Shown: piece after piece, positions 1 to 64,000 of the stretch
Layout of the letters: each line of letters begins with the position of its first letter
Position numbering within the stretch: position 1 is the first letter of the stretch
Origin: Natrinema longum
GTDB taxonomy: Archaea; Halobacteriota; Halobacteria; Halobacteriales; Natrialbaceae
Length of the DNA: 64,000 nt
Direction: 5' to 3'
Assembly: GCF_017352095.1 (NCBI RefSeq)
Contig: NZ_CP071463.1
Span: forward strand, 620,001 to 684,000
Notes under the pieces: generated by a model
What the model was told of the DNA's origin: nothing
Seen by the model: the letters and a program-made list of their open reading frames with translations, nothing else
Database searches by the model: none
Translations under genes and position numbers: made by a program

Positions 1-45
1 GCGGGCAATGCTCTGTTCGCCGGTAATTGATTGTGCCTCTGACAT
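1..45 (-). CDS. N-terminus of an unidentified protein (partial)
   Basis: Reading leftwards from an ATG at 45, the frame stays open to the window edge and gives MSEAQSITGEQSIAR. A TATA-like element (CTTAAATAG on the minus strand, 67-75) lies about 27 bases before the ATG, as expected for a leaderless haloarchaeal gene. Fifteen residues are too few to name a family. The gene is divergent from the pyrophosphatase. Confidence 0.55.
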   Translation of the reverse strand, partial: MSEAQSITGEQSIAR

Positions 46-66
46 ACGTGGGTAAATGTCACCAGA

Positions 67-75
67 CTATTTAAG
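67..75 (-). promoter_or_regulatory. TATA box for the leftward partial gene
   Basis: CTTAAATAG on the minus strand, centred about 26 bases before the ATG at 45, in otherwise GC-rich surroundings. Confidence 0.5.
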
Positions 76-217
76 ACTTCTCAACTAATCCTTCGTATCA
101 GTCGGTCGGACATGCCCGAACCGACCGCTACACCGCCGGACACTGGTGTACGTGCCCGATTCGTGTCTGTTTGGTATCTGGCAACCGTCACGTAGATACA
201 GACACTCGATTACGAAA

Positions 218-227
218 GTACTTTTTG
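218..227 (+). promoter_or_regulatory. TATA box of the pyrophosphatase gene
   Basis: GTACTTTTTG preceded by a purine-rich CGAAA (BRE-like). Its centre is about 28 bases before the ATG at 251, which supports that start and a leaderless transcript. Confidence 0.6.
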
Positions 228-250
228 ATCGACCGCGGACTCTCAGATAC

Positions 251-781
251 ATGGTCAACCTCTGGGAAGACCTCGAGACCGGACCGAATCCGCCAGAAGA
301 GATCTACGCCGTCGTAGAATGTCTCAAGGGCGAGCGCAACAAGTACGAGTACGACAAGGACGTCCCCGGCGTCGTCTTGGACCGCGTGCTTCACAGCAAC
401 GTCCACTATCCCAGCGACTACGGGTTCATCCCGCAGTCGTACTACGACGACGAGGACCCCTTCGACGTGCTCGTCCTCGTCGAGGATGGGACGTTCCCCG
501 GCTGCGTCATCGAAGCCCGTCCCGTCGCGCTGATGAAGATGGACGACGACGGCGAGCAAGACGACAAGGTCATCGCCGTGCCAAGCGAGGACCCACGCTA
601 CGATCACATCGAGGACCTCGACGACATTCCACAGCAGCAACTCGACGAGATCGACGAGTTCTTCGCGACCTACAAGAACTTAGAGGAGGGCAAGGAAGTC
701 GAGACGCAGGGCTGGGAGGACAAGCAGGCCGCCTACGACGCGATCGAGCACGCCCAGGACCTCTACGACGAGAACTTCTAA
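251..781 (+). CDS. ppa: Inorganic pyrophosphatase
   Basis: A 176-residue family I soluble pyrophosphatase. It hydrolyses PPi to two phosphates in the cytoplasm, pulling biosynthetic reactions such as tRNA charging and nucleic-acid synthesis forward. Visible family features are the substrate-binding ERNKYEYDK near residue 26, the SDYGFIP stretch, and the metal-binding acidic segment DDEDPFDVLVL. The frame is open further upstream to 146, but homologues begin MVNLWEDLETG and the TATA box sits 27 bases before 251, so the longer start is rejected. The length is normal for haloarchaeal class A enzymes. Confidence 0.95.
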   Translation: MVNLWEDLETGPNPPEEIYAVVECLKGERNKYEYDKDVPGVVLDRVLHSNVHYPSDYGFIPQSYYDDEDPFDVLVLVEDGTFPGCVIEARPVALMKMDDDGEQDDKVIAVPSEDPRYDHIEDLDDIPQQQLDEIDEFFATYKNLEEGKEVETQGWEDKQAAYDAIEHAQDLYDENF

Positions 782-882
782 TCCACGTCGTCGCCGCGGT
801 GTGGTCCGCTCCGTTTTCGAGCGGACGAGCGGATACCCGAGAGTTATCCACACCCGTCGACCACATACGTTATGAGCATGGG

Positions 883-891
883 TAATTTTAT
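883..891 (+). promoter_or_regulatory. TATA box of the 42-residue ORF
   Basis: TAATTTTAT, about 30 bases before the ATG at 919. It is the only AT-rich element between the pyrophosphatase and the phosphodiesterase genes. Confidence 0.4.
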
Positions 892-918
892 GGCCGATCC
901 TGCCCTATCTCTCACCGT

Positions 919-1047
919 ATGGCAGCATCGAACTCCCCAGGAACGTCGTCCGCCGACGATTCGACCGAGTCCGCCGCCGGCATGGCCCACCTCACGGTCG
1001 TTCCGACCAACTTCGATCCCGAAGCCGCGAGCGAGCACGACGCGTAG
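919..1047 (+). CDS. Small hypothetical protein (42 aa)
   Basis: A short acidic frame from ATG 919 to TAG 1047, ending ...LTVVPTNFDPEAASEHDA. Composition is halophilic (Ala, Ser, Asp, Glu rich, GC third positions), and a TATA box lies about 30 bases before the ATG, as for leaderless genes. The motif LTVVPTNFDPE looks like the start of a folded domain, so this may be an intact mini-protein or the front of a decayed gene. The bases just after the stop partly repeat the region around 988-1015. No family recognised. Confidence 0.4.
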   Translation: MAASNSPGTSSADDSTESAAGMAHLTVVPTNFDPEAASEHDA

Positions 1048-1194
1048 CCACTCACGGCCGTTCGGACCAGCTCTCGCCCTCCGCCCGATCGCGGCGATTC
1101 GGTGGCACCCACTCGAGGTCGTCACCGGCGGTGACCGTCGAACCGGCTCTCGAGTGTCAGCCATTCACAAAAGACTGTCTCGAAACGAACCTTC

Positions 1195-1200
1195 TTGTAT
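1195..1200 (+). promoter_or_regulatory. TATA-like element of the phosphodiesterase gene
   Basis: TTGTAT preceded by CGAAACGAAC (BRE-like), 22-27 bases before the ATG at 1222. It supports the MGLFDRL start over the in-frame TTG at 1195. Confidence 0.45.
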
Positions 1201-1221
1201 GCGGTCGAACTACGTCCGTCC

Positions 1222-2565
1222 ATGGGTCTGTTCGACCGATTACGGGGCGACGGCGATCCCCGGGTCGCGTTCATCGGGGTCGACGGCGTGCCGTATAGTC
1301 TCCTCTCGGAGAACGAGGAACTGTTTCCGAACTTCGCTGCGATCGCCGACGACGGGACCGCCGAGGAGATTTCCAGCATCGTCCCGCCGGAATCCAGCGC
1401 CTGCTGGCCGTCGCTGACGACCGGGATGAACCCCGGCGAAACCGGTGTCTACGGCTTTCAAGACCGAGAAGTCGGCACCTACGACACCTACGTCCCGATG
1501 GGCCGGGAGGTCCAGGCCGACCGCGTCTGGGACCGCGTCCAGGAGAACGGTCGCAAGGCGACGGTAATGAACGTCCCCGTCACCTTCCCGCCCCAGCGCA
1601 ACGTCCAGCGAATGGTCTCGGGCTTTCTCTCGCCCAGCCTCGAGAAGGCGGCCTACCCCGACGACGTTCGTGACTACCTCGAGACGCTCGACTACCGGAT
1701 CGACGTCAACCCGAAACTCGGCCACCAGGAGGACAAAGCCGAGTTCATCGAAGACGCCCACGCGACGGTCGACGCCCAGTACGAGGCCTTCCAGCATTAC
1801 ATCGAGGAGGACGACTGGGACCTGTTCTTCGGCGTCTTCATGACGACCGACCGGGTCAACCACTTCCTGTTCAAGGATTACGAGCGCGACGGCGAATACA
1901 GGGACGACTTCATCGAGTTCTACAAGAAGATCGACGACTACATCGGCCGGCTCCGGGACTCGCTGCCCGAGGACGTCACGCTGATCGTCGCCTCCGATCA
2001 CGGCTTTACCAGCCTCGATTACGAGGTTCACTTCAACGAGTGGCTCCGAGAGGAGGGGTGGCTCTCCTTCCGGACCGACGACCCCGAAGAACTGAACGAC
2101 ATTGCCGACGATACGACGGCCTACTCGTTCATCCCCGGTCGCTTCTACATCAACCTCGAGGGACGGGAGCCCCGCGGCTCCGTCCCCGAAGCCGAGTACG
2201 ACGCGGTCCGGGACGAACTCAAAGCCGACCTCGAGGCGCTCGAGGGGCCCGACGGGAACCCGGTCGTCGAGCGCGTCGTCGAGAAGGAGGAGGCCTTCCG
2301 TGGCGATCACGACGACATCGCACCGGATCTGGTCGCGATCCCGAACAACGGCTTCGACCTCAAATCCGGTTTCAAAGGCGACGCCGAAATCTTCGACACC
2401 GGCCCACGAAACGGGATGCACAGCTTCGACGACACGTCGCTGTACATCGACCACCCCGACGCGACGATCGACAACGCCGACCTGTTCGACATCACGCCGA
2501 CGATCCTCGATCTGATGGACGTCGAGTACAGTCGCAGCGACTTCGACGGCGCGAGTCTGGTCTAG
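1222..2565 (+). CDS. Alkaline phosphatase superfamily phosphodiesterase / nucleotide pyrophosphatase-like
   Basis: A 447-residue protein of the type I phosphodiesterase/nucleotide pyrophosphatase group. The N-terminal VAFIGVDGVPYS supplies the first metal-binding Asp. The nucleophile region follows (SSIVPPESSACWPSLTTGMNPGETGVYGF). Later come MTTDRVNHFLFKDY and VASDHGFTS, the latter carrying the Asp-His metal ligands, and the C-terminal NGMHSFDDTSLYI supplies another His. It has no signal peptide or membrane helix, so it is cytoplasmic. Haloarchaea carry several paralogues with unknown substrates, perhaps phosphodiesters or phosphoglycolipids. It stands alone with its own promoter. Confidence 0.85.
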   Translation: MGLFDRLRGDGDPRVAFIGVDGVPYSLLSENEELFPNFAAIADDGTAEEISSIVPPESSACWPSLTTGMNPGETGVYGFQDREVGTYDTYVPMGREVQADRVWDRVQENGRKATVMNVPVTFPPQRNVQRMVSGFLSPSLEKAAYPDDVRDYLETLDYRIDVNPKLGHQEDKAEFIEDAHATVDAQYEAFQHYIEEDDWDLFFGVFMTTDRVNHFLFKDYERDGEYRDDFIEFYKKIDDYIGRLRDSLPEDVTLIVASDHGFTSLDYEVHFNEWLREEGWLSFRTDDPEELNDIADDTTAYSFIPGRFYINLEGREPRGSVPEAEYDAVRDELKADLEALEGPDGNPVVERVVEKEEAFRGDHDDIAPDLVAIPNNGFDLKSGFKGDAEIFDTGPRNGMHSFDDTSLYIDHPDATIDNADLFDITPTILDLMDVEYSRSDFDGASLV

Positions 2566-2608
2566 ACCTCGAGACGTCGCGGTCGATTCCACGGCCACCA
2601 CAACACGT

Positions 2609-2619
2609 TTAACTTTTTA
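2609..2619 (+). promoter_or_regulatory. TATA box of the small membrane protein gene
   Basis: TTAACTTTTTA, centred about 21-24 bases before the GTG at 2635. It is a clear AT island and supports a leaderless GTG start. Confidence 0.5.
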
Positions 2620-2634
2620 AACAAAAATCCGAGT

Positions 2635-3003
2635 GTGAAACGGTCGCTCGTGGTCGTCGGCTGTCTAGGCGTGGCGGTTCTGCTGGCCGGACTCGTAAGC
2701 GCCATCACCGAAAGCACCGCGGTTCTGGGCGTTACCCCGGCCGGTATTGGTCTCTATCTGGCCATCGGGATCGGGCTCCCGCAGTATCTGCTCTACAGAA
2801 CGAGCGGGTCTTCGCTCCAACTCGGACTGGCAACCCTCGCAGTCGCCGGTGCCGCGATCGCGGTCCTCGTCGGTCTCGTCCGCGGCTCGCTGCACGCGGA
2901 CTGGGGAACAGGGTTCATCGTACTCCTGGTGTACGTCGTGGTCGGGAACCTGCTCGGGGCCGGCGTGCGGGAGTTTCGGGCCGGCTATCGGTCCGGTTCG
3001 TGA
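2635..3003 (+). CDS. Small four-helix membrane protein, unknown function
   Basis: A 122-residue hydrophobic protein starting at GTG 2635, chosen because a TATA box lies just upstream. About four transmembrane segments are visible: residues 5-23, 30-50, 61-80 and 91-110. The tail GVREFRAGYRSGS is positively charged and probably cytoplasmic. I recognise no catalytic motif. It resembles uncharacterised haloarchaeal integral membrane proteins. The next gene (DUF371) starts 156 bases downstream, so co-transcription is possible but not indicated. Confidence 0.7.
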   Translation: MKRSLVVVGCLGVAVLLAGLVSAITESTAVLGVTPAGIGLYLAIGIGLPQYLLYRTSGSSLQLGLATLAVAGAAIAVLVGLVRGSLHADWGTGFIVLLVYVVVGNLLGAGVREFRAGYRSGS

Positions 3004-3159
3004 GTTGGGCGTTCCCGCTGGCACCGTGGGCTCTCCGACGAGAGTCACCGCGGGACCGATCCCTACCTGACCGATCAATCCGTGGATCGCGAGTTGGAAG
3101 CACACGAGTAGCCGAGCCGGATTCGAGGGCGTTTTCCGCTCGGCACCGAACCGACGGCC

Positions 3160-3573
3160 ATGGAAGAGATCATCCACGCTCGCGGCCACGAGCACGTCAG
3201 CGCCGAGCACGCGAGCACGTTCGAGGTGACGACCGACGACTACCTCACCCCCGCGGGCGACTGTATTCTCGCGATCGAGGCCGACCGTGCGCCGGCTGAT
3301 TTCGACCCCGAGTTCGTCGCTGCGTGTCGGGACGCCGCCGCGACGATCACGGTCACCATCGAAGCCGACGGGTACACGGAGTCCGTGACGGGACGGGGCG
3401 ATCCCGACCTCGAGTTCACCAGCGAGCGCAGCGCGGTCGGGCGCACGAGCGAGTACGTCGACGAGCGGACCGTCGTGGTGGGGGCGGCGTTCGCAGCGGA
3501 GGGGTTCGATCAGGACCTCGTCGCGGCGCTGGCGGACGGAGCCGAGGCGACGGTGACGATTACCGTCGAGTAG
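3160..3573 (+). CDS. DUF371 family protein
   Basis: A 137-residue protein matching the archaeal DUF371 family. It opens with the characteristic HARGHEHVSAEHASTFEV and contains the LTPAGDCILAI stretch. The predicted fold is compact beta-rich, with two related halves that end in similar strands (ATITVTIEADG and ATVTITVE). The family is widespread in archaea and uncharacterised. It is cytoplasmic, with no signal or membrane helix. It sits between a membrane protein and endonuclease III with about 100-base gaps, which gives no functional clue. Confidence 0.85.
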   Translation: MEEIIHARGHEHVSAEHASTFEVTTDDYLTPAGDCILAIEADRAPADFDPEFVAACRDAAATITVTIEADGYTESVTGRGDPDLEFTSERSAVGRTSEYVDERTVVVGAAFAAEGFDQDLVAALADGAEATVTITVE

Positions 3574-3670
3574 GCGGTTCCGGGGCATCGGCTCGAGAGG
3601 TCCTCGAGTCGCAGTGGGCGTCGGCCGATAGTCCGTCGCGGTTTTGATCCCGCAGTCCTAACGGACGGGC

Positions 3671-4489
3671 ATGAGCGACGATCCGGAGCCTGCAGTCAAT
3701 ATCAGTGGCGGGACGGCGGGCGGTGGGGCGGCGGCCGAGTTCGATCCCGCGACCGCAGCAACCCGCGCGGAGGAGGTCGTCGATCGACTGGGCGAGTTGT
3801 TCTGGCAGAAGGAGTACGGCGGCCGCGATGCCTTCACCTGCCTCGTGCGAACGATCCTGAGTCAGAACACCAGCGACAAGGCGAGCCAGCCGGCTCACGA
3901 CGCGCTGCTAGATCGCTACGACGGCGACGGTGTCGACCTCGCGGAATCGCTCGCGAGCGCCGAGCAGTCGACGCTCGCCGAGACGATCAGCGGCGCGGGT
4001 CTGTACAACCAGAAGTCCGAGACCATCATCGACACCGCGGCGTGGGTTCTCGAGGAGTTCGGCTCGGCCGCCGCGTTCGACGCCTTCGTCAGAGACGAGG
4101 AGCCGTCGGTCGTCCGCGAGACGCTCCTCGAGGTCAGAGGCGTCGGTCCGAAGACCGCCGACTGCGTCCTGCTTTTCGCCGGCGGTCGCGGCGGCGTCTT
4201 CCCCGTCGATACGCACGTCCACCGGATCTACCGCCGCATGGGAATCGCGAGCCCGGACGCGGCTCACGAGGCCGTTCGCGCCGTCCTCGAGCGCGACGTC
4301 CCCGCGGCGAAGTGTGGCTTCGGCCACACGGCGACGATCCAGTTCGGCCGCGAGTACTGTACGGCTCGCACGCCCGCCTGTCTCGAGGACCCCGACGCCT
4401 GCCCGATGGCCGACGTCTGCGATCAGGTCGGTGTCTTCCCCGCAACGGGCGAGGTCGTCGACCCGGCCGAGGCTCCCGAGGTAGAGTGA
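3671..4489 (+). CDS. nth: Endonuclease III (DNA glycosylase/AP lyase)
   Basis: A 272-residue base-excision repair enzyme that removes oxidised pyrimidines and nicks abasic sites. The helix-hairpin-helix is LLEVRGVGPKTADCVL with the catalytic Lys. It is followed by FPVDTHVHRI with the catalytic Asp, and the [4Fe-4S] loop has four cysteines near residues 231-254. The cysteine spacing is X6-X6-X5, not the X6-X2-X5 of the E. coli enzyme. A Gly/Ala/Asp-rich leader of about 25 residues precedes the conserved domain. A TTTTGAT element about 27 bases upstream supports the ATG at 3671. Confidence 0.92.
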   Translation: MSDDPEPAVNISGGTAGGGAAAEFDPATAATRAEEVVDRLGELFWQKEYGGRDAFTCLVRTILSQNTSDKASQPAHDALLDRYDGDGVDLAESLASAEQSTLAETISGAGLYNQKSETIIDTAAWVLEEFGSAAAFDAFVRDEEPSVVRETLLEVRGVGPKTADCVLLFAGGRGGVFPVDTHVHRIYRRMGIASPDAAHEAVRAVLERDVPAAKCGFGHTATIQFGREYCTARTPACLEDPDACPMADVCDQVGVFPATGEVVDPAEAPEVE

Positions 4490-4546
4490 CGGGACCACTC
4501 CCGAGACGCCCCGCTCGAGCCGGTGATTCGACGGTCAGTCAGCGCC

Positions 4547-4554
4547 GTTATACA
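4547..4554 (+). promoter_or_regulatory. TATA box of bluB
   Basis: GTTATACA, centred about 27 bases before the ATG at 4578. It is a strong archaeal TATA match. Confidence 0.6.
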
Positions 4555-4577
4555 ACCGAGCTTGCATTCGTGAAGTT

Positions 4578-5291
4578 ATGGTTGGGTTTGGCGATGCGGA
4601 ACGGGCTGCAGTGTACAAGACGATCTTCGATCGACGCGACATCCGGCGGTTCCGCGACGAGCCGATTCCGGACGCCCTCCTCGAGCGCGTCATCGAGGCC
4701 GCACATCACGCGCCGAGCGTCGGCTTCTCCCAGCCGTGGGATCTCGTGGTCGTCGAGGACGAGGAAACGAAAGCCGACATCGCCGACATCGCGGAGCGTG
4801 CCATCGCGGCCGCACGAGAGGGGTACGAGGAACCACGCCGAAGCGAGTTTGCGGAGCTGAAACTCGAGGGAATCCGCGACTCGCCGGTCAACATCTGTGT
4901 GACCTGTGATCCGACGCGAGGCGCGCCACACGTCCTTGGTCGGAGTTCGATGCGACGAACTGACGTCTATTCGACGTGTCTCGCCGTCCAGAACCTCTGG
5001 CTGGCCGCTCGAGTGGAGGGGGTGGGCGTCGGCTGGGTAAGCGTTCTCTACCCACACGAGCTCCGGGAGGTTCTGGGAATACCACCACATATCAAACCCG
5101 TGGCGTATCTCTGTCTGGGGTATCCGGCGGACGGATTCCCCGACGAACCCGTCCTCCAACGGGAGGGCTGGCGCGACCGACTCGATGTCGAGACGCTCGT
5201 CCACGAGGGACGGTGGAATCCGGATCGGACGACCGACGCTGCCCGCGAGCGTGACGGTGACGACGGTCGCGGTCACGGGCCGAGCTCCTGA
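4578..5291 (+). CDS. bluB: 5,6-dimethylbenzimidazole synthase
   Basis: A 237-residue nitroreductase-fold flavoprotein. BluB cleaves reduced FMN with oxygen to make 5,6-dimethylbenzimidazole, the lower ligand of cobalamin. Diagnostic stretches are FDRRDIRRFRDEPIP, HHAPSVGFSQPWDLV (FMN binding), RRTDVYSTCLAVQNLWLAAR and GVGWVSVLYP. The last 25 or so residues are a charged, low-complexity tail. It has its own TATA box. No other cobalamin gene is nearby, so it would serve a pathway encoded elsewhere. A plain nitroreductase is the alternative, but GVGWVS favours BluB. Confidence 0.87.
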   Translation: MVGFGDAERAAVYKTIFDRRDIRRFRDEPIPDALLERVIEAAHHAPSVGFSQPWDLVVVEDEETKADIADIAERAIAAAREGYEEPRRSEFAELKLEGIRDSPVNICVTCDPTRGAPHVLGRSSMRRTDVYSTCLAVQNLWLAARVEGVGVGWVSVLYPHELREVLGIPPHIKPVAYLCLGYPADGFPDEPVLQREGWRDRLDVETLVHEGRWNPDRTTDAARERDGDDGRGHGPSS

Positions 5292-5624
5292 TCCGAATCG
5301 CAGCCACGGTCGTCGCCTTCTGGCGGTGGACACCTGGACGAGGGTGGTCGCCGAGACACCGTCGCTGTCGTCACTGACGGTCGAGTTCGACTGCCACGAG
5401 CACTCGGTGCAGCCCCATTTCCGCCACAACGTTAATGAGATTCGACCACTGACAATTCATGCCATAGGAGAAATACCGTATTTTATGTCTCTTTCATCGG
5501 CCGGTACACCGCGAGTTTGTCCGCGTAGAGGCGGTCAGCGACGCCGGACGGTCGATAGAAGCACGTGTCGGAACCCACTCCCTCGAGGGGGCGCATCCGG
5601 TCAACACGGCGGCTCTATCCGGAT
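5292..5624. other. Intergenic stretch before the first histidine kinase
   Basis: 333 bases without a convincing gene. The only notable element is an AT-rich patch around 5475-5487 (GTATTTTATG), a plausible TATA box. That would leave a leader of over 100 bases before the kinase ATG at 5625. Confidence 0.5.
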
Positions 5625-7322
5625 ATGACGTACGAATTTACCCCGATAGCGCTCCCGTACATCGCCGCGGCGGTCGTCTGTACCGTGCTGTTGAGCACGA
5701 TCTGGCGACACCGCGATCGGCGGGGAGCGAAGGGGTTCCTGCTGGACATCGCTGGCGTGATCGTCCTCTCCGTGACGGTGTCGCTTCAGTTGTTCGCGAC
5801 GGCGGAGTCGACGAAACTCTTCTGGTGGAACTGGCGGTTCGTCGCGGGATCGTTCATGGGAATCGGCTATCTGCTCATGGCGGTCGAGTACACCAACAAC
5901 GAGGAGTACATCACGTATCGAAACGGGGCGGCACTCACGGCCGTCCCGGTCCTGACCCAGTTTGTGGCGTGGACGAACGATCGTCACGAATGGTTGTACA
6001 CCGCGTCGATCGATCCGGCGACCGGACTTCTCGTCCCCACGTTCGAGCCGCTGTACTGGATCTACGCCGTGACGATGATGGCGTATCTGGGTCTCGCAGT
6101 CTACCTTCTGTTCCGGTTGCTCCGCTCGCTTCCGGGGTTCGAAAAGCAAGCGGGAGTCCTCATCGCGACGATACTGTTCGTCACGGTCGGACTACTCGTC
6201 TGGTGGCTCGGGTTCGTCCCCGTCGATACGCTCGCCCTGACGAGTACGGTCAAGGTCGTCGGCTTCTACGTCGCAGTGGACCGATTACAGCTCCTCGATA
6301 TCGTCCCCGTCGCGCGGACGAAGGTGATCGACAACATGCAAGACGCCGTCTTCGTCGTCAACGCGGCGGATCGGATCGTCGACGCGAACCCCTCGGCGAA
6401 ACGACTCGTCGGCAGCGAGATGGCGGTCGGGGACTCCCTCGCGGAGACGTTCCCCTCGTCCCGGTTTCCCGAGTTCACCGACACCGCCGACGCCCAGAAC
6501 GAATGCACGCTCGAAATCGACGGTGAGGCCCGACACTTCGCCATCCAACTGTCGCCACTAACGGACTCGCGAGGGAGACAGTCGGGTCGGTTGATCGTCC
6601 TCCGGGACGTGACGCAACTGAAAAACCGAGAACAGGAACTGACCGTCCTCAATCGGATCGTCCGCCACGACATCCGAAACGAGATGAACGTTATCACGGG
6701 GCGTGGTGAACTCCTCTCCGACCACGTCGACCCCGACGGCCAGGAACACCTCGAGTTGATGCTCGAGAGCAGCGACCACGTCATCGACCTCACGCAGGTC
6801 ATCGGCGACCTCGTGGAAACGCTGACTACCGACGGCGACCTGGACCTCAAGCCCGTTCACCTGATGCCGGTCGTCTGGAACCAACTCGAGAAGGCGCGAA
6901 CCAGCTACCCCGACGCGGCGTTTCGTGTCGACGGTGAGCCGTCGACTGACGTGACGGTTCAGGCCAACGAGATGCTGTCCTCCGTGTTCACGAACCTCCT
7001 CAACAACGCCGTGCTACACAATACCGCGGACGCCCCGCGCGTGGTGCTTTCGATCGAGGACCGAGACGGAACAGTCAGTATCCGCGTCGCGGACAACGGC
7101 CCTGGTGTGCCCGAGGGGCAACGGGACGAGATCTTCGGGCGCGGTCAGAAAGGCCTCGAGAGCGAGGGCACCGGTATCGGCCTCTACCTGGTCGACACCC
7201 TCGTCGAGGGCTACGGCGGCGACGTGTGGGTCGAAACTGCCGAAGAAGGTGGTGCGGCGTTCGTCGTCGAACTCCCGAAAGCCGAGGCGACACGGGAGCG
7301 TCCAGCACCGCTCCAGGAATGA
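5625..7322 (+). CDS. Membrane histidine kinase with 7TM sensor and PAS domains
   Basis: A 565-residue sensor kinase. Residues 1-225 form the 7TM histidine-kinase N-terminal module (seven hydrophobic segments). A PAS domain spans about 235-340, starting at DNMQDAVFVVNAADRIVDANPSA. The phospho-acceptor is His348 in IVRHDIRNEMN, the haloarchaeal H-box. The HATPase region has NLLNNAVLHN, DNGPGVP and GTGIGLYLV. All catalytic boxes look intact. MTYEFTP at 5625 matches sister proteins better than the in-frame start at 5565. No response regulator is adjacent, so its partner is unknown. It is paralogous to the kinase at 37218. Confidence 0.88.
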   Translation: MTYEFTPIALPYIAAAVVCTVLLSTIWRHRDRRGAKGFLLDIAGVIVLSVTVSLQLFATAESTKLFWWNWRFVAGSFMGIGYLLMAVEYTNNEEYITYRNGAALTAVPVLTQFVAWTNDRHEWLYTASIDPATGLLVPTFEPLYWIYAVTMMAYLGLAVYLLFRLLRSLPGFEKQAGVLIATILFVTVGLLVWWLGFVPVDTLALTSTVKVVGFYVAVDRLQLLDIVPVARTKVIDNMQDAVFVVNAADRIVDANPSAKRLVGSEMAVGDSLAETFPSSRFPEFTDTADAQNECTLEIDGEARHFAIQLSPLTDSRGRQSGRLIVLRDVTQLKNREQELTVLNRIVRHDIRNEMNVITGRGELLSDHVDPDGQEHLELMLESSDHVIDLTQVIGDLVETLTTDGDLDLKPVHLMPVVWNQLEKARTSYPDAAFRVDGEPSTDVTVQANEMLSSVFTNLLNNAVLHNTADAPRVVLSIEDRDGTVSIRVADNGPGVPEGQRDEIFGRGQKGLESEGTGIGLYLVDTLVEGYGGDVWVETAEEGGAAFVVELPKAEATRERPAPLQE

Positions 7323-7490
7323 CCTGCCCCGCTCGAGTCACGGGGGCGGGCAGGTCGACCGCGCGCCGCGCCGCTGGTTGTCCTGGCGGACGTTGAACGG
7401 GCGAGGCGTGCCCGCCAGGGCGTCGTGGATGAATCGAAGATTCCTCGATGCCGAAAACGCCGTCGGCGGTTTCGAGCACGCCGAGGGCTT

Positions 7491-9425
7491 TCAGAGGAAG
7501 CGGAACGTTTCCAGGTTCTTCGGCGCGAAGGTTCGCATATCGTAGTCGTGGTAGAGCGCCGAGGAGAGGTCCTGCGTGGAGCGCTCGTCGCCGTGGACAC
7601 AGAGTACCTTCTCGGGGCGTGGGTTCATCGTCTTGACGAAGTTCTCGAGGCCGGCGCGGTCGGCGTGGCCGGAGAACCCGTCGACCGTTTCGACGTCCAT
7701 GTTCAGCGAGAGGGTGCCGCGGCCGTCGCCGCTCCCCATGGCACCGACTTCGCTGGTGGGGATTTCGTCCCAGCCGTTCTGGATGCGTCGCCCGAGGGTA
7801 CCCTGAGCCTGGTAGCCGACGAAGACGAGCGTCGAGTCCGGGTCGGGACCGATGTGGCCGAGCCAGGACATGATCGGGCCGCCGGTGACCATCCCCGAGG
7901 TCGAGAGGATGATACAGGGTTCGCCGTCGGCGACGTCCTGTCGCTCCTCCTCGCCGGCGTCGATGTGGTTGAACTCCTCGGCGAGGAAGGGGTTCTCGTC
8001 CTCGTGGAAGATGCGGTCCCGAAGGTCGTCTCGGAGGTACTCTGGATAGGTGGTGTGGATCGCCGTCGCCTCCCAGATCATCCCGTCCAGGTGAACCGGC
8101 ATCGAGGGGATGTCGCCGCTGCGCATCGCCTCCTCGAGGACGAGCATGATCTCCTGGGATCGACCGACGGCGAACGCCGGAATGACGACCTTGCCGCCCT
8201 TGTCGTAGGTCTCGTTGATGACCTCCTTGAGTTTCTCCTCGGAGTCCTCCTGGTCGGTCTGGTAGTCGTTGCGACCGCCGTAGGTCGACTCGAGGACGAG
8301 CGTCTCGACCCGCGGGAAGTCGTTGACCGCGCCGTTGAACAGGCGGGTGTCCTCGTAGTGGATGTCGCCCGAAAAGGCGACGTTGTAGAGGCCGTCACCG
8401 ATGTGGAAGTGCGAGACGGCCGAGCCGAGGATGTGGCCGGCGTTGTGGAAGGTGAGTTTGATGTCCGGCGCGATGTCGGTCACGTCGCCGTACTCGAGCG
8501 GAATGGTGTGTTTGATCGCTTCGCGGACCTGCTCGCTCTCGTAGGGCGGGGCTCGACCTTCCTTGGCCGCGACGTCGAGATAGTCGAGGGTCAACAGCCC
8601 CATCATGTCGCGCGTGGGTTCGGTACAGTAGATCGGGCCGTCGTAGCCGTATTTGAACAACAGCGGGATCAGCGCGGAGTGGTCGAGGTGGGCGTGGGTC
8701 AGGACGACGGCGTCGATGGTCTGTGGTCCCGCGCCGAGCGCTTCGGGGGCGTGAAGGTACGGTACTTCCCCCTCCGCGCCGGGTTTGTCACCACAGTCGA
8801 TGAGGATCCGCGTCTCGGGCGTCGAGAGGATAAAGGACGCGCGGCCGACCTCGCGACAGCAGCCCAGCGTGGTGATGCGGACGTACTCGTCGTCGGACAT
8901 CTCCTCGCGGTGGATCTGTCGGCCGACCTTCTCCAAGATGTCTCGGCGCTCGTCGCGTTCCTGTTTGAGGAAGCTCCGGACGTTCGAGACGGTCGAGGAC
9001 TCGATCGGCGGCGTACGGACGACTTCGGGCGTCCAGCCGACGTTTTTGGTGATGTCTCGGAGCGTCGATCCGTGCCGGCCGATGACCATGCCGGGCTTTT
9101 CGGCCTCGATGACGACTTCGCCGGTGTCGGCGTGGAAGTCGAGGTCGGTGACGCCTGCATCGTCCGGAATAACGTCCATGATCTCCTCGCGGGCCTGTTC
9201 GGGTCGCGAGAGAACGCTGGGGTCGGGCCGGACGGTGATCCGCTTGCGAAGTTTGCTCGCGAGTTGCCGAATGAGGTCGCCCTGCTGGGCGAACTTCTTC
9301 GGGTCGCGCGTATAGACCACCAGTTCGGGGCCTTCGTACTTCACCGAGGAGACCGAGATATCGCTCGGTAACTCGCTCGTGATCTGTGCTTTGAGATCGT
9401 CGAGTTGCTGCTCTACAGTGCTCAT
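7491..9425 (-). CDS. fttA: Beta-CASP ribonuclease aCPSF1 / transcription termination factor FttA
   Basis: A 644-residue archaeal CPSF-type factor. The family cleaves nascent RNA and terminates RNA polymerase. N-terminal KH domains (about 1-180) include GMVIGRHGSTLRD. The metallo-beta-lactamase core has LTHAHLDHSALIP, HNAGHILGSA and FSGDIHYEDT. The beta-CASP part has LVLESTYGGR, VIPAFAVGRSQE, STSGMVTGGP and GFSGHADRAG. All zinc ligands appear present. MSTVEQQLDDLK at 9425 is the family start, and the ten residues of open frame beyond it are not conserved. Its stop faces the end of the kinase gene at a distance of about 170 bases. Confidence 0.95.
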   Translation of the reverse strand: MSTVEQQLDDLKAQITSELPSDISVSSVKYEGPELVVYTRDPKKFAQQGDLIRQLASKLRKRITVRPDPSVLSRPEQAREEIMDVIPDDAGVTDLDFHADTGEVVIEAEKPGMVIGRHGSTLRDITKNVGWTPEVVRTPPIESSTVSNVRSFLKQERDERRDILEKVGRQIHREEMSDDEYVRITTLGCCREVGRASFILSTPETRILIDCGDKPGAEGEVPYLHAPEALGAGPQTIDAVVLTHAHLDHSALIPLLFKYGYDGPIYCTEPTRDMMGLLTLDYLDVAAKEGRAPPYESEQVREAIKHTIPLEYGDVTDIAPDIKLTFHNAGHILGSAVSHFHIGDGLYNVAFSGDIHYEDTRLFNGAVNDFPRVETLVLESTYGGRNDYQTDQEDSEEKLKEVINETYDKGGKVVIPAFAVGRSQEIMLVLEEAMRSGDIPSMPVHLDGMIWEATAIHTTYPEYLRDDLRDRIFHEDENPFLAEEFNHIDAGEEERQDVADGEPCIILSTSGMVTGGPIMSWLGHIGPDPDSTLVFVGYQAQGTLGRRIQNGWDEIPTSEVGAMGSGDGRGTLSLNMDVETVDGFSGHADRAGLENFVKTMNPRPEKVLCVHGDERSTQDLSSALYHDYDMRTFAPKNLETFRFL

Positions 9426-9785
9426 AATCGCCGAATGTGGCTTGCGTGAACTCACCGTCCGGAACCGCGTCCGACGTCAGGCCGAGCAGGGACGAGTGGG
9501 AATCGGAACCGGCTCGCGATTCGTCGGCGGCTTCCAAACGGTGTCTGCCGCGTCGAAACCGATAGCGAGCGCCGTCGTCCAGGTCGGACAACGTAGCGTA
9601 CACTCCATCTCGTCTCCCGATTCATCGTATCCTACGCCGTGCCTGACGAACACGCTTCCGGATCGGTTATCCTGGTCCGTGCGGGACAATTCCAGGGAGA
9701 ACCCGCTTACTCGGGGCTATTCTTTGCGTGGTATAAAAGCCTTCGCAAAAACCAGGGCCGTGGAGACCGTAGTCGTCGGTCGCAA
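9426..9785. other. Divergent intergenic region
   Basis: 360 bases between aCPSF1 (leftward) and the gene at 9786 (rightward). It holds the TATA box at 9731-9738 for the rightward gene and presumably the aCPSF1 promoter. I see no gene in it. Confidence 0.5.
9731..9738 (+). promoter_or_regulatory. TATA box of the gene at 9786
   Basis: GTATAAAA, an almost perfect archaeal TATA box. It predicts initiation near 9760 and a leader of about 25 bases before the ATG at 9786. Confidence 0.65.
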
Positions 9786-10271
9786 ATGCATCTGACAGCT
9801 GCTCGAGTCCGTGAGGAGCGGGATTGGGTCGTCAATCGTGCCGAGACGATCGTCCCCCTGATCAACGACGTCCGCGACGATCTCGGCGAGATCTTCGGAA
9901 CCGACGTCGATGCCGTCACCGACGACCAGTACGTCGACGCGGTCGACGCCGTCTTCGCGGACGGCGATCTCGCAGTCAACGTCGCCGCCATGGTCGCGAT
10001 CCTCAGGGATCTCGACGTCGAGGGGGACTATCCGGGGTTCGTCGTCGACGAGATCCTCGGCCGAGAACTGGCCGGGACGATCGCCGGCAGCCAGCCCCTT
10101 CGGACCCTCGGGGAGGCGACCTTCCACTACGCCGACGTTCACGTCCACGGCGACGCCGAAGAAAACGCCGGCATCGACGACTGCGAGGCGGCCCTCGCCG
10201 CCGGCTTTCAGGAGCGACTCCCCGGGTGGAACTGGACCGAACGGGAGAGTCCGTTCTCGATCGAGCGGTAG
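9786..10271 (+). CDS. Conserved haloarchaeal hypothetical protein
   Basis: A 161-residue acidic cytoplasmic protein that I cannot assign to a named family. It is mostly helical. Helices carry the pattern TIVPLINDVRDDL, VDAVDAVFADGDL and AVNVAAMVAILRDL, then GFVVDEILGRELAG, and a His-containing segment HYADVHVHGD. The end has a Trp-rich GWNWTERE. The ATG at 9786 is preferred to the open frame back to 9639 because the promoter lies at 9731. No motif suggests an enzyme. It is convergent with the lipoprotein gene, 38 bases away. Confidence 0.7.
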   Translation: MHLTAARVREERDWVVNRAETIVPLINDVRDDLGEIFGTDVDAVTDDQYVDAVDAVFADGDLAVNVAAMVAILRDLDVEGDYPGFVVDEILGRELAGTIAGSQPLRTLGEATFHYADVHVHGDAEENAGIDDCEAALAAGFQERLPGWNWTERESPFSIER

Positions 10272-10309
10272 GACTGGTGGAACGTATCAGACCGCCAGCC
10301 AGTACGCCG

Positions 10310-10882
10310 CTACCCGTCGGTCGCGTTTTCCGTCCCGGAGTCGTCGGTCGCGTTTTCGGTTCCGGAGTCGTCGGTCGCGTTTTCCGCGTCCTGGGCTTGC
10401 TGTTGTTCTTCGAGCATCGCCCGTCGTTGCTCCTCCTGTTGCCGTTGCTGGATGATGAGGTCGTACTGCTCGCCGGGGTAGATACCGCTGACGTCGCCGC
10501 TTCGGAGCGTCTCCATGATCGCCGCGTCGGTCCCCGTCGCACGGAGCAGTCCGTACTCCGGCGCTGACTCCTCGATCGTGAGATCGCTTCCGGCGGACTC
10601 TTCGACGGCCGTCGTGGCTTCCGCCGTCAACTCGGCCCGGCCGTCGCGGAACTCCTGTGCTGCCGCCCGTTCGCTGAGGGTCCCGTTCTCGATCTCGGAG
10701 CGGACCTCGGATTCGAGCTCCGCTAGCTCCGCTTGGGCCGGCGTGACGGCCAGGGTGACCGCGTCGTTCGAACCGCCGTCCGATTGCGACAGGGAATCGA
10801 GTTGCGAACAGCCGGCCAGCGACGCGGCTGTGGTGGTGCCGGCGAGTGCGAGGAATCCACGACGGGTCGGAAGATTCGACAT
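10310..10882 (-). CDS. Tat-exported lipoprotein, unknown function
   Basis: A 190-residue secreted lipoprotein. The twin-arginine signal is TRRGFLALAG (Arg7-Arg8), and the lipobox SLAGC puts the lipidated cysteine at residue 25. So it is folded before Tat export and anchored to the outer face of the membrane. The mature part is helical and acidic. Residues about 150-170 are Gln/Glu-rich (IIQQRQQEEQRRAMLEEQQQ). The tail repeats ENATDDSGT. Partner unknown. A TATA box lies at 10908-10917. It is divergent from nucS with 133 bases between starts. Confidence 0.82.
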   Translation of the reverse strand: MSNLPTRRGFLALAGTTTAASLAGCSQLDSLSQSDGGSNDAVTLAVTPAQAELAELESEVRSEIENGTLSERAAAQEFRDGRAELTAEATTAVEESAGSDLTIEESAPEYGLLRATGTDAAIMETLRSGDVSGIYPGEQYDLIIQQRQQEEQRRAMLEEQQQAQDAENATDDSGTENATDDSGTENATDG

Positions 10883-10907
10883 TGTGTCTCTCGAGCAGGG
10901 CCGGACG

Positions 10908-10917
10908 AAAATATACC
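10908..10917 (-). promoter_or_regulatory. TATA box of the Tat lipoprotein gene
   Basis: GGTATATTTT on the minus strand, 26-35 bases before the ATG at 10882. Confidence 0.6.
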
Positions 10918-10984
10918 TTCTGCGTTCCGCCCGGCGCGGACAGCGACCGCGGAATCGACGCGGGATTCACCCGACAGCGGGCAC

Positions 10985-10992
10985 CTTTTATC
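10985..10992 (+). promoter_or_regulatory. TATA box of nucS
   Basis: CTTTTATC, 24-31 bases before the GTG at 11016. It fixes the GTG as a leaderless start. Confidence 0.6.
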
Positions 10993-11015
10993 CGTCCCGG
11001 CACTACCTCGTTCCA

Positions 11016-11759
11016 GTGACGGATTCAGGGCACGACCAGCGAACGGAAACCCTCCAGGGACCGACGCCGTCGGCGGCACGCGACGTGATCGCGGACGGGA
11101 TCGACCGCGACGCGATCGTGACCGTCTACGGGCGTTGTACGGTCGATTACGACGGTCGAGCCTCGAGCCGGCTCGAGGCGGGCGATCGCCACGTCATGCT
11201 CAAACCCGACGGGGCGGCGCTCGTTCACACGGACGAGGGCCAACAGCCGGTCAACTGGCAGCCGCCGGGGTGTGAACACGAGGTTTTCTGTGCGGACGGC
11301 GCGCTCGTCCTCGAGAGCGTGCGGTCGACGCCGGACGAGCGACTGTGTGTCCGGTTCCGGGACATCCTGCAGGTGTCGGCGTTCTCGGGGTCGGACGAGA
11401 ACGACCTCGCCCTCGTCGGGACCGAAGAGGACCTCCGACAGCGGATCCTCGAGGACCCCGCCCTGCTCGAGGCCGAGTTCACCCCGCTGGCGACCGAGCG
11501 CGACACGCCCGCGGGTGCGGTCGACATCTACGGCGAGGACGCGGCCGGTCGAGCGGTCGTCGTCGAACTGAAGCGCCGACGGGTCGGTCCCGACGCGGTG
11601 GGCCAGCTCCGACGCTACGTCGACGCCCTCGAGCGCGACCTCCACGCCGACGCCGCCGTTCGGGGCATCCTGGTCGCGCCGTCGGTGACCGACCGCGCGA
11701 GTCGATTGCTGACCGAACACGGCCTCGAGTTCGTCTCGCTCGAACCCCCCGACGAGTGA
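11016..11759 (+). CDS. nucS: Endonuclease NucS (EndoMS)
   Basis: A 247-residue RecB-like nuclease. In archaea and actinobacteria NucS/EndoMS cuts both strands at mismatches or cleaves branched DNA, working with PCNA. The N-terminal half is the DNA-binding/dimerisation domain (VTVYGRCTVDYDGRA...LKPDGAALVH). The C-terminal nuclease domain has GAVDIYGEDAAGRAVVVELKRRR, which contains the catalytic Asp and Glu-x-Lys, then GQLRRYVDAL. The GTG at 11016 is placed by its TATA box. The longer open frame upstream is antisense to the lipoprotein gene and is not real. MutS is also present in this window, so two mismatch-recognition enzymes coexist here. Confidence 0.9.
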   Translation: MTDSGHDQRTETLQGPTPSAARDVIADGIDRDAIVTVYGRCTVDYDGRASSRLEAGDRHVMLKPDGAALVHTDEGQQPVNWQPPGCEHEVFCADGALVLESVRSTPDERLCVRFRDILQVSAFSGSDENDLALVGTEEDLRQRILEDPALLEAEFTPLATERDTPAGAVDIYGEDAAGRAVVVELKRRRVGPDAVGQLRRYVDALERDLHADAAVRGILVAPSVTDRASRLLTEHGLEFVSLEPPDE

Positions 11760-11929
11760 TCGCGTCGCGGACGGTCGGATGACCCCATCGACCACTCGAA
11801 CGGTAGCGGAGATTCCACTCACGGCCGTGATTTCGAATTCCGTTCCGATGACGGGCCCGGCACGGATACGTGCGTATCGTGCCGTTCTCTCAGGACTCGC
11901 TCAGGCCACGAGTACGGAGACGCGGGTCA

Positions 11930-12341
11930 TCACGTCGCAATGAGGACGACCGCGACAGCGCCGAACGCGATTCCCAGCGCCTTCTTCGCCGTGACCGGCT
12001 CTCCCAAGACGACGATGCCGAGGAGTGCACCACCGACGAGAAACATCCCGAAGATCGGAAGACGGTGCTGACGGGACCAGTCGAAGCGCACGGAAATAGC
12101 CGACGACAGCACCGGCGAGACAGAGTCCTGCTGCGAATGCGAACCTGACGGGTCGACTCGTCACCGACGGAACTGACCACTCGCCGAACAGGGCCGCCAC
12201 AGTCGTCGCTCTCACGGCCAGCGTGCCGACCGCGATCGGCATGACGGTGAACGTCGGCAAGTCTTGGACTGCTGTTTTCATAAACAGGAACGCGAACGAG
12301 TAACAGACCATCGCCAGCAGCGCCCACAACACGTAGCTCAT
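11930..12341 (-). pseudogene. EamA/DMT-type small transporter, frameshifted
   Basis: From ATG 12341 one frame gives three membrane segments of an EamA-like mini-transporter (YVLWALLAMVCYSFAFLFM and onwards to AGAVVGYFRALRLVP). The next frame then supplies the fourth (PIFGMFLVGGALLGIVVLGEP...KKALGIAFGAVAVVLIAT) down to the stop at 11930. Adding one base at about 12072 and one at 12057-12058 restores a continuous LVPVSTVFPIFGMF, exactly as in such proteins. The intact product would be about 137 residues. This is either a recent pseudogene or two homopolymer sequencing errors. Substrate unknown. Confidence 0.7.
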
Positions 12342-12549
12342 GCAACCGTCCCCTCCAGTTCAACCACGATTGCTCGACCTCGTCGATGAGTCATCCGGTC
12401 CGTCGATATCCGGAGGCCGCGGAGAAAAACCACCTGTCCGACCGACCCATAACTGAATCAGCCGCCAGCGGTCGATCGGTCTACTGTACGAAGCGATTCG
12501 ATGGGGCGCACGGGACGGGAGCCAGAATTGCTCTCCGAGGCCCCATCAG

Positions 12550-13005
12550 TCAGGCAGGATACGTGCCCTCGAGCCGCGCCTGCTCGAGCACGTGCCCCTC
12601 GATCGCCGACTCGAGATCGGCGGCGGCCGCATCGGGTCCGAGGTCGATCGACATCTCGAGGGCGAAGAGTCTGAACCGGTACGTGTGCTCCCGGTCCGGC
12701 GGGTTCGGGCCGCCGTAGCCGCGGTCGCCGTAATCGTTCGTTCCCTCGATTGCGTCCGCGGCGTCCCAGTCCTCCGGAATCGTCCCGGTCTCCGGCGGAA
12801 CGTTCCAGACGATCCAGTGGTCCCACACGTTGCCGGCGGGCTCTATCGCGTCCGGATCGTCCACGATCAACGCGAGGGTCGCCGCGTCGTCGGGGACGCC
12901 GCGGATCTCGAGGGGCGGGTTGACGTTCGTCTCCGTGTAGCCATACTCCTCGGGGATCCGTTGGCCGTCGTCGAAGGCCTGACTCTCGAGTGTGAGGTCT
13001 CCCAT
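12550..13005 (-). CDS. YbhB/YbcL family Raf-kinase-inhibitor-like protein
   Basis: A 151-residue PEBP-fold protein. It shows the ligand-binding DDPDA, DHWIVWNVPP and the GGPNPPDREHTYRFRLFAL block typical of the prokaryotic branch. The family binds small anionic or phospho-ligands; its role in archaea is unknown. It is cytoplasmic. MGDLTLESQAF at 13005 matches family N-termini, and 13 further residues of open frame upstream are not conserved. No operon partner is evident. Confidence 0.9.
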   Translation of the reverse strand: MGDLTLESQAFDDGQRIPEEYGYTETNVNPPLEIRGVPDDAATLALIVDDPDAIEPAGNVWDHWIVWNVPPETGTIPEDWDAADAIEGTNDYGDRGYGGPNPPDREHTYRFRLFALEMSIDLGPDAAAADLESAIEGHVLEQARLEGTYPA

Positions 13006-13137
13006 GTTGTTCACGCTCCGTGTGCGCCCGTTTCGAGCCCTCACCGCCGAGAGAGAAGAAACTTACACGCGGTGCCACGAACGGCGGTGTCACTGGTTGA
13101 CGTGTCGCTCACCATCGACGAGACGGCGGGCGAGTGG

Positions 13138-13281
13138 TTACCGACGACCGACGAATATAGCGATCCCGAGGACCAACAGCCCGATGCCCCACCACAGCGA
13201 ATCGCCCGGCAGGAAGGCGAGCAACAGCGTGACGATACCCGACGTGATGAGGGACCACCCGATCGTCGTTCGGTATGTCAT
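13138..13281 (-). CDS. Mini membrane protein (47 aa)
   Basis: From ATG 13281 to TAA 13140 the frame encodes MTYRTTIGWSLITSGIVTLL followed by a second hydrophobic helix and the end FVGRR. It has two transmembrane helices joined by a short LPGDSLWW turn and a basic C-terminus. It resembles small two-helix proteins common next to many haloarchaeal genes. Function unknown. It lies upstream of the YbhB-like gene in the same orientation, with 132 bases between. Confidence 0.7.
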   Translation of the reverse strand: MTYRTTIGWSLITSGIVTLLLAFLPGDSLWWGIGLLVLGIAIFVGRR

Positions 13282-13436
13282 ACCACTAGCTTCTCGCCGA
13301 GGCGGTTGTGCGTTGTGCCGGTCCCTGCAACCTGACCGACTCCCAGAACGCGGGGACCCTTCACTCGTGTGATTGATCGTTGACTATGGCGAACTCGTAG
13401 TCCGTCGGTATCGACCCGACGATGAGCAAGCGGTCG

Positions 13437-16160
13437 TCACTCCTCGAGTAGCTGCTTCAGCCGATCGAGTTCCGTCAGCGCCTCGACCGGGGTGAGGTGG
13501 GCGAGGTCGAGTGCTCTGAGTTCGGCGGCGACGTCCGTCGGCACGTCCCCACCGTCCGCGGTCGCGGCTTCCGGAGCGCTCTCCGTCGGCTCTGGAACGG
13601 GGTCGCCACTCGAGTCGGCAGCGCTGGTGTCGTCCGTCTCGAGGTCCTCCTCCGCCGCGTCAGCGACCAGTTCTCGCGACCGGTCGACGACGGGGTCGGG
13701 AACGCCGGCCGCGGTCGCGACCTCGACGCCGTAGGAGCCCGTCGCCGCGCCGGGCGCGATCTCGTGGTGGAAGACGACCTCGCCGTCGGTCTGATCGACC
13801 TCGAAGTGCAGCGTGAACGCGGCCGCGAGGTCCTCGGTGAGTTCGGTCAACGGGTGGTGGTGGGTCGCAAACAGCGTCGTCGCGCCGACCTCGTCGTGGA
13901 GGTGTTCGGTGATCGCCTGCGCGATGGCCATCCCGTCGGCCGTCGAGGTACCCCGACCCACTTCGTCTAGCAGAACCAGGGAGTGCTCGTCGGCCTCCCG
14001 CAGGATGGTCGCGAGTTCGTCCATCTCGACCATGAACGTCGAGCGCCCGCCCGCGATGTCGTCGCTGGCTCCCACGCGGGTGAAGATCCGATCGACCGGC
14101 GTGATCCGGGCGGCGCGTGCCGGGACGAAACTCCCGACCTGTGCCAGCAGGACGATCTGGGCCACCTGCCGCATGTACGTCGATTTCCCCGACATGTTCG
14201 GCCCCGTGATCACCGCCAGCCGCCGATCGTCGGTGAAGCGAGCGTCGTTGGGGACGAACGACTCCTGTGTCCGTTCGACGACGGGGTGGCGACCGCCCTC
14301 GATCTCGAGGGTCTGACTCCCGTCGCGCTCGAGGATCTCGGGCCGACAGTAGTCGTACTGGGCGGCGGCCGACGCCAGCGAGACGAGGGCATCGAGCGTC
14401 GCGAGCGCCTCGGCGAGCCCTTGCACGCGTTCGACCTCCGCCGCGATCTCGCGGCGAACGTCACGGAACAGTTCGTACTCCCGTTCGTCCGCGCGTTCTT
14501 CCGCACCGACGATCCGATCCTCGCGCTCTTTGAGCTCCGGCGTGACGAATCGCTCCGAGTTCTTCAGCGTCTGCCTGCGCTGGTAGTCCTCGGGAACGGC
14601 ATCGAGGTTCGGGTTCGTCACCTCGATGTAGTAGCCGTGGACCGAGTTGTAGCCGACCTTCAGCGAGTCGATCCCGGTCCGGTCGCGCTCGCGGGCTTCG
14701 AGATCGTCGATCCACTGCTTGCCGTCTCTGGCGGTCGCACGCAACTCGTCGAGGTCCCCGTCGTACCCCTCAGCGATGACCCCGCCCTCGGTGATCTCGA
14801 TCGGCGGATCGGCGACGATCGCGTCGTCGATCAGTTCGCGGACCGCCGTCAGCGGATCGAGATCGGCGGACAGTTCCCGGAGCCGATCACACTCCGCATC
14901 GGCGAGTTCCTCGCGAACGTCGGGGACTACCGCGAGCGTGTCACGGAGCGACCGCAGGTCCCGGGCGTTCGCTCGCTCGCGGGAGATCCGCCCGATCAAC
15001 CGCTCGAGGTCGTAGACGTCCCGCAGACGCTCGTGCAGTCGCTCGCGCGTCCGGACCGCGCTCGTGAGTTCCGCGACGGCGTCGAGTCGCGCCTCGATGC
15101 GGTCGGGTTCGAGCAGCGGCCGCCGGAGCCAGTCCCGAAGTTTTCTGCCGCCGAGTGCGCTTGCGGTTTCGTCGAGGACGCCGACGAGTGTCGCGTCCTC
15201 GCGCCCGTGGACGGCGCGCGGTTCGAACAGCTCGAGGCTGCGCAGCGCCACGGCGTCCAACAGGAGGTACTCGCGGGGATCGTACCGCGTGAGGTGGGTG
15301 AGGTACTCGAGGCGGGCACCCCCCTCGGAATTCGGGGCCTCGTCCGTATCGTCGTCGCTCGTCTCGCCGCTTTCACCCTCGTGTGTCCCGCCGCGGACGT
15401 ACTCGGCGTAGGAAAGCAACGCGCCACAGGCACGGATTTCGGCGTCGCTCGCGAGCAAGGCGTCGGGGTTGCGGAAGTACGTCGAAAGCTTCGCCCCGGC
15501 GCTGTCACGGTCGAACGCTGCCTCGTCGTACGGCGTGACCATACAGTTCTCGGGGACGAGGTCGGCGGGCGCGTCCGGTCCGACGACGGCCTCGGCGGGT
15601 GCAAAGCGGCTCACCTCGTCGGCGATCGATTCCCTGGCGGTGGAACTCGTCGCGAGGAAATCGCCCGTGGAGACATCGAGCAAAGCGAGTGCCAGTTCGT
15701 CGTCCCCCGTTCGGGCCGCTCGCTCGCGAGCGATTGCCGCCACGAAGTTGTTGTCGTCGCTCGCGAGGAGTTCGTCTTCGGTGAGCGTTCCGGGCGTAAT
15801 CACGCGCGTCACTGCCCGTTCGACGACGCCCGCGCTCTCGCCGGGCTCTTCGACCTGATCGGCCACTGCAACCCGGTAGCCCGCCTCGAGTAGCTCTTCG
15901 ATGTACGATTCGGCGTTGTCGATGGGGATGCCGGCCATCGGATACTCGCCAGTACTGTCCTCGCGGCTCGTCAGGGCGATCTCGAGCAGGCGCGCGGTCC
16001 GTTCGGCCGCGCCACAGAACGTCTCGTAGAAGTCGCCCACCTGAAAGAGGACGATCGCCTCGTCGTAGCGCGCACAGAGATCGTGGTACTGCGCCATCAT
16101 GGGCGTCAGCTCGTCGCGCTTTGCGGCCATCGCCTCGGGCGGGCCAAGCGCCGGATCCAT
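13437..16160 (-). CDS. mutS: DNA mismatch repair protein MutS
   Basis: A 907-residue MutS1. The mismatch-recognition Phe-x-Glu is in VGDFYETF (Phe44, Glu46). The connector, lever and clamp domains follow. The ATPase has Walker [10 protein letters not shown] (653-661), Walker [13 protein letters not shown] with Asp732-Glu733, and the [11 protein letters not shown] His motif. A low-complexity acidic linker (about 835-875) precedes a C-terminal helix that probably mediates oligomerisation. An additional acidic insert at about 255-282 is typical of haloarchaeal proteins. A TATA box at 16184-16192 supports ATG 16160. No mutL is adjacent. Confidence 0.96.
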
Positions 16161-16650
16161 ACCCGAATTCGGCCCCCCGACGCGGAAATACCTTGCTGGA
16201 TCGCCCCCTCAGATCGAGTCGTCCGCTCGATCAGCGTACACGGGGACTCGTGGATCGCGATGCGGGGGCCGACTCGTCCCGTCGTCGGTCGTGTTCACGC
16301 GATCGGGACGCGACCGCCGGTCGGCAGGCAGCGGTTCGGTCGCTGCTCAGGAGCGGGCGCGAATACCACTTTCGAGGACGAAATCGTACCCGAGACCACG
16401 GACACCGAGACCACTGTCGGGAGCGCGAGCGAACGCGAGGGGTCGACTCCCGAGACGGGCTGCTGTCACGGATCCCGGCCACCCCACAGGGGAGTCGCGG
16501 CTGGGCCGGCGCTGATTGTCAGGAGTCCGTACAAGGAACCGATACAGGAGCTACCACGAACGGGATGGAAGGTCCTACCGACAGCCGGTCGACCGTTCGA
16601 AAACGATCCGCATTGTAACGGAGTCAGTCACTGGCGGGCGACAGGTGCCG
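16161..16650. other. Gene-free stretch upstream of mutS
   Basis: 490 bases between the end of the repeat protein and the start of mutS. It holds the mutS TATA box. Open frames here are continuations of antisense frames and look like shadows. I see no RNA gene or repeat. Confidence 0.5.
16184..16192 (-). promoter_or_regulatory. TATA box of mutS
   Basis: GGTATTTCC on the minus strand, 24-32 bases before the ATG at 16160. It indicates a leaderless mutS mRNA. Confidence 0.5.
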
Positions 16651-18102
16651 TCAGTCAGCCCCGCTTCCTGACCCACCGCCGTTTCCGGAGCCGCTATCCG
16701 ATCCTGGCTCACCGCTCGCACCGTTTCCAGCCCCGTTCCCGGCTCCCGATTCGCCGTCGTTTCCGGGCGTCCTATCGGGCCCCGACTCACCGCCGCTGTT
16801 CCCAGGTGTCGTCTCCGATCCGGGCTCACGAGCGCTGTTTCCGGACGCGCTGTCAGGTCCCGAGTCGCCGGTGTTGCCGGGTGTGTTCTCAGATCCCGAA
16901 TCACCGCTGTTGCCAGGTGTACTCTCGGGTCCCGAATCGCCGGTGTTGCCGGGTGTGTTCTCAGATCCCGAATCGCCGCTGTTGCCGGGTGAACTCTCAG
17001 ATCCCGAATCACCGTTGTTGCCGGGTGAACTCTCAGATCCCGGGTCGCCGGTGTTTCCAGGTGTGCTCTCAGATTCCGAGTTACCGCTATTGCCGGGTGT
17101 GCTCTCAGATCCCGAGTCACCGCTGTTGCCGGGTTTGTTCTCAGGTCCCGAATCACCGTTGTTTCCGGGTGTGTTCTCAGGTCCCGAATCACCGTTGTTT
17201 CCGGGTGTGTTCTCAGGTCCCGAGTCGCCGCCGTTCCCAGGCGTGGTATCCGTTCCACCGGGGCTGTTCCCGGGTGTATCCTTGGGGTTCGAGTCGTTGC
17301 CGTTTCCGGGTGCGCTCTCAGGCCCCGAATCGCCGCTGTTCCCGGGTTTCGGATCCGGCCCGGACCCGCTGGCGCTGTTTCCGGGTGCGCGCTCAGGACC
17401 TGACTCACCGTTGGCGTTTCCGAGCGTGCCATCAGCCCCTTGCCCACCCTTGTCGGCGGGCCCGCCACGATCGGCCGGTGGTCCCGTGCCGACACCGGCC
17501 GACCCCTTCGGCTCGGACAGTCCTCGAGCGACCGGCTCGATGCTGGGGCCTGCTTGTTCCGAGGCGTTTCGTCGGGCTTCGGTCGCGTTCTCCCGAAGCG
17601 CAGCGAGTCGAGTTTCGGTCCCACCCGTCTCGGCAGCACGGCGCTCGGTTCGATCGATCGATCGTTCGAGGGCCGCGATTTCGACCGTCACCGTCGCCAT
17701 TCGAGACTGATAGGCTCCACGGGAAAGATTGTCACGTTGCTCCCGGAGTTCGGCGCGTTCCGCCTCGAGATCCCGCAACTGCGCTTCGAGGTCGGTCGTT
17801 CGTTCGTCGACGAGCGCAGTTTGGCTGTCGGTGTCCGAAGCGTCGTATGCTGCGTCGAACATCTCGGTATCGACCGTCTGTTTGGTATCGGCTGCGCTCG
17901 CTTGCATCAACGCCCCGACTGACGCGTTCGTCGGTCCCGTCCCCCCGACTGACGCGTTCATCGCTCCCGTCTCGGCGTGGTCGGGTTGGGTGAGTTGGGC
18001 CCCGGTCAACGGACTCACGACGGCACCGCTTACCAGCGGTGCGGCTGTGAGTGCGAGGGCGGCGAGGGCCACGAAGAGGGCAACCGACCGAGTGGTTGTC
18101 AT
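16651..18102 (-). CDS. Secreted coiled-coil protein with long PGN tandem-repeat domain
   Basis: A 483-residue protein. A Sec signal peptide covers residues 1-27 (hydrophobic core VALFVALAALALTAAPL). A coiled-coil segment (about 95-165) contains LEAQLRDLEAERAELREQRD. From about 230 to the end it is a low-complexity, Gly/Ser/Pro/Asn repeat. The commonest unit is 12 residues, PGN-x-GDSG-x-E-x-T, about 17 copies with variations. There is no PGF-CTERM anchor, so it is probably released or held by other means. Function unknown; a surface spacer, adhesin or matrix protein is inference. A TATA-like TTTTTAG lies about 30 bases before the ATG. Confidence 0.8.
   Translation of the reverse strand: MTTTRSVALFVALAALALTAAPLVSGAVVSPLTGAQLTQPDHAETGAMNASVGGTGPTNASVGALMQASAADTKQTVDTEMFDAAYDASDTDSQTALVDERTTDLEAQLRDLEAERAELREQRDNLSRGAYQSRMATVTVEIAALERSIDRTERRAAETGGTETRLAALRENATEARRNASEQAGPSIEPVARGLSEPKGSAGVGTGPPADRGGPADKGGQGADGTLGNANGESGPERAPGNSASGSGPDPKPGNSGDSGPESAPGNGNDSNPKDTPGNSPGGTDTTPGNGGDSGPENTPGNNGDSGPENTPGNNGDSGPENKPGNSGDSGSESTPGNSGNSESESTPGNTGDPGSESSPGNNGDSGSESSPGNSGDSGSENTPGNTGDSGPESTPGNSGDSGSENTPGNTGDSGPDSASGNSAREPGSETTPGNSGGESGPDRTPGNDGESGAGNGAGNGASGEPGSDSGSGNGGGSGSGAD
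16750..17410 (-). repeat. Coding minisatellite, 36-base unit
   Basis: Direct repeats of about 36 bases, each coding PGN-(N/S/T/G)-GDSG-(P/S)-E-(N/S)-(T/S/K). The central 9-10 copies (about 16860-17230) are nearly identical and edge copies are diverged. Such an array can expand or contract by slippage or recombination without breaking the frame. Confidence 0.85.
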
Positions 18103-18472
18103 CGACTCCGACCTTGACCGGAACGTACTAAAAAGGCGGAGCTTCGTTCGAACCGTTTACACCGTCCGTTCAGCGGTCGAGAGCGCTTTTGAGCGTTCAA
18201 GAGAGGCACAGTTCCCCTGACCGGTCTCGTTCGGGAACGGTCGGCTCTCAGGTCGACCGACCGTTGCTTACAGCGTCAAAACCCCGAAATCCCGCCGCTG
18301 AGTCCGTGAGAAAATCGGTCTCGGTCCGGTTCGTCCACTCGAGGGGACAACGATCACGGCCGACGGTCGCTCACCGACGCCGGAAGCCGCCTCGAGCGAC
18401 CGGTCTGATAGCGCGCCGATTTAAACGTCTCGGCAAACAGTTATACCGATCCAGACCATGTGACTAGTTAGC
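18103..18472. other. Divergent intergenic region
   Basis: 370 bases between the repeat protein (leftward) and DUF5802 (rightward). It contains promoter elements for both. I see no gene. Confidence 0.5.
18440..18447 (+). promoter_or_regulatory. TATA box of the DUF5802 gene
   Basis: GTTATACC, 26-33 bases before the ATG at 18473. Confidence 0.55.
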
Positions 18473-18865
18473 ATGTTCGAGGTGTTCTCACAGGGCTACT
18501 ATCTCGGACGGCTCTACGTGACCCCGACCGACGGGGATCGCGCACTCATGGATCAGACCCAACACGAGCGGATCAACGAGGCGGTGTACGCGAGTGGGAC
18601 GGGCCTCGAGCGACTCGACGCCCCGCTGGTGATGAAACTCGAATCCCGGCACTTCCCGGTTCACGGGTCGACGACCGTCCCGACGAACACGCTCGCGCTT
18701 CCGGAATCGATGCTCGAGGGAACCGAAATCAGGAACCCGCCCTCGCTTCGAGAGGTGTTCCTCGCCCGTCGAGAACGTGCCAGGCAGTTGCTCGAGTTTA
18801 CCGGAAACTGGCAGGAGCGGGGCCACACCCGCCCGTCAGACGACCGAGGAAACGTCGGAACGTAG
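18473..18865 (+). CDS. DUF5802 family protein
   Basis: A 130-residue haloarchaeal-specific protein. It begins MFEVFSQGYYLGRLYVTP and continues with DQTQHERINEAVYASG, LDAPLVMKLESRHFPVHG and the closing NPPSLREVFLARRERARQLLEF, which I recognise as the DUF5802 pattern. Cytoplasmic, function unknown. The strong TATA box suggests appreciable expression. The Vms1-like gene follows 29 bases later and may be co-transcribed, which would loosely link it to translation quality control; that link is inference. Confidence 0.8.
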   Translation: MFEVFSQGYYLGRLYVTPTDGDRALMDQTQHERINEAVYASGTGLERLDAPLVMKLESRHFPVHGSTTVPTNTLALPESMLEGTEIRNPPSLREVFLARRERARQLLEFTGNWQERGHTRPSDDRGNVGT

Positions 18866-18894
18866 AAGTAGGCTCGCTTCGCGTTTTCGGCTGG

Positions 18895-19824
18895 ATGCTC
18901 GACGAGTTGCTCGGCCGCGCATCGCTCAAGGAGCGAATCGACGAACTCGAGGACGAAAACGAGCGGTTGCGGAAGCGCTACGAGGCCGAATCCGAACGGC
19001 GGGCCGACGCTGCGACCGCCAGACAGGACGCCGAGGAGCGAATCAACCGACTCGAGGATCGGATCGCCCAACTCGAGGGCGAACTCGAACGGGAACCCGA
19101 GGCGGACCCCGGGCTCACCGTCCGTCGCCGTGATCGACTCCGGGGCGGCGACCTCGAAGCGGTGTTCGAGCGACTATCCTCGTTTCGGACGGGTCCCGAA
19201 GGCGCACTGACCGTCGGGGTGGCCGACGAGGTCTCGGACTCGGTTCGGACTGCCCTCGACGACGTCCTGGGCGATCGGATCGCACTCCTCGAGGACGCGA
19301 CACCGTGTCTGTGTTGCGTCGACGATGCGGGACTCCTCGCGGTGACCCTCGAACCCCCTCTCGTCCCCGAACAGGACGCGGTCTGGAACGACAGGTTCGC
19401 ACTCGAGCGGGAGTGGTTCCTGCCGACCGGCCGACACGCGATCGCGCTCGTCCGGACGGATCTGTTCGCCCTCGGCACCTACGAGGACGACGACCGGGTC
19501 GCCTATCGCGGGTTCGAAAGCGACGTCAAGGGGAGCCACTCGAAAGGAGGATTCTCCCAGGCTCGATTCGAGCGGATTCGCGACGGACAGATCGACGACC
19601 ACCTCGAGCGCTGTCGGGAGGCGCTCGCCGAGTACGAGGCCGGGGGCGACCGGGCCGACACGCCGCTGTATCTCGTCGGCCAGCGCGGCATCGTCGACGC
19701 GCTCGTCGAGGAATCCGATCTCGAGCCGAGCGCGACGGCCGCCGTCGACGCGACCGGCGATCCGAAACCGGCGCTCGAACAGGCCGTCCACTCGTTCTGG
19801 ACGACCGAACTGCGGGTCCTGTAG
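18895..19824 (+). CDS. Vms1/Ankzf1-family peptidyl-tRNA hydrolase-like protein
   Basis: A 309-residue protein. A long N-terminal coiled coil (about 5-70; IDELEDENERLRKRYEAES and onwards) precedes a VLRF1 domain related to release factor eRF1. Its signature loop is SHSKGGFSQARFERIRDGQ at about 214-232. Eukaryotic Vms1/ANKZF1 uses such a loop to release stalled nascent chains from tRNA on split ribosomes. Here the GGQ is replaced by GGF with a Gln two positions later, as in related archaeal forms. A CLCCVDDAG stretch is notable. Function in rescue is inferred from the family. It starts 29 bases after DUF5802. Confidence 0.82.
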   Translation: MLDELLGRASLKERIDELEDENERLRKRYEAESERRADAATARQDAEERINRLEDRIAQLEGELEREPEADPGLTVRRRDRLRGGDLEAVFERLSSFRTGPEGALTVGVADEVSDSVRTALDDVLGDRIALLEDATPCLCCVDDAGLLAVTLEPPLVPEQDAVWNDRFALEREWFLPTGRHAIALVRTDLFALGTYEDDDRVAYRGFESDVKGSHSKGGFSQARFERIRDGQIDDHLERCREALAEYEAGGDRADTPLYLVGQRGIVDALVEESDLEPSATAAVDATGDPKPALEQAVHSFWTTELRVL

Positions 19825-19924
19825 GAGTCGATCCCGTCGGTCTCATACGGTTTGCTGTCCCGATGTCCCGGCGGGACCGCAGGACGGCCTCGGTCCCACC
19901 GGCACTGACGGACAGGAGACCATA

Positions 19925-20119
19925 TCAGTAGCCCCCTCCCTCGTCGAAACAGCGCCCACACCTGTCGGCGTCGGCGCCGTCGATCGCTTGCTCGACGGGG
20001 ACCAGCCGGAGGTGTTCGTGGGCGACGTGGGACGTCGCTCCGCAACTCGTCTGAAAGTCCGACTGGCCGGATTCGTACTTGTGGATCTTGTTCGTCGTCT
20101 CGTTGAGGACACCATTCAT
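19925..20119 (-). CDS. Small zinc-binding protein (64 aa)
   Basis: Begins MNGVLNETTNKIHKYESGQS. The probable zinc ligands are Cys26 (TSCG), His residues at about 31-35 and the pair RCGRC (Cys54, Cys57). This matches a class of haloarchaeal mini-proteins with HKYE...CG...CGxCF. The frame also has Met codons at 20131 and 20134. The ATG at 20119 is preferred because CTTATGA (about 20146-20152) lies about 27-30 bases upstream. Function unknown; such proteins are thought to be regulatory or chaperone-like partners. Confidence 0.72.
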   Translation of the reverse strand: MNGVLNETTNKIHKYESGQSDFQTSCGATSHVAHEHLRLVPVEQAIDGADADRCGRCFDEGGGY

Positions 20120-20368
20120 GTTCCATGGCATCATGGCCCATCATCATAAGCGCATCGTCCGTTACACCGGAATCGACGGCAAGAATACGTCTCGAGGGGG
20201 TTAAACACGTTTTTCGCTCTCAGAGACGAACGCTCGAGTGCGTCTGTCTGCCCTCGAAATCGTCTCGCGTACCCAATGTGGTGACGCAGTCGAGGCACAT
20301 CCGGACGCCAAGGCGGCTGAGAGAGGGTCCTGTTCGCCAGCGTTACAGCTCTCTCCGGCGAACGCCGC

Positions 20369-21732
20369 TCATCGGGTGGTGTCCGGAGGCGTGGCGTCGC
20401 TCTCCGCACTCTCGGTAGCCCTCGACGCCGACGACGCCCCAACGGGATCGCTCGGGGAGATCGCCTCGAGCGAGAGGACGAGGACCGCACCGATCGAGAC
20501 GAGTCCACCGGCGACGACGAACGCAGCGAGATAGCCGAGAGTCGCTACCCAGCCGCCGAGAACGCCCCCGAGACCGCCGCCGATCGCGCCCAGGGCGACG
20601 TAGCCCCCGAGCATCTCGCCGCGAACGCTCGGCGGTGCGAGCCGGGTAACGATCGCCGTCCCGACGACGGCGATTCCGGCCCAGGTGACCCCGACGAGTG
20701 CCAGAACGAGGCCCGCAGTGCCGAAGGCGACGGAGACTCCCAATCCCGTGATGGCGACGATCGACGGGAACAATACCGCCCTCGCGGCCAGTACACCCCT
20801 TGCAGGTGCCGGACGTCGTATCGAGCGGAGAGACTGCCAGCGCCCTCATAACAGACCGCGGAGCCGAGACTCGAGGCGAGATAGAGCCCGAACACCTGCC
20901 CCGAGTCGAACCCGATGTCGGTCAGAAACAGCGGGAGCGGAGCCCAGAACGCTGCGGAGCCGGTAAAGAAGAAGAGTCCGGCGACGAAGTAGGTCGTCAG
21001 TGCCGGATCGAAACGAGTGGCCAGCCGTCGCGGATCGATCCCACGCGTCGTCCAGTAGAGCCGGTTCGGTGCGAACACGAACGTCGCACCCTTGATGCCA
21101 CGACCCGAACTCGTGAGGAGTCGGCCGATCCGTCGAACGGCACGGTCGTCGGTGACGTGGTCCGAGGGTGCGGGCCGCGGGAGCGTTCGTGCCGCGAGGA
21201 CCGCACTCACGCCGGCACAGGCTGCGAGTGCCCAGAACAGGGTTCTGGGTACCGCATCGGCTGCGAGCAGTCGGCTCCCGACGAACGGCCAGACCGTTCC
21301 GAGGACGAGGCCGCCGGCCCAGCCGTAGCCCTGATACTTGTTGACGAGCCCGATCCGTTCGCTCCAGCGGGACTCCGGTATCTCGTCGACGACGAGCATG
21401 GTCAAGACGGGGCCGACCGACGAGACGAACAGCCAGAGCACCGCGTTCGCGACGACGACCGCGGTAATCGACGACAGCAACGGGATGACGGCAAGCGATG
21501 CCGTGACACCGATCAGTGTCCCGACCACCAGCGGTCGACGGCTATCGACCCGGTTCGCGAGTCGACCGAACGCGATCGCACCGGGTGCGCCGACGATGGC
21601 TGCCGTCGCTGCCAACACCCCGAGCTGTACCGGCGATGCGCCGAGCAGGACGATATAGAGAGGTGTCAGCAGCGATGCGGCCCCGAATGCGACCGAGCCC
21701 AGTCCCCAGGCGACGAGCCAGCGGTCAGTCAT
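20369..21732 (-). pseudogene. MFS transporter with a single frameshift
   Basis: A 12-helix major facilitator protein of about 450 residues in two frames. From ATG 21732 the first frame gives nine or so helices, including VLLGASPVQLGVLAATAAIVGAPGAI (split at gaps between helices) and the loop GRLANRVDSRRPLVVG. It becomes nonsense after HLQGV. The other frame supplies AARAVLFPSIVAITGLGVS to the stop at 20369. Adding one base to the C4 run at 20796-20799 restores HLQGGVLAARAVLF. So it is one homopolymer contraction, real or a sequencing error. Substrate unknown. It is the last gene of the sulfatase-GtrA-VTT series. Confidence 0.8.
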
Positions 21733-21814
21733 TACGTAGCGGTCGGCTGTGAACCGCTAAACACTGGTAACATTTGCCCTGAGCCGACCCGTTCCAGTGG
21801 TCGACCCGGCGCGC

Positions 21815-22369
21815 TCAAAACACGCTCACGAGACCACCGACGAAGCCGACCGTCACGACGAGCCGTCCGAGGCTCCCGAGAAACGTGGCCACGGCGAACT
21901 TCGGGTAATCCCGCTCGAGGACGGCAAACGCGTATATCGAGATCGTGTCGGGAAAGAACGGCACGGACAGGGCGATCGCGAGTCCGCCGTAGCCGTAGCG
22001 TCGTGCGAGCTGGAGGGAACGCTTTTCCGACCAGCCCAAAACGTCCCATCTGGACTGCCGTAGCCACCGAGTTACCGGCCCGGATTGTTTGACCTCCTGC
22101 CCGATATGAAACGCGAAAACGCTGCCAGCTGCCTTTCCGATCGCGCTGACGAGCATGATGCTCGAGAGCGCCAGCCATGGCGGGAACCCGAGGTCGATCG
22201 GTGCGAGGAGGACGACCTCGCTGGGGCCGGGGAGCGCGAACGCGATCAGGAACGAGTAGAGGAAGATGATCCCCATCCCGGGCCAACCGGTCGCGGACTC
22301 GACGATCGTCTCGGTGCTTCCGGCGAGGAGGGCAATCACCCCATCGAGGACCACGGATATCGCGACCAT
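21815..22369 (-). CDS. VTT-domain (DedA/YqaA-like) membrane protein
   Basis: A 184-residue membrane protein. It has four to five hydrophobic segments and the VTT signature region FALPGPSEVVLLAPIDLGFPPW, followed by GKAAGSVFAFHIGQ, then GYGGLAIALSVPFFPDTISIYAFA. VTT/DedA proteins scramble or flip lipids such as undecaprenyl phosphate, or support membrane homeostasis. In archaea the substrate is unknown. It lies 99 bases after GtrA, which also acts on polyprenyl-linked sugars, so a role in lipid-linked glycan traffic is a reasonable inference. Confidence 0.75.
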   Translation of the reverse strand: MVAISVVLDGVIALLAGSTETIVESATGWPGMGIIFLYSFLIAFALPGPSEVVLLAPIDLGFPPWLALSSIMLVSAIGKAAGSVFAFHIGQEVKQSGPVTRWLRQSRWDVLGWSEKRSLQLARRYGYGGLAIALSVPFFPDTISIYAFAVLERDYPKFAVATFLGSLGRLVVTVGFVGGLVSVF

Positions 22370-22468
22370 TGCTGGTATCGTTTGTCGGATACTCGACTTC
22401 CGTTCCGTTTAATGGTTCGATACGTCGTCGCGATCTGGACGAGACCGGGTCGAGACGGAACCGGGTCG

Positions 22469-22894
22469 TCACGTCCCCCACGTCCATCGCGCATCGAGGA
22501 CGTACCGATAGACGCCGCTGAGAACGATGGCGATCCCGTTGGCCACCAGATACGGCGCGTGTGCCCACTCGACGATGCTGAAGAGCACAGCGATCTGGAT
22601 CGGGATCGCCGTCCCACGGACGACGTTCGTCTTGAGCAACCCGACGAGATAGTCGACGGTCCCGGTGTTTTGAGACCGCTGGAACGTCCACGCGTTGTTG
22701 AGAACGTAGGAGAGGACGATCGTAATCTCGATCGCCAGCAACGCACCGAGCAGGTAATGCAGTCCGGCACTGTCCACGAACGCCCACAGCAACACCAACT
22801 GTACGCCGGCGGCGACGGCCCCGACGATAACGAACCGGCGTAGCTGGCGGGCAAACGGCCCGTCGTGGAGGCTGCGAAGGAACGATCGGATCAT
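22469..22894 (-). CDS. GtrA family membrane protein
   Basis: A 141-residue protein with four membrane helices and the GtrA pattern. It has RRFVIVGAVAAGVQLVLLW at the first helix, LSYVLNNAWTFQ in the middle and the closing GVYRYVLDARWTW. GtrA-like proteins are thought to move polyprenyl-phosphate-linked sugars across the membrane for glycan synthesis. Its ATG shares one base with the TAA of the sulfatase gene, which indicates translational coupling and one transcript. Confidence 0.88.
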   Translation of the reverse strand: MIRSFLRSLHDGPFARQLRRFVIVGAVAAGVQLVLLWAFVDSAGLHYLLGALLAIEITIVLSYVLNNAWTFQRSQNTGTVDYLVGLLKTNVVRGTAIPIQIAVLFSIVEWAHAPYLVANGIAIVLSGVYRYVLDARWTWGT

Positions 22895-24330
22895 TATCGA
22901 TAGCCGAGGGCCGACAACCGGGCCTCGAGGTCCTCGTCGACCGCCCCATCGTCGGCCGTCTCCTCGGAGTCCTGTGCCCGTATCATGGTCGCGTGCTCCG
23001 TCGCGATCGGTGCGAACGAGTCGAGTCGGTCGCGTTGCTCGGGGGTCGGATCGGGAGCGAGGTTGGTTTGTTGGCGCGGATCGTCGGGCCGGTAATACAG
23101 TTCGGTTTCGTCCGTGTCGACGTTTTCGATGTACGTCCAGTCCCGGTCCCGGACGCTGACGAGGAGGTCGCCGTCCGCGAGCGATCGTGGAATCGGCTGT
23201 GCCGTCACGGAGTCGTCACGAACGGTGACCGAGACGATCGGCTCGTCCGCCGGCGAATCACCCTCGAGCACGCTCGGGACGAGCGTATCGCCGGTCCAAG
23301 AATCCGGTGGTTGGACGTCGAGCAAGTCGGTGACCGTCGGTGGAAGCGCATCGAGTCCGACCTGTCCCGCTACCCGTCTCCCCTCGGCACCGGGCACGTC
23401 GACGATCAGCGGGACCCGAATCAGTTCGTCGTATAGCTTCGGATAGTGCGCGAGGTGACCGTGTTCCTGAAACTCTTCGCCGTGGTCTCCAGCCACGATA
23501 ACGGCCGTCTCGTCGTCGAGTCCGTTCGCCGAGAGCGTCTCGAGTAGCCGTCCGATGCTCGCGTCGACCTGCCGAACCGACGCCTGGTAGAGGGTTCGAA
23601 GATCCGCCAGCGTTCGATCGCTGACGTCCAATCCCAGCCCGGTCCGGGTATGGGCGAGCAGCATTCGATGTGTCCCGAGTCGACCGGAGGAAACCTCACG
23701 GATGTACCGCGGCGCGGGGACGTACGGCGTGTGGACGTCCATGTAGTGGACCCAGAGGAAAAACGGCGATTCCGACGTTTCGACGAACGAACACGCGGCG
23801 TGTTCGACGTCGAACATCCGTGACGTGTCCAGAAACGGACGGTCGTCGGTTTCCCCACGGAGCCACGAACCGACCCGTCGGATCGGCGACGCGGCCAACT
23901 GGAGCCACGCCTCGACGGTGGGGTGGGTCGCGAGATACCGGCTGTAGACGCTGGAACCGACGTTCGCGACGAAGGAGTCGAACTCGTCGAACCCGTCGTC
24001 GTATCCCCAGTGTGTCGTGAGGAACCCGTTTGCGGCGTTGAAGCCACCGGTCGAAACGCCCGCCTCGGAGACCGCTTCCGCGAGCGTCGGCGAATCCTCG
24101 ACGCCGATCCGTCCACTATCCCCAAATACGGGGCGCGAAGCCAGCATCGACGGAAACGAGAACGGCGTCCAGTTACCGGTCGCGAACGCTCGTTCGAAAA
24201 CGGTTCCACGGTCGGCGAGTGAGTCCATCACTGGCGTATGGCGGTCGGCATCGTATGGACCGATCGCGTCCGCCCGCAGGGAGTCGACCGTCACGAGCAC
24301 GACGTTCGAGACTGAAGTGTCAGTTTCCAT
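22894..24330 (-). CDS. Sulfatase / phosphoethanolamine-transferase-type enzyme
   Basis: A 478-residue soluble alkaline phosphatase superfamily protein. NVVLVTVDSLRADAIGPY supplies the first metal ligands. The nucleophile region is TPFSFPSMLASRP, with Ser where modified sulfatases have Cys and no following Arg. HYMDVHTPYVP and IVAGDHGEEFQEHGHLAHYPKLYDE carry the remaining metal and substrate residues. Ser-type members hydrolyse or transfer sulfate or phospho-groups on glycans and lipids. No signal peptide is seen. It is first in a probable operon with GtrA, which suggests envelope glycan or lipid modification. Confidence 0.85.
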   Translation of the reverse strand: METDTSVSNVVLVTVDSLRADAIGPYDADRHTPVMDSLADRGTVFERAFATGNWTPFSFPSMLASRPVFGDSGRIGVEDSPTLAEAVSEAGVSTGGFNAANGFLTTHWGYDDGFDEFDSFVANVGSSVYSRYLATHPTVEAWLQLAASPIRRVGSWLRGETDDRPFLDTSRMFDVEHAACSFVETSESPFFLWVHYMDVHTPYVPAPRYIREVSSGRLGTHRMLLAHTRTGLGLDVSDRTLADLRTLYQASVRQVDASIGRLLETLSANGLDDETAVIVAGDHGEEFQEHGHLAHYPKLYDELIRVPLIVDVPGAEGRRVAGQVGLDALPPTVTDLLDVQPPDSWTGDTLVPSVLEGDSPADEPIVSVTVRDDSVTAQPIPRSLADGDLLVSVRDRDWTYIENVDTDETELYYRPDDPRQQTNLAPDPTPEQRDRLDSFAPIATEHATMIRAQDSEETADDGAVDEDLEARLSALGYR

Positions 24331-24703
24331 GTGTATTCAGTTACTCCGCCGGTCGCCGGTTCGCCACGATACTACGGTTCCACCGAGCGACGACGGACGT
24401 ACCGAAGAGCGGAGCGAGATCGGCCTGTCCGAACTGGTGAACCATTTCGTTGCAACCGAATCGGTGAGTAATTGGAATGAGGGTTTCGGTATCGGCGAAG
24501 TGATATATTTATGCTAATACGATACTCTCTCAAATATGTACTTAGCAGCTGAGACGATCACGGTATCGAACAGTTCAGCGCTCACTACTGTATCCGACGT
24601 GATCCGAACCACGACGCCGAACAGGTGCCCCTTCGGCCGGGTCGTCTCCCTGCTCTCGGTTCCGTGTCTCTATCGTTAAGTAGCCCCTCGCTCATGTTCG
24701 GAT
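24331..24703. other. AT-rich intergenic region
   Basis: 373 bases between the sulfatase (leftward) and DUF1611 (rightward). A strongly AT-rich patch at 24495-24540 contains the TATA-like GATATATTTA (24502-24511). A 47-codon frame (24536-24679) follows it but has poor haloarchaeal codon use. The DUF1611 TATA-like TATCGTTAAG is at 24671-24680. Confidence 0.5.
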
Positions 24704-25723
24704 ATGCGCGTTGCCATCCTCGCTCACGAACTGTTTCCCGACCAGGCCAAGACCGCTCTCGGCGTGCTCCGGTACTCCGACCACGAAGCCGTCGCCGTTC
24801 TCGACCGCGCGAATAGCGGCCGACGGGTCGCCGAGTTCGTCCCCGACGTTCAGGACGCACCGATCGTCGCCGAGATGGCCGATCTCGAGCCGACCGACGT
24901 CGATGCGCTCGTGATCGGCATTGCTCCGATCGGCGGCGGCTTCGACGAACGGTGGCGCGAGGACGTTCGAACGGCCCTCGAGGCCGGCTGTGACGTGATC
25001 TCGGGACTGCATTACTTCCTCGCCGACGACGAGGAGTTCGCCCGACTGGCGGCGGAAAACGACTGCGAGCTCCGGGATATCCGGGATCCGCCGGCCGACC
25101 TCACGGTCGCGGACGGCGTCGCTGGCGAGGTCGACGCCGAGGTAATCCTCACCGTCGGCACGGACTGCTCGGTCGGCAAGATGACGACCACGATGGAGTT
25201 GGCTCGCGACGCCCGCCGGGCCGGCCACGACGCCGCCGTGATCCCGACCGGGCAGACGGGGATCGTGATCGAGGGCTGGGGCAACCCGATCGATCGGGTC
25301 GTCAGCGACTTCACGGCGGGTGCGGTCGAAGCAATGATTCTCGAGAAGGGTGACGATCACGACTACCTGTTCGTCGAGGGGCAAGGGAGTATCGTTCATC
25401 CGGCGTACTCACCGGTTACGCTGGGGATACTCCACGGGTCGATGCCCGACGCCCTCGTGCTCTGTCACGAGGCCGGCCGGGAGGAAATCCACGGCTACGA
25501 GTCGTTCTCGCTGCCGTCGATCTCGACGTACGTCGACCTTTACGAGCGCATCGCCACACCGGTCGCGGAGAGTCAGGTCGTCGCCGGCGCGCTCAACACC
25601 GCTGACCTCGAGGACGACGAGCACGCCCGCACGGCCGTCGACGAGTACGCCGACGCGCTGGGAACGCCCGCGAGCGACGTGCTCCGCTTTGGAACCGACG
25701 AGTTGCTCGAGGTGCTCTGCTGA
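24704..25723 (+). CDS. DUF1611 (DgcN-like) P-loop protein
   Basis: A 339-residue DUF1611 protein. The N-terminal domain (about 1-140) is Rossmann-like. The C-terminal P-loop domain begins ILTVGTDCSVGKMTTTMELAR (Walker A GTDCSVGKMTT, about residues 151-161), then IPTGQTGIVIEGWGNPIDRVVSDF, LFVEGQGSIVHPAYSPVTLGIL and CHEAGRE. In marine bacteria the same family, DgcN, acts in D-glutamate catabolism together with DgcA, an enolase-superfamily racemase. The next gene is exactly such an enzyme, one base away, so the pair is one operon. D-Glu metabolism is the leading hypothesis; dipeptide use is the alternative. Confidence 0.83.
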   Translation: MRVAILAHELFPDQAKTALGVLRYSDHEAVAVLDRANSGRRVAEFVPDVQDAPIVAEMADLEPTDVDALVIGIAPIGGGFDERWREDVRTALEAGCDVISGLHYFLADDEEFARLAAENDCELRDIRDPPADLTVADGVAGEVDAEVILTVGTDCSVGKMTTTMELARDARRAGHDAAVIPTGQTGIVIEGWGNPIDRVVSDFTAGAVEAMILEKGDDHDYLFVEGQGSIVHPAYSPVTLGILHGSMPDALVLCHEAGREEIHGYESFSLPSISTYVDLYERIATPVAESQVVAGALNTADLEDDEHARTAVDEYADALGTPASDVLRFGTDELLEVLC

Positions 25724-25724
25724 G

Positions 25725-26771
25725 ATGTCCCTCGAGACCGCCGTCGAACGTCGCTCGCTTCCCCTCGAGTATCCCTTCGGGATCGCCCGCGGGACGACGA
25801 CCGAGACCGAAATCGTGCTCGTCCGGATCCGGGCCGACGACGGAACGACCGGCGTCGGCGCTGCCGCGCCGTCCGAACACTACGGCGAGACTGCCGCGAC
25901 GGTCGCGGCCGTCCTGCCCGACCTCTGTGCGATCGTCGAAGACGTCGGCGATCCCCACCACCTCGAGCGGATCGAGCGTCGCATGCGTGAGACGGTTCGG
26001 GGGAATCCGGCCGCGCGGACCGCAGTGAGCATCGCCCTCCACGACCTCGTCGCGAAACGGTTCGACGTCCCGCTGTATCGATACTGGGGACTCGATCCGA
26101 CCGAGACCCTCGAAACGTCCTACACCATCGGGCTGGACGACCTCGAGACGATGCGCGAGAAGGCGACGACGGCCGTCGACCGCGGCTACGGGACGCTCAA
26201 GGTCAAACTCGGCACCGACCGAGATCTCGAGATCGTCCGGACGATCCGGTCGGTCGCGCCCGACGCCCGGTTGTTCGTCGACGCGAACGAGGCCTGGACG
26301 CCCCACGAAGCGCTCGCGAAGATCGACCGGCTCGCGGAGTTCGACCTCGCGTTCGTCGAACAGCCGGTCCCCGCGGAGGATCCCGAGGGGCTGCAGTTCG
26401 TCTACGAGCGCTCGGCGCTGCCGATCGCCGCCGACGAGTCCTGCGTGACGCTCGCGGATATCCCGCAGGTCGCGGACCGCTGTGACATCGCGAACCTGAA
26501 ACTCATGAAATGTGGCGGGCTCCGGGAAGCCAGACGGATGATCAGTGCCGCCCGCGCCCACGGTCTCGAGGTCATGTGTGGCTGTATGACCGAATCGAAC
26601 GCCTCGATCGCGGCGGCCTGTCACCTCGCGCCGCTGCTCGATTACGCCGACCTCGACGGCTCCTTGCTGTTGGCCGACGATCCCGCCGACGGCGTCCCGA
26701 TGCCCGACGGCCGGATCGATCTCGCCGGCCTCGAACGGCCGGGAACGGGTGCCGTCCTCGAGTCGTCGTAA
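25725..26771 (+). CDS. Enolase-superfamily epimerase/racemase (dipeptide epimerase or DgcA)
   Basis: A 348-residue mandelate racemase/muconate-lactonising type enzyme. The lid domain is N-terminal. The catalytic Lys pair is in GTLKVKLGT, and metal ligands are in FVDANEAW (Asp), FVEQPVP (Glu) and AADESC (Asp). The second base Lys is in NLKLMKCGGL, and the capping CGCMTESNAS matches the L-Ala-D/L-Glu epimerase subgroup. It removes and re-adds an alpha proton of an N-acylated amino acid. With the DUF1611 gene one base upstream it could racemise N-acetyl-D-glutamate or a Glu-containing dipeptide. ATG 25725 follows the upstream TGA closely. Confidence 0.88.
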   Translation: MSLETAVERRSLPLEYPFGIARGTTTETEIVLVRIRADDGTTGVGAAAPSEHYGETAATVAAVLPDLCAIVEDVGDPHHLERIERRMRETVRGNPAARTAVSIALHDLVAKRFDVPLYRYWGLDPTETLETSYTIGLDDLETMREKATTAVDRGYGTLKVKLGTDRDLEIVRTIRSVAPDARLFVDANEAWTPHEALAKIDRLAEFDLAFVEQPVPAEDPEGLQFVYERSALPIAADESCVTLADIPQVADRCDIANLKLMKCGGLREARRMISAARAHGLEVMCGCMTESNASIAAACHLAPLLDYADLDGSLLLADDPADGVPMPDGRIDLAGLERPGTGAVLESS

Positions 26772-26814
26772 CCGGTCGGTCGTGAGCGGTGACTCGCCCT
26801 CGGTGGGGCGTCCG

Positions 26815-27765
26815 TTACTGGTCGTCGGCGACCGCACTGCCGATGCCGTCGACCGGTCGATCGGGCGTGAACTCCTCGATCTCTTCGGGGAGACCGAGCT
26901 GGTAGTGAGTGCCGTTCTCCCGGACGGAGGTCCGACCGCGGTGGACGGAGACGTCGCCGTTTAAGTGGAGCTGGACGGCCTCGAGTAAGGCATCGGCCTC
27001 CAGTGGCTGGCCACGGCGCTTCATGCCCTCGAGATCCGCGTCGTCGGGGACGTCGAACGCGCGCTGGGTGATGATCGGGCCCTGGTCGAGGTCGGTCGTG
27101 ACGTAGTGGGCGGTGACGCCGGCCACGCGGACGCCCTCCTCGATCGCCTGCCGGTAGGCTTCCGCACCGGGGAACGCCGGCAGCAGGGAGGGGTGGACGT
27201 TGATGATACGGTCCTCGTAGCGGAAGACGACGTTGGGGCTGAGAATCCGCATGTACCGCGCGAGAACGATCAGGTCGACGTCGTACTCCGCGAGGAGCTC
27301 GAGGAGTCGGTCCTCGTTTTGCTGGCCGCCCTCGTCGCCGATGTCGTGGAAGGGGACGTCGTAGTGTTCGGCCAGCGGCTGCAGGTCATCGTGGTTGCCG
27401 ATGACCACCCCGATGTCCGCGCCGAGTTCGTCGTTGGCCCAGGCCTCGAACAGCGCCTCGAGGCAGTGGCTCTCCTTCGTGACGAGGACGGCGATCTGCT
27501 GGGTTTCGCGGTCGGCGGGGAACCGGACCTGGACGTCCAGTCCGAGGTCGTCGCCGAGGTCGTGAAGGTCCTCGCGGAGCGTCTCCTCCGTACAGACCAT
27601 CTCGCTGGTGTCGACGGCGAGATACATCCGGAAGACGCCGTCCCGGACCGCCTGATCGAGGTCCTCGATGTTGATCCCACGCTCGAACAGGAGGCTGGTC
27701 ACGTTGGCAACCAGCCCGGTGTCGTCGTCTCCGATCACCGTGATTTCGGTCACGTCGGTCGTCAT
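26815..27765 (-). CDS. purU: Formyltetrahydrofolate deformylase
   Basis: A 316-residue PurU. The N-terminal ACT domain (about 1-85; EITVIGDDDTGLVANVTSLL) senses a ligand, Gly/Met in bacteria. The formyltransferase-fold domain has IGNHDDL, VLARYMRILSP, NVHPSLLPAFPG (catalytic Asn-His) and GVTAHYVTTDLDQGPI (catalytic Asp). It hydrolyses 10-formyl-THF to formate and THF, balancing one-carbon pools and feeding formate-dependent purine synthesis. The last 30 or so residues are an acidic haloarchaeal extension. A GGAGGTGG ribosome-binding site lies before ATG 27765. It converges with the epimerase gene. Confidence 0.92.
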   Translation of the reverse strand: MTTDVTEITVIGDDDTGLVANVTSLLFERGINIEDLDQAVRDGVFRMYLAVDTSEMVCTEETLREDLHDLGDDLGLDVQVRFPADRETQQIAVLVTKESHCLEALFEAWANDELGADIGVVIGNHDDLQPLAEHYDVPFHDIGDEGGQQNEDRLLELLAEYDVDLIVLARYMRILSPNVVFRYEDRIINVHPSLLPAFPGAEAYRQAIEEGVRVAGVTAHYVTTDLDQGPIITQRAFDVPDDADLEGMKRRGQPLEADALLEAVQLHLNGDVSVHRGRTSVRENGTHYQLGLPEEIEEFTPDRPVDGIGSAVADDQ

Positions 27766-28299
27766 CGCTGCCACCTCCGCTCGAGCGAATCGCGAGTCAT
27801 CATGACGAATCCCAGTCCACCAGTGGCTAAAAGTCCTGCTTTCCGAAGAGAGCCGTGAGAATCGACCGCATAACACGGTGATGTCCGAGGCAGTGAGGCG
27901 GCTCGCGATTTCGACCCTCGATCGGCACCCACCCCACTCGAGTGGCCACGCGAGTGATGCCGTGCATTCCCTGTCGGCCGATCGCTCACCGTGGCCAGTC
28001 GGACGAAGACTGGGATCGTACTTGTCTCTGGCCGGGAGTCGCAGGGAGTGAAAACGCGATGGATCGGCTCCGATGCTCGGGTGGCGTCCCGAGGGGGGCC
28101 ACGAATCTTATTTTTACATTGTCATGTTGGGGATACAGTCCGTTCTACGTCAGCCGTCAATCGCAGTATCAAGGCTCCAGTGACGCAATCGGTTGTGATA
28201 CCTGAGGCTCAACCGGAAGTGACAGTCATCGAAATTGGGTTGCGGGAAAGGCTACCGGAAACCAAATCCGTCTATACGTCTTTGTGGTGGAACCCGATG
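27766..28299. other. Long divergent intergenic region
   Basis: 534 bases between purU and the Bat-type regulator. One AT-rich element (CTTATTTTTACATTG, near 28107-28121) could start a longer regulator transcript. The regulator frame is open upstream of its ATG but not conserved-looking. I see no separate gene. Confidence 0.5.
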
Positions 28300-28998
28300 A
28301 TGACTACAGTCGTCGAACTCGAGGTTCCGACCGATCGACTCGGATTCGCTCGCACGTTCGATCGAGTGTCGGGGTTCGAGTTCCAGATCGGCGGCATGAT
28401 CGGTGGATCGCCGCCACTCGTCTGGGCGAGCGGTCCGGATCGGGACACCCTCACGCAGGCGCTCGAGGCGGATCCGTCCGTCGATGTCCTCGCGAGCGTG
28501 GCCGCTGACGGGACGAACGCCACGACGGACGACGCAGCCGATATCGGCCAGCACGACCGATGGCTTTTCCGACTCGAGTTCGGTGACGGCGTGAAACTGT
28601 TCGAGGAGATCGTGACGGAAAACGACGGCGCGATCCTGACGGCCCAGGGCCGAGCGGGTCGCTGGAAGCTGAAGTTGCTCTTTCACGACCGAGCGTCGGT
28701 CTCGACGTGTCACGAACTCCTCGAGCAGTACGAATTCGGCGTCGACGTCACCAGAATCAGCGGCGTCAACGACCTGGCGAGCGCGCGGACACCGTTGACC
28801 GAAACGCAGTACGAAACGATCTGTAAGGCCCACGAACTCGGCTATTTCGACGTCCCGAGAGGGGTGACACTCAAGGAACTGGCCGCGGAACTCGATATTT
28901 CACACCAGGCGCTCTCCGAACGGCTCCGTCGGAGTCACGCCGCGCTCGTCAGCGCGGAGTTGTCCGACGGAACCGCCCCGATAACGATCGATCCCTGA
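28300..28998 (+). CDS. Bat-type (bacterio-opsin activator-like) HTH regulator
   Basis: A 232-residue haloarchaeal regulator. The N-terminal part (about 1-165) is the bacterioopsin-activator GAF/HTH-associated sensor fold, starting TTVVELEVPTDRLGFARTFD. The C-terminal HTH_10 domain is LTETQYETICKAHELGYFDVPR followed by the recognition helix region TLKELAAELDISHQALSERLRR. It has no membrane part. A TCTATAC element at 28270-28276 sits about 27 bases upstream and fits a leaderless start at 28297 or 28300. Target genes and signal unknown. It stands alone. Confidence 0.85.
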   Translation: MTTVVELEVPTDRLGFARTFDRVSGFEFQIGGMIGGSPPLVWASGPDRDTLTQALEADPSVDVLASVAADGTNATTDDAADIGQHDRWLFRLEFGDGVKLFEEIVTENDGAILTAQGRAGRWKLKLLFHDRASVSTCHELLEQYEFGVDVTRISGVNDLASARTPLTETQYETICKAHELGYFDVPRGVTLKELAAELDISHQALSERLRRSHAALVSAELSDGTAPITIDP

Positions 28999-29179
28999 GA
29001 ATCGAACGCTCGTCGTCGACTCGAGTAGCGGACCCGATTCGGATCCATCTCGGAAACCGTTCTCAGATCCAATCTGTGCAACGTATGCAGATATTACTGC
29101 ACGAAGAGGATTTGTTCCCGTCTATCGCTCGAATTTGGGGCAATGAATAGCTTTATTAGTGAACGTAGCAATAATAGAA

Positions 29180-29331
29180 CGTCGGCGTGATGCCGATCCC
29201 GACACGCCGAAGCGTTGTGAACGCCGGTGGATCACCCGTGCTCACGCATCGTGAGCGGTCATTCGTGGCTGTGTGACCGCTTCACTATCGGGCCAATAAC
29301 GGGCCGTCTCACGGCCTGAAGTTCGATTTTT
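29180..29331 (+). ncRNA. Candidate structured small RNA with terminator-like hairpin
   Basis: A TATA-like GCTTTATTAG (about 29150-29159) precedes three inverted repeats. The first pairs 29182-29189 with 29203-29210 (8 bp). The second pairs 29240-29246 with 29250-29256 (7 bp, three-base loop). The third is GGCCGT-CTC-ACGGCC at 29302-29316, followed after ten bases by TTTTT (29327-29331), like an intrinsic terminator. No frame through it looks coding. A stable transcript of about 150 bases is inference. It could instead be part of a leader for the HTH gene at 29408. Confidence 0.3.
29302..29331 (+). terminator. Hairpin plus T-run
   Basis: The 6-bp stem GGCCGT/ACGGCC with a CTC loop is followed by TTTTT at 29327-29331. 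Archaeal termination relies mainly on T-runs, so the last part is the informative one. Confidence 0.35.
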
Positions 29332-29407
29332 GCCCGGTCGGAACTCCGCCCGTAAATAGTGGGTAGTTTTATTTGTTCGACGAGAATACTGTTCAGCGAG
29401 ATCCGAT

Positions 29408-29995
29408 GTGAGCGGACGCAACCGGATGGATACCGCCGACGAGTCGGCGCGAGCGTCCGACGAGGTCGAGAGCCCCCCGGAACTGTCGCTGGACGACATC
29501 TACCACCTCCTGCAGACGAAACGCCGCCGAGACGTGATTCGCTACGTTCGTGACGGAGAGGAACCGGTCCGGTTGCGGGAGCTCGCCGAACAGGTCGCCG
29601 CCTGGGAGCAGGGAACGACCGTCGAGAATCTCAGCTCCAGCGAACGCCAGCGGGTCTACATCTCGTTATATCAGTCCCACCTTCCGAAACTCGACAATCA
29701 CGGGCTCATCGACTACGAGAAGGACCGTGGCGTCGTCGAAGCGACACCGCAAACGGCACAGTTCGACTCCTATCTCGAGCCCGCTCGTGAGCCCGATCCC
29801 TCCGATCAGTGGCCACGGCGGTACGCGGCGACGATCGCCCTCTGTACCCTGTTGGTCGGTACGACCGCCGCAGGGCTCGTCCCCGTCTCCGGACTCGTCA
29901 CTACAGGGATCGTTCTCGTCGCAATGTCCGTCGTCACGGGCGCACACGCGTGGTCGACAGGCTGGCTCAACGCGTCGGATTGGCTCGACGCGTAG
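29408..29995 (+). CDS. DUF7344-type winged-helix protein with two C-terminal membrane helices
   Basis: A 195-residue protein. The HTH part (about 25-125) has LDDIYHLLQTKRRRDVIRYV, LRELAEQVAAWEQG and the recognition stretch SERQRVYISLYQSHLPKLDNHGLIDYE, a pattern common to the haloarchaeal DUF7344 family. Two membrane helices (about 143-160 and 166-184) follow, so this is a membrane-anchored DNA-binding protein. The frame starts at GTG 29408; an in-frame ATG lies at 29426. A TATA-like AGTTTTATTT is at 29366-29375. A paralogue without the helices is at 43952. Confidence 0.8.
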   Translation: MSGRNRMDTADESARASDEVESPPELSLDDIYHLLQTKRRRDVIRYVRDGEEPVRLRELAEQVAAWEQGTTVENLSSSERQRVYISLYQSHLPKLDNHGLIDYEKDRGVVEATPQTAQFDSYLEPAREPDPSDQWPRRYAATIALCTLLVGTTAAGLVPVSGLVTTGIVLVAMSVVTGAHAWSTGWLNASDWLDA

Positions 29996-30036
29996 GGTCA
30001 GGTCGCCAGCCGGCTGAGGGACAGAACCGACGATCG

Positions 30037-30486
30037 TCAATCGGCCCGAGCGGGGCCGACGGTGTTCGGTTCGGCGGTCTCCTCGAGAAGTCGATGGACG
30101 TGGAAGGCGACCGAGAAGTCCTGTGGGCTCGGGAGCGCACAGGCGAGCCAGCCGATAGCCGCCGTGGCGACGATCGGTGTCTCGGTGGTCACGTAGCCGG
30201 CACCGGCCAGTCCGAAGACGGGAACCGCGAGGACGAACGGTGCGAGTGCCGCCAGACGGAGCGCCCAGGGAGATTCGCCGCCGGTTGGCCGGGGCGAGAC
30301 GACGGCCCAGGGACGGGTCACGAGGAGTCCGAGGATCCCGTCGGAACGCCCGGGAAAGTAGGAAACGGAGTACTCGACGCGTGCGAGTCGAAGCACCGCC
30401 GCGTGCGTCCACTCGTGGGCAACCAACCCGACCGCTACCGCGAGGACGAGCGCACAACCAGCGACCACCACGTTCGCGTCGATCAT
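30037..30486 (-). CDS. Putative membrane zinc metalloprotease (HExxH)
   Basis: A 149-residue membrane protein with about four helices. The first helix runs into VAHEWTHAAVLRLARV, an HExxH zinc-protease motif, at about residues 23-27. Further hydrophobic segments lie at about 72-93 and 97-118. The layout resembles DUF3267-like zincins, which have the HExxH in or next to the first membrane helix and are thought to cleave in or near the membrane. Substrate unknown. MIDANVVVAG at 30486 is the preferred start; the 27-residue upstream extension is basic and not conserved-looking. Confidence 0.65.
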   Translation of the reverse strand: MIDANVVVAGCALVLAVAVGLVAHEWTHAAVLRLARVEYSVSYFPGRSDGILGLLVTRPWAVVSPRPTGGESPWALRLAALAPFVLAVPVFGLAGAGYVTTETPIVATAAIGWLACALPSPQDFSVAFHVHRLLEETAEPNTVGPARAD

Positions 30487-30644
30487 TGGGCCGAAGAGCC
30501 ACCACCCCTCGGAGCGCGCCGAGGCGGAGACGACCCGCACGCTCGGGCCGAAGAGCGGCCAGCCCAAACCCTTCCGCCTGCACCAGTTTTCGATTTAACT
30601 GTCCGCTCCGGAGACCGGTGAGTTCGAGCGTTTCAGCCGGCCAA

Positions 30645-30652
30645 AGATTAAG
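30645..30652 (+). promoter_or_regulatory. TATA box of the wHTH-GNAT gene
   Basis: AGATTAAG, 25-32 bases before the ATG at 30677. Confidence 0.45.
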
Positions 30653-30676
30653 TACTGACGAGTGGTAGCGTGTGGC

Positions 30677-31414
30677 ATGGCGTCAACAGATACGCTCGAG
30701 TTCGGTCACACGGACCGGAAACGGATATACGAGTACGTCGAGCGACACGGGGTCGTCGACCCCGACGAGGCGCGGGACCGCCTAGACCTCGACCCCGGTG
30801 GGTTCCGTCACCACGTCGCGATCCTCAAGCGGGACGGCCGTCTCGAGGAAGACGACGGGAAGCTCAGGGTCACGATCGACGCCGGTGCCGAGGAGGAGTA
30901 CGTCGCCGACGACCTCGAGTTCCACATCCGACCGGCGCGCCAGGAGGACCTGTCGGGGATCGTCGGCGCGATCCGGCGGGTCGCCGAAGAGAAAACCTAC
31001 ATCGAGGCCGAGAGCGTCGCCGACGAGATCGATCACGAGGACGCCTTGCTCCGGCACAACGAACTCCAGTCCCGGATGTTCTTCGTCGCGACGGTCGAGG
31101 ACGAGGTCGTCGGCTGGGTCCACCTCCACGCGCCGGAACTCGAGAAGTTGAGCCACACCGCCGAACTCACCGTCGGGGTCCTCGAGGAGTATCAGGGCCA
31201 CGGCCTGGGCTCGCACCTCCTCTCGCGGGGCCTCGAGTGGGCCGGCTCCAACGGGTACGAGAAGGTCTACCAGAGCGTTCCTTCGACCAACGACGAGGCG
31301 ATCGCGTTCCTCGAGGAACACGACTGGGAGACCGAAGCGATCCGGGAAGACCACTACAAACTCGACGGCCACTACGTCGACGAGGTGATGATGGCCGTCG
31401 AACTCCGAGACTAA
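30677..31414 (+). CDS. Winged-helix / GNAT acetyltransferase fusion
   Basis: A 245-residue two-domain protein. Residues 1-75 look like a winged helix (RKRIYEYVERHGVVDPDEARDRL, GFRHHVAILKRDGRLEEDDGKL). Residues 85-245 are a GNAT acetyltransferase. It begins HIRPARQEDL, binds acetyl-CoA through LTVGVLEEYQGHGLGSHLLSRGLEW, and ends with the usual KVYQSVPSTNDEAIAFLEEHDW. It probably acetylates a protein or small molecule, with the DNA-binding part suggesting local or self-regulation (inference). It has its own TATA box and lies 120 bases before the GTPase gene. Confidence 0.83.
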   Translation: MASTDTLEFGHTDRKRIYEYVERHGVVDPDEARDRLDLDPGGFRHHVAILKRDGRLEEDDGKLRVTIDAGAEEEYVADDLEFHIRPARQEDLSGIVGAIRRVAEEKTYIEAESVADEIDHEDALLRHNELQSRMFFVATVEDEVVGWVHLHAPELEKLSHTAELTVGVLEEYQGHGLGSHLLSRGLEWAGSNGYEKVYQSVPSTNDEAIAFLEEHDWETEAIREDHYKLDGHYVDEVMMAVELRD

Positions 31415-31534
31415 CGAGTCGGATCGACTCCTGCGACGGTCGCGACGGGACCCGGTGGCCGTCTCCGCCACGACGGCTCCCGTCGGATTCGCGGAATCGA
31501 AAGACAATTCCTGTCGACGGGGCTACGGACCGGT

Positions 31535-32713
31535 ATGCTTTCGATCGCGCTTGCCGGGAAGCCAAACGCCGGCAAGTCCACGTTCTACACGGCGGCGACG
31601 ATGGCGGAGGTCGACGTCGCCAACTATCCGTTCACGACGATCGACGCCAACCGCGGGGTGAGCTACGTCCGAACGGAGTGCCCCTGTCTCGAGCGCGACG
31701 AGCGCTGTAACGCCGAGAACTGCGAGGACGGCAAGCGCTACGTCCCGATCGAACTCCTGGACGTGGCGGGACTGGTGCCCGGCGCTCACGAGGGGAAGGG
31801 ACTCGGCAACCAGTTTCTGGACGAACTCACGAACGCCGACGTCATCGTCAACGTCGTCGACGCCTCGGGCGGCACGAACGAGAAGGGCGAACCCGTCGAC
31901 ATCGGCGACCACGACCCGCTCGAGGACATCGACTTCATCGAGGAGGAGATGGACCTCTGGCTGGCGGGCATCGTCGATCGCAACTGGGAGTCGGTCGAAC
32001 GCAAGTCCCGCTCGCCCGACTTCGACATCGACGACGCGCTCGCGGACATGCTCTCCGGCTTCGGCGCATCGCCCAAACAGATCGCGATGACCCTTCGGGA
32101 CCTCGACTACCCCGACGACCCCATCCAGTGGGAGGACGAACACCGCGAAGCGCTCGCCCGTGACGTTCGCCAGCGAACCAAGCCGATCGTCGTCGCGGCG
32201 AACAAGATCGACGTCGCACCCGAGGAGAACGTCGAACGTCTGCTCGACCTCGATAAACCGGTGATCCCGACGACCGCAGAAGGCGAACTCGCCCTGCGCC
32301 GGGCCGCGGACAACGATCTCATCGAGTACGATCCCGGCGACGAGTCGATCGAGATCGGCGACGGCGTCAACGACGCCCAGCGTGGGGCTCTCGAGGACCT
32401 CGCGGACACGATGGCCGAATGGAGCGGCACCGGCGTGCAGGCGGCGCTCGATCACGCTGTGTACGACCTCCTCGAGCACCTCACCGCTTACCCCGTCGAG
32501 GACGCCTCGAAGTGGTCCGACGGCAGCGGCAACGTCCTCCCCGACGCCTTCCTGCTACCCCAGGGATCGACACCCGTCGATCTGGCGTACAGCGTCCACT
32601 CCGACATCGGCGACGGCTACCTCCACGCGGTCAACGCCAAGTCGAATCGGGAGATCGGCGAGGAGTACGAACTCGAGGAAGGCGACGTGATCAAGATCGT
32701 GAGTACGAACTGA
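31535..32713 (+). CDS. YchF/OLA1-related GTPase with TGS domain
   Basis: A 392-residue Obg-superfamily protein. G1 is ALAGKPNAGKST, G2 lies in NYPFTTIDANRG, G3 is LLDVAGLVPGAHEGKGLGNQFLDEL and G4 is VVAANKID. A helical insert (about 125-205) and a C-terminal TGS domain (about 325-392, ending YELEEGDVIKIV) follow. The family binds ribosomes or translation factors. Bacterial YchF replaces G4 with NxxE and prefers ATP; here the NKID predicts GTP specificity. A Cys-rich patch (CPCLERDERCNAENC) near residue 51 is typical of the archaeal branch. Confidence 0.93.
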   Translation: MLSIALAGKPNAGKSTFYTAATMAEVDVANYPFTTIDANRGVSYVRTECPCLERDERCNAENCEDGKRYVPIELLDVAGLVPGAHEGKGLGNQFLDELTNADVIVNVVDASGGTNEKGEPVDIGDHDPLEDIDFIEEEMDLWLAGIVDRNWESVERKSRSPDFDIDDALADMLSGFGASPKQIAMTLRDLDYPDDPIQWEDEHREALARDVRQRTKPIVVAANKIDVAPEENVERLLDLDKPVIPTTAEGELALRRAADNDLIEYDPGDESIEIGDGVNDAQRGALEDLADTMAEWSGTGVQAALDHAVYDLLEHLTAYPVEDASKWSDGSGNVLPDAFLLPQGSTPVDLAYSVHSDIGDGYLHAVNAKSNREIGEEYELEEGDVIKIVSTN

Positions 32714-32734
32714 TAAAAGTAGAGTCGAAGCGCG

Positions 32735-32875
32735 TTACTCGTTTTCGAGGGCGTCGTAGATCTCGCGGTTCGCGTCCCGGTCAGCTGCTGCCACCCGCTG
32801 GACGAGTTCTCGTCGGATGTCGTCCATTACTTCATCGAGGGGAGAATCGGACTCTGAACTTTCCTCTGTCGCCAT
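32735..32875 (-). CDS. Small acidic protein beside a Doc toxin remnant (possible antitoxin)
   Basis: A 46-residue acidic helical protein, starting MATEESSESDSPLDEVMDD and ending ANREIYDALENE. It lies 25 bases after the stop of the Doc-like gene on the same strand. The size, charge and position fit a toxin partner, but the sequence matches no antitoxin family I recognise. ATG 32875 is preferred over the open frame to 32926. It converges with the YchF gene with 21 bases between. Confidence 0.55.
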   Translation of the reverse strand: MATEESSESDSPLDEVMDDIRRELVQRVAAADRDANREIYDALENE

Positions 32876-32900
32876 ATCTGGTGTATCGCCCCGACTGCGG

Positions 32901-33296
32901 TTAATCGTTCGGGTTAGACGAATCACCGGTCAGTTCGTCCAGTTCGTACTGGATGAGATCATCACGCCACTGTTCGATCTCTCCGACGAGGTCGATTTCT
33001 TCAGTATGAGAACGAAGGTATTCGATGGTTTCTGCTTCTTCGACGGTCGTCTGATCGGTGCCGAACTGCTTGAGGATCATCCTGATCTCGTTGTCGTACG
33101 TGAACCGATATCCGTTGAGGAAGTAGAACACGACCGTCGTGTTGAGCGCGGTGCGTTTGTTCGCATCGACGAACGGGTGATTCGCCACCAACAGTCTGAG
33201 GAGGTGAAATGATTTCTCGTGAATCGTTTCGGGCACCGTCCCGAAACTCCCACTCTCGATGTAGTTCAGGGCAAACTCGATAACGCCACACGACAT
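32901..33296 (-). pseudogene. Fic/Doc-family toxin, N-terminally truncated
   Basis: From an ATG at 33296 this gives 131 residues with a clear Doc core: EFALNYIESGSFG, then FHLLRLLVANHPFVDANKRTAL, whose HPFVDANKR is the Fic/Doc active-site loop, and FYFLNGYRFTYDNEI. Doc toxins phosphorylate elongation factor Tu or modify other targets. The first 40 or so residues usual in haloarchaeal Doc proteins are missing. Upstream bases in every frame do not encode them; instead another gene's front part lies there. The catalytic loop is intact, so some activity cannot be excluded. The small acidic protein follows 25 bases downstream. Confidence 0.7.
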
Positions 33297-33465
33297 AATA
33301 CGTGAACAGGAGTCCGAACCACCAGATCGGGTCGGTCCATAGCTCGCGGAGATTCGATACCGGCGGTTGCGTCCGGACCTCGGAGACCACCACCTCGAGT
33401 ACGGAGGTTCCGAGACAGATCGTGGAAAAAAGCAGCAGATGGCGCAGTACGCTACGATACTCCAT
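33297..33465 (-). pseudogene. Front part of a membrane protein fused out of frame to the Doc remnant
   Basis: From ATG 33465 a frame gives MEYRSVLRHLLLFSTICLG and a second hydrophobic segment, IWWFGLLFTYYVVW, and then turns into low-quality sequence exactly where the Doc frame begins to make sense (about 33290-33300). It looks like the front of a two-helix protein joined to the back of a doc gene by a deletion. The family is unknown and the original C-terminus is lost. Confidence 0.45.
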
Positions 33466-33579
33466 GACGTGTTGCTTCTCGCGGACCGAGAAACAGTTGT
33501 CGTCTGATACGTGCCGGTAGTCCCGATGAGAGGGAGCACTGTACCGTCAGCCACTAATAGAACGGTATTGCTCTTCCGC

Positions 33580-33602
33580 GGCGAACGCCGTCGGCGTTCG
33601 CC
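33580..33602. repeat. Perfect 11-bp inverted repeat
   Basis: GGCGAACGCCG, one base, then CGGCGTTCGCC, a 23-base near-perfect palindrome. A second, smaller palindrome (CGCTAC-CGCT-GTAGCG) follows at 33604-33619. It could be a hairpin terminator, a protein site or a recombination scar. Confidence 0.75.
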
Positions 33603-33620
33603 TCGCTACCGCTGTAGCGA

Positions 33621-33660
33621 ACCGGGTCGAGCCGGGTCGGGCCGGGTATCGTCGGGTCGG
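33621..33660. repeat. Four tandem 10-base repeats
   Basis: The four blocks are ACCGGGTCGA, GCCGGGTCGG, GCCGGGTATC and GTCGGGTCGG. They lie directly after the two palindromes and are noncoding. Confidence 0.75.
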
Positions 33661-33773
33661 TTCGGAATCAGTCCGACGGGAACTGATAGTCGGTCGTGAA
33701 TTAATCGAGTAGGTGTGAATGCAGTTTTATTATGTATTTTTGCACATCTATGACCGATACGCCATTGGGTGTG

Positions 33774-33782
33774 CTATTTATC
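33774..33782 (+). promoter_or_regulatory. TATA box of the amphi-Trp gene
   Basis: CTATTTATC, 25-33 bases before the ATG at 33807. It supports the short start over the open frame from 33732. Confidence 0.55.
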
Positions 33783-33806
33783 CCGCGAAACGTAGTTGGG
33801 TCCGAT

Positions 33807-34082
33807 ATGGTGGACAAGACCCTTTCCGCCGACGAAGTCACCCGCGAAGAGGCCGCCGAACGACTGCGAGCGCTGGCCGACGAGATCGATGGGACGGGAG
33901 CAACGTCGGTCCGAACGGGGAACAAAACGGTCGATCTCACGCCCTCGGGGTCGATCGCCTACGAGGTCGGCGTCCGCGAGCGCTCCTCGATCCTGCGCGG
34001 CCAGCGCGAGACGGTCACGGTCAAACTCGACTGGAAGCCGCCGAAAACCACGGAGGGAACCGAAGAGAGCGAAGCCAAGTAG
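33807..34082 (+). CDS. Amphi-Trp domain-containing protein
   Basis: A 91-residue protein of the amphi-Trp family. A helical N-terminus (LSADEVTREEAAERLRALADEI) is followed by a small beta domain (NKTVDLTPSGSIAYEVGVRER and VTVKLDWKPP with the conserved Trp), then a charged tail. The family is found in bacteria and archaea and is uncharacterised. Cytoplasmic. MVDKTLS at 33807 is placed by the TATA box. Confidence 0.85.
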   Translation: MVDKTLSADEVTREEAAERLRALADEIDGTGATSVRTGNKTVDLTPSGSIAYEVGVRERSSILRGQRETVTVKLDWKPPKTTEGTEESEAK

Positions 34083-34191
34083 CGGCGCTCTGGTCGGATT
34101 CTCCGGGCGGTCGATACCGACGACAGCGCGGACTATCGCGGCCGCTGTCGGGTAGGGGCGTGCTTTTCTTCGATGACGACCTACCCCCCGC

Positions 34192-34443
34192 ATGACCCCA
34201 CGTCACACGGGCGTTTCAGAACCCCGACGCGATCGAGCAATGGCGGCACAGTTAGCCGCTCTCGAGGAGCGACTCGAGGCGGCCGAGCGCCAGCAGCGCC
34301 TGTTTCGGACCACGGTCGCCGGACTCGCGCGCGAGGTCGGCTGCTCGCTGGGCTGTCAGTGCAGTCGTTGTGATGGGAGCTACACGCTGGTCAGGGACGG
34401 CTGCATGTACTGTCCTCGGTGTGGCTTCCGGGAGTCGCTGTAG
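34192..34443 (+). CDS. Small coiled-coil zinc-ribbon protein
   Basis: An 83-residue protein. A short coiled coil (about 18-37; AAQLAALEERLEAAERQQR) precedes a cysteine-rich part, CSLGCQCSRC and CMYCPRCGF, with seven Cys between residues 51 and 77. That fits one or two bound zinc ions. The last CMYCPRCG is a typical zinc ribbon knuckle. Start options are ATG 34192 (TGCTTTT about 28 bases upstream) and ATG 34240. Function unknown. It converges with the UbiA gene with 11 bases between. Confidence 0.72.
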   Translation: MTPRHTGVSEPRRDRAMAAQLAALEERLEAAERQQRLFRTTVAGLAREVGCSLGCQCSRCDGSYTLVRDGCMYCPRCGFRESL

Positions 34444-34454
34444 GGCGCTCGAGG

Positions 34455-35315
34455 TCAGACGAGACGGCCGAGCGGATCGAACCGGACGGCGGCCACGAGG
34501 ACCGCCAGAAAGACGTACGAGCCCCGAACGAGCAGCATGGTCGCGAGTTCGGGGTCGGCCCGGCGCGCGACGCCGGCGACCGCGGCGAAGGCCAGCGCCG
34601 CCACCAGGGCGGTCAGCGGGAAGATCCGCAGGACGGCGAACGCGGTGACGGCGATCAGCGCCGCGGTCATCAGTCCGTAGGCGACGGCGTAGGCGCGGTC
34701 GGGGCCGACGGCGACCGCGACCGTTCGCTTCCGGATCGAGCGGTCGTAGGCGTAGTCCTGCGCGTCGTCGATCACCTTGACGCCCGACAGCAGGATCAGG
34801 AAGACGACGGCGAAGCCGAACGAGACGGGGGTGATCGTCCCGGCCTGCACGTAGAACCCGCCGAGAATCGAAAGGGCGATCCCGAGCGAGTAGCCGGTCG
34901 TCGCCGTCACGGGGTTCGTGTCGAGTTGGGGTGCGTGGTGGTAGGCGATCAGCCACGTCGGAACCACGACCGCCAGCACGAGGACGTCGACCAGCGCCGC
35001 GAGCAGGAGACAACAGCCCGCGAACACCGCCGTCGACGCCGCGAGGCCGAGTCGACAGCCCCGTTCGGTCAGCGGGTGATCGTCGTCCTCCCCGCGGACG
35101 TGGAAATCGACGTAGCCGTCTTTCACGTGGGCCGTGTAGACCGCCGCGAACATCGCGACGACGTGGACCCCGGCGCGCAGCGGCTCGACGCTTCCGGCGA
35201 GGATCGCTCCGAACAGCGACGCGGCAAGCGGCGGCGTCATGAAGACGGGGTGGACCTGCGACCAGTACGCTCGAGCGACCGCGCCCGAACCCGTCCCGTC
35301 TCTCGCGAGAGCCAT
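34455..35315 (-). CDS. UbiA-family prenyltransferase
   Basis: A 286-residue membrane prenyltransferase with eight or nine helices. The first Asp-rich loop is HVKDGYVDFHVRGEDDDHPL, which departs from the usual NDxxDxxxD. The second, VKVIDDAQDYAYDRSIRKRT, is close to the classic DxxxD-x-x-x-G/RKRT form. UbiA enzymes attach prenyl chains to aromatic rings or to glycerol lipids (menaquinone, archaeal ether lipid or heme pathways). Which one is unclear here. MALARDGTG at 35315 is preferred over the open frame to 35402, which overlaps the divergent promoter region. Confidence 0.85.
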   Translation of the reverse strand: MALARDGTGSGAVARAYWSQVHPVFMTPPLAASLFGAILAGSVEPLRAGVHVVAMFAAVYTAHVKDGYVDFHVRGEDDDHPLTERGCRLGLAASTAVFAGCCLLLAALVDVLVLAVVVPTWLIAYHHAPQLDTNPVTATTGYSLGIALSILGGFYVQAGTITPVSFGFAVVFLILLSGVKVIDDAQDYAYDRSIRKRTVAVAVGPDRAYAVAYGLMTAALIAVTAFAVLRIFPLTALVAALAFAAVAGVARRADPELATMLLVRGSYVFLAVLVAAVRFDPLGRLV

Positions 35316-35410
35316 ACCCGGACGACAACGAACTGACGGATAATACCTCGGGCGGGCACCGCGGTTCCGAAACACACAATTTGATGTGGTGTGCCGTACC
35401 ACGAGCGAGC

Positions 35411-37102
35411 ATGACGGACGAGTATACTGGCGCGGATCTCTTCACTGACGCTCTCGAGACCTACGGCGTCGACTACGTCTTCGGCAATCCGGGGACGACC
35501 GAACTCCCGATCATGGACGCGATCGGCGACAGCGACCTCGAGTATCGGCTCGGCCTCCACGAGGACATCGCGGTCGGGATGGCCGGCGGCTACGCCCAGC
35601 GGCGGCGGTATCACGCCCACCACGACGACTCCGTTACCCCGGTCGGGGTGGCGAACCTCCATATCGCGCCCGGCCTGGCCCACGGACTCGGCAACCTCTA
35701 TGCGGCCAAGATCGCCGGCGCGCCGCTGGTCGTGACGGCGGGCAATCACAGCACGGATTTCCGCCACGAGGAGCCCATTCTCTCGGGGAACCTGGTCGAT
35801 ATGGCCGAGGAGTTCTGCAAGTGGTCCGACGAGGTACTCGACGTCTCGGCGCTGCCGGCGATGCTCCGGCGGGCCTTCCGCGTCGCGATGACGCCCCCGA
35901 CCGGTCCGGTCTTCCTGGGGCTCCCCCTCGACGTGATGATGAGCGAAACCGACGCCGAGCCCGAACGGCTCGGCCCGATTCCCAACGGCGGCAGCGGCGA
36001 TCCGGCCCAACTCGAGCGGGCCGCAGACCTGCTCGCCGAAGCCGACGACCCGGTGATGGTCGTCGGCGACCACGTCGCCCGCTCGGGAGCCGACGCCGTC
36101 GCCGCTGCGGTCGACCTCGCGGAGGCGACGGGGGCCCGCGTCCACGGCGAGATCCTCTCCTGCGAGGTGGACTTCCCGACCGACCACGAGCAGTGGGTCT
36201 CCTACCTGCCGACCAGCGAGGACTTGGCCGCGATGTTGATGGACACTGACACGATCTGCTTTGCGGGCGTCTCGACGAACACGACGCTGACCCGCCACGA
36301 GGAGGCGCTGGTCGACCCCGGGACGACCTGCATCCACCTGAGCGACGACAGCTGGCAGGTGGGCAAGAACCAGCCGGCCGACGCAGCCGTGATCGGCGAT
36401 CCGGGACTCGTCATGCAGGGGATCACCGAACGCGTTCAGGAGCGACTCTCGGACGATGTCGTGGCCGAGCGCCTCGAGGCGGTCGCCGAGGTCAAAGAGC
36501 TGGCAGAGGCCAAGATGGCCGGCTACGGCGAAGGCGACGCGGAGGACGATCCCCGCGCCTCGAAGGCGGAGTTGGTCGACGCGATGGAGCGCGTCGCGGG
36601 CGATGCCGCCATCGTCGACGAGGGAGTCACCTCGAAGTACGCCATGCTGACTCGCTGGGATCTCGCTCCCGAACAGTACATCTCGAACAAGGGCGGTGGC
36701 CTCGGCTACGGGCTGCCGGCGGCAGTCGGTGCCGCCGTCGCGGAGGCCCAGCGGGACGATCCCGACGACGTGATCGGCTTCATCGGCGACGGCTCCTACC
36801 AGTACTACCCCCACTCGATCTACAGCGCCGCCCGCTACGACCTGGATTTGACCGTCGTCATTTCGGACAACCGCAACTACCGTATCCTGAAGGACAACAC
36901 GCTCTCCATTATGGGCGGCGAGGAAGACGACTACGAGTTCGTCGGCATGGACTTCGAGCCCGCCGTCGACCTCGTGCAAAACGCCGAGAGTCACGGCGCG
37001 CGCGCCGAACGCGTCGAGACGCCGGACGGAATCGAGGGAGCACTCGAGGACGCACTCGGTCGCGACGGCCCGGACGTGCTCGACGTGTTGGTCCACGATT
37101 GA
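35411..37102 (+). CDS. Thiamine-pyrophosphate enzyme, benzoylformate decarboxylase / acetolactate synthase type
   Basis: A 563-residue ThDP enzyme. The N-terminal PYR domain starts LFTDALETYGVDYVFGNPGTTELP and has the cofactor-activating Glu in LHEDIAVGMAGGYAQR. The middle domain is degenerate Rossmann. The PP domain carries VIGFIGDGSYQYYP followed by the Asn of SDNRNYRILK, the GDG-(x)n-N motif that binds the diphosphate-magnesium. GNPGTTELP is closest to benzoylformate decarboxylase. The physiological 2-keto acid is unknown. It has no flavin-domain or regulatory-subunit neighbour, so a biosynthetic acetolactate synthase is less likely. The start matches the family. Confidence 0.85.
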   Translation: MTDEYTGADLFTDALETYGVDYVFGNPGTTELPIMDAIGDSDLEYRLGLHEDIAVGMAGGYAQRRRYHAHHDDSVTPVGVANLHIAPGLAHGLGNLYAAKIAGAPLVVTAGNHSTDFRHEEPILSGNLVDMAEEFCKWSDEVLDVSALPAMLRRAFRVAMTPPTGPVFLGLPLDVMMSETDAEPERLGPIPNGGSGDPAQLERAADLLAEADDPVMVVGDHVARSGADAVAAAVDLAEATGARVHGEILSCEVDFPTDHEQWVSYLPTSEDLAAMLMDTDTICFAGVSTNTTLTRHEEALVDPGTTCIHLSDDSWQVGKNQPADAAVIGDPGLVMQGITERVQERLSDDVVAERLEAVAEVKELAEAKMAGYGEGDAEDDPRASKAELVDAMERVAGDAAIVDEGVTSKYAMLTRWDLAPEQYISNKGGGLGYGLPAAVGAAVAEAQRDDPDDVIGFIGDGSYQYYPHSIYSAARYDLDLTVVISDNRNYRILKDNTLSIMGGEEDDYEFVGMDFEPAVDLVQNAESHGARAERVETPDGIEGALEDALGRDGPDVLDVLVHD

Positions 37103-37217
37103 TCCGTCGCCGCCCCGAGCAGGACCCGGTTCACGTTTTGATCCGTCCACCCCTTTTGGATCGCCGTTTGGCCGGTAGACACTTGGGTGTCGTTGGCGCA
37201 AGGATAGCTACGAACGG

Positions 37218-39005
37218 ATGGGCTGGGAGATCAATCCCTACAGCATCGTCCTGTTGTTCTCGTTCGTCGTCGCCATCGGCACTGCAGTGGCCGCGTGGCG
37301 GACTCGTCCAGCCTCCGGCTCGGCGGCGCTGACCGCACTCATGGCGAGCGTCGCCGTCTGGCTGGGCGCACACGTCCTCGAGATCGAATCGACGGCGCTG
37401 GCCTGGAAACTGCGGTGGGCGGACGTCCAGTGGCTGTGTGCCGCCGCGATTCCGACCCTGTTTCTCGTGTTCGCGCTGCAGTACACGGGCAACGACCGAT
37501 GGCTGACCCGTCGCCGGCGGGGCCTGCTCGCGATCGAACCGCTGGTCATGGTGGGGCTGTTGGCGATCAACGACTGGACCGGCGTCCTCTGGGGATCGGC
37601 GTTCGAGGAGACGGTCTCGCTCGGCGGCTGGTGGGCGTCGACCGCGACGGTCGCCACCTCGGAGCCGAACGTCGGGCTGTTCGTCCACCTCGGATACGCG
37701 ACGATCTGTCTCGCGGCCACGTCCGTGCTCGTCCTCGATCTGGTCGTGCGAAGCGAACGGCTCTACCGCTGGCAGGGGGTCGTCGTGCTCGTCGCGATCG
37801 CGGTGCCCTGGGCGACGGCCGTGGTGTCTACCTCCTCGCTCGAGATCATCGGCGTGACGCCGATGGGGTTTACCGTCACCGGGCTCGCGATCACGTTCGG
37901 CCTCTATCGGTATCGCCTCCTCGAGATCACGCCGATCGCACGCAGCGAGGTCGTCGCGAACCTCGAGGACGGCGTGCTCGTCGTCGACGGCGACCGCCGA
38001 ATCGTCGACAGCAATCCGGTCGCACAGGAGGTTTTCGGACGACCCCACGACGGGCTCGTCGGCGAACCGATCGCGGCCGTCGTTCCGGCGGTCGATATCG
38101 AGTCGGTGATCGAGACGGAAACGACCGCTGACGACGACGAGCGCACCGCTCAGTTCTCGCTCGAGGACGGCGACGATCCCCGCCACTACACGCTCTCGGC
38201 GTCGCCAATCGACGACGGCCGCGGCCGAGCGATCGGCTGGACGATCGTCGTCCACGACGTGACCGAGCGTGTCCGCCGGGAGCGCGAACTGGAGCGAACG
38301 AACCGCAAACTCGACGAGTTTGCGGCCGTCATCAGCCACGACCTTCGGAACCCGCTGACGGTCTCGAAGGGGTACCTCGACTTGCTCGAGGAGGAGTACG
38401 ATCCGGAGTACGTCCGAACCGTCGCCGAGTCCCACGAGCGAATGGAGGAACTGATCGACGACGTGCTGGCACTGGCACGACGGGGGCAAGGCGCGCTCGA
38501 ACTCGAACCGGTCGCACTCGACAGCGTCGCTCGCGCCGCCTGGTCGACGGTCGAGACGGACGGCGCTCGGCTGTCGGTCGTCGACGACCGACTGATCGAG
38601 GCGGATCGGACGCAGCTCCGGCAGTTACTCGAGAACCTGTTCCGAAACGCTGTGGAGCATGGTTCCGCGACGTCGGAGCCGTCCCTCGAGACGGTGCGCG
38701 ACGAAGCGACTCTTACGATCACCGTCGGCACGCTCGAGCGGGGGTTCTTCGTCGCCGACTCGGGAACGGGATTCGAGGACGATCCGGCGGTGGTCTTCGA
38801 GTCGGGTTACACCACGAGCGAACACGGGACGGGGCTCGGGCTTTCGATCGTCACGGACATCTGCGACGAACACGGCTGGGAAGTGACCGCAACCGAGGGC
38901 GTCGACGGTGGTGCGCGGTTCGATATCATCGGCGTCGACGGTTACGACCGTGGCACGGACGACGGGCACGTGGATTCGCTTTCGACCGTCGGTGAAGGCG
39001 AGTAG
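37218..39005 (+). CDS. Membrane histidine kinase with 7TM sensor and PAS domains
   Basis: A 595-residue kinase of the same architecture as the one at 5625. A 7TM module spans residues 1-240 and a PAS domain about 245-350 (ANLEDGVLVVDGDRRIVDSNP). HisKA has His374 in FAAVISHDLRNPLTVSKGYL. The HATPase has NLFRNAVEHG, ADSGTGFEDD and HGTGLGLSIV. A 25-residue tail follows. All boxes are intact. No response regulator lies beside it. It converges with trkH (24 bases), so a functional tie to potassium uptake is not implied. Confidence 0.88.
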   Translation: MGWEINPYSIVLLFSFVVAIGTAVAAWRTRPASGSAALTALMASVAVWLGAHVLEIESTALAWKLRWADVQWLCAAAIPTLFLVFALQYTGNDRWLTRRRRGLLAIEPLVMVGLLAINDWTGVLWGSAFEETVSLGGWWASTATVATSEPNVGLFVHLGYATICLAATSVLVLDLVVRSERLYRWQGVVVLVAIAVPWATAVVSTSSLEIIGVTPMGFTVTGLAITFGLYRYRLLEITPIARSEVVANLEDGVLVVDGDRRIVDSNPVAQEVFGRPHDGLVGEPIAAVVPAVDIESVIETETTADDDERTAQFSLEDGDDPRHYTLSASPIDDGRGRAIGWTIVVHDVTERVRRERELERTNRKLDEFAAVISHDLRNPLTVSKGYLDLLEEEYDPEYVRTVAESHERMEELIDDVLALARRGQGALELEPVALDSVARAAWSTVETDGARLSVVDDRLIEADRTQLRQLLENLFRNAVEHGSATSEPSLETVRDEATLTITVGTLERGFFVADSGTGFEDDPAVVFESGYTTSEHGTGLGLSIVTDICDEHGWEVTATEGVDGGARFDIIGVDGYDRGTDDGHVDSLSTVGEGE

Positions 39006-39028
39006 CCCAGTTCGCGTCGTCGGCACCG

Positions 39029-40576
39029 CTACGACCGCCAGTATGCGGGCGTCAGAATGACCAGCACGGAGAGGATCTCCAGCCGGCCGATCCACATGAG
39101 GAAGATCATATACAGCTTTGCGGCGCTGGAGAAGGGCTCGTAGCTGTTCATCGGGCCGACGACGCCGACGCCCGGGCCGACGTTCCCGAGCGTCGCGATC
39201 GTGGCGCTGATCGCCTCGAGCGCCGATAGCGAGAGGCCGGGGGTTCGGTAGGCGTCGAGGAACAACAGGACGGTCGAGACCACGAACAGGGCCAGAAAGA
39301 GCACGATGAAGACGAAGATGCTGTGGATCGCCTCCTCGTCGATGACATCGCCGACCCCGCCCATCCGAACCGGACGGACGGCCTGTGGGTGGATCGTCGT
39401 GAAGAGTTCGCGCCGAATCGATTTGCCGACGATGTACCAGCGGATGATCTTGATCGAACCGGCAGCGGAGCCGGCCGACCCCCCCAGAAACATCGCGAAC
39501 AGGAGGATGACTTGCGTCGATTCGCTCCACGTGTTGAAGTCCATGCTGGCGTAGCCGGTCGTCGTTACGATCGCGAGCGTCTGAAAGAGCCCGTGGCGCA
39601 GCGAGCGCTCGAGACTGCCCGGAATCGTGGCGACGTGTTCGGGAACCGTTGCGAGGCCGACCCCGAGGAACAACAGCAGAGAGAGGAGCCCGCCGACGAC
39701 GCCCATCGACAGGACGTACGACCGGTATTCGGCGTTGCCGATCAGGCGTTCGGGCTTGCCACGCCAGGCGTACCAGTAGAGCGCGAAGTTCGTTCCGGCG
39801 ATGACCATGAAGGGCATGACTGCCCACTGGACGATCGGTTCGAAGGCCTCGACGCTGCGCCCCTCCGGCGAGAACCCGCCTGTCGGGAGCGTCGTGAGCG
39901 CGTGGGCGACGGCGTTGTAGAACGTCATTTTCGGAGCCATCCCGACGATATTGAGCCCGTAGTAGACGACCACGGCGGCGAGCGTGAACACGGCGTAAAT
40001 CAGCCACAGCGCCCGCGCGGTCTGCCGGATCCGTGGCGTCAGTTTCTCGACCTGGATGCCCGGCGCTTCCTCGCGGATGAGCTGTGTCCCACCGACGGAG
40101 AGCTCCGAGAGGATCGCGACCATGAGCACGAGAATGCCCATCCCGCCGAGCCACTGCGTGAGCTGTCGCCACAGCATGATCGACCGCGAGTGTGTCTCGA
40201 CGGAAATCTCGCCCATGACCGTCGCACCGGTCGTCGTGAACCCGCTCATGCTCTCGAAGAAGGCGTTGACGGGATGGGCGATCGTTCCCGTCCCCGCGAC
40301 GAGGTACGGAATCGTTCCGACGAGGGGAACCACGAGCCACGTCAGCGCTACCATGAGGAACGCCTCGCGGTGCTCGAGGGTGGGCTCTGGCTCGAGACGC
40401 TCGAGTCCCGTGCCGACGGCGACGGCGACGGTGAGGGCGACGAGGAACGGCAGCGGGCACTCCCGGTAGGACAGCGCGACGACGGTCGGAACGAGCAGCG
40501 TCAACGAGAGGTACTTCAGTACGGTTCCGACGAGGCTACAACTGGACCGGACGTCGACGCGAATCCTGTGTCTCAT
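39029..40576 (-). CDS. trkH: TrkH-family potassium uptake protein
   Basis: A 515-residue K+ translocating subunit. It has 8-10 membrane helices plus four pore loops. The selectivity-filter regions are visible as SGFTTTGATV, LTTLPTGGFS, VTTTGYASMDF and IATLGNVGPG, each with the Thr/Gly pattern of TrkH/KtrB. It imports K+ for osmotic balance, which is critical in a salt-in organism, and needs the cytoplasmic TrkA ring, one copy of which is encoded 13 kb away (53280-54617). Start MRHRIRVDVRSS is at 40576. Confidence 0.93.
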   Translation of the reverse strand: MRHRIRVDVRSSCSLVGTVLKYLSLTLLVPTVVALSYRECPLPFLVALTVAVAVGTGLERLEPEPTLEHREAFLMVALTWLVVPLVGTIPYLVAGTGTIAHPVNAFFESMSGFTTTGATVMGEISVETHSRSIMLWRQLTQWLGGMGILVLMVAILSELSVGGTQLIREEAPGIQVEKLTPRIRQTARALWLIYAVFTLAAVVVYYGLNIVGMAPKMTFYNAVAHALTTLPTGGFSPEGRSVEAFEPIVQWAVMPFMVIAGTNFALYWYAWRGKPERLIGNAEYRSYVLSMGVVGGLLSLLLFLGVGLATVPEHVATIPGSLERSLRHGLFQTLAIVTTTGYASMDFNTWSESTQVILLFAMFLGGSAGSAAGSIKIIRWYIVGKSIRRELFTTIHPQAVRPVRMGGVGDVIDEEAIHSIFVFIVLFLALFVVSTVLLFLDAYRTPGLSLSALEAISATIATLGNVGPGVGVVGPMNSYEPFSSAAKLYMIFLMWIGRLEILSVLVILTPAYWRS

Positions 40577-40715
40577 AGATATCGGGTTTCGAGCGAACTA
40601 CAACCTCGTCGATGTGCCGCCCGTGCGTGAGTATCCGATCGGAATCACGGATCTTCAATAAAAACTGCGTTACGGTCGGCACGCACCGTACGGCGGCCGG
40701 TGATCCAGTACACCC

Positions 40716-42143
40716 CTATTGCTCGGGGTCGCGGATCCGTTCGCCGTCGGCCGTCTCGGGGAAGATCTTCCCCGGATTGAGCGTGTCGGACGGATCGAGC
40801 GCTCGCTTGATCGTCCGCATGGCCTCGACCGCGCCGGCACCGTGCTCCGGCTCGAGGTAGGCCTGTTTGCCCTGTCCGATGCCGTGTTCCCCCGTCGCGG
40901 TCCCGCCCATATCGATCGCGAGGTCGACGAGGGTCCGATACAGATCCTCACCGCGCTCGACCTGCTCGGGATCGTCGGGGTCGACGAGGACGCTGTAGTG
41001 GAGGTTGCCGTCGCCCGCGTGGCCAAAGCACGGCACGAGGAGGTCGTACTCGTCGGCGAGCCGCTTCGTCTCGTGGACGGTTTCGGGGTAGGAACTGATC
41101 GGGACCGTTACGTCGCCGGGATGGAGCGGCTCGAGGTCGGGATCGTAGCTCGCGACGGCGTAGGCGAGTTCACGACGGGCCTGCCAGAGGTCGTCCATCT
41201 CGCCGTCGTCGTCGCTCATCTCGAAGCGGACGACGTCGTGATTCTCGAAGATCGTTCGGCAGAGCTCGATCTCCTCGTCGACCCCGTGGTTGGCGTGGAA
41301 CTCGAGGAAGACCATCGGCGCGTCGGGGAGTTCGCTCCCGAGATACTCGTTGGCCATCCTCGCGCTCAGTCCGTCGACGAGTTCGATTTTGGCGACGCCG
41401 ACGTCGGTCCGGACCGCGTCGAAGACCGCTTCGGCGGCGTCGTCGAGCGTTTCGAAGATGGCTCGCCCGCCGCGGATCTGTTCGGGCCGGCCGGCGAGTT
41501 CCAGCGTCGCCTCGGTGACGACCGCCAGCGTCCCCTCGCTGCCGACGAGCAGATCGGTCAGGTTGTAGCCACTCGAGGTCTTGATCGCCCGCGATCCCGT
41601 CTCGATGACGGTCCCGTCGGCCAACACTGCCTCGAGTCCGAGCACCCAGTCGGCGATCTCGCCGTACCGGACGGTCTGCATCCCGCTGGCGTCGGTCGCG
41701 ATCATCCCGCCGATCGTCGAGATGTCGCCCGAAGAGGGCAGCGGCGGAAAGAACAGCCCATCGCTGGCGACGTACTCGTCGACGTCGGAGCCGATGATCC
41801 CCGGGCCGACGTCGATCTGGAAGTCCTCGGGCCGGTAATCGACGACGTCGTCCATGCGCGTGAGATCGAGACTGATCCCCCCGTGGGCGGGGACGGCGTT
41901 GCCCTCGAGTCCGGTCCCCGCAGCGTACGGGGTTACCGGGACACCGCGATCCTGTGCAGCAGCGAGCACTGCCGAGACGTCGTCCGTACTCTCGGGCCAG
42001 ACGACGGCGTCCGGAACGACGCCGTCGCCGTCGTTGTGTTCCGTCCCCCAGTCGGCCGCGTGTGATTCCCGTCGCCCGTCCGCGAACGATAGCTGCTCGT
42101 CCGCGAGGTCGAGGTCCTCGAGGAACGAACAATCAGGTGTCAT
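40716..42143 (-). CDS. FAD-binding oxidoreductase, D-lactate dehydrogenase / glycolate oxidase (GlcD) type
   Basis: A 475-residue VAO-family flavoprotein. The FAD domain has PDAVVWPESTDDVSAVL, VTPYAAGTGLEGNAVPAHGGISLDLTRM, and PLPSSGDISTIGGMIATDASGMQTVRYGEI, then YNLTDLLVGSEGTLAVVTEATL. The C-terminal cap domain includes CFGHAGDGNLHYSVL, with the metal/substrate His, and ends with GTATGEHGIGQGKQAYLEPEHG and LDPSDTLNPGKIFP. It oxidises a D-2-hydroxy acid to the keto acid. No GlcE/GlcF or iron-sulfur partner is adjacent, so the electron acceptor is unknown. D-lactate is the best guess. Confidence 0.88.
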   Translation of the reverse strand: MTPDCSFLEDLDLADEQLSFADGRRESHAADWGTEHNDGDGVVPDAVVWPESTDDVSAVLAAAQDRGVPVTPYAAGTGLEGNAVPAHGGISLDLTRMDDVVDYRPEDFQIDVGPGIIGSDVDEYVASDGLFFPPLPSSGDISTIGGMIATDASGMQTVRYGEIADWVLGLEAVLADGTVIETGSRAIKTSSGYNLTDLLVGSEGTLAVVTEATLELAGRPEQIRGGRAIFETLDDAAEAVFDAVRTDVGVAKIELVDGLSARMANEYLGSELPDAPMVFLEFHANHGVDEEIELCRTIFENHDVVRFEMSDDDGEMDDLWQARRELAYAVASYDPDLEPLHPGDVTVPISSYPETVHETKRLADEYDLLVPCFGHAGDGNLHYSVLVDPDDPEQVERGEDLYRTLVDLAIDMGGTATGEHGIGQGKQAYLEPEHGAGAVEAMRTIKRALDPSDTLNPGKIFPETADGERIRDPEQ

Positions 42144-42268
42144 AGGACCACGTTAGTCACGACCAGTATCAACGTTTCCCACCAGTTCGAAGGGTGAGGG
42201 AACGCCCGGTGCTCCGGACGGGGTCGGGAACGGAAACCATCACGGTGCTCGCGACCGAACGGACGACT

Positions 42269-42595
42269 GTGACCGACGACTCGTCTCCCGATCCGTCCGA
42301 CAGTGACGCGTCGGCGTCCCTCGAGGACCGAACCCGCGCGCTCGCCCGCCACCTCGAGGCGACCGCCGAACTGCCCCTCGAGCGAGCGACGAGTCGCTGG
42401 CTCGGCGAGGCCGAGGCGGTCGCTCGCGACGCCGCGACGAGCGACCTCGAGGCCGACATCGTTCGCGAGCGCGTCGAGACGGTGAGCGACCTCCTCTCCG
42501 AAGCCGACGAACCGGCCCACGACGAGGCTCGTGAACACCTCGAGGCGGCCCGGCGGCTGTGCGAGGAGATACTCGGCGACCGCTACCAGACGTGA
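42269..42595 (+). CDS. Conserved haloarchaeal helical protein, unknown function
   Basis: A 108-residue acidic all-helical protein, with helices around DRTRALARHLEATAELPLE, RWLGEAEAVARDAATSD, and LEAARRLCEEILGDRY. It resembles uncharacterised haloarchaeal cytoplasmic proteins with the same helix order. The frame is open from GTG 42194; GTG 42269 (MTDDSSPDPSD) is chosen because the conserved part begins shortly after a Asp/Ser-rich leader. Neither start has a convincing TATA box. Function and partners unknown. Confidence 0.6.
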   Translation: MTDDSSPDPSDSDASASLEDRTRALARHLEATAELPLERATSRWLGEAEAVARDAATSDLEADIVRERVETVSDLLSEADEPAHDEAREHLEAARRLCEEILGDRYQT

Positions 42596-42720
42596 TCGGT
42601 GATCACGAGCGGTCGCTTCGGGCGAATGGATGGAAACGCTACAAATTTATGTGAGTTCGTGTCGCGGTTGACAGTGATGACACGACGCGCGACTCGAGCG
42701 CCGACGCGGAGGGGAGCACT

Positions 42721-43728
42721 GTGAACGCCGAACTGGACCTACTGGTGCGACTCGGAGATTACGACCGGCCACAGGGCGTCGCCGACCGGGCCGTGCAGGC
42801 GGAAGACCTGGGCTTCGATCGCATCACGGTCGGCGAGACGACCGGCTGGAACATCGTGCCGCCGCTGACGCTGGCCGCCGACCGCACGGACGACCTCGGC
42901 ATCTCCAACGACGTCATCTCGCCGTACGGACGGACGCCGTCGATGCTCGCCCAGACGGCACTGACGATGCAGGCCGCCGCTGACGGCCGGTTCCGGTTCG
43001 GGATCGGCCCGAGTTCCCCGGCGATCACGGAACGCTGGCACGGCCAGGAGTTCGATCGGCCGCTGCGACGGACGCGCGAAGTGATCGAGATCATGCGCGC
43101 GGTCTACGAGGAGGGCAACCCCGCCTACGACGGCGAGATCTTCGAGATTCCCGGCCTGGGATACGAACGGGGACCCAGCGAGAACCCGCCGCCGATCGAC
43201 GTCGGCACGCTCGGCCCGAAGGCCACCGAGATGGCCGGTCGCTTCGGCGACGGCTGGGCACCGCAACTGTTCACGAGAGACGGGCTTCGGGATCGCCTCG
43301 AGGACCTGGAGCGCGGTGCCGAACTCGGCGGAAACGACCTCTCGGAGCTGCGAGTGGCCCCGATCGTCCGCGGAATCGCCTCGGAAGATCGCGAAGCGGC
43401 ACGCACGAAAGCCCGCAGCACTGTCGCCTTCCTGCTCGGGGCCTACGGCCCGTATTACGGGAATTCGGTCGCCGAACAGGGCTACCCCGACGTCGTCGAC
43501 GAGATACGGGCCGCCTGGGAGGAACGGGATACCGACGCGATGGCCGCGGCCCTGCCCGAAGACGTGCTCGACGAGCTGGCTCCTGCGGGGACCCCCGAGG
43601 AAGTCCGCGAGTGGGTCGAAGAATACAGCGACATCGAGGGTGTCGACGCCGTTCGCGTCGGCTTCGTCAACGGAATGACCGAGGAAGACAAGCGGACGAC
43701 GATGGAAGCAGTCGCCGAACTGTCCTGA
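42721..43728 (+). CDS. LLM-class F420-dependent oxidoreductase (mer-like)
   Basis: A 335-residue luciferase-like TIM-barrel enzyme of the F420-binding branch. Indicators are AVQAEDLGFDRITVGETTGWN, the middle AQTALTMQAAADGRFRFGIGPSSPAITERWHG, and PIDVGTLGPKATEMAGRFGDGWAP. The branch includes methylene-H4MPT reductase and F420-dependent alcohol or glucose-6-phosphate dehydrogenases; the substrate here is not evident. It starts at GTG 42721; an ATG at 42677 is out of frame. A TATA-like AATTTATG at about 42644-42652 is some 70 bases upstream. Confidence 0.85.
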   Translation: MNAELDLLVRLGDYDRPQGVADRAVQAEDLGFDRITVGETTGWNIVPPLTLAADRTDDLGISNDVISPYGRTPSMLAQTALTMQAAADGRFRFGIGPSSPAITERWHGQEFDRPLRRTREVIEIMRAVYEEGNPAYDGEIFEIPGLGYERGPSENPPPIDVGTLGPKATEMAGRFGDGWAPQLFTRDGLRDRLEDLERGAELGGNDLSELRVAPIVRGIASEDREAARTKARSTVAFLLGAYGPYYGNSVAEQGYPDVVDEIRAAWEERDTDAMAAALPEDVLDELAPAGTPEEVREWVEEYSDIEGVDAVRVGFVNGMTEEDKRTTMEAVAELS

Positions 43729-43920
43729 GACGGGCTACTGTACCGATGTCCCGGTGCAACCCCGAGACGGGTCGCGGTTGCGCCGTCGACGACGGATAGC
43801 AGCCCGTACGACGCGTCCCCGTTTTGCCCTCGTGTCGCGGGATCGCACGGGAAAGGTGGTCGACGCGACGATTCCCGACAGTGACAACGGAACGTAGTGT
43901 TTCGATCTCACTCACACGTT

Positions 43921-43930
43921 GTATATATAC
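43921..43930 (+). promoter_or_regulatory. Palindromic TATA box GTATATATAC
   Basis: A perfect 10-base palindrome, centred about 27 bases before the ATG at 43952. It is one of the strongest TATA matches in the window. Being symmetric it could also direct leftward transcription. Confidence 0.7.
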
Positions 43931-43951
43931 GAACCAGGGCCTACCGGGTGT

Positions 43952-44341
43952 ATGATCCCACTACTGACTTCGCCCGAAAGCCTCACGGCGTTCGGTGAGC
44001 GTGCCGACGCCGTAGAGACGGCACTGGATCTGTTGGCGAATCAGCGACGGTACGCAGTGTTGGACCACCTCGAGGGGGCCGGCGGGTCCGCGACGCTCAC
44101 GGAGCTTGCAGTCGAGATCGCGACTCGAGAGACGCGCACGGAGCCGAACGTGATTTCGGATCACGCCGACGTCTCCCCGCGGGATCGACGGGCCGTCAGC
44201 ATTTCGCTGCACCACACTCACATCCCGAAGTTGGCAAGCGCGGACGTCGTCGATTACGCAACCGAGACGGAAACGGTCACGCTCCGCGATCGCGGACGGA
44301 CGCTGCTCGACCGGCAGAACGCGGTTTCCGAACCCGTATAA
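43952..44341 (+). CDS. DUF7344-type winged-helix regulator
   Basis: A 129-residue protein, mostly a winged helix: ADAVETALDLLANQRRYAVLDHL, TLTELAVEIATRE and the recognition region SPRDRRAVSISLHHTHIPKLASADVVDYA, the same pattern as at 29408 but without membrane helices. Probable DNA-binding regulator; targets unknown. MIPLLTS at 43952 is placed by the strong TATA box. It converges with the oxidoreductase at 44379. Confidence 0.8.
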   Translation: MIPLLTSPESLTAFGERADAVETALDLLANQRRYAVLDHLEGAGGSATLTELAVEIATRETRTEPNVISDHADVSPRDRRAVSISLHHTHIPKLASADVVDYATETETVTLRDRGRTLLDRQNAVSEPV

Positions 44342-44378
44342 AAGGGATCGCGGTAGATCGGCGACGGCCCGACGATCG

Positions 44379-45341
44379 TTACGGCTCGATGACGAGTTTT
44401 CCGAGGAAGCTATCGTCCATGACAGCCCGCTGTGCGTCGGCGGCTTCCTCGAGGTCGTACGTCCGCGCGATGTCGATCGAGACCGCGTCGGTCATGAGGT
44501 AGCCGATCCCTCGGAGGGGAACGCGCAGGTCCGGCGTGTTGAACACGCTCATGAACTGGTAAGAGACGTCTTTCGACCGGGCGGTACCGTCGTTCGTGAA
44601 GCCCGGATCGGGGCTTCGCTCCCCGATGCCGACCACGCGAGCGCCCAGCGCGGCGACGTCCGCGTCGAACTGTAGATAGTCGTCGAGGCGGTGATCGAGG
44701 ACGACGTCGACGCCGCCGTCCGACGCCTCGAGGACGGCGTCCGCGAGATCGTCGCGCGCGTAGTCGAGGACGGTTTCCGCCCCTCGCTCGACCAGCGTCT
44801 CGTGGTACTCCTCGGCGGCCGTCGTGATCACCCGGCCGCTCACGGCAGCACCGATCTGGACGGCGGCGTGGCCGACCCCGCCCGATCCCCCGTGAATCAG
44901 GCAGTACTCGGCGGGCTCGAGGTCGGCGTGATCGATCAGCGCACGCCAGGCGGTGACGGTCGCGACGCCCGCGGCCCCCGCTTCGGTCAGGTCGGCGTCG
45001 GCGGGGAGTTCGACGACCCGATCGGTCGGGACCGTCGCGTACTCGGCGTAGGCTCCCTGCGAGGAGGCGTTGCCGATCCCGGTGCCGTAGACGCGGTCGC
45101 CCGCATCGAAGTCGTCGACGGCCGATCCGGTGTCCGCGACGACGCCCGCGAAATCGACGCCCGGCGTGAAGGGAACGGCGACCGGGTCGTACGATCCGTC
45201 CCGGAAGTAGGTATCGACGGGGTTGACCCCCGCAGCCGCGACCTCGACTAAGAGTTCGTCCGCGGCGGGCTCCGGGCGGTCGATTTCGTCTACCTGCAGT
45301 ACATCCGCGTCGCCGTGTTCGTGGAGACGGACAGCTCGCAT
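44379..45341 (-). CDS. NADPH:quinone reductase-like zinc-less medium-chain oxidoreductase
   Basis: A 320-residue MDR-family protein. The GroES-like domain starts MRAVRLHEHGDADVLQVDEI and has AAGVNPVDTYFRDGSY and VPFTPGVDFAGVV. The Rossmann domain has CLIHGGSGGVGHAAVQIGAA with the NADPH loop. The Cys/His zinc ligands of alcohol dehydrogenases are absent, which points to the quinone oxidoreductase (zeta-crystallin) branch: reduction of quinones or enones. A TATA box at 45366-45375 places ATG 45341. Confidence 0.9.
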   Translation of the reverse strand: MRAVRLHEHGDADVLQVDEIDRPEPAADELLVEVAAAGVNPVDTYFRDGSYDPVAVPFTPGVDFAGVVADTGSAVDDFDAGDRVYGTGIGNASSQGAYAEYATVPTDRVVELPADADLTEAGAAGVATVTAWRALIDHADLEPAEYCLIHGGSGGVGHAAVQIGAAVSGRVITTAAEEYHETLVERGAETVLDYARDDLADAVLEASDGGVDVVLDHRLDDYLQFDADVAALGARVVGIGERSPDPGFTNDGTARSKDVSYQFMSVFNTPDLRVPLRGIGYLMTDAVSIDIARTYDLEEAADAQRAVMDDSFLGKLVIEP

Positions 45342-45365
45342 ACTGGTGGCGAGAACGTACCAGGG

Positions 45366-45375
45366 ACGTATAATG
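45366..45375 (-). promoter_or_regulatory. TATA box of the quinone oxidoreductase gene
   Basis: CATTATACGT on the minus strand, 25-34 bases before the ATG at 45341. Confidence 0.55.
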
Positions 45376-45629
45376 GTGCACGTGGCGGCAGCGGACACGC
45401 CTTGAGCGTCGCGTGGGCGATGGAACGTCGGCGTCGGTGCCACCGCGTTTTCCGACTCTGAAAACGCGCTGACGGGTATTTTACCACCCGGTACGAACGA
45501 TGGAGTGAGGTTCGGTGATCCGACGCCCACCCGAACCTCTGCCTCTGACATCTTCCCCGGCCGGTGACTGACGGTCGTCGGCCCTCCAGAACTCAACATT
45601 CAAAGCCGTGCCCTGCGTGGTATCGATGA

Positions 45630-46967
45630 ATGCGCCTCGACGACTACATCGAGGACTTGGAACCCGACGCTGAAGCCGAGCGTCGACGCCTCGCCAAGGA
45701 GAAGTCCTACGCGATTACGGATCACCTCGAGGAGTTCGAACGCCAGTTCGACGACGCCCTGAGTGGCGACACGCTCGTCGGCTCGACGTCGCCCTCGATC
45801 TTCGTCGGCCGGTCGAACTATCCCGACATTCCCGTGGGACTGCTCTCGCCGGTCGGCGACGAGGCCGCCGCCGAGGACTACGTCACCGACGGCGACTGGT
45901 ACCAGCAGGGGTACGCCATCGACGACGTGCTCCAGCGGCGGACCGGCCTCCTGAACTCGAGCAAGCGTGCGAACGTCGAGTCGCCGTCCATCGCGAGTCG
46001 GCTGACGCCGAACGTCGACGACGTCTGGGACGGTTTCGTCGGCGTCCAACGCGAGGTCGCCATCGCCGATCGGCCGGTCGACCTCGAGATCGGGCTGGAC
46101 GGCAAACCGGACCTCGGGCTCGATGCGGGGACGGACGTGGCGACGCCGCGTGGTCCCCGCGCGACTGCCAACGGCGCGGAGTTGCGGGAGAACCCCTACG
46201 TTCCCCGACCGATCAAGAAGGCCCTGGAGGACGACGACTGGCGGGCGGAAGGGGCGATGACCTACCTCTACCGGCGCGGGTTCGACGTCTACGACATCAA
46301 CTCGATCCTCTCGGCGGGCGCGCTCGGGCAGACCGAACAGCGCCGGCTGGTGCCCACGCGGTGGTCGATCACCGCGGTGGACGACGCGATCGGCAAGTTC
46401 CTGCGCGGTCGCATCCATAACGCGCCCAGCATCGACGAGGTGCAGGTCTGGACCAACGAGTACGTCGGCAACCGCTACTGGATCGTCCTCACGCCCGGGA
46501 ACTGGGAGTTCGAACTCGTCGAGATGAAAGCACCGGGCAGCATCTGGAACCCCGACCCCCACGACGACGTCTGGATGGCGAGCGCCGCGGAGGGGTACGA
46601 GGGGCGCTCGAGTTACGTCGAAGAGACCGCGGGGGCGTACTACGCCGCCCGACTGGGCGTCCTCGAGCACCTCGAGTCGATCGGTCGGCAGGCGAAGTGT
46701 CTCGTCTTGCGCGAGGTGTCCGACGACTACTGGGCACCGGTCGGCGTCTGGCAGGTCCGCGAGAGCGTCCGCAACGCGTTCGACGGCCCTCCCGGTGGCA
46801 GCGATCGGCGGTCACTCGCCGGGGAGTACGGCGAAGCCGAGACCTTCCACGAGGCCGTGTCGACGATCGCGACGCAGTTGCCTGTCTCGGAGGCACGATT
46901 GCGGCGCAAATCGGCACTCGCGGCCGGCTTGCAATCGAACTTGAACGCCTTTTCGACTCGAGACTGA
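45630..46967 (+). CDS. nreA: DNA repair protein NreA
   Basis: A 445-residue archaeal Nre protein. Family stretches are GSTSPSIFVGRSNYPDIPVGLLSP, PNVDDVWDGFVGVQREVAIA, YVPRPIKKALEDDDWRAEGAM, RRLVPTRWSITAVDD and DDYWAPVGVWQVRESVRNAF. The C-terminus QSNLNAFSTRD resembles a PCNA-interacting peptide, which fits the known PCNA binding of NreA. It takes part in repair of DNA damage; the biochemical activity is unclear. The frame starts at the ATG at 45630. No operon partner. Confidence 0.92.
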   Translation: MRLDDYIEDLEPDAEAERRRLAKEKSYAITDHLEEFERQFDDALSGDTLVGSTSPSIFVGRSNYPDIPVGLLSPVGDEAAAEDYVTDGDWYQQGYAIDDVLQRRTGLLNSSKRANVESPSIASRLTPNVDDVWDGFVGVQREVAIADRPVDLEIGLDGKPDLGLDAGTDVATPRGPRATANGAELRENPYVPRPIKKALEDDDWRAEGAMTYLYRRGFDVYDINSILSAGALGQTEQRRLVPTRWSITAVDDAIGKFLRGRIHNAPSIDEVQVWTNEYVGNRYWIVLTPGNWEFELVEMKAPGSIWNPDPHDDVWMASAAEGYEGRSSYVEETAGAYYAARLGVLEHLESIGRQAKCLVLREVSDDYWAPVGVWQVRESVRNAFDGPPGGSDRRSLAGEYGEAETFHEAVSTIATQLPVSEARLRRKSALAAGLQSNLNAFSTRD

Positions 46968-47027
46968 CCGAAGGCTGCGATCGGGAGTCGCGATCCCAGG
47001 GACGCGGGACCCCGCGGTAGCCGACCG

Positions 47028-47156
47028 TCAGAACAGCCCTCTGAGGAGGACCAGCGCGAGGCCGGAGAGGAGAATGAAACTGAGAAAGCCCGCAAAGATG
47101 ACCGCTGCTTGTCGTCCAGTGAGCGATTCCCCGTCGAGGAACTCGTCTGAAGGCAT
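47028..47156 (-). CDS. Mini membrane protein (42 aa)
   Basis: ATG 47156 to TGA 47028 encodes MPSDEFLDGESLTGRQAAVI followed by a hydrophobic helix FAGFLSFILLSGLALVLL and a basic end RGLF. It has one transmembrane helix with an acidic outside or inside leader. An AT-rich ATATTTATGG (about 47183-47192) lies roughly 27-36 bases upstream. The size and form match haloarchaeal single-helix mini-proteins; function unknown. It converges with nreA. Confidence 0.65.
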   Translation of the reverse strand: MPSDEFLDGESLTGRQAAVIFAGFLSFILLSGLALVLLRGLF

Positions 47157-47397
47157 GCTAGCTGGCTTCACAACTCGCTTCCATAAATATGATGGTCACG
47201 TCAGCCGACCCGTCACGACCGGCAACCGAATCCGACGGCCGGACGCAGGCGATCTCCGGGGCGAGTCACACTCCCCGTCGACGGCATCTCGGACGCGACT
47301 CGACGACGAGCGTGGCAGAACGGCAGCCGGGGCCGGCTTCCCCTGACGGGCTTCCGAGCGTCGAAGAGTGACACCGTCGCGGCGTTCGGCCGGAACG

Positions 47398-47793
47398 TTA
47401 CTCGTTGAGATGGCCGCGATAGCCGTTGGGTTCGAACCCGCGCCGGCAGATCACGCGTTTGCGACCGACGGTGATCGCGCTGATCTGATCGTCGTCTTCC
47501 ATGCGGTCGATGACCTCCTCGAGGCGATCCTGGGACCAGCCGGTTTCCTCGCGGACGGTCGATTGGTCGACGCGGCCGCCGCGTTTGACGAGTAATCGAA
47601 GGATCTTGTCCTCGTCGGGTAGTTCGCGTTCGTCGACGCCGTACTCGATCTCTTCGGCGTAGCTTAACGTCTCGTCCTCCGTGTGCTCGCCCGATTCCTC
47701 GCTCGATGTCGCCGTCGACTCACCCGAACGGGAGTCGTCGCCCGAACTGCTCCAGAGAGACGAAATGCGGGTCCAGAGTGTATTGAATACCAT
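47398..47793 (-). CDS. Winged-helix protein (DUF7343-like) with acidic linker
   Basis: A 131-residue protein. The front (about 1-50) is low-complexity Ser/Glu/Asp with a Trp-containing amphipathic N-terminus, MVFNTLWTRISSLW. The C-terminal half is a winged helix, ILRLLVKRGGRVDQSTVREETGWSQDRLEEVIDRMEDD (helices split by the turn GGRV), ending with a wing ISAITVGRKRVICRRGFEP. It is a probable transcription regulator; the N-terminal amphipathic helix might attach it to the membrane (inference). The region upstream (47840-47870) is very AT rich. Confidence 0.72.
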   Translation of the reverse strand: MVFNTLWTRISSLWSSSGDDSRSGESTATSSEESGEHTEDETLSYAEEIEYGVDERELPDEDKILRLLVKRGGRVDQSTVREETGWSQDRLEEVIDRMEDDDQISAITVGRKRVICRRGFEPNGYRGHLNE

Positions 47794-48080
47794 CTATTGA
47801 TCACGCTCCATTGGAACTACCACAGCTTGAACGCCCACCTACCTTGATTTTATGTTTATTATAATACACGATTGGATTCCACCAGTTACGTTGTGATTAT
47901 CCTGACGGTACCGTCATCGAATAGCGGCCACCTTGCGACCCGCAAGTCAGTCATCACGTCCGGCGACCGACAGGCTCGTCGACCACCGCGGACCGAGCGA
48001 TCGAGAGCTGCCAACCGTTCGATACTGCGGTAGTCTCCGATTTCCGCGGAGCCAAGCCCCGAATCGAGTCGAGACGGTCG

Positions 48081-48887
48081 TCAGCGCTCGCCCGACGTGA
48101 CCGTCTCAAGGTAGCCGTCGGCGAGTTCGGTGAGTACCTCGTGGTGGTTCGTCGAATGTGGTGCCGTCAGCGGTGAGACGCTGATACGACCCTCGACGAC
48201 GGCACGGCGGTCCGTTCCCGCTGCGTCGGGTAGCGAGCCGGGATCCATGTCGTCCCAGACGCGGTCGTGGAGCGTGACGTGAGCGCCGTCGCGTTCGGCG
48301 TCCATCTCGTAGCGTTTCGAGGGCTGCGTGATCTCGATCGGCGCGGGCTCGCCGTCCGGGAGCGGGACGTTGATGTTGAGATAGGCCGCGTGCTCGAAGA
48401 CACCGGCCTCGAGCGCGTGCTCGGCGAAATACGACGTTACGCGGGCCGCTTCGGCGTACTCGTCGGCCGTGACATCGATCTCCGCGAAGGGGGTGTCGTC
48501 GACGGGGACGTACAGCGACGTCGCGATCGCGGGGACGTCGAAGAAGGCGGCCTCGACGGCCGCGCTGATCGTCCCCGATCGACCGAGGACGTACTCCCCG
48601 AGGTTCGCGCCCTTGTTACAGCCCGCGACGACGAGGTCGGGGAAGGGGCCGAGTTCGGCGAGGCCGGCGACGACGCAGTCGGCTGGCGTTCCGTGGACTG
48701 CATACCCCAACTCGCGTTCGTCGACCTGGACCTCGTGGGAGAGCGAGCGGCCACAGGCGCTCCGGTCGTCTGCCGGAGCGACGACGGTCACGTTGGCGTG
48801 CTCGGAGAGGGCGTCGTGCAGTGCCCTGATACCGGTGCTGTCGATCCCGTCGTCGTTTGTCAACAGGATCTCGAGGTCGTCGCTCAT
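48081..48887 (-). CDS. surE: 5'/3'-nucleotidase SurE
   Basis: A 268-residue metal-dependent nucleotidase. It starts ILLTNDDGIDSTGIRALHDAL, whose NDD binds the metal. Ser in DRSACGRSLS and the Asn of VVAGCNKGANLGEYVLGRSGT complete the site. The dimer-exchange C-terminal arm follows. It dephosphorylates NMPs or short polyphosphate, acting in nucleotide salvage or stress survival. It lies 51 bases after the Rsm22-like gene on the same strand. Confidence 0.93.
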   Translation of the reverse strand: MSDDLEILLTNDDGIDSTGIRALHDALSEHANVTVVAPADDRSACGRSLSHEVQVDERELGYAVHGTPADCVVAGLAELGPFPDLVVAGCNKGANLGEYVLGRSGTISAAVEAAFFDVPAIATSLYVPVDDTPFAEIDVTADEYAEAARVTSYFAEHALEAGVFEHAAYLNINVPLPDGEPAPIEITQPSKRYEMDAERDGAHVTLHDRVWDDMDPGSLPDAAGTDRRAVVEGRISVSPLTAPHSTNHHEVLTELADGYLETVTSGER

Positions 48888-48938
48888 GTCGTGTCGGTTG
48901 GCCGGCGGCGCGAAAAGCCCACCGCTTCCGGACGCTAT

Positions 48939-50504
48939 TCAGGCGATCCGGTCGACGATCGTCTCCTCGTCGACGACCAGATTGTAGGCCTCCTCGTCGT
49001 CGTTCCAGAGCGCGAGGGCCCCCTCGAACGAACAGACGTCGCCGTAGTCGGCCTCGAGCAGCGGTCGGTTGAGCGCGGTCTCGTTCGTGACGACGGCGTA
49101 GTGGTCGGTGTCCTCGCTGCCGTCGCTGATCTTGAACAGGGGGTTCGATCGCCCGCTCCCGCGATCGCCGTTCCCGTCGCCGCCGCTCAACGATCGGCTG
49201 AGTTTCGCCGCGACGAGGTCGATCCGCTCGGTGACGTGGCGCTCCATCTCGGCCATCTTCGCCCACTCGTTCGTCTCGAGGGCCATGTCGATCCGCCGCC
49301 GGCCATCGAGTCGGAGCAGCGAGTAGGAAAACTGGACGTCGACGTTGACGAACTCGCCGGGCGCGTGGTCGTCGTCGCCGTCCGGCGTCGCCTCGTCGAG
49401 GCGGCGCTGGAACGTCGGCACCTCGAGGTCGGGCCGCACGTCGAACGACCAGCCCCGATCGGCGGGCGTCTCGCCGGGCCAGAGCCGAACGGTGGGTCCG
49501 TAGACCGTCACCTCGCCGCGTCGGTACCGCTCCGCGTCCCCGGCGGCGGCCGCATCGAAATCGACGGCCTCCCGAGCCCAGCGGCGTTCCCCCTCGAGTT
49601 CGCGTTCGAGTTCGCGTAGTCCGACGCTGGTGTTCTTGTCCGCAGGGGCCATCGCGAGGACGGTGCCATCGGGAGCCAGCGCTTCGAGGGCGGATCGCGC
49701 GACCGAAACCGGGTCGTCGAGTTCGCTCAGAACGTTACAGGCGAGGACGAGATCGAACCCGTCGTCGGGCGCGGTCGGCTCGAATCCGTCGGCCGAGTCG
49801 CCCCCACTGACGGCCGCTTCGGGGTCGAATTCCTCCACAGTCGTCCGGTGAATCGTCGGGTGGACGTTCCGTCCCGTCTCCGCGAGCAACTCCTCGAGCA
49901 CGTCCCCGGCGGCGCTTGGCTCGATCGCGTGATACTCGAGCAAGGCATCGTCGGGGAGGTAATCACACAGCCCCAGCGCGGGACCCCCGACGCCGGCACC
50001 GATATCGAGCACGCGAAGGGTCCGACCGAGCAGTCCGCGATCCGCCAGGTCGTCGAGCGCGTACTGGATCGCCGCGTAGTACCCCGGCAGGTGATAGATC
50101 GCGTAGCCGGCCGCGACGTCCGCGTCGTATTCGACGGGGTGACCGTCGAGATAGTCGGCCTTGAACCGGCGGATCGTCGACCGAAGGAGGTCACCGGAGG
50201 CACCCGCCTCCCAGTTCGGGCCGTACCGGTCGGCGAGTACGTCCTCGAGTCGTCGCTCGTAGGGTGCGGGGAATCGCTCGACCGGCCCCCGACGGGGCGA
50301 AACCGGCTCGTCGTCGACCGGGACGAACGTGCCGTCGTCGCGCTCGATCAGCCCGAGGGCCGCGGCGTCCTCGCGGAGGTGTTGTCGGACGACCGCGGGA
50401 TGGGGGTTCCCCTCGACGTACTCGCAGATCTCGTCGGGATCGATCGGTCGGACGTGACGGAGATACTTCGCGTTCGATCGGATCGATTCGCGTTGATCGC
50501 TCAT
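48939..50504 (-). CDS. Rsm22-family SAM-dependent methyltransferase
   Basis: A 521-residue protein. The N-terminal part (about 1-130) is helical; the methyltransferase fold starts LRVLDIGAGVGGPALGLCDYLP (SAM-binding GxGxG) and has FDLVLACNVLSELDD. The C-terminal part has QFSYSLLRLDGRRR. Mitochondrial Rsm22 is needed for small-subunit ribosome assembly. Here only scattered Cys are seen, not a clear iron-sulfur cluster set. Substrate in archaea unknown, probably rRNA or a ribosomal protein. Its ATG overlaps the TGA of the prephenate dehydrogenase gene by four bases (ATGA). Confidence 0.83.
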   Translation of the reverse strand: MSDQRESIRSNAKYLRHVRPIDPDEICEYVEGNPHPAVVRQHLREDAAALGLIERDDGTFVPVDDEPVSPRRGPVERFPAPYERRLEDVLADRYGPNWEAGASGDLLRSTIRRFKADYLDGHPVEYDADVAAGYAIYHLPGYYAAIQYALDDLADRGLLGRTLRVLDIGAGVGGPALGLCDYLPDDALLEYHAIEPSAAGDVLEELLAETGRNVHPTIHRTTVEEFDPEAAVSGGDSADGFEPTAPDDGFDLVLACNVLSELDDPVSVARSALEALAPDGTVLAMAPADKNTSVGLRELERELEGERRWAREAVDFDAAAAGDAERYRRGEVTVYGPTVRLWPGETPADRGWSFDVRPDLEVPTFQRRLDEATPDGDDDHAPGEFVNVDVQFSYSLLRLDGRRRIDMALETNEWAKMAEMERHVTERIDLVAAKLSRSLSGGDGNGDRGSGRSNPLFKISDGSEDTDHYAVVTNETALNRPLLEADYGDVCSFEGALALWNDDEEAYNLVVDEETIVDRIA

Positions 50505-51283
50505 TCCGAATCACCTCCGATCTCGTCGTCGCGTCGGTCCCCGATTCCCGCGTGCCAGGTCCCCGCCGCCTCCCGATACAGCGCCTCGAGTTCGTCGGCG
50601 TCGGCGGCCGCGATTTCGGCTGCGGCGTCGGCGACCGCGTCGGCACCGTCGAACGTCGTCTGAATGTCGGCGTACACCCGCGGCGTACCGCCGGTCACTT
50701 GCCCCGCGAGCCGCCGCAACCCCTCGTATATCGGCGTCTCGAACCCCTCCGGCACCGACTCCGCCGCGAGCGCAAACGAAAGGACCGCGGCGTGGGTCGC
50801 CGCCTGGACCGTCTCCATGGCCTCGTCGTGCTCCGCGGCCGTCGTCTCGAGCAACCCGTTCCCTCGGGCCTCGAGTCGGGCCAGCAACTCGTCGGTGACC
50901 GGCCCCGACCGATCGCGGACGACCGCGATCGATCCGGGTGCCCGTTCGGGTGCGAAAAGCGGGTGCAGACTCACCCGTTCGAGGGCCGGCGCGTGTCGCT
51001 TCATGGCGGCGATCGCGGGCTCCATCACGCCCGAGACATCGACGATCGCCCGTCGTGCCCGCCCGGCTTGCTCGCTGATCGCGTCGGTCACGTGGGTCAT
51101 CGGCACCGCGAGGCAGACGACGTCGTAGGCCGTCTCGCCCTCGAGGTCGGCGCTGTCGCCGCCCACCGACTCGGCTGCGGCGGCCGCCGCGTCCCGGTCG
51201 ATGTCGGCGAACGCGATTCGGGCGTCGATCGCCGCCCCGAACCACCGTCCCATCGCGCCCGCACCGACGATCAGTACGTCCAT
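50501..51283 (-). CDS. tyrA: Prephenate dehydrogenase
   Basis: A 260-residue Rossmann-fold dehydrogenase. The NAD(P)-binding motif is DVLIVGAGAMGRWFGA. VVCLAVPMTHVTDAI, IVDVSGVMEPAIAAM and the catalytic His in RVSLHPLFAPERAPG follow, as in TyrA. It converts prephenate to 4-hydroxyphenylpyruvate in tyrosine synthesis. No chorismate mutase domain is fused. It overlaps the start of the Rsm22-like gene by four bases, so the two are translationally coupled. Confidence 0.88.
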   Translation of the reverse strand: MDVLIVGAGAMGRWFGAAIDARIAFADIDRDAAAAAAESVGGDSADLEGETAYDVVCLAVPMTHVTDAISEQAGRARRAIVDVSGVMEPAIAAMKRHAPALERVSLHPLFAPERAPGSIAVVRDRSGPVTDELLARLEARGNGLLETTAAEHDEAMETVQAATHAAVLSFALAAESVPEGFETPIYEGLRRLAGQVTGGTPRVYADIQTTFDGADAVADAAAEIAAADADELEALYREAAGTWHAGIGDRRDDEIGGDSE

Positions 51284-51384
51284 CGGCCACTCCTACCTGC
51301 CGACGTTGCAAAAGCCGTTCGATCGATCGACTCGCGTGGGCCGCCGGCCGCGGGCCGGCGCTCGAATCCCCCAGCCATCTGCCA

Positions 51385-51394
51385 GAATATACAA
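51385..51394 (+). promoter_or_regulatory. TATA box of the 7TM receptor gene
   Basis: GAATATACAA, 25-34 bases before the ATG at 51419. Confidence 0.55.
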
Positions 51395-51418
51395 GTCAGT
51401 TCGACTGAGAGTGGGTGT

Positions 51419-52153
51419 ATGAACACTACCCAGTTGACGCCCGTGGTGCTCGCAACTGGGGCTGTGCTCGTCGTCCTGACGACCTATCCGTATCTGGCGA
51501 CCGCGATCGCCTACCGGGACCGCGACAACGGCCTCTCGTACATTCTGTTTCTCATGGGCGTCGCGGTCTGGAACGGCTTGTTTGCCGCACAGGTCCTCGA
51601 TCCGAGCCCGGTCGTGAAAGGGTTCTTCTTCAGTATCGCGACGCTGGGAGCCGTCTTGGCCGGGCTGGGGTGGTTGTTGTTCGCCAGCACGGCCAGCAGC
51701 ACGCCGGCGCTTCCCGCTCAGCGGACGGTCTATCGGCTCGTCGCACTGCTGGCCGGCCTCGAGATCGCGCTCGCGATAACCAACCCGGCACACGCGCTGT
51801 ACTGGGATATTCCAGGGAAAACGGCTGCCACACTGGCCTTTACCGTGATCGAACCCAACGTCGGCTACTGGCTGCATACGGCGTTTCTCGTCGCGTTGTT
51901 CGGAGCCGGATCAGTCCTCTTTGGCCTCGCCTGGCGACGCGGGACCGACGTTCGATACACGCGCACCTACGCTCTCGCCGGGGCCGCGACGACCGTCGCG
52001 ATCGTCGGCAGCAACGTCTTCCTCGCCGGAACCGCATCGATCGCGCCGCTGATCGCCGGCGCACTCACGACGATCGGCTGGGTGCAAGCCCAGCAGAAAC
52101 GATACCTCCGGCTCCCCCTCCCGTATCGCTGGATCGGGAACTTTCTGCGTTGA
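51419..52153 (+). CDS. Stand-alone 7TM sensor module without kinase
   Basis: A 244-residue membrane protein with seven hydrophobic segments: about 8-28, 38-56, 66-86, 102-118, 138-158, 173-192 and 195-212. It has the loop pattern of the histidine-kinase N-terminal 7TM module (IEPNVGYWLHTAF corresponds to SEPNVGLFVHLGY in the kinase at 37218). It stops at IGNFLR, where the kinases continue into PAS. So it is a receptor with no output domain, which must signal through partners or have another job. The TATA box fixes ATG 51419; the longer open frame upstream is antisense to tyrA. Confidence 0.75.
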   Translation: MNTTQLTPVVLATGAVLVVLTTYPYLATAIAYRDRDNGLSYILFLMGVAVWNGLFAAQVLDPSPVVKGFFFSIATLGAVLAGLGWLLFASTASSTPALPAQRTVYRLVALLAGLEIALAITNPAHALYWDIPGKTAATLAFTVIEPNVGYWLHTAFLVALFGAGSVLFGLAWRRGTDVRYTRTYALAGAATTVAIVGSNVFLAGTASIAPLIAGALTTIGWVQAQQKRYLRLPLPYRWIGNFLR

Positions 52154-52229
52154 GATCGTACTCGGAGCGACCGGGAAAATCAGCGGATTCGAACCACGAT
52201 ATTTCAAGGCTCGAGTCCGAATCCCGACT

Positions 52230-53276
52230 ATGGAACGAATCGGAGTCGTCGGCGCGGGAGCGGCCGCGGCGGCCGCAACCGAGGGGCTCGAGCGAACGGC
52301 GGCCGAGACGGAGATCACGGTCCTCGAGAAATCACGCGGGCTCTGCGGGCGGGCCGCGACGAGGCGTCGGGACGACGTCGTCTACGACTACGGGGCGAAC
52401 TACGTCACGTCCGACGACGAACGGGTCGTCGACCTGTTGACCGAAACCGTCGACGCCGACGGGCTGGTCGACATCACCGACCCGGTGTGGACGTTTGACC
52501 GGGACGGCGACGTTTCGCCGGGCGAGGACCGCGACGGGCACAAGTGGACCTACCGACAGGGATTGACACAGATCGCAAAGCGGCTGTTCGATCGAACCGA
52601 CGCGACCATCCACCGGGAGACCCGGATCGAGACGCTGCACCGAACCGCCGACGGCGAGGACGGCGTCTGGCACCTCGAGGACACCGACGGGACCCGCTGG
52701 GGCCCGTTCGAGACGCTCCTCTTGAGCCCGCCGGCACCACAGACCGCCTCGCTCCTCCGCTCGGCCGACTGGGACGCCGACGAACGCGACCGCCTCGTCG
52801 AGGCCGTCGAGGGGGTTCCCTATCGGACGGTCTGGACCGGAGTCTTTCACTATCCCTTCGAACTCGAGCGACCCTACTACGCGCTCGTGAACACCGACAA
52901 AGACCACGAAATCGGCTGGATCGGCCGCGAGGAGTGCAAACCCGGTCACGTCCCCGACGGCGAGTCGCTGCTGATCGTCCAGGCCAACCACGAGTGGTCG
53001 GTCGACCGGTACGACGAGCCACCGGCGGCGAACGAAGAGCGCCTCGCGGCGCTGACCGCCGACCTCCTCGACGACCAGCGCCTGCGTGACCCCGACTGGA
53101 CCGACCACCAGGGGTGGCGGTACGCGTTACCCGAAGCCGCCGTCCCAGAGGGTCCCTTGCAGCGTGCTCAGGCGGCGGGGCTGTACTGTCTGGGCGACTG
53201 GGTTGCCGGCGAGGCGCGACTCCACGCAGCGCTCCGGAACGGGATCGAAACCGCCGAGCAAATATCGACCGCATAA
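52230..53276 (+). CDS. Renalase-like FAD-dependent oxidoreductase
   Basis: A 348-residue flavoprotein. The dinucleotide motif is GVVGAGAAAAAATEGLE, followed by TVLEKSRGLCGRAATRR. YDYGANYVT is the second FAD contact. The C-terminal GLYCLGDWVAGEARLHAALRNGIETAEQI is the closing FAD motif. The substrate is unknown; renalase proper oxidises isomeric NAD(P)H. GATATTTC at 52199-52206 is a TATA-like element about 27 bases upstream. It converges with trkA (3 bases). Confidence 0.83.
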   Translation: MERIGVVGAGAAAAAATEGLERTAAETEITVLEKSRGLCGRAATRRRDDVVYDYGANYVTSDDERVVDLLTETVDADGLVDITDPVWTFDRDGDVSPGEDRDGHKWTYRQGLTQIAKRLFDRTDATIHRETRIETLHRTADGEDGVWHLEDTDGTRWGPFETLLLSPPAPQTASLLRSADWDADERDRLVEAVEGVPYRTVWTGVFHYPFELERPYYALVNTDKDHEIGWIGREECKPGHVPDGESLLIVQANHEWSVDRYDEPPAANEERLAALTADLLDDQRLRDPDWTDHQGWRYALPEAAVPEGPLQRAQAAGLYCLGDWVAGEARLHAALRNGIETAEQISTA

Positions 53277-53279
53277 CGG

Positions 53280-54617
53280 TCACAACGCCTCGATCACCGT
53301 CTCCAGCACGTCGGTATCGACGAAGACGACCACGTGGTCGCCGGCTTCGACTATCGTCTCGCCACGTGGGGTGATCAACTCCCCGTCGCGACTGATCGCG
53401 CCGACGACCACGGCAGCGGGCAGGCCGGCCATCGCGTCCTGAATCCGTCGCTCGAAGAGGACGCTATCGGCGTCGACTTCGATCTCGAGGACCTCCGCGC
53501 GATCGGACTCGAGCATGGCGACGTTTTCGGTCCGCTGCTTGCGGGTGAATCGAGTGATCTCTTCGGAGGTGACGAGCCTGGGATTGACGGCCACGTCGAT
53601 GCCGACCGTCTCGAAGAGGTCGACGTATTCGCCGGACTCGACGATCCCGATGGTTCGTTTGACGCCGATCCGCTTTGCCAGCAGGGAGACGAGCAGGTTC
53701 TTCTCGTCGCTCTCGAGGGCAGCCACGACGATGTCGGAGTCGTCGACGTGTTCCCGGACGAGGAAGTCGATATCCGTCGCGTCGCTTTCCAGGACCAGCG
53801 TCCCCGGCAACTGCTCGGCCAGTTCCCGCGCCCGCCCGGGATCGCGCTCGACCAGTCGCGGCTCGAGTCCCTCCGCTTCGAAGAGTCGCGCCGCCTGGTA
53901 GCCGATATCCGTCCCGCCGACGACGACGATCTCGCGTGCGTCCTCGAGCGTCGGTTCCGGCGACAGCGAACCCGCGAACGCACGGACGCTCTCCTTGGAG
54001 CCGATGACGACCACGGCATCGCCGTCCCTGATCTCGGTGTCGCCCTGGGGAATGATGACGTCGCTATCACGCAGCAAGGCTGCGAAGGTCAGTGCCTCGA
54101 ATCGGTCGGCCTCGGAGACCGTCTCACCGGCGATCGGGCTGTCGGATCCGATCTCGAACTCGGCCATCCGAACGAGCCCGTCGGCGAACGTTTCGACGTC
54201 GTGTGCCCCGGGAAGGCCGGCGATCCGGACGATCGTCTCGGCGGTCTGCAGGTTGGTGCTGACCATGAAATCGACGCCGAACGCCCCCTCGGACTGCGTC
54301 CAAGTCCCGAACAACGTCGTCTTCCTGACCCGAGCGATCGTGAACGGATCGCTGACCGCCTTCGCCGCACCGCAGACGACGATGTTGGTCTCGTCGATGT
54401 CAGTGCTCGCGATGACCATATCCGCCCGCTCGATGCCGGCGTCCCTGAGCGTCTCGATCGAGGTGCCGTCACCCTCCATCGCGAGTACGTCGTGGGAGTA
54501 GGTGATCGAACTAATCCGATCGGGGTCCGTATCGATCACGACCACGTGGTGATCGTCGTCGAGGCTCGCCGCGATGTTCGAGCCAACGTCGCCCGCACCG
54601 ACGACGAGCACACGCAT
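53280..54617 (-). CDS. trkA: Trk system potassium transporter, NAD-binding subunit TrkA
   Basis: A 445-residue protein with two RCK repeats. The first nucleotide site is RVLVVGAGDVGSNIAASL, the second EIVVVGGTDIGYQAARLFEA. Each is followed by a TrkA-C domain, the last ending VEAGDHVVVFVDTDVLE. It forms the cytoplasmic ring that gates TrkH in response to NADH/ATP. Here it is unlinked to trkH, which lies 13 kb upstream, as often in haloarchaea with several Trk genes. Confidence 0.94.
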   Translation of the reverse strand: MRVLVVGAGDVGSNIAASLDDDHHVVVIDTDPDRISSITYSHDVLAMEGDGTSIETLRDAGIERADMVIASTDIDETNIVVCGAAKAVSDPFTIARVRKTTLFGTWTQSEGAFGVDFMVSTNLQTAETIVRIAGLPGAHDVETFADGLVRMAEFEIGSDSPIAGETVSEADRFEALTFAALLRDSDVIIPQGDTEIRDGDAVVVIGSKESVRAFAGSLSPEPTLEDAREIVVVGGTDIGYQAARLFEAEGLEPRLVERDPGRARELAEQLPGTLVLESDATDIDFLVREHVDDSDIVVAALESDEKNLLVSLLAKRIGVKRTIGIVESGEYVDLFETVGIDVAVNPRLVTSEEITRFTRKQRTENVAMLESDRAEVLEIEVDADSVLFERRIQDAMAGLPAAVVVGAISRDGELITPRGETIVEAGDHVVVFVDTDVLETVIEAL

Positions 54618-54722
54618 CAGGCGTTCACCCGCGGATATCGCAGCTGTGTGCTAGTCCTTCGATCGGTCATACTGGAGTCGTCACTACCGAACAGCAAGTG
54701 AATTGTGCCTGATCGAGCCGTC

Positions 54723-55244
54723 TCAGGGCAGTTCGTGAACCGTCAACTCGACCTCGCGCCTGCGGCCCTCGATATCCGCGACCAGTCGTTCGACGACGGT
54801 CCGGGCTTCCTCGAGTAGCTTGGGCTCGACCTTCTCGATGACCCAGTCCAGCGAAACGAACCGCGGGAGGGAGATCGCGTTTTTGTCGGCCGAGTAGGGG
54901 TCATAGCGAGCCTCGAAGAAGATCCGACTCGCCGTCTCAACGTCCGGCGGCGCGGCCTCCGGCTCCGGTCTCACGCGCCACTCGCCGTGGGCGTCGATAT
55001 CGTTGACCAGCTGCCACGACAGCGATTCCGGGGCCGAAATATCGGTCACCCTCGAACGAGCCGTATAGCTGAGTTTCCACCACGCCAACTCGAGGTCGTA
55101 GACGGAGCCGACGTCGCCGTCGCCGTCGACCCGGACCTCTCGAAGGTGGTCCGTATAGCGGGGGTAGTCGGTAAAGGAGCGCACGTACGGAAAGACCTCC
55201 TCGGGCGACCGATGGGCGAGCGTACTGAGGAGAATTCTGTCCAC
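54723..55244 (-). CDS. SRPBCC / COQ10-type lipid-binding protein
   Basis: A 173-residue START-like protein starting at GTG 55244. It has the pattern HRSPEEVFPYVRSFTDYPRYTDHL, then beta strands and a C-terminal helix VIEKVEPKLLEEARTVVERLV that closes the pocket. The COQ10-like branch binds quinones or other hydrophobic ligands and aids electron transport. Cytoplasmic. The ligand is unknown. It has 105 bases to trkA and is divergent from tgtA. Confidence 0.8.
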   Translation of the reverse strand: MDRILLSTLAHRSPEEVFPYVRSFTDYPRYTDHLREVRVDGDGDVGSVYDLELAWWKLSYTARSRVTDISAPESLSWQLVNDIDAHGEWRVRPEPEAAPPDVETASRIFFEARYDPYSADKNAISLPRFVSLDWVIEKVEPKLLEEARTVVERLVADIEGRRREVELTVHELP

Positions 55245-55449
55245 GCCAGCCCTAGGAGCCGTTCGAAAGTAAGGATTGTCATACTATCGGCGGGGACTGG
55301 CTCACTCGCCCGCCTCACGGCGCGCATCGGCCACGCGCGCCCTGGATCGATACGCCGTCGCGTCCTGCGGACGACGGATTCGGGTATCTCGATGGCTGAT
55401 CGGCCGGAAACCTTCATTGACTTACGTCCGAGGACCCAACGGACGGTCG

Positions 55450-56943
55450 ATGCGCGATTGCTTCGAAGTCCGGGACACCGACGCCGGCGGCCGTATCGGG
55501 GAGCTTACCGTTCCCCGCGCCGACGCCACCGTCGAAACCCCGGCCCTCCTCCCGGTTATCAACCCGAATCTGGATACGCTCAGCCCTCGTCGACTCGCCA
55601 CGGAGTTCGGCGCGGAGATCCTCATTACGAACTCCTACATCATCCACGGCGACGACGATCTCCGTGAGCGCGCCCTCGAGGAGGGCCTCCACGAACTCCT
55701 GGATTTCCCCGGCGCGATCATGACCGACTCCGGGTCGTTCCAGCTGTCGGAATACGGCTCCATCGACGTCACGACCGAGGAGATCCTCGCGTTTCAGCGC
55801 GAGATCGGCTCCGACATCGCCACGCCGGTCGACATTCCGACCCCACCGGACGTCTCCCGCGAGCGCGCCGAATCCGACCTCGAGACCACCCAGGACCGAC
55901 TCGAGATCGCCGACGCCGCCGATACGGGTGAGATGCTCGTCAGCGCCCCCGTTCAGGGCTCGACGTATCCGGCGCTACGCGAGCGAGCCGGTCGCCACGC
56001 CGACGGGACCGGACTCGACGTGTTTCCGGTCGGCGCGGTCGTCCCGCTGATGAACGACTACCGGTACGACGACATGATCGACGTCGTCGCTGCCGCCAAA
56101 CGCGGACTCGGTGCCGACGCGCCCGTTCATCTCTTCGGTGCCGGTCACCCCATGATGTTCGCCCTCGCCGTCGCGATGGGCTGTGACCTGTTCGACTCGG
56201 CAGCGTACGCGCTCTACGCGCGAGACGACCGCTACCTGACGGTCCGTGGGACGCGAGCCCTCGAGGACCTCGAGTACCTCCCCTGTTCCTGTGCGGTCTG
56301 TACCGACCACTCCCCGGCCGACCTCCGCGGACTTCCCGACCGCGAGCGCGAATCGGAACTCGCCGCGCACAACCTCCACGTCACCTTCGCCGAAATCCGG
56401 CGGATCAAGCAGGCGATCCGCGCCGGCAACCTGCTGGAACTCGTCGAGCAACGCGCCCGGGCCCACCCGACGATGCTCGATGGCTATCGCACCCTGCTCG
56501 ATCACGCCGCACAACTCGAGCGCTCGGATCCGGTCTCGAAGGGGTCGTTTTTCTACACCTCCCACGAGAGCGCTCGGCGGCCCGAAGTCGTTCGCCACCA
56601 CGACCGCCTCACACGGCTGTCCGTCCCGGACAGGCTATTGCTCACTGAAGGGGACGCCCCGCGGGGCGACGAGTTCGACGACGCTTGGCGCGTCGAGCCA
56701 CCGTTTGGCCCCTTCCCGCGGGCGCTCTCGAAGAGCTATCCGCTCACCGCCGAAGTTCCCGCACGGACGGATCGGGCTGCCCTCGCGGCCGCGGCCGACG
56801 GTGTCGCACGACTCGTCGAGACGAACCCCGAGACTGCCGTGACGCTCGCTCACCGGGGTTGGCCGGCGGACGTTCGCGACCGGCTTCCCGACGGCATCGC
56901 ACTCGTCGATCTCACTGCGGCCGACCGGAATCGCAATCGGTGA
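55450..56943 (+). CDS. tgtA: tRNA-guanine(15) transglycosylase
   Basis: A 497-residue archaeal TGT, without the PUA domain found in shorter fusions. It swaps G15 in tRNA for preQ0, the first step towards archaeosine. Family marks are MTDSGSFQ with the general-base Asp, [11 protein letters not shown] with the nucleophile Asp, [11 protein letters not shown] (preQ0 pocket), and the zinc site CSCAVC followed by His in [12 protein letters not shown]. The C-terminal part (about 370-497) is the archaeal-specific region. ATG 55450 matches family starts; the open frame from 55276 is not conserved. arcS follows 2.8 kb on. Confidence 0.95.
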
Positions 56944-57034
56944 CAGTCACTGAACGCCCACTCGGCGACCGCTCGCCCGTCGACGGCCGACCGGGACCGG
57001 AACATCGAAGACCCAGGCGGCAGCCGGTTGCGGT

Positions 57035-57391
57035 ATGCTCGGGCAAGTCGCACTCGCCGGTGGCGTCGTCCTCGCGCTCGTGATCGCATCGGTGCTGTTC
57101 AAACGGATCCGCGGCGGCTCCGCGGACCAGCGGCGCTCTCGGAAACGCCACAGGGAGGCCCAGGAACGCGAGCCACCGATCGATATCGGCGATGTCGAAG
57201 AGGTCGCCATCCGCGAATTCACTGACCATCACTCCGGGGAGCGACGTGCGGTCGGGAAAATAGAGGGCTTTGTCGTCTTCGTCGAGGACATCCCAGACCA
57301 CTGCGAACCGACGGACGTGCTCCGGATCAAGGTCCTGTCGTTCAACCGCGGTCAGACGTCCGCGACGGCGACGTGCCTCGAGACGGTCTGA
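57035..57391 (+). CDS. Membrane-anchored TRAM-domain protein
   Basis: A 118-residue protein. An N-terminal helix (about 5-21; VALAGGVVLALVIASVLF) is followed by a basic, Arg-rich linker (KRIRGGSADQRRSRKRH). The TRAM domain covers about 58-118, including VGKIEGFVVFVEDIPDHCEPTDVLRIKVLSFNRGQTSATAT. TRAM domains bind RNA; in archaea free TRAM proteins act as RNA chaperones. This one would sit at the membrane, which is less usual. It lies between tgtA and the PGF-CTERM gene. Confidence 0.85.
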   Translation: MLGQVALAGGVVLALVIASVLFKRIRGGSADQRRSRKRHREAQEREPPIDIGDVEEVAIREFTDHHSGERRAVGKIEGFVVFVEDIPDHCEPTDVLRIKVLSFNRGQTSATATCLETV

Positions 57392-57480
57392 GACGCGAGG
57401 AACGGGACTGTCGGTACTCCTGGGGGTCGATCGTGCGCAAAAATACGAGTTCGGGTCGATCGTGACGGTCGTCCGCTGTG

Positions 57481-59493
57481 TTAGGCCTGCCGTCGGAGCA
57501 CGAGCGCCGTCAGCAGCCCTGCGATCGCCGTGACACCGACTCCGAAGCCGGGGACGGTATCGCTGCCGCCGTCTCCGTCGCCGCTTTCGTTGCTTTCGCT
57601 GCTTTTCTCGGAGGCGACGCCGAGATACTCGCTCATGGCGTCAGTGTCCGGTTCCGGGAACTCTTCGTCCCACTCGCCGGCCTCGTGGACCGTCGTCTCG
57701 GAACCGACCACGTCGAGGTGTTCGATGTCGGACTTGGTGGCCGACTCGGTGTCGACACCCATGTCGTCGACGTAGACGTACAGCGACGTGCTGTTACCGG
57801 CGGACCCGGATGCCATCCCGCTGATGGACACGCTGTCGCTGAAGGTGTCCGCAACCTTGCTCATGTTCTCGAACTTCGCTCCGCCTTCGACGCGGACCGT
57901 CCCGTCGGCGATGTTACCGTCCACCCGGGCGACCTCGAGTTCGGACTCCGACAGTGCCGTCATGAACTCGTCGGTGTCCGAGGACATCGTCGTCGGGTTG
58001 TTCTGGACCGAGTTGGCCCACGAATTGATCGCCTGACTGGCCATATCCTCGGCTTCGATTTCGAACTGTGCGTCGACCGCGAGTTCGTCGCCGTCGGTGT
58101 TCGCCGTCAGGCTAAAGCTCACGTCGTTCTGTGGGTCGACGTCGTTGGCCTCGAGTTCGTCGATGTAAGCGGCCCAGTTTTCCGTGTTACTCGACAGTTC
58201 GGCGTCGAGTTCCATCTTCTGATCGGAGGTCTGCTCGACCGATGCGCTCCACTTGATTTCCGACTGGAGATCCACCGCCTGCTGGGCTTCGAGCGCCGTG
58301 CGGGCATCCTCGAGGTCCTCCTGGGCCATCTCCTCACTCATCGACGACGCCTCCGCCAGATCGATCATCGCAAGCGAGAGTTCGCCGTAGTTGTCGATGG
58401 CGATGTCCCACTCGGCGTCCATCGAACCGCCGCTCGTGGCCATCGAGAACTCGAAGGTCTGGATCTCGAGGTCGGTGACGGTGCCGGCGACCTCCGCGGC
58501 TTCCGACTGGCTCAGATCGTACTCCTCGCTGTTGGCCAGCACGGTCGTGAGTTGCTGTTCGATACCGTCGTCGATTCCGGTGTACTCGACGGTAAACTCG
58601 AGTTCGAGCTTGTGTTGACCGGAACTGCGTTCTTCGAAGTTGTAGTTCGAGATCTCGATTTCGCTCGTTCCACCGAGATCCGTGGCGAGGCTGCCGTACT
58701 GTTGTTGGAGCGTCTGCTCGGCTTGCTCACGGGTTTCCCACTGGCTTGCCGACCAGTCGTAGACGCCCCGCTCCTGGGTCACGTCGAGCGTGTAGCCGTC
58801 GCTCGTATCGTTGAGTGAGAGATCGAGGCTCTCTCCCTCGCTGTTGGCTCCCGTCATCGCGCCCGCCGCTCCGTCGGCGGAGACGGAGCCGCTCGTCTCG
58901 AAGCGATCCGCGGTCGCAGTAATCTGGCCGTCCGTATCGACGGTGCCGGCGGCCCCACCCTGGCTTTCGAACGTGCCGGTGGCGGTCGCCTCGAACTCGT
59001 TCGTCTCGTCGGTGACCTCACCGGAGGCGTCGAGTTCGAAGTTCTCGACTTCCTCGGGCTGTTCCATCACGAACGAGCCGTCGCCGGAGAACCCGCTCTG
59101 ATCGAGGACTGCCGAGAAGTTCGCTTCCTGGAACTCCTCGTCTTGATCCTCGATATCGTCGACGACCAGCATGTAGGCCAGCCCTTCGCTGACATCCATG
59201 CCGAGGTCGATTTGGTTGACGTCACCCTCGTCGTCGTCGTACTGAAGCACGGCGCTCCCGTTCTCACCGAGGTAGACCTCGTCGGCCGGATCGCGCTCCG
59301 AATCGACCTGCGAAACCGAGTCGTACGATTCGGCGATCTCCGGCGATTCCGCCGCTTCAGCGGTCGTCGTCATTCCACTGTTGACGACCGGCATTCCGAT
59401 CGTCGCTACTCCAACTGCAGCAACCAGAAGGACGGCGAGCAATGCCCGATAGCCGCCTCCTGACCGCAATCTCGAGTCTGATTCCGATGGCAT
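57481..59493 (-). CDS. Secreted PGF-CTERM surface protein
   Basis: A 670-residue exported protein. A Sec signal with an extended N-region covers about 1-47 (hydrophobic core ALLAVLLVAAVGVATIGMPV). The body is beta-rich and highly acidic, with Gln/Ser/Glu stretches. The C-terminus is TVPGFGVGVTAIAGLLTALVLRRQA, a canonical PGF-CTERM signal: archaeosortase cuts it and attaches the protein to a membrane lipid. A Ser/Glu/Gly/Asp linker precedes it. It is therefore a cell-surface protein of unknown function. ATG 59493 is placed by the TATA box at 59515-59524. Confidence 0.87.
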   Translation of the reverse strand: MPSESDSRLRSGGGYRALLAVLLVAAVGVATIGMPVVNSGMTTTAEAAESPEIAESYDSVSQVDSERDPADEVYLGENGSAVLQYDDDEGDVNQIDLGMDVSEGLAYMLVVDDIEDQDEEFQEANFSAVLDQSGFSGDGSFVMEQPEEVENFELDASGEVTDETNEFEATATGTFESQGGAAGTVDTDGQITATADRFETSGSVSADGAAGAMTGANSEGESLDLSLNDTSDGYTLDVTQERGVYDWSASQWETREQAEQTLQQQYGSLATDLGGTSEIEISNYNFEERSSGQHKLELEFTVEYTGIDDGIEQQLTTVLANSEEYDLSQSEAAEVAGTVTDLEIQTFEFSMATSGGSMDAEWDIAIDNYGELSLAMIDLAEASSMSEEMAQEDLEDARTALEAQQAVDLQSEIKWSASVEQTSDQKMELDAELSSNTENWAAYIDELEANDVDPQNDVSFSLTANTDGDELAVDAQFEIEAEDMASQAINSWANSVQNNPTTMSSDTDEFMTALSESELEVARVDGNIADGTVRVEGGAKFENMSKVADTFSDSVSISGMASGSAGNSTSLYVYVDDMGVDTESATKSDIEHLDVVGSETTVHEAGEWDEEFPEPDTDAMSEYLGVASEKSSESNESGDGDGGSDTVPGFGVGVTAIAGLLTALVLRRQA

Positions 59494-59514
59494 ACTTTGA
59501 CCTCCCACTGGAGA

Positions 59515-59524
59515 GGTATAAAGG
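59515..59524 (-). promoter_or_regulatory. TATA box of the PGF-CTERM protein gene
   Basis: CCTTTATACC on the minus strand, 22-31 bases before the ATG at 59493. Confidence 0.55.
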
Positions 59525-59780
59525 TTAATTTTCCCAAATATCCGGGGATGGTTTCTGTCCCCGTCGAGAACAATGCAGCGACTAACAGTCAGGATGAACG
59601 ACGAGTGTGCTGTCGGACAGAACACGCTCGATGCGACGGTTTCTGAGTCGGCCGTAAGAAGCCGGATCTCGTCTCGATCCAGTTTCCGAGGACAGAGACG
59701 CGTCCGCGATCGCGTCAACCGGTGCGCTCCCCGGCCCCGCGTATCGACACCCTCTTTCGCCCGCCCCGATCATATCGGGT

Positions 59781-61532
59781 ATGACCGATCACTTCGAAGT
59801 ACACGAGCGCGACGGGGCCGCGCGCGTGGGCGAACTCCGCCTCTCGTCGTCGCGTTCGACGCCGTCACTCGTCGACGACGTCCTCGAGGACGCGGGCTCG
59901 CTCTGGAGCGAGGACCGCGAACTCCCCGACGGCGACGGTTCGAAACTCACGGTGCTCCCCCATCGAGCGTTCCCCGGCGGCACCGCCGAGGAAGTCCGAG
60001 AGTCGTTCGCCGTCGACTCCCCTGACGTCGACTATCCGAGCGTCGCCGTCGTCTCGAGCGAGAGCGCCGACGACCACGGGACGGACGCCTACGCCGTCTC
60101 GGACGTCCAGTCCGTGATGGGCCACGGCGCGGCGCTGGTCGAGGCCGTCGTGAACGTTCGCGAGGCGATTCCCACCGACACCGCCCTGCTGTTCTCGGGG
60201 GTCGCCACTCCGCGAAACGTCGCCGTGCTCGCCTACGCCGGCGTCGACCTCTTCGACGAGACCGCAGCCGTCGTGAAAGGTACCGAAGGCCGCTATCTCA
60301 CGACCGACGAAGCGTACTTCCTCGAGGACCTCGAGGAACTCCCCTGCTCGTGTCCCGCCTGTCAGGGGCCCCGCGAGGAGTTCACTCGCGAGGACTGTGC
60401 CGCGCACAACGTCAACGCTCTCGAGGCCGAACTGGCGATCGTCCGCCGCCGGATTCGGGACGGCCGTCTTCGAGATTACATCGAGGGCCAGACCCGTCAC
60501 GACCAGTGGCTCACCGCCGCGATGCGCGAACTCGACTCCCAGTGGGGCTACCTCGAGGAGCGGACGCCAATCCTGCGGGACGCCCGGATCGACGCTGCGA
60601 CGTCAGACACCCTCCGCCGCGTGGAGATCCAGCGCTTCGCCGACCGGGTGACGACGCGGTACCGCAATCGCTTCCAGAATCCGCTCGTACTCGTCCCGTG
60701 TTCGGCCGCCAAGCCCTACAGCGAGTCCCAGAGCCACCGCCAGTTCCACGACGCCATCCAGTGGCGCGCCCACCTCGTTTCGATGACCAGTCCGATCGGC
60801 GTCGTCCCCCAGGAACTCGAGACGACCTACCCCGCCCAGCACTACGACACCGTCGTGACGGGTCGCTGGTCGGAAGACGAGAAACAGTTCGTGAGCGCGG
60901 TCCTGCAGCGCTACCTCGAACGAAACGAGTACCCGGAAATCATTGCCCACGTTCCCGACGAAGGCTATCGCGACATCGTCGAGCGCGTCGAGGAGGCGCT
61001 CGACCTCGAAATCACCTACACCGTCGACGAACACCCGACCGACGACGAGTCACTCGCGAACCTCTCGAGTGCGCTCTCGGGCGAGTTGAAATATTCCAAG
61101 CGCGAGCGCGAGCACAACACCGTCCGCGCCATCGCGGACTACCTGCTGGGCGACGGGGCCGGCGACGAGCTGTTCGCGGACATCCAGACGACCAGCCGCT
61201 ATCCCAAGATCCAGGTGCGCGACCCCGAAGATACCCAACTCGCGACGATGGTTCCCCAGTACGGAACGCTGTCCTTTACGCTCGCGGGCGCACGGCGCTG
61301 GCTCGAGAGCGACGCCCCTGTCAAGCGCGTCGAGATCGACGGCTTCGTTCCCCACGGCAGCGTGCTCGCGCCGGGGGTCGTCGACGCCGACGAGGACATC
61401 CGCGTCGGCGACGAGGTGATCGTCGAGGGACCGAAGGCGTTCGCCGTCGGCCGCGCCGAGATGTTCGGCCGCGAGATGGCCGAGAGTAGCCGCGGGATCG
61501 CCTGCGAGATCCGTCACGTCGAAGAAACGTGA
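59781..61532 (+). CDS. arcS: Archaeosine synthase subunit alpha
   Basis: A 583-residue ArcS. It converts preQ0 at tRNA position 15 towards archaeosine after TgtA. The N-terminal TGT-like domain retains PCSCPACQG and the His of CAAHNVNALEAEL as a zinc site. The ArcS-specific core is LVLVPCSAAKPYSESQSHRQFHDAI (Lys of PCSxxKPY is the lysine acceptor). A PUA domain closes it (about 505-580; VKRVEIDGFVPHGSVLAPGVVDADEDIRVGDEV). ATG 59781 follows a short AT-poor region. It is the pathway partner of tgtA. Confidence 0.94.
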   Translation: MTDHFEVHERDGAARVGELRLSSSRSTPSLVDDVLEDAGSLWSEDRELPDGDGSKLTVLPHRAFPGGTAEEVRESFAVDSPDVDYPSVAVVSSESADDHGTDAYAVSDVQSVMGHGAALVEAVVNVREAIPTDTALLFSGVATPRNVAVLAYAGVDLFDETAAVVKGTEGRYLTTDEAYFLEDLEELPCSCPACQGPREEFTREDCAAHNVNALEAELAIVRRRIRDGRLRDYIEGQTRHDQWLTAAMRELDSQWGYLEERTPILRDARIDAATSDTLRRVEIQRFADRVTTRYRNRFQNPLVLVPCSAAKPYSESQSHRQFHDAIQWRAHLVSMTSPIGVVPQELETTYPAQHYDTVVTGRWSEDEKQFVSAVLQRYLERNEYPEIIAHVPDEGYRDIVERVEEALDLEITYTVDEHPTDDESLANLSSALSGELKYSKREREHNTVRAIADYLLGDGAGDELFADIQTTSRYPKIQVRDPEDTQLATMVPQYGTLSFTLAGARRWLESDAPVKRVEIDGFVPHGSVLAPGVVDADEDIRVGDEVIVEGPKAFAVGRAEMFGREMAESSRGIACEIRHVEET

Positions 61533-61559
61533 CGCGGCGGAGGGAGGAAGGGAAACGGA

Positions 61560-61712
61560 TCACTCCCCGTCGATATCACGCCGATCGGTGTGTTCGGCGT
61601 CGTCGAGGACCGCCTCCCGACAGGACGGACACCGACGGCCGTTCACGAACCCGTTGACGCGCCGTCCACACTTCGGACACTGCCAGATCCTCGATCGTAC
61701 CCGTCCCGTCAC
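61560..61712 (-). CDS. Rubredoxin-like zinc mini-protein (50 aa)
   Basis: Starts at GTG 61712 after a GGGAGATA ribosome-binding-like stretch. Two Cys pairs, CPKCGRRV (Cys12, Cys15) and CPSCREAV (Cys28, Cys31), form a zinc ribbon. The frame is open further to 61808, but that part is basic and unlike the rest. It lies 80 bases after the zinc-finger gene on the same strand and may share its DtxR-controlled promoter. Confidence 0.68.
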   Translation of the reverse strand: MTGRVRSRIWQCPKCGRRVNGFVNGRRCPSCREAVLDDAEHTDRRDIDGE

Positions 61713-61792
61713 TATCTCCCTGTGATTTCGACGAGTCGGATATGGGTTTCGCCGCGTCTCGCTACGAGAAAACGACTGAGCGATGCCCGCGG

Positions 61793-61972
61793 TCAGCGAC
61801 CAGGACACTCCTTGAGCAGGTGTTCGCGATAGACCGGGGCGGGCACCCGGTCGCCACAGAGCTCACACTCGCGGTACTCGATTCGATCGCCGTCGGATCG
61901 ATCCTCGCCGTGGTCGGTCACGGTCGTCCGTTCTCGCTCGAGGCCCCTCGGCGTTTCGACGACGACGCCCAT
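61793..61972 (-). CDS. Small C2HC zinc-finger protein (59 aa)
   Basis: Starts at ATG 61972 (MGVVVETPRG). The finger is ECELCGDRVPAPVYREHLLKECPGR with Cys36, Cys39, His51 and Cys56. The DtxR-type inverted repeat at 61991-62006 lies 19-34 bases upstream, over the likely TATA region CCTAAAAC, so its expression is probably metal-regulated. Function unknown. The 50-residue zinc protein follows it. Confidence 0.68.
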   Translation of the reverse strand: MGVVVETPRGLERERTTVTDHGEDRSDGDRIEYRECELCGDRVPAPVYREHLLKECPGR

Positions 61973-61981
61973 CCGCAACTA

Positions 61982-61989
61982 TTTTAATG
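61982..61989 (+). promoter_or_regulatory. TATA-like element facing the DtxR gene
   Basis: TTTTAATG, centred about 26 bases before the ATG of the leader ORF at 62011. It predicts a transcript starting near 62011, with the operator between TATA and start. Confidence 0.45.
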
Positions 61990-61990
61990 T

Positions 61991-62006
61991 TTTAGGCTAC
62001 CCTAAA
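61991..62006. promoter_or_regulatory. DtxR/IdeR-type operator (TTTAGG-N4-CCTAAA)
   Basis: TTTAGGCTACCCTAAA is a perfect 6-bp inverted repeat with a four-base spacer. It matches the inner TTAGG-N4-CCTAA arms of the DtxR-family consensus. It sits between the divergent zinc-finger gene and the DtxR-family gene, over both core promoters. Binding would repress both, or autoregulate the regulator. That it is bound by the neighbouring protein is inference. Confidence 0.65.
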
Positions 62007-62010
62007 TCGT

Positions 62011-62139
62011 ATGCCAGTCGATCCGAGACGGGATCGCAGGTCGACGGGATCGGTCGCCGCGTCGCCCGTCTCCGATATCGACGCGGGTCGTACCCACCAC
62101 CAGCGATTCGTCCGCGATAGCACCACTCGACACGCATGA
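62011..62139 (+). CDS. Possible 42-codon leader ORF of the DtxR gene
   Basis: ATG 62011 to TGA 62137-62139, starting MPVDPRRDRRSTGSVAASP and ending with a stop that overlaps the DtxR start as ATGA. A TATA-like element lies about 26 bases before the ATG. The peptide is Arg/Ser/Asp rich and low complexity, so it may not be a real protein. If translated, it would couple translation of the regulator. Confidence 0.3.
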   Translation: MPVDPRRDRRSTGSVAASPVSDIDAGRTHHQRFVRDSTTRHA

Positions 62140-62522
62140 CCGACGCCTCCCAGTACCTGCTCGTGTGCTATCTCGCCGTTCATGACGTGGGCGAACCGGT
62201 CTCACCGGGATACGTCGCGGACGAACTCGACCGGTCCCCGGCGGTCGTTACGGAAACGCTCCAGCGACTCGAGGACCACGGCTATCTCACCTACGAACCG
62301 TACGACGGGGCGACGCTCACCGCGCACGGACGGGAGAGGGCCGCCGAGCTGTACGAGACGTACGTGGTTCTGTCGACGTTCTTCCGTGATGTCCTCGACC
62401 TCGAGGAGCCCGACGGGGAGGCGATGGCACTCGCGGGGAACGTCAGTGCCCTCGTCACCGAACGGGTCGCGGAAACCCTCCTCGAGACCGAGGACATCGA
62501 CGCCGTGGACGTCTCCGCCTGA
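62136..62522 (+). CDS. DtxR-family metal-dependent regulator (degenerate metal site)
   Basis: A 128-residue regulator. The winged helix is ASQYLLVCYLAVHD, SPGYVADELDRSPAVVTETLQRLEDHGYLTYEPYDGATLT (turns split the helices), as in SirR/IdeR. The dimer/metal helix is EAMALAGNVSALVTERVAETLL; where the family usually has Glu-His (E-H-x-x-S) this has Gly-Asn, so the classical metal site looks incomplete. The C-terminal SH3-like domain is absent. A perfect DtxR box lies 130 bases upstream. It faces the DpsA gene (183 bases between). Confidence 0.82.
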   Translation: MTDASQYLLVCYLAVHDVGEPVSPGYVADELDRSPAVVTETLQRLEDHGYLTYEPYDGATLTAHGRERAAELYETYVVLSTFFRDVLDLEEPDGEAMALAGNVSALVTERVAETLLETEDIDAVDVSA

Positions 62523-62706
62523 TCCAGTTCAGGGGTGCTGGTTCGCAAGCGAGTGGCTTCTGGGGTTCGGCGGCGACGATCAGCCGACAAGGGAGAAATG
62601 ACAGCCCTGGTGAGCGCGAAAATAACGGCCGCCCGGAAGACGGAACCCGACGTGACGATCGGACATCGCGGTCGGAGCAATGATGCCGGCCGCGACTGAT
62701 CGGCAG

Positions 62707-63252
62707 TTAGTTGGTCGCCGACTCGAGGACGAGCGTATCGTCCTCGAGGTAGTGTTCGATGTGGTGGGTGTGTTCCTCGATGGTCTCGAGTTGCTCGCGG
62801 AGCATCTGGGCGGTCGCGTGATCGCCCAGCCCTTCCGCGAGTTCGATGTGCTCTCGGTAGCTCTCGATGATGTCGCCTAGCATCTCGAGGTCGTTCGCGA
62901 GCGACGTCCGGATGTCGTAGACGTCCTCGTCTTCGGGTTCGACGGTGGCGTTATCGGCCAGCGTCGTCATGCTCGCGTGGGGAACGCCACCGAGGGCCTG
63001 CAGCCGTTCGGCGACCTCGTCGGCTGCTGCCTCGACGTCCTCGTAGACCTCCTGGAGGAACACGTGGACGTCGAGGAACTCCGCGCCTTCGACGTTCCAG
63101 TGGTGTTTGTGGAGCTGGTGGTAGAGGACGTACGCATCCGCGAGGTCCCTGTTCAGCGCCTCGACGATCTGTTCTGCCTTCTCGGGCTCGAGCCTGAGCG
63201 CGTTCTCCTCGACGGTGCCGGCTTCCTGGTGGACGGTCTTCTGCGTGTTCAT
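62707..63252 (-). CDS. dpsA: DNA-protecting ferritin DpsA
   Basis: A 181-residue Dps ferritin. It closely matches Halobacterium DpsA from MNTQKTVHQEAG onwards, which sets the start at 63252 rather than at 63282 or 63294. Ferroxidase residues lie in YHQLHKHHWNVEGAEFLDVHVFLQE and DVEAAADEVAERLQALGGVPHA. It stores iron and protects DNA from oxidants; in Halobacterium its expression depends on iron. The tail HHIEHYLEDDTLVLE is conserved. A TATA-like CTTATATGG lies at about 63281-63289. The neighbouring DtxR-type gene strengthens the iron link. Confidence 0.94.
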   Translation of the reverse strand: MNTQKTVHQEAGTVEENALRLEPEKAEQIVEALNRDLADAYVLYHQLHKHHWNVEGAEFLDVHVFLQEVYEDVEAAADEVAERLQALGGVPHASMTTLADNATVEPEDEDVYDIRTSLANDLEMLGDIIESYREHIELAEGLGDHATAQMLREQLETIEEHTHHIEHYLEDDTLVLESATN

Positions 63253-63280
63253 CACAGTCTCTAGAACGACTTGCTCACCC

Positions 63281-63289
63281 ATATAAGTT
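63281..63289 (-). promoter_or_regulatory. TATA box of dpsA
   Basis: CTTATATGG on the minus strand, 29-37 bases before the ATG at 63252, giving a short leader of a few bases. More AT-rich sequence lies at 63290-63312, with a DtxR-like half-site ACCTAAAA near 63318-63325. Confidence 0.5.
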
Positions 63290-63476
63290 TTCAATTTAGT
63301 TATATTTTTTCGTACGACCTAAAAATCGCTCGCGGCCGTTTCGATGACGGCATCCCTCGTCGATCGGCCGTCTCCAGTGCGGCGTCGAACTCTCGTGGAT
63401 CGATCGTCGGTGATTTGCCCAGTCACAATCGCGACGAATCGAACGGCTATTGGGCGTTCGCTTCCGAGCGGTCGGT

Positions 63477-64000
63477 ATGGATCTCTCTATCGTCGATCTC
63501 GCACCCGTCCCGGAAGGCGGTACTGCGACCGAAGCCTACGAGAATACGGTCGAGCTCGCCCGGTTGGCCGAGGAGCTCGGCTACACGCGGTTCTGGATGG
63601 CCGAACACCACGGAATGACGGACTCGATCGCGAGCACGACCCCGGAGACGCTGATCGCGCACCTCGCGGCCGAAACGGACGAGATCCGAGTCGGTTCCGG
63701 CACGGTCTTGCTCAACCACTACCAGCCGTTCAAGGTCGCGGAGACGTTCAGTTCCCTCGACGCGCTGGCTCCGGGGCGCGTCGATCTCGGCCTCGGGCGG
63801 GCGACCGGAATCCCGGCCGCGGACCGTGCGCTGGGGACCGACCGACAGAAACGAAACCCCGACGAGGACCACGCCGAGAAGATCGACGCGACCGTGAGCC
63901 ACCTCTACGACGGGTTCCCGGACGACCACGCCTACGCCGACCTCCAGCTCCCCCGATCCGCGGACGACGTTCCCGAGGTGTGGGTCCTCGGCTCGAGTCC
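63477..64000 (+). CDS. LLM-class flavin-dependent oxidoreductase (partial at right edge)
   Basis: The first 174 residues of a luciferase-like monooxygenase of the MsnO8-like group, cut by the window edge. It has LSIVDLAPVPEGGTATEAYENTVELA, LGYTRFWMAEHHG and VGSGTVLLNHYQPFKVAETF, followed by LAPGRVDLGLGRATG. Such enzymes use FMNH2 with oxygen; the substrate is unknown. The ATG at 63477 matches family starts. It lies 224 bases from dpsA, divergent. Confidence 0.88.
   Translation, partial: MDLSIVDLAPVPEGGTATEAYENTVELARLAEELGYTRFWMAEHHGMTDSIASTTPETLIAHLAAETDEIRVGSGTVLLNHYQPFKVAETFSSLDALAPGRVDLGLGRATGIPAADRALGTDRQKRNPDEDHAEKIDATVSHLYDGFPDDHAYADLQLPRSADDVPEVWVLGSS

Follow-up and report, generated by a model that had tools for sequence, protein, structure and literature searches.

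The tandem array of 12-residue units that makes this protein striking is the least conserved part of an otherwise widely conserved haloarchaeal protein, one to which none of the Pfam and NCBIfam models searched assigns a name. Comparison of the sequences indicates that the helical front half, and not the repeat, is the conserved part, and that the repeat, far from being a conserved functional module, elaborates a predicted disordered tail in one lineage. Attention thereby shifts to the helical domain and to its kept place opposite a DUF5802 gene. The gene was studied in a stretch of 64,000 bases, here called the window, from the genome of Natrinema longum, which consists of a single contig of 3,588,874 bases; its features are listed in Table 1.

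Table 1. Features of the focal gene and its divergent neighbours, in window coordinates.
Feature	Position	Strand	Evidence
Entire gene; product of 483 aa, probably exported	16651-18102	-	Open reading frame; match in 29/29 genus genomes, own genome included
Signal-peptide-like start, residues ~1-27	18022-18102	-	By eye and hydropathy
30-base in-frame tandem duplication	17913-17971	-	Tandem Repeats Finder; alignment with N. ejinorense
Conserved helical domain, residues 58-196	17515-17931	-	AlphaFold2; conserved columns
Hydrophilic tail (Gly/Ser/Pro/Asn/Asp/Glu/Thr), residues 197-483; disorder predicted	16654-17514	-	Model; composition
Two clean 12-residue units apart from the core array, residues 253-276	17275-17346	-	
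Core array of 11 adjoining units of 12 residues (36 bases), residues 288-419	16846-17241	-	
Genes divergent from the focal gene: DUF5802 (18473-18865) and VLRF1-type release factor (18895-19824)	18473-19824	+	Pfam; position kept in relatives

An earlier note on this DNA had described a signal peptide, and a start of this kind is indeed visible by eye, with an Arg, a hydrophobic core and then small residues at its end; its hydropathy has a maximum of 2.38. According to the alignment and hydropathy, a hydrophobic N-terminus is common to the family, and the focal protein is probably exported. As it lacks any cysteine, it has no lipobox, and none of the 32 translated proteins compared contains a cysteine either. 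No sortase signal was seen in the focal protein, in agreement with the earlier note, and no membrane-anchor-like stretch was found in the tail, in which hydropathy over 19 residues does not rise above -0.66 and which ends in GSGSGAD. Archaeosortase substrates of the PGF-CTERM type are marked near the C-terminus by a PGF motif with a membrane helix behind it; the C-terminus of the focal protein has no hydrophobic stretch. Just N-terminal of the helical domain, the short tandem duplication adds 10 residues relative to Natrinema ejinorense and includes a second NASVG. A scan of the sigma-70 type, which is unsuited to archaea, returned no promoter.

What had been read as a coiled coil is helical in our models as well, and is more exactly predicted to form four long helices and one short helix (residues 59-88, 91-121, 128-159, 163-184 and 188-196; AlphaFold2, 11 sequences), with a pLDDT of at least 90 at 86 domain residues. 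A full-length model based on 8 sequences contained the same helices, the last one at 189-194, and a tail that has no secondary structure and a pLDDT mostly under 50, the array included. The tail is therefore predicted to be disordered. The charge-hydropathy criterion is weak evidence in this case, because the helical domain itself also scores slightly on the disordered side (-0.057). With the helical domain as query, none of 430 Foldseek matches reached an E-value of 0.001 or less. The best VIA-align Z-score of 11.7 was tied with generic helical bundles, and the matches listed (best 50, Z 9.3-11.7) included STAT, CorA, BAG and designed proteins; VIA-align itself warns that generic bundle matches are common for helical models. 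Since only generic helical bundles were matched, we do not name a fold. A sequence search of the PDB yielded two weak matches, both to synthetic helices.

The gene is more widely rooted than had been supposed. It was matched in all 29 genus genomes, the window genome counted, and in 123 of the 125 family genomes. Within the class, a profile built from 18 domains matched at least 345 of 391 genomes, which represent 75 of 84 genera. This tally pools the focal type with a paralogue type found at locus L002 of the same genome, and thus does not tell how many genomes of the class have the focal type; in addition, at most eight candidates were scored per genome, and one genome unmatched in the tally (G137) was matched when more were scored. 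In a sample of 146 genomes of the phylum, 25 gave a match. Of these, 24 belong to the order, and the single match outside the order (E 1.5e-4, 95 columns) was weak and was taken as a chance coiled-coil similarity. No Pfam or NCBIfam model reached its cut-off with the focal protein or with the scanned orthologues.

The array itself was reported by Tandem Repeats Finder at window positions 16833-17347, with 14.4 copies of 36 bases and 77% matches. The protein contains 20 PG[NST] tripeptides, 17 of which are PGN, so that the earlier count of about 17 PGN units agrees with the number of tripeptides; 13 units are clean 12-mers, and 11 of these stand head to tail. At a shift of 12 residues the self-identity of the tail is 0.444, compared to a maximum of 0.24 in 2000 composition-preserving shuffles over shifts 3-39. 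To call the central units nearly identical was a little strong, since adjacent unit pairs in the window strain (n = 11) differ at 1-14 of 36 bases; in N. ejinorense, 2 of 12 adjacent pairs show no base difference. The description of an acidic repeat in an archaeon is supported. A genome-wide DNA search with the array returned two matches, the array itself and its own edge; with a single genomic occurrence, in frame and inside a conserved gene, a role as mobile or regulatory DNA was rejected. Between units, pN/pS was 0.42-0.49 (from a list of 30 entries, two of which are not true units), meaning that amino-acid changes are rarer per site than silent ones, and over the 195 aligned N-terminal residues it was 0.21. 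This silent excess between units suggests that the unit is under some constraint and that the tail is not wholly free. The core array of the window holds 20 Asn and 38 Ser/Thr residues, yet it is free of N-X-S/T sequons, as is that of N. ejinorense, and five sequons are present in residues 1-196. The units being copies of each other, the missing sequons count as one event, and no conclusion on N-glycosylation was drawn from them.

Tails differ widely among relatives. In the 32 translated proteins they are 43-309 residues long with 0-2 aromatic residues each. In five additional proteins, all from a single genus, the tail comprises only ~20-40 residues, depending on the domain end chosen, which indicates that a long tail is not needed in that genus; the tail of the G049 protein is likewise short. 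Periodicity was assessed in a set of 52 proteins, 20 of them more distant, of which 50 could be split into domain and tail by a motif (all except L020 and L085). At p < 0.01, 21 of the 50 tails are periodic, and the best periods take 13 different values (4, 6, 8, 9, 10, 12, 14, 15, 16, 18, 19, 21 and 24). The residues G, P, S, N, D, E, T and A account for 78-98% of the 50 tails, with 0-3 aromatic residues. When a tree was built from the domain, eight Natrinema proteins labelled period 12 (best period 12 or 24, p up to 0.01) fell inside one clade of 11 rows (support 83/91), in which the 12-residue unit has decayed or been lost in three rows; L015, which belongs to this clade, has a best period of 12 at p 0.28 and was labelled as having none. 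Four proteins with 9- or 18-residue repeats fall inside another clade of five, and one protein has period 10. Outside these two clades another repeat or none is present, and many relatives are repeat-free or short-tailed. To judge from this distribution, the 12-residue frame seems to have been invented at the level of the clade, its letters being rewritten afterwards. In 12 of 12 hand-chosen pairs of relatives the domain was more identical than the tail (86-98% versus 69-96%).

The earlier note had proposed that the number of units can change without loss of frame and had named a fixed copy number as the observation that would speak against it. The number is not fixed in the two same-species genomes available, the second of which is N. 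ejinorense JCM 13890, flagged as the same species and with a gene identical in every letter to that in the record of this strain: there are 13 clean units in the window and 15 in N. ejinorense, and the tails are 287 and 309 residues long, respectively, the latter being 22 residues longer. From the start codon through the domain the two genes are 96.7% identical over 571 bases and at the C-terminal end of the tail 93.9%, compared to 75.9% with 66 gap columns across the array. The mean base difference among units is 0.212 within the window, 0.168 within N. ejinorense and 0.241 between the strains, and for 22 of 28 units the closest relative lies in the own genome (three in the other genome, three tied); in 10,000 label shuffles, a difference between own and other as large as the one observed did not occur once. 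That units are closer to those of their own genome implies that the array turns over, and we regard the pattern as the mark of recent duplication and homogenisation of units, as far as two sequences can tell. As a control, a 9-residue repeat in a lipoprotein-like gene (10310-10882), the product of which ends in three ENATDDSGT-type copies, aligns within the gene free of gaps when the two genomes are compared, which shows that some repeats here do not vary. The comparison covers two genomes, and N. ejinorense is represented by a shotgun assembly, in which errors at repeats are possible. The pair represents an archaeal coding minisatellite that has recently turned over, and it provides a tractable case in which to ask whether the length of a predicted disordered tail is selected.

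With somewhat better than even confidence, we propose from sequence and models that the focal protein is an envelope or secreted protein, in which the domain carries the function and the tail acts as a hydrophilic spacer of changeable length. The signal peptide would direct Sec export across the membrane, the helical domain would fold or self-associate beside the membrane or the S-layer and carry the conserved function, and the acidic Gly/Pro/Ser-rich tail would stay unfolded as a hydrated spacer or bristle. If selection on the tail is mainly for composition and flexibility, the tail would tolerate short duplications; slippage or unequal recombination in whole-codon steps could then duplicate and homogenise short stretches and give rise to units peculiar to a clade, the PGN repeat of 12 residues among them. 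Against a spacer speak the signs of constraint on the unit, the persistence of period 12 in one clade, where the unit itself could matter, and the tails of ~20-40 residues in one genus, which indicate that length is not always needed. Its main rival, which we regard as possible but appreciably less probable, is that the tail is neutral filler, so that any export-compatible hydrophilic sequence is tolerated, repeats arise from mutation pressure and length has no role. This would account for the great range of tail lengths, for the lack of repeats in many congeners, for units that are not kept between clades and for the five very short tails. Against neutral filler speak the narrow choice of eight residue types and the scarcity of aromatics across 50 tails, although a GC-rich acidic proteome could explain part of that, and the silent excess between units. 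If tail length did prove neutral, the protein would be a useful caution against inferring function from repeats.

More specific roles for the repeat appear less plausible. The earlier note had suggested a collagen-like matrix or attachment protein, which is not supported, as Gly-X-Y is broken in each core unit of the window strain and the unit is not kept between clades. A sequence-specific binding or matrix module in a length-varying haloarchaeal attachment protein would fit the probable export, the repeats, the strain-level difference in length and the excess of silent changes over replacements per site, but with a unit that is not kept outside one clade, decayed or lost in some of its rows, and with no anchor seen, we consider it distinctly unlikely. 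The resemblance to collagen is real as composition, given that, in 10-11 of the 11 core units, Gly is the residue at positions 2, 5 and 8 and thereby fits three of four triplets, and the Scl2/SclB model matches the window protein with an E-value of 1.4e-14. However, a collagen-like triple helix formed from Gly-X-Y repeats is very improbable: in the window strain all 11 core units depart from the pattern at the fourth triplet, the longest Gly-X-Y run is 3 triplets in the window core and 7 in N. ejinorense, and the Pfam Collagen scores are 11.4 and 19.7 bits, respectively, against a cut-off of 27.2. The window protein scores 26.4 bits with SclA (NCBIfam NF038330; cut-off 400) and 53.9 bits with SclB (NF038329; cut-off 325). 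The focal protein shares with these proteins a Gly-rich periodic region preceded by helices, but differs by the interruption at every fourth triplet and by the lack of a visible sortase signal, and its membership in the collagen or Scl families was rejected because it has no long uninterrupted Gly-X-Y stretch and scores under the curated cut-offs. By analogy, the nearest concept for strain-level length variation is that of the Periscope Proteins, described as bacterial surface proteins with near-identical tandem units that differ in number between strains and, in the examples named, with a wall anchor (PMC8201768, PMC9704523); their repeats are folded domains forming rods (PMC9704523). A similar surface projector, in which the number of units sets how far the domain reaches through or beyond the S-layer, would agree with the within-species difference in unit number and the homogenised units, but the focal units of 12 residues are predicted to be unfolded and no C-terminal surface-attachment motif is seen in the tail, which makes this quite improbable. 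One might also speculate, as an unlikely though not far-fetched option, that this is a widespread haloarchaeal envelope protein with a tail that serves as a tunable, predicted-disordered spacer, expanding by repeats and matched to the S-layer or the brine; this would be an archaeal system of length variation that needs neither folded repeats nor a covalent anchor, its gene being kept opposite the DUF5802 and release-factor pair. Lastly, the array could be non-coding on the minus strand, since an open frame of 636 aa is present on the plus strand too. Open frames on the opposite strand are common in GC-rich DNA, and the recurrence of the minus-strand domain throughout the genus and in nearly all family genomes, together with the silent excess between units, leaves a spurious frame with a practically negligible chance.

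The L002 paralogue resembles the focal protein in having a signal-like start and a hydrophilic tail, but it is encoded at another locus, carries a VGVQ motif where the focal type has MQAS, and has no long repeat array. Profile-profile comparison shows the two types to be homologous over the whole domain (probability 99.3%, 177 columns, E 4.4e-20). The paralogue gene (L002 1438-2217) lies directly downstream of a gene for a membrane protein (L002 179-1330), the C-terminal end of which looks helix-turn-helix-like by eye. Three loci outside the family (L097, L143 and L144) hold the L002 type at the matched place, as judged by eye. L002 itself scores 23.6 bits with DUF7096 (PF23379), and other L002-type proteins score 20.6, 26.4 and 33.5 bits, the last of which passes the cut-off of 27. 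In contrast, the focal protein gave no match to DUF7096 at E-values up to 1, and a direct comparison of the focal type with the DUF7096 profile reached 72% over 77 columns only. With L002-type proteins near or over the cut-off, the focal type is joined to DUF7096 via the L002 type. DUF7096 is likewise a probably exported haloarchaeal helical domain, but the strong DUF7096 protein of the window genome is the product of another gene (L082, 218 bits). A literature search retrieved no paper on DUF7096 or DUF5802 and, among the papers listed for repeat-bearing or secreted proteins of haloarchaea, for Vms1-like release factors and for N. ejinorense, nothing on the focal family; the term 'haloarchae' does not occur in PMC6514570.

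In 27 of 27 congener loci the strand opposite to the focal gene carries the genes for both DUF5802 and the VLRF1-type release factor; this also holds for 10 of 10 loci examined with longer flanks, a set that shares genomes with the 27. A further 20 distant loci were hand-picked from the best rows of the class tally, 17 of them from outside the family. In these short stretches an opposite-strand DUF5802 gene lies within ~1.3 kb at 18 loci, and VLRF1 is present at 12. The distant loci without DUF5802 are L087 and L097, and L097 is of the L002 type. From the 46 genomes unmatched in the class tally, 12 were taken as an absence control; 11 of them have DUF5802, and by eye none of these shows the focal gene in the 1.5 kb on the upstream side of DUF5802, where other genes are present. 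The link to DUF5802 and VLRF1 may thus far be put down to a shared promoter region or to simple conservation of gene order. On its downstream side, the focal gene is followed by mutS (window 13437-16160). MutS was rejected as a partner, as among 10 loci for which 4-kb flanks were compared it adjoins the focal gene in one, from N. ejinorense.

Follow-up and report, generated by a model that had tools for sequence, protein, structure and literature searches.

The window, by which we mean the whole 64,000-nt stretch of Natrinema longum DNA that was analysed, carries close to its right end a short DtxR-type regulator gene preceded by an iron-box palindrome and a small open reading frame. The features of the locus are as follows.

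61793-61921, minus strand: zinc-finger mini-protein with a conserved C-x2-C finger, outside the circuit; its conserved start is the GTG at about 61921, not ATG 61972.
61973-61987, plus strand: TATA-like element TATTTTAA (61980-61987) with a BRE-like CCGCAAC 5' of it, both read from the sequence; centred some 27 nt 5' of the leader ATG.
61991-62006: iron-box operator TTTAGGCTACCCTAAA, an exact palindrome between the TATA-like element and the leader start.
62011-62139, plus strand: coupling leader ORF of 42 codons (MPVDPRRDRRSTGSVAASPVSDIDAGRTHHQRFVRDSTTRHA, stop TGA at 62137-62139), in 21 of 21 operator-bearing family loci.
62136-62139, plus strand: ATGA, 4 nt in which leader stop and regulator start overlap; NTGA at 82 of 85 orthologue starts.
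62136-62522, plus strand: short (128 aa) regulator of DtxR/MntR fold lacking all canonical metal ligands (Pfam PF01325, AF2 and Foldseek).
62707-63282, minus strand: dpsA, ferritin-like DNA-protection protein, convergent to the regulator (NCBIfam NF041388; probable start ATG 63282).
63308-63323: degenerate iron box of the dpsA promoter (TTTAGGTCGTACGAAA on the minus strand); nearly every dpsA promoter of the relatives has it.

An earlier note had described here a TTTAGG-N4-CCTAAA inverted repeat following a TATA-like element and followed by ATG 62011, a 42-codon frame and the ATGA at 62136-62139; all of these were found as placed, the repeat having zero mismatches. It had also taken the operator to cover the core promoters of two divergent genes, which stands for the right (leader) side and fails on the left. 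Although the zinc-finger ORF does encode a conserved protein, the sister strain no longer has the ATG located 19 nt from the operator, and the start that is conserved, the GTG, lies about 70 nt away from the operator; in relatives the gene can be as far as about 1240 nt from it. A shared divergent operator was dropped, since neither the distance nor the start of the left gene is conserved. A second small zinc-ribbon ORF (61560-61808, minus strand), conserved in Natrinema, adjoins the mini-protein gene.

Palindromes of the TTTAGGCTACCCTAAA type are rare by chance. At up to two mismatches the window holds two of them (0.19 expected), the second being the site before dpsA, and the 14-bp core TTAGGN4CCTAA has 22 exact copies in the 3.59-Mb genome, about 1.2 being expected from base composition. 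One-mismatch sites are genome-wide no more numerous than those of a reversed-pattern control, so that only the exact sites are informative. Many of these lie 5-14 nt 5' of an ATG, and the genes next to them include Peripla_BP_2 lipoproteins, FecCD permeases, a solute-binding protein and an ABC ATPase of the iron-uptake type. The leader has the same core in its core promoter, with ATG 62011 placed 5 nt 3' of it. This is the geometry of the boxes at the iron-uptake genes, which indicates that the leader promoter is part of the iron regulon, with ATG 62011 as the place where a leaderless message should begin. In most orthologues CGCAACTA[CT]TTTA or a near variant is found at the same position, and the geometry of the leader promoter fits a leaderless transcript starting at or beside this ATG. 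Iron boxes are often in tandem, 34-36 bp apart and flanking the BRE/TATA region (genome positions 2394571/2394605, 2396222/2396256, 1781305/1781341 and 3230157/3230193); tandem boxes also occur 5' of the leader in loci L016, L018 and L021.

The product of the gene at 62136 has the N-terminal winged helix of the DtxR type (PF01325, Fe_dep_repress, E 1.7e-10, above the cut-off). Its AF2 model (pLDDT 89) finds MntR as best Foldseek match (TM up to 0.84) and aligns over both MntR domains, including the dimerisation fold, which by sequence remains below the cut-off (PF02742, 18.5 vs 27 bits). The metal ligands have gone: MntR D8, E11, H77, E99, E102 and H103 are replaced by Q, L, Y, M, A and G, and they are absent across 30 orthologues with the one exception of a His at the H77 position in L004. 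The SirR-like paralogue retains them. Despite this loss the regulator is under purifying selection (dN/dS 0.23). To judge from sequence and model, the protein looks like a DtxR-type DNA-binding fold that fails the metal-ligand criterion, and it is unlikely to sense iron itself because the ligands have been lost. Autoregulation is conjectural, and is made less simple by the metal-loaded paralogues, which could equally bind the genome-wide iron box. Most of the f1 loci examined have dpsA 3' of the regulator, and the half-degenerate box of dpsA (TTTAGG-N4-CGAAAA) is conserved in the dpsA promoters of relatives, even where the regulator has no box of its own; this dpsA box is a plausible target of the regulator.

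GC-rich DNA has few stops, so a lone open frame of 42 codons means little, and the case for the leader comes from its conservation. The earlier note had named loss of the frame in close relatives as the observation that would count against it; the frame is kept in every one of the 21 orthologous loci with operator and leader. It opens 18-19 nt from where the operator core begins and ends on the regulator start, by a -4 overlap in 20 loci and by a -8 overlap in L017, whose leader has changed frame and runs in a different one from the other 20. Lengths of 42, 43, 50 and 56 codons occur, differing by multiples of 3 nt. The other two frames of the region have stops in 3/21 and 7/21 loci. When leader evolution was simulated neutrally on the ML tree, the absence of any stop in the leader frame had P = 0.005 across all 21 loci (P = 0.07 within the 13 Natrinema loci alone), and the absence of stops together with retention of the start had P < 1/4000 across the 21. 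The peptide, on the other hand, drifts: in the 13 Natrinema loci the leader has a dN/dS of 1.04 (pS 0.26, pN 0.27) against 0.23 for the regulator, with all codon positions equally variable. A coupling leader ORF is in our view well supported by this comparison, which suggests that the leader has been kept across haloarchaeal genera solely to hand ribosomes to the regulator. The proposal that the regulator is translated only through the leader is likewise favoured, as start, frame and overlap are kept and the peptide is not.

The best surviving alternative, to which we give a small probability, is that the leader is translated into a small protein with a function of its own, made together with the regulator. 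In other lineages the same position does hold a conserved ORF of about 50 aa with the motif RRxRAWAWLYxxLFG and an ATGA overlap. Against this, the dN/dS of 1.0 in the window's own clade is that of a sequence without constraint on its product, leaders of different genera differ wholly in length and sequence, the leader ORF has no Pfam or NCBIfam match, and the conserved protein was found neither in the window's genome nor elsewhere in Natrinema, where there is also no trace of the leader descending from it. This small protein, which has no Pfam match, overlaps or abuts the regulator start in L088, L096, L097, L125, L127, L137, L142, L145 and the g47 loci.

The regulator family is present in 121 of 392 sampled Halobacteriales genomes, and 60 further upstream regions were compared. 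In many of them the same iron box recurs and the first start after it reaches the regulator through coupled short ORFs. This may be a single ORF of 13-128 codons or two in series; L115 has three in series, of 13, 15 and 48 codons, with overlaps of -4, -8 and -1. L118, L128 and L133 have two overlapping GTGs, the second of which, at the usual spacing, opens leaders of 25-30 codons. Among 24 representatives of six families, 21 have one, two or three coupled ORFs leading to the regulator, where 4.9 are expected when length and order of the ORFs are randomised (P ~7e-14, this and the other P values being indicative as the representatives are not fully independent). The exceptions include L135, with a 13-nt gap, and L122, without a clear chain. 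Within the family, genomes L024-L032 mostly have no box close by, L028 being the one exception with a box at -873, and in some of them less convincing ORFs lie upstream, spaced 0 to +3 nt from the regulator; where no box is near, the regulator usually follows another gene or small ORF with an ATGA. In L024, L028 and the g70 loci (L091, L100) it follows a large gene with an ATGA overlap, which in L028, the locus with the box at -873, encodes a DUF7260 protein.

These data bear on a second alternative, marginally less probable than the first, in which the 125-nt stretch serves as an RNA regulatory element or is simply 5' UTR that is never translated, its open frame being incidental. High GC makes open frames cheap, and shuffling the spacers at constant length gave a chance of about 0.5-0.9 for short ones, although such a shuffle does not probe phase and was superseded by the randomisation of length and order. 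Phase 2 is retained at nearly all single-leader lengths, stops are avoided and the NTGA is conserved, all of which argue for translation. A structured or riboswitch-like leader was rejected, given a mean folding z of +0.56 (no excess folding) and no Rfam family at the gathering score, the sole match below E=1 being to an unrelated miRNA family, under threshold and located outside the leader.

The junction itself points to the same conclusion, codon 2 of the regulator being used in a way that keeps the NTGA. The second codon of the regulator, when Ser, is AGY in 20/20 cases (16/272 inside the genes) and, when Arg, AGA in 6/6 (8/383 inside). In a control with 45 ORFs of the window, ATGA was found at 15/45 starts and codon-2 Ser was AGC in 4/6, so the Ser bias is partly a general habit of start codons, and ATGA is frequent at the starts of haloarchaeal genes at large; the Arg and NTGA figures carry more weight. 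Frameshifting or stop suppression at the overlap, giving an N-extended regulator, is very improbable: M. tuberculosis uPPE2-PPE2 does yield a minor frameshifted fusion at its AUGA overlap (PMC11260477), and in four g33 loci the leaderless ATG is fused in frame with the regulator, but the extension would be unconserved here and L017 uses another frame. Just as improbable is a promoter of the regulator's own immediately before 62136 with the leader transcript a minor one, for although H. volcanii genes with both leaderless and long-leader transcripts exist (PMC4983044), TATA-like elements lie 5' of 38/45 leader starts and only 1/45 regulator starts, and the mean AT fraction at -32 to -23 is 0.75 for the former and 0.23 for the latter.

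Coupling ORFs as a general habit of the genome were also considered and rejected. In 464 kb with 121 gaps of 25-300 nt, 6 were bridged (4.2 expected), a result that rests on home-made gene calls and means "not general" at this power. Strict overlaps in the same sample were 2 against 1.7 expected, and one of them belongs to a paralogous DtxR. This 144-aa paralogue (genome position 2516157) independently has a bridge ORF of 16-74 codons 5' of it in 21/21 genomes, which starts as ATGA on the stop of the upstream gene and ends as NTGA on the regulator. It occurs in 14 different lengths, every one of which keeps the phase (the chance values multiply to 9e-12), and its sequence varies as well (L002:1367-1932; L147-L166). 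A GGAGG-like motif precedes the start at this locus in nearly all of the 21 genomes. The ORF upstream, judged by eye, resembles a ferritin-like protein. No leader was seen at the third, SirR-like DtxR paralogue. A broader reading, on which we are evenly divided, would be that two of the three haloarchaeal DtxR-type lineages are translated only via sequence-neutral relay ORFs (from a leaderless promoter with up to three chained ORFs in the present gene, by a double-ATGA bridge in the paralogue), forming a dosage device selected on frame alone and absent at ordinary gaps, and that the present clade is at the same time a metal-blind branch of iron regulators.

For the locus itself, the reading we prefer and regard as likely as a whole is a leaderless bicistronic mRNA with termination-reinitiation at 62136. 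Comparative sequence analysis shows the operator, the promoter geometry, the conservation of frame and overlap, the neutral peptide and the loss of ligands. The mRNA would start at or next to ATG 62011, with the iron box in the interval between TATA and start. In iron-replete cells a metal-loaded DtxR paralogue would most likely sit on the box and keep the mRNA off. Ribosomes would otherwise load on the 5' AUG, translate a 42-codon ORF whose peptide is indifferent, and stop at the UGA overlapping AUG 62136, where some would re-initiate; these steps, from leaderless start to reinitiation, are deduced from the sequence and from what is known in a related genus. Neither a promoter nor a Shine-Dalgarno sequence can be recognised for the regulator alone, and its synthesis would therefore depend on initiation at the leader and probably be lower. 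The product, an intact winged helix without metal ligands, would then be a probably metal-blind member of the iron network acting on boxes, its own or that of dpsA.

Termination-reinitiation is known from Haloferax volcanii, which belongs to the same archaeal class. Overlapping pairs there are strictly coupled, premature stops in the upstream gene abolishing translation of the overlapping downstream one (Huber 2019, PMC6728339). The commonest overlaps are -4, -1 and -8 (62 pairs at -8; Huber 2023, PMC10666635), and the leader/regulator pair has one of these; spacing of about 20 nt abolishes coupling (PMC10666635). The present case shares with those pairs the -4/-8 overlaps and the absence of SD-driven de novo initiation; it differs in that the upstream partners in H. 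volcanii are proper genes, whereas here the upstream partner is a peptide-neutral ORF that begins where a regulated promoter would place a leaderless start. PMC4983044 gives 72% of H. volcanii transcripts as leaderless and reports small ORFs (15-31 aa) in 16/97 very long 5' UTRs; these resemble the leader in being small ORFs within long haloarchaeal leaders but are considered there as uORFs or candidate small-protein genes. A 2025 review (PMC12548453) names, as a proposed mechanism, short ORFs whose only role is to supply ribosomes, and leader ORFs have been tested experimentally in bacteria at M. tuberculosis ppe2 (PMC11260477) and E. coli iraD (PMC5574718). In both, the stop of a short ORF overlaps the downstream start and the ORF is needed for, or sets, its translation. 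These bacterial systems are SD-led and involve a riboswitch or CsrA, in contrast to the leaderless-type initiation and DNA operator here. The haloarchaeal DtxR regulators Idr, SirR and TroR (cited in PMC11349517) share the fold and the iron network with the present clade, which differs in having no metal ligands. In the openly accessible literature we found no archaeal regulator described as coupled via such a relay ORF. What is already known is haloarchaeal termination-reinitiation, and what would be new is a variant with a relay leader before a regulator.

Annotators should be cautious, as relay ORFs will look like spurious genes. The locus also points to a widespread metal-blind DtxR clade, extending over the 121 Halobacteriales genomes above, tied to iron boxes and dpsA. 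If the relay-leader explanation is true, this would be a clear archaeal case in which an ORF is conserved because translating it matters and its product does not, and the coupling of a leaderless promoter to a downstream regulator would provide a simple system in which to study leaderless initiation and reinitiation.
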